A stretch of 6,686 bases of DNA, from positions 1-6,686 of the forward strand of contig JAUXDE010000091.1 of assembly GCA_030618495.1 (NCBI GenBank), written 5' to 3'. Positions 1 to 6,686 of this stretch are shown here, piece after piece; position 1 is the stretch's first letter, and each line of letters begins with the position of its first letter. Below the pieces are notes generated by a model, which saw only the letters and a list, made by a program, of their open reading frames with translations, did not search any database and was not told the DNA's origin. Both the position numbers and the translations under genes were made by a program. The stretch is from Clostridia bacterium. Lineage in GTDB: Bacteria > UBA6262 > WVXT01 > JAUXBS01.

Positions 1-1746
1 AAGGGCATTCTTGTTTTCATAAGAGAATTGACGGGTCCCGTTCTTTATTTCCGGGGAGAGTTCCACGCAGTCAATATACTTCAACGTTGAATGCTGTTCA
101 AGAGACCCGAGGGTCATCCCGCCACCGAGGCCTATAACGAGAGCTGATTCCGGTTCCGTATGAAGCAGTGCGGGAAGGTGTGCCAGCATATGGAACAACT
201 GCCTGTGATTGTACAGGTTTGTTGCCAGGCTCGTCCCGTTTATTGAGAGTTTCTTTATATTGTCCCTGTCCCTGGTTACCGTTACCGTTCCGCTCATTCC
301 TTCCTGGTAGAACAGCAATTCGAAGTCCCGGTAACGGTTATGCCTTACATAGTGGTCAGGCAGTTTGACCACGATGAACACCAGTGTCATTATGATAAGG
401 AACATGGAGGTTACTGCCTTGAAGGCCGGTTTCTTCCCGGGATGAAACAGGAGTACCATACCCCCGGCAAGCATAATCAGTATTGCCATGAAGGTTATCC
501 CGGGCCTTATCCCGAACAGCGGGATGAGGATGAACCCGCCCGCAAAAGACCCTATGATGGACCCCACAGCATTAATACCGTAAGCGCTTCCCACGTGACT
601 CCCGGTACTCCGGAGGCTTGAAGTATAAATCCTGCATACTATCGGGAAGGTCAGTCCCATTAAAGTGGTAGGTACGAGCATTATAAGCAATGAAATGATT
701 ATCTTGGCTGAAGTATGCCCCCACCACCCCATCCGGGTAATTCCTGATAACAGGTGGAAGAGCCCGGGTACCTTCCATGAAATCAGCAATGATGCCAGGA
801 AGCAGGTGATGCCTGCCAGAATTTCGATCAGCCCGAAAACCAGGAGTTTATCCTTTATCCTGTCCGCATACTTTGAGGATATATACCCGCCCAGCGAGAT
901 TCCCGCAATGAAGGTTGCCGCGACTATTGTGAAGGAGTATATACTGTTACCAAAATGAAAAATAAAAATCCTCGACCATATAACTTCGAGCGCCAGTGCC
1001 GCAAAACCCTCGATAAAGAAAACGGCGAGTACCAGCCATAAAAGACCGCCCTGTATCATTTCCACAGATGATTCGGCTTCAGGCGAATTAGAATCCGCAG
1101 GTTCCGGCCCGGCTGATTTTGCGAGCCGGTAGGCCGCATAGGCCAGGAGCAGGTTAACCATGGCTGTAACAAAAAGCGACAGCCTGATGCCGAGTATGTG
1201 TATGAGGAAGAATGCCGTAATGAAAGTCCCTATTACGGCGCCGAAGCTGTTTACGGAATACAACGAGCCTACGTTCCACCCTATTTCCTTCATCCGCTTA
1301 ACCGTGAATTTGCTTAGTACGGGCAGGGTACCGCCCATCAGGGCTGCCGGGATTATCATGATAAGGAAGGAAAGGATGAACCGTAACACTGTCAGGCTTG
1401 CAAACCCGGGGTGGAATGTCCTGTAAACGGCTATATGAATGCTGTTTACCGCCTGTATGAATACCGGGAATACCAGGGCATAGACACCTATCCCGAGTTC
1501 AAGTAGAGCCCAGATTATGAGGGGATTCTTCCGCCTGTCTACAAGTTTACCGAAGTAGAAACTGCCCGCGGCAAGGCCTGTCATGAAGGCGGTGAGCACA
1601 CAGCTTACCGCGAAAACGGTGACCCCGAATATCCTGCCGCAAATCCTCACCCATAGGGTTTGATAGACCAGGGCTGTAATCCCTGAGATGAAGAATAACA
1701 GCAATATTGTTTTTATAATTCTCTTATCCTGCGATTTAGTATTCAT
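1..1746 (-). CDS. Membrane-fused spermidine-synthase-like protein, partial (3' end beyond the window)
   Basis: This frame is open from an ATG at 1746 to the window edge, giving 582 codons with no stop, so the C-terminus is missing. About 13 hydrophobic membrane segments fill residues 10-462 as two similar halves. Each half opens with the family signature: SGITALVYQTLWVR at 21-34 and EGFAALALEVIWSR at 246-259. MGGTLPVLSKF (137-147) and a conserved SVNSFGAVIG-type helix (164-173) follow. A soluble spermidine-synthase-like domain starts near 475. It has an NGTSLATN...LFHMLAHLPALLH segment (503-529), the glycine-rich nucleotide loop VIGLGGGMTLG (537-547) and the SAM-type acidic strand DCVELSPEI (559-567). 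The catalytic Asp motif lies beyond the window, so activity cannot be judged. Automated tools may call the N-terminus an MFS transporter; the soluble domain argues for the fused synthase family. An in-frame TAA three codons upstream of the ATG, and the next Met only at residue 55, fix the start. It is a tandem paralog of the 915-aa gene 33 bp upstream. Confidence 0.9.
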   Translation of the reverse strand, partial: MNTKSQDKRIIKTILLLFFISGITALVYQTLWVRICGRIFGVTVFAVSCVLTAFMTGLAAGSFYFGKLVDRRKNPLIIWALLELGIGVYALVFPVFIQAVNSIHIAVYRTFHPGFASLTVLRFILSFLIMIIPAALMGGTLPVLSKFTVKRMKEIGWNVGSLYSVNSFGAVIGTFITAFFLIHILGIRLSLFVTAMVNLLLAYAAYRLAKSAGPEPADSNSPEAESSVEMIQGGLLWLVLAVFFIEGFAALALEVIWSRIFIFHFGNSIYSFTIVAATFIAGISLGGYISSKYADRIKDKLLVFGLIEILAGITCFLASLLISWKVPGLFHLLSGITRMGWWGHTSAKIIISLLIMLVPTTLMGLTFPIVCRIYTSSLRSTGSHVGSAYGINAVGSIIGSFAGGFILIPLFGIRPGITFMAILIMLAGGMVLLFHPGKKPAFKAVTSMFLIIMTLVFIVVKLPDHYVRHNRYRDFELLFYQEGMSGTVTVTRDRDNIKKLSINGTSLATNLYNHRQLFHMLAHLPALLHTEPESALVIGLGGGMTLGSLEQHSTLKYIDCVELSPEIKNGTRQFSYENKNAL

Positions 1747-1754
1747 GAAATATT

Positions 1755-1783
1755 ATGATATATTAAAGTAAATAAAAAGTCAA
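1755..1783 (-). promoter_or_regulatory. Promoter of the partial membrane synthase gene, predicted leaderless
   Basis: On the minus strand, TTGACT (1783-1778) is followed by exactly 17 bp and TATCAT (1760-1755). Only 8 nt then separate the -10 from the ATG at 1746, so transcription starting about 7 nt after the -10 leaves a leader of roughly 0-3 nt. No Shine-Dalgarno precedes the ATG. The -35 box contains the TGA stop codon (1782-1780) of the upstream gene, so the promoter is packed into the 33-bp gap. The same layout recurs in front of the upstream paralog. Confidence 0.7.
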
Positions 1784-4527
1784 TCGCGGTTATTAAGGAG
1801 GTATTGAAGCTTTTTCCTTGCTAATTCGAACCCGGGATTGAGTTCAAGGGATTTCTTATAGTTATTGATGGCCGTTTTGGTATCACCTTTTTTTTCATAA
1901 ACACTGGCGAGGTTGGAGAAGAACATAAAATGCGGCTGGATACGGATGACTTCGTTTATCTGCCTTATTGCCATGTCAAATTCATTGTTCGTGGTATAAA
2001 TATAAGCCAGGTTCATCCGGGCGTTTATATTGAAGGGGTCTCTTTCCACTGCCTTCAAGGCTGCCCTCTCATGAGCCGGTGATATTTCCATGAGGTATTT
2101 CGCGTCTTCATCCATTGGATTTATTGCAAGGGCCGATTCGAATTCATGAAAGGCTGCCCTTTCATCCCCGGAATCGAATAGTATCCTGCCTTTCTGCAGG
2201 TAATTCCCTGATTCAAGGTACATCCTGGCAATATTTTTTTCCTGCGGTTTTATCCCGGATACTAATGAAAGTACATCCTCACGCAGTAGGGATAGTTCAT
2301 TGACATCGGAAAAAGCCATGACGGAAATGTCCTTTGCCATCTTGGGCGCGGTGTAGTCTATGTAAGGGTGGTCATCGGTGTTCATCCCGGAGATCCCCCG
2401 CGCGTACTTTTTTATCCCGTCACTGCCCATGAGGAACCACCTTATCAGGGTAAAGGGGGATGTATACGTGGTTTCAGAAAGATCCTTGAGTATTCTATCG
2501 TTTAATGACAGCATTCGCTTTATTGAGTTGAAGTCAATTTTCAGTTCCTTCATCGTTCCCACCAGGCCCAGAAGCTTTCCGCTGCCGATAAGCCACAGAG
2601 ATGAGTCAGGGAATGTCCGGTAAAAACCGTTTAATATCATTTTCAGGTCTTTTTCCGGCACCTGCGCAAGGGAAATCCACTGGCAGAAGAGGCCGTTATT
2701 ATGCAGGCTGGCCCTGCAGGTTTCGTAATATTCCCTGGAATACAGGTTGGCTACATCCTTCCCCGGGTTTACCAGGTCGGAGATGATTATATCATATTTT
2801 TTTGCTGAACGGAGCAGCAGGTTCCTGCCGTCATCGATAATAATATTGAAAGAGGGATTATTAAGGATATTATAACTTTCATTACTGAAATAAGCCGCTC
2901 CTTCCACGATTTCAGGAGCGATTTCAGCGCAGTCTATGGGTAAGTCAAAGAGTGATACGGCTCCTGCCGTCATTCCCGCTCCGAGGCCCAGCAGGAATAC
3001 CGAACCGGGATTCCCATGCAGGAGGAGGGGAAGGTATCCCTGTATACGGGCATACCTGATGCTTCCCGGCAAAGAATTACCCACTTCCCAGTTATTGCTG
3101 AACATTCTGCTGGCAGTATCATTGAAGCCGCGGACGACTTTTACCGTGGTAACAGGGCCTTCCCTGTAATACAGTACTTTTTCACCCGGGAAGTGTTGTT
3201 TGAAGGACGGAACCAGTATTACCAGGATGAATCCCGCAGCCATCAGGGTAATTATTATTTTCCTGCTTTTACCCTCAAGGGATTTTACAATGAGCAGTAT
3301 AAGGGCGCATAGCAGGAGGTTAATAACCACAATGAGCTTCATTGAACCTGAAATACCCAGGGCAGGCACAAGAATGAAAGACGTTACTAAAGGGCCCAGG
3401 AGGCAGCCGATGGTATTGGCTGAGAAAATACTGCCCGTAACTTTACCAGCATTTCCGGAAGAACGCTCCAGTATTTTTACTACCAGGACGAACATTGCGC
3501 CCAGCAGGAATACCGGGATTATTACAGCTATAAACGATGCCAGGAACTTAAGCGTCATTGAAGCCGGCCACGAACCGGCGGAAGCGGAGAATTTCGCAAA
3601 TGCTTCCGGCAACTTTACCGTTAAAGGCAGTGAAATCATTACAAAAATTCCTGTCAGGGCCTCCGCCGCGCCCAGCAGGAACAGGGCGGATTGCCTGTTC
3701 ATTTTCCTGGTAATCCTTGCGCAGACAAAGCTCCCCAGGGATGAACCGAACAGGTATACCGTAAGGATAACGCTGAAGGAATAAGCTGTGCTCTTCCAGC
3801 TGAAAAGGAGAAGCCTCATCCACAACACTTCATAGGAAAGAGCAATAAAACCGGTAATGCCGTATACTATAAGTACCACCAGGTCTTCATTGTTCAAATG
3901 ATAGTGACTGGAAGGTTCCGGGGGAGAGGTTCCTATGGTTAATTTTCTGTCCATCATGATAAACGTTATTCCGATGAGCATATTAACGGCAGAAGCCGTT
4001 AAAAGGGTTGTTTTCAACCCGAGTATTTCAATAAAGAGGAATCCTGCCAGGAATGCGCCAATGACGGCTCCCAGGGTATTGACGGCATAGAGTATCCCGG
4101 TACTTCGGCTGCCCTCACCGGTATCCTTTATATTATAGAAGAACTTACTCAGGACCGGAAGGGTCCCTCCGATAATAGTGGCTGGTAGTAACAGCAGCAT
4201 AAAGCAGTAGGTGAATTTAAGGAAACCGGAAAGTTTAAAGGCAATATCCAGCAGGTTGTACGCCAGTATTGAAGAGAAGGCGATGGCTAATTGAATATAT
4301 CCGGAGGTTTTCAGAATCCTTCTATCGTATTTATCTATTAACCTGCCAAAAATAAATGAGCCTATTGCAAGGCCCGCCATATAGACTGCGAGTACCGTAC
4401 CGGTGGCATAGGAACTGGCGCCGATAACGGTGCTGAGCCTCCGTACCCAGACGAGTTCGTATATAAGGGCGGATATGCCAGACAGGAAGAATAGGAAAAA
4501 GATAAGTTTTTGATGGAATTCCTTCAT
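1780..4527 (-). CDS. Membrane-fused spermidine-synthase-like protein with C-terminal TPR repeats
   Basis: The product is 915 aa. Residues 8-440 hold about 13 membrane helices in two related halves, opening with SGISALIYELVWVRR (16-30) and TGFIALSYEVLWMR (225-238). IGGTLPVLSKFF lies at 119-130. A spermidine-synthase-like Rossmann domain follows (about 450-740): glycine loop LLGLGAGMTAG (512-522), acidic strand DCAEIAPEI (532-540), IDDGRNLLL (564-572) and YDIIISDLVNP (578-588). This last segment aligns with the aminopropyltransferase D-x-x-D-P motif; the first Asp (D584) is kept and the second is Asn (N587). NTDDHPYIDYTAPK (716-729) is typical of membrane-fused synthases. TPR-like repeats occupy about 767-807 and 836-910. 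I infer a soluble catalytic and TPR part on a membrane anchor. The substrate is unknown, and polyamine synthesis is only one option. An in-frame TTG at 4566 would add 13 residues, but it lies inside the -35 box, so the first ATG is preferred. The gene probably forms a unit with the paralog downstream. Confidence 0.9.
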   Translation of the reverse strand: MKEFHQKLIFFLFFLSGISALIYELVWVRRLSTVIGASSYATGTVLAVYMAGLAIGSFIFGRLIDKYDRRILKTSGYIQLAIAFSSILAYNLLDIAFKLSGFLKFTYCFMLLLLPATIIGGTLPVLSKFFYNIKDTGEGSRSTGILYAVNTLGAVIGAFLAGFLFIEILGLKTTLLTASAVNMLIGITFIMMDRKLTIGTSPPEPSSHYHLNNEDLVVLIVYGITGFIALSYEVLWMRLLLFSWKSTAYSFSVILTVYLFGSSLGSFVCARITRKMNRQSALFLLGAAEALTGIFVMISLPLTVKLPEAFAKFSASAGSWPASMTLKFLASFIAVIIPVFLLGAMFVLVVKILERSSGNAGKVTGSIFSANTIGCLLGPLVTSFILVPALGISGSMKLIVVINLLLCALILLIVKSLEGKSRKIIITLMAAGFILVILVPSFKQHFPGEKVLYYREGPVTTVKVVRGFNDTASRMFSNNWEVGNSLPGSIRYARIQGYLPLLLHGNPGSVFLLGLGAGMTAGAVSLFDLPIDCAEIAPEIVEGAAYFSNESYNILNNPSFNIIIDDGRNLLLRSAKKYDIIISDLVNPGKDVANLYSREYYETCRASLHNNGLFCQWISLAQVPEKDLKMILNGFYRTFPDSSLWLIGSGKLLGLVGTMKELKIDFNSIKRMLSLNDRILKDLSETTYTSPFTLIRWFLMGSDGIKKYARGISGMNTDDHPYIDYTAPKMAKDISVMAFSDVNELSLLREDVLSLVSGIKPQEKNIARMYLESGNYLQKGRILFDSGDERAAFHEFESALAINPMDEDAKYLMEISPAHERAALKAVERDPFNINARMNLAYIYTTNNEFDMAIRQINEVIRIQPHFMFFSNLASVYEKKGDTKTAINNYKKSLELNPGFELARKKLQYLLNNRD

Positions 4528-4537
4528 GATTAAGAGT

Positions 4538-4566
4538 ATGATATTATAATAAATTGTTCTTGTCAA
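4538..4566 (-). promoter_or_regulatory. Promoter of the 915-aa membrane synthase gene, predicted near-leaderless
   Basis: Minus strand: a perfect TTGACA (4566-4561), a 17-bp spacer and TATCAT (4543-4538), then 10 nt to the ATG at 4527. An alternative -10 with perfect TATAAT consensus lies at 4548-4543 but has no good -35. Either choice leaves a leader of about 3-10 nt. There is no Shine-Dalgarno before the ATG. The in-frame TTG at 4566 is the first three bases of the -35 box and so is not a likely start codon. Confidence 0.72.
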
Positions 4567-4604
4567 ATAAATTAGAATTACTAAAATTATTATGTGACAA
4601 AAGC

Positions 4605-4689
4605 TGGGGATATTTTATTGATAATTGCTTTTCAAAATGTATAATGAATTAATAAAATGATTCATCAGATGGTAAAATAAATTACTTTA
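4605..4689. repeat. Block A, left copy: AT-rich direct repeat with 6247-6326
   Basis: This stretch aligns with 6247-6326 through a shared TGGGGAT start, TTTTCAA, TAATGAAT, TCATCAG and a perfect 15-bp match ending the block (4675-4689 with 6312-6326, AAATAAATTACTTTA). A few short gaps are needed, and identity is clearly lower than in block B. I see no convincing coding frame. Here the block runs directly into block B at the ATGAGCC of 4689. Confidence 0.7.
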
Positions 4690-4843
4690 TGAGCCTTGTA
4701 AGAAGTTCTCTGCGGTTGGCTTGAAAGTAACACCAAGGACAATAAGAAAAGAACAGGATGCAGAGATAAGGAAAATAGCAGAGAAAACAGGCAGGCCAAT
4801 AAGTGAAATAGTCAGAGACGCTGTTGAAGGATTTAGACAATGA
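4689..4843 (+). repeat. Block B, left copy: 155-bp direct repeat with 6520-6674
   Basis: The 155 bp align without a gap to 6520-6674. My hand count gives 17 mismatches, about 89% identity. Both copies begin at ATGAGCC and end at a CAATGA stop. About half of the differences are synonymous in the ribbon-helix-helix frame, so the repeat diverged as coding sequence rather than as neutral DNA. Confidence 0.88.
4721..4843 (+). CDS. Ribbon-helix-helix (CopG/antitoxin-like) small protein or remnant
   Basis: The frame encodes a 40-residue ribbon-helix-helix domain: a short strand (KVTPRTI), a first helix (RKEQDAEIRKIAEKTG) and a second helix (RPISEIVRDAVEGFRQ). This matches the whole length of a minimal CopG/MetJ-type DNA-binding domain, as in type II antitoxins, which bind operators as dimers. 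The only usual start codon in the open frame is the TTG at 4721. Clear homology with the second copy extends upstream to 4691 (EPCKKFSAVGL), so the true start may be lost or lie elsewhere. The TTG overlaps the TGA (TTGA) of an 11-codon ORF that begins at the ATG of 4689. That overlap could mean translational coupling or simply a frameshifted 5' end. I see no Shine-Dalgarno. It is probably DNA-binding if expressed. No toxin gene follows directly; the next gene is the DUF4143 ATPase. Confidence 0.5.
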   Translation: MKVTPRTIRKEQDAEIRKIAEKTGRPISEIVRDAVEGFRQ

Positions 4844-4880
4844 TGCCACTTTAGGGGACACATGAACAGTTCTTTAACAA

Positions 4881-4911
4881 GACATATATGCTATGTGATA
4901 GCAAATATGTC
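4881..4911. promoter_or_regulatory. 31-bp near-perfect palindrome abutting the -35 box: candidate operator
   Basis: Arms 4881-4894 (GACATATATGCTAT) and 4898-4911 (ATAGCAAATATGTC) are complementary at 13 of 14 positions around a GTG centre. The right arm ends one base before the TTGACA -35 of the ATPase gene. The stem is AT-rich and has no T-run, so it is not a typical terminator. The 9-mer TATATGCTA in the left arm (4885-4893) recurs 43 bp downstream (4928-4936), overlapping the -10. That is about four helical turns, as expected for protein sites on one DNA face. The cognate regulator is unknown; the neighbouring RHH protein is a candidate by position only. Confidence 0.6.
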
Positions 4912-4940
4912 TTGACAATTTATTGTTTATATGCTAATAT
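4912..4940 (+). promoter_or_regulatory. Promoter of the DUF4143 ATPase gene (extended -10)
   Basis: A perfect TTGACA (4912-4917), a 17-bp spacer and TAATAT (4935-4940), preceded by TGC (4932-4934), form an extended -10. The expected start near 4947 leaves a leader of about 45 nt with a good Shine-Dalgarno. This differs from the two leaderless-type promoters on the other strand. Confidence 0.8.
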
Positions 4941-4980
4941 ATAGGTGAAATTTATCGATTGTATTTATATTGAATAAGCA

Positions 4981-4988
4981 AGGAGGGG
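4981..4988 (+). promoter_or_regulatory. Strong ribosome binding site of the ATPase gene
   Basis: AGGAGGGG ends 3 nt before the ATG at 4992 (5 nt if AGGAGG is the core). It fixes the start codon. It also shows that the host uses canonical Shine-Dalgarno initiation, which makes its absence from the two membrane genes notable. Confidence 0.85.
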
Positions 4989-4991
4989 AAG

Positions 4992-6197
4992 ATGTATATT
5001 AACAGAGATATAGAGAATGTAATCATTAAAGCATTCAAAGGATTTCCTGCTGTCGTAGTTACAGGGCCAAGGCAGTCGGGTAAATCCACAATTTTAAAGA
5101 AAATATTCGCGAAAACACATAAATATATCACTTTTGATGATCCTCTCATTCGTGAGCGGGCAATTTCTGATCCGAAACTATTTATTAACACTATGGGTGA
5201 ATATGTAATCTATGATGAGATACAATACGTGCCACAGTTGATTTCCTATATTAAAATGGAAATTGACAGGAAACCTAATGTAAATGGCAGGTTTATCATA
5301 ACAGGTTCACAGCAGTTTAATCTTATAAAAAATCTTGGTGATTCACTTGCGGGAAGAGTCGCAATATTTGAATTGCTGCCTTTTAGTTATAATGAAATTA
5401 AAAAAATAAAGTCATTAAAGAAAGTTACTTCTAAAACTAAGGATATATTTGTCCATTCGTGTCTCAGAGGGTCTTATCCGCAAATAAATGTCCGGAAATC
5501 AATAGATGTTAATCAATGGTTTTCGGGATATTTTCAGACATATCTTGAAAGGGATATAAAAAATATTTACGACATAGGTAATCTAAGGGATTTTCAAAGG
5601 TTTATGCAACTGCTGGCTTCAAGATGTTCACAGTTATTGTCTTTAAGCGCATTGTCAGCCGACCTCGGAATTGCGGTAAATACGGTTAAACGATGGATTT
5701 CTATCCTTGAAGCATGCCGTATCATTTATCTGCTAAATCCATATTATAATAATTTAGGCAAACGTATAACGAAGTCACCAAAGGTTTATTTCATAGATAG
5801 CGGGATTGTATGTTATTTGACAGGAATTACAAATGAGAATATTTTATTGAACGGTCCATTATCCGGACCTCTGTTTGAAAACTATTGTATCCAGGAAACG
5901 GTTAAACAAATAATTAATAACAATAAGAATTACAGGCTGTATTATATGAGGACGCATAATAATATGGAGATTGATTTAATAGTCACAAAAGGGATGGACT
6001 TATTCCCTTGTGAGATAAAATTAAGCATGACTCTGGGGTTAAAAGATGCCCGGAATATAATTCGCATGAAAAAAACATTTTGTGATTTAAATATTAAAAC
6101 AGGCAGGATTATTTCACTGGCAGATGAAACATATGAAATTAATAAGGATGTGTCAACAATAAAGTTTTCTGAATATATTAAATGGCTTGGTAAGTAA
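4992..6197 (+). CDS. AAA+ ATPase with C-terminal DUF4143 domain
   Basis: The 401-aa length is normal for the AAA_14/DUF4143 family. Walker A is GPRQSGKS (25-32), Walker B is VIYDEIQ (72-78), and FIITGSQQ (101-108) is the sensor-1 strand. SLAGRVAIFELLPFSYNEI (118-136) and YLERDI (184-189) are family signatures. A winged-helix-like helical segment spans about 205-245. The C-terminal domain carries FENYC (295-299), MEIDLIV (325-331) and CEIKLS (340-345). The E-x-D...E-x-K spacing resembles a PD-(D/E)XK nuclease core, so the acidic residues needed for metal binding appear intact (E326, D328, E341, K343). The family is abundant in bacteria and archaea, but its biological role is not settled; I do not assign a substrate. 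The coding sequence is much more AT-rich than the membrane genes to the left (sampled lines 23-45% GC). It is flanked by direct repeats and has its own promoter, so it looks like a self-contained accessory cassette. No clear terminator follows. Confidence 0.92.
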   Translation: MYINRDIENVIIKAFKGFPAVVVTGPRQSGKSTILKKIFAKTHKYITFDDPLIRERAISDPKLFINTMGEYVIYDEIQYVPQLISYIKMEIDRKPNVNGRFIITGSQQFNLIKNLGDSLAGRVAIFELLPFSYNEIKKIKSLKKVTSKTKDIFVHSCLRGSYPQINVRKSIDVNQWFSGYFQTYLERDIKNIYDIGNLRDFQRFMQLLASRCSQLLSLSALSADLGIAVNTVKRWISILEACRIIYLLNPYYNNLGKRITKSPKVYFIDSGIVCYLTGITNENILLNGPLSGPLFENYCIQETVKQIINNNKNYRLYYMRTHNNMEIDLIVTKGMDLFPCEIKLSMTLGLKDARNIIRMKKTFCDLNIKTGRIISLADETYEINKDVSTIKFSEYIKWLGK

Positions 6198-6370
6198 CAA
6201 ATTTGTTGTGCCCCTGTGTTAATATTTAATCTTCAATTGTAATAATTGGGGATTATTATGACAATTAATTTTCAACGTAATGAATCAATACAAATAACTC
6301 ATCAGCTGAGGAAATAAATTACTTTAGTGGCAATTCTGCCAAATCTTTAAATGGCTGAAAATCCAAGGCG
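6198..6370. other. Intergenic region after the ATPase gene, without a gene
   Basis: It holds a 12-bp perfect palindrome AACAAATTTGTT (6196-6207) overlapping the ATPase stop codon. A TGTGCCCCTGTG stretch and block A of the flanking repeat follow. No GC-rich stem with a T-run is visible, so I cannot place a terminator. A 19-codon ORF from the ATG at 6258 exists but has no support as a gene. Confidence 0.5.
6247..6326. repeat. Block A, right copy: AT-rich direct repeat with 4605-4689
   Basis: This is the counterpart of the AT-rich block left of the ATPase gene, ending in the same 15-bp match. Here it does not run into block B. About 194 bp of unrelated sequence, including a DUF1016 fragment, follows before block B resumes. 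Confidence 0.7.
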
Positions 6371-6523
6371 ATGTCTGGTAAATTCGAGAAAGGGCAGACA
6401 CTGTCTGCTAAATTTGAATCAATGCTATCCTGGTCACATTACTGCGAGTTATTGAAGGTAGAAGAAAAACTTTCCCGCTCTTTTTACGAAAAAGAAGCAA
6501 TTCACAATAAATGGTCGGGATGA
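6371..6523 (+). pseudogene. Truncated DUF1016 (YhcG N-terminal domain) fragment
   Basis: The 50-codon ORF keeps the most conserved core of DUF1016/YhcG proteins: QTLSAKF (9-15), SWSHYCELL (20-28) and RSFYEKEAIHNKWS (36-49). In full-length members this is a helical N-terminal domain followed by a PD-(D/E)XK nuclease domain. They are often several hundred residues long and occur in defence or accessory islands. Here everything before QTLSAKF and everything after NKWS is missing. The ORF ends one codon later, exactly where block B begins. A stop lies 15 nt before the ATG, and I see no Shine-Dalgarno. I infer a deletion remnant without function. Confidence 0.75.
6372..6431 (+). repeat. 30-bp partial tandem duplication inside the DUF1016 fragment
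   Basis: TGTCTGGTAAATTCGA (6372-6387) recurs 30 bp later as TGTCTGCTAAATTTGA (6402-6417), with 2 mismatches in 16. The offset is 10 codons, so SGKFE is repeated as SAKFE in frame. The second halves of the units do not match well. The duplication may be part of how the truncated 5' end was formed. Confidence 0.55.
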
Positions 6524-6674
6524 GCCTTTTAAGAAATATTCTCCGGTCGGCTTAAAGGTAACACTAAGGACAATAAGAAAAGAGCAGGATGCAGAGATAA
6601 GGAAAACAGCAGAAAAAACAGGCAGGCCAATAAGTGAAATTGTCAGAGAAGCGGTTGAAAGATTTATACAATGA
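6520..6674 (+). repeat. Block B, right copy: 155-bp direct repeat with 4689-4843
   Basis: Gap-free counterpart of 4689-4843 at about 89% identity (hand count). It starts at ATGAGCC immediately after the DUF1016 fragment's NKWS codons and ends at the CAATGA stop, 12 bp before the window edge. Confidence 0.88.
6522..6674 (+). pseudogene. Second ribbon-helix-helix (CopG/antitoxin-like) coding copy, no start codon
   Basis: The frame reads EPFKKYSPVGL, then the strand VTLRTI, helix RKEQDAEIRKTAEKTG and helix RPISEIVREAVERFIQ, then TGA. This is the same fold as the copy at 4721-4843. The helix residues match the ribbon-helix-helix consensus better here (EAVERF instead of DAVEGF). The frame is open back to a TAG at 6459 but holds no ATG, GTG or TTG; the TTG of the other copy is TTA here. 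The ATG at 6520 is out of frame and ends after 11 codons at TAA. Either the gene lost its start or a frameshift separates the ATG from the body. I call it a remnant, although the domain itself is undamaged. Confidence 0.6.
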
Positions 6675-6686
6675 GGTAAGATTGAT

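Follow-up and report, generated by a model that had tools for sequence, protein, structure and literature searches.

The window analysed here, a stretch of 6,686 nucleotides, is one entire contig of a metagenome-assembled genome of 1.69 Mb that is 98% complete. No tRNAs or RNA families were found in the window. Its right-hand part carries the gene for a predicted ATPase, preceded by a leader with a palindrome:

4844 to 4991, + strand: leader in front of the ATPase gene, at the left edge of the putatively captured unit, as read from the sequence
4878 to 4914, + strand: palindrome CAAGACATATATGCTATgtgATAGCAAATATGTCTTG, identified by DNA folding (z -6.7, 0/200 shuffles) and the promoter scan
4992 to 6197, + strand: DUF4143 gene, encoding a protein of 401 aa with an AAA_14 ATPase, a helical/winged region and, at its C-terminus, a domain of PD-(D/E)XK type

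The protein matches the Pfam families AAA_14 (E 7.5e-29) and DUF4143 (E 1.3e-46), both above the cut-off, and is assigned by PADLOC to PDC-S01 (7.5e-101), a candidate defence gene from which it shows no difference; the ATPase and PD-(D/E)XK motifs are kept. We take PDC-S01 (AAA_14 plus DUF4143) to be COG1373. The Walker A and Walker B motifs are intact. In the C-terminal half, the acidic residues E326, D328 and E341 and the lysine K343 of a predicted PD-(D/E)XK site are retained, and they fall at invariant or near-invariant columns of the DUF4143 alignment A3. Structure prediction gave a confident model (pLDDT 90). Its ATPase part is like archaeal AAA+/STAND ATPases (2qen, Z 16.3, rmsd 3.6 Å across 253 residues), and for the C-terminal half Foldseek returned Cdn1 and VC1899 as weak matches. 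The protein is probably an ATP-dependent nuclease and a candidate for phage defence. PDC-S01/DUF4143 is reported to be the fourth most common defence candidate of prokaryotes, and most PDCs have so far been reported without experimental validation (PMC12988326).

The palindrome reaches into the -35 box of a promoter at 4912-4940 and likely serves as an operator. The same palindrome design heads the DUF4143 relatives at two other loci (L200 and L201), the protein at L201 being the second closest relative of the window protein found (55%). The leader also contains the 16-mer AAATATGTCTTGACAA, for which the only exact match heads another DUF4143 gene of the same genome (G000:C62). Across the family, 54 of 181 DUF4143 genes are closely preceded by perfect inverted repeats with arms of at least 9, as against 54 of 858 controls (p=8e-17).

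On both sides of the gene lie two repeated blocks, A and B, with a further gene fragment on the right:

4605 to 4689, + strand: block A, left copy, non-coding, the upstream part of the duplicated segment
4689 to 4843, + strand: block B, left copy, the 3' end of an RHH (CopG/RHH_1) gene (Pfam RHH_1 E 1.2e-5)
6247 to 6326, + strand: block A, right copy
6371 to 6520, + strand: DUF1016 N-terminal domain fragment (Pfam DUF1016_N E 6.9e-10, profile positions 83-122 of 137)
6520 to 6674, + strand: block B, right copy, an RHH 3' end that stops exactly at TGA

The initial annotation described diverged direct repeats bracketing the ATPase gene, and the alignments bear this out. The B copies are direct repeats of 155 nt with 89% identity (E 1.6e-53). 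The A copies are 77% identical with small gaps across about 80 nt (E 1.6e-8), with an alignment score of 84.5 versus a maximum of 45.5 over 500 shuffles. A is followed by B, in identical order and orientation, on both flanks. The blocks abut on the left as described, but the right-hand pair is separated by 193 nt (6327-6519), in which the DUF1016_N fragment sits, its frame closing at the B junction. The contig ends 12 nt past right B; both this end and the DUF1016 fragment complicate the right side of the window. Block B corresponds to the last 51 codons of the RHH protein, and both copies terminate exactly at the RHH stop codon (TGA). The sole possible in-frame start in left B is a TTG at 4721, and no ATG, GTG or TTG start was found in the open frame of right B. 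Left block A includes a promoter-like site, TTGATA-16-TATAAT (4618-4645), detected in the promoter scan.

The unit enclosed by the repeats holds just one gene, with its palindrome and promoter, as initially proposed. No transposase was identified in it, the Pfam matches above the cut-off being the ATPase and DUF4143 only, and the inverted repeat pair that would mark the termini of a DDE-type insertion sequence is missing from the unit ends (4844/6246). Also confirmed is the low GC of the ATPase region (30-35% versus 45-50% on its left); the gene between the repeats is at 31-35% and looks foreign.

Further copies of A or B were not found across the 1.69 Mb genome. A wider search for RHH copies, combining a patterned scan of 84,980 genomes with a search of six genomes of the phylum, returned two partial ones, both in one congener, JAUXBS01. 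There, a contig of 5 kb starts and finishes within RHH copies, with IS21-type genes in between, and one of the copies follows what is left of another DUF4143 gene, a C-terminal fragment. Viral contigs gave no match for the RHH or for the ATPase of locus L161. A role of the RHH as a conserved DUF4143 partner was considered and rejected, as it adjoins 2 of 181 DUF4143 genes versus 2 of 438 controls; the conserved adjacency that would characterize a type II toxin-antitoxin pairing of RHH and DUF4143 is therefore not seen. TTTAGGGGACACATGAAC, considered as a REP-type repeat, has a single weak second match only.

These results do not support the suggestion that RHH-coding repeats separate accessory genes in an array: within the genome the blocks are present at this locus only, the genomes searched hold no other RHH copies than the two partial ones in one congener, the RHH is not enriched beside DUF4143 genes, and the right RHH copy lacks a start. 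More generally, a cassette array (integron-like or other) in which A-B is the recombination site between accessory genes appears very improbable. Elsewhere in the same genome (locus C165), a local repeat does separate a BrnT/BrnA-like pair and a DUF4143 gene, but this repeat is unrelated to A-B and likewise local. A-B was not found separating several different genes in the genome, the window lacks an integrase, and the coding repeats at other loci (below) consist of a different gene end each time.

The gene adjoining the locus, a fused transporter / spermidine-synthase-like / TPR gene, is 83% identical in the congener. DNA identity to the congener contig (G001:C163) is 88% up to window position 4574, where homology stops:

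4574 to 4575, no strand: homology breakpoint relative to the congener, in which everything rightward is absent

The orthologous site has no A, no B and no ATPase, and a transposase gene lies nearby, upstream. Thus, the window layout is not ancestral. The initial annotation had anticipated an empty site with one A-B copy and no ATPase; such a site was not found for the window locus, the congener lacking A and B altogether.

Two further DUF4143 genes of the genus also lie between direct repeats, of unrelated sequence, so the family as a whole was tested. We searched 700 nt flanks for repeats of at least 40 bits, using other ORFs of the same loci as controls. In a first set, flanking direct repeats were found at 16 of 86 DUF4143 genes and at 8 of 479 control ORFs; in a second, independent set the counts were 9 of 95 and 9 of 379 (size-matched controls 1/178, p=4e-4). 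Counting only private repeats (exactly two occurrences in the locus, not low-complexity, with an identical filter on the controls), direct repeats flank 17 of 181 DUF4143 genes versus 4 of 858 controls in both sets together (about 20-fold, p=2e-10), and 3 of 438 size-matched controls (p=2e-7). Private pairs around DUF4143 genes are direct in 17 cases and inverted in 3. The controls are ordinary neighbours, not other horizontally mobile families, and the enrichment may thus reflect frequent gain in general. More than 85% of DUF4143 genes have no such scar.

Simple or dispersed repeats were discarded (L137 twice, L178, L186 and the first gene of L271), and L125, L139 and L233 fall outside the private count by copy number. 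Five private pairs, namely L115, L150, L260, L274 and that at the second gene of L271, have repeats that are non-coding or palindromic or are unclear, and lend by themselves no support to a model based on gene ends. L170 resembles the remnant of a tandem DUF4143 copy, and L241 is possibly just two neighbouring paralogues.

The repeats differ in sequence at each locus, and most coding ones are the ends of neighbouring genes, with one copy in a longer, intact gene and the other truncated. Gene names are our reading of the translated sequences:

L161: glycosyltransferase, upstream 3' end, same strand
L164: SDR, upstream 3' end, same strand
L125: Sir2-like, upstream 3' end, same strand
L160: CcmB-like, downstream 3' end, convergent
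L111 and L216: long ORFs, downstream 3' ends, convergent
L201: amidohydrolase, downstream 5' end

At L201, the left copy keeps the promoter but is broken by a premature stop; the intact gene is the right copy, starting 8 nt past the DUF4143 stop. Scars equivalent to that of the window, made of other gene ends, are thus present around DUF4143 genes in unrelated genomes. Together with the congener site, they support the other initial suggestion, that of a duplication that captured the ATPase.

The divergence of the copies was examined in fixed reading frames, with P as the probability of the pattern if one copy had been neutral throughout. For window block B, dN/dS is 0.25 (P=0.002), and P is 0.011 at L161, 0.0002 at L164, 0.0006 at L201 and 9e-6 at L241. 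In these five informative loci the copies differ mainly at synonymous sites. The scarcity of nonsynonymous differences indicates that both copies evolved as functional alleles until one of them was truncated. Such divergence would be expected where one copy arrived with the donor.

An empty relative that has a repeat copy was found on plasmids alone, the congener of the window locus lacking A, B and the gene. In Pseudomonas, a segment that is single in pWTJH2 is double around a DUF4143 gene in pHN21SC3150TT-1. The two plasmid copies, U and D, are not sisters: identities are 86% for D and the empty site, 74% for U and the empty site, and 73% for U and D. L196 was considered as a simple target duplication and rejected, because a three-way comparison showed that the copies are not sisters.

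These comparisons bear on a true target-site duplication, in which staggered breaks about 30-250 nt apart would be filled in to give identical copies that diverge later, as proposed for restriction-modification genes. The geometry and the variable repeat length agree with this account, and long, variable (about 100 bp) target duplications are known for restriction-modification systems (PMC3874152; PMC3031569). However, in five coding loci nonsynonymous differences are too scarce to fit a copy that was neutral ever since the event, and on the plasmid one flanking copy resembles the empty site more closely than it resembles the other flanking copy. We consider this account possible, but rather unlikely.

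Both B copies in the window appear to have been functional in the past, a state that a tandem module would equally produce. By that account, an RHH-DUF4143 regulator/antitoxin unit was duplicated, and the right A-B opens a second unit whose ATPase lies past the contig end. Purifying selection on both B copies is consistent with it, as are the congener arrangement of a different DUF4143 fragment followed by an RHH copy and the end of the contig just past right B. Yet the RHH is no general neighbour of DUF4143 genes (2/181 versus 2/438), right B has no start codon, the right A-B is split by the DUF1016 fragment, and the equivalent scars at other loci involve unrelated genes. We regard a tandem module as unlikely.

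We favour, with somewhat better than even confidence and as the simplest mechanism, the explanation that the A-B repeats are the scar left by the gain of a single-gene unit (the palindromic promoter and the DUF4143 gene) via homologous integration at the end of the RHH gene. Donor DNA carrying an RHH gene end with a DUF4143 gene beside it would enter the cell and integrate at the resident RHH gene end through homologous recombination. A circularised fragment could do so in a single crossover; alternatively, homology could act at one end only, with the other end joined illegitimately. The gene end on one flank would then be the donor allele and that on the other flank the resident allele, and either side could be that of the donor. 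The DUF4143 protein would be the selected cargo and not the engine.

There are precedents for such routes. In E. coli, linear DNA homologous to the target at one end was mostly integrated by a single crossover after circularising, and 109-950 bp of the target gene end became duplicated (PMC3240628); by analogy, the window geometry corresponds to that of these duplications. Homology-facilitated illegitimate recombination has been proposed for effector-immunity arrays of Vibrio (PMC5361080). In these cases, as would be so here, one incoming end is anchored by homology and gene ends are duplicated or displaced. The Vibrio T6SS orphan arrays involve an effector-immunity pair and a conserved upstream anchor, whereas the window has one candidate defence gene and the family scars arbitrary gene ends.

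Long target duplications of variable length are described for the insertion of restriction-modification genes (Nobusato 2000; Furuta 2010, both quoted through PMC3031569 and PMC3874152). The window is alike in having long, locus-specific direct repeats around the unit, and the two share a single defence-type unit with a nuclease and repeats of variable length. Unlike restriction-modification systems, the window cargo is a lone predicted ATPase-nuclease with no methylase, the DUF4143 repeat copies are often diverged alleles, and the coding ones are mostly gene 3' ends. By this comparison, DUF4143 (PADLOC PDC-S01) would be a new cargo for the kind of insertion with long target duplication known from restriction-modification genes.

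Some prophages and other elements restore the 3' end of the gene into which they insert, for example e14 in icd. The doubled target 3' end and the mostly synonymous divergence are alike, but the DUF4143 unit lacks a recombinase and its target differs at each locus. We know of no earlier description of insertion scars for PDC-S01, and our literature search found no paper on such scars for DUF4143.

It is also conceivable, though we think it quite improbable, that the DUF4143 protein drives its own integration. With its AAA+/STAND-like ATPase and PD-(D/E)XK domain, the protein would cut near gene ends, and repair would seat the gene between the duplicated ends, giving a one-gene mobile element with the palindrome as the mark of its 5' edge. 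If true, one of the commonest candidate defence genes of prokaryotes would be a disguised one-gene mobile element. The scar makes self-mobility versus passive gain of DUF4143 directly testable. As a reproducible mark that dates and orients insertions, it also opens a way to study how genomes gain single defence genes with no known mobile element involved.

No long flanking repeats accompany the two most recently moved units found (L281/L282), and duplication is thus not obligatory. Similar DUF4143 genes in differing contexts have DNA in common over a stretch from about -60 to the stop codon and not beyond. L281 and L282, which are 92.5% identical, share -46 to +7, and L253/L257 and L268/L270 are further pairs of this kind.

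A second locus in the genome of the window, on contig C165 (L049), carries a local repeat in three copies:
1788-1879, L049 repeat, first copy
2733-2846, L049 repeat, second copy
4261-4404, L049 repeat, third copy

This repeat sets apart a BrnT/BrnA-like pair, a DUF4143 gene and a spermidine-synthase-like gene, and the DUF4143 reading frame takes its final codons from the right repeat copy. The repeat sequence is unrelated to blocks A-B of the window, and no further copies were identified elsewhere in this genome. Another DUF4143 gene spans the end of contig C62 and the start of C158, which share a 19 nt overlap inside the gene. Thus, this is a single gene broken by assembly; its promoter 16-mer is identical to that of the window gene.

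In the congener, both ends of contig C8 (L046) fall within copies of the RHH (ribbon-helix-helix) gene, and the stretch enclosed by these copies holds a truncated DUF4143 gene as well as an IS21-type element. This arrangement suggests additional RHH copies that are missing from the assembly.

Other genes and fragments within the window include:
1-1746 and 1780-4566, minus strand, fused transporter / spermidine-synthase-like / TPR genes
6371-6520, DUF1016_N (YhcG-type) gene fragment

The minus-strand genes have several long relatives in the window genome and the congener. The frame of the DUF1016_N fragment stops precisely at the start of the right block B (6520).

At L139, a small HEPN-like gene adjoining the DUF4143 gene has its own bracketing direct repeat (258 nt, 87%):
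7864-8281, minus strand, coordinates on the reverse complement, HEPN-like gene with repeat

In Emticicia plasmid pEMTOL02 (L190, 2238-5697), an arabinose operon has a DUF4143 gene on the opposite strand between araD and araA, and in Treponema succinifaciens pTRESU01 (L192, ~3001-4218) a DUF4143 gene is flanked on each side by a palindromic sequence of 34 nt.
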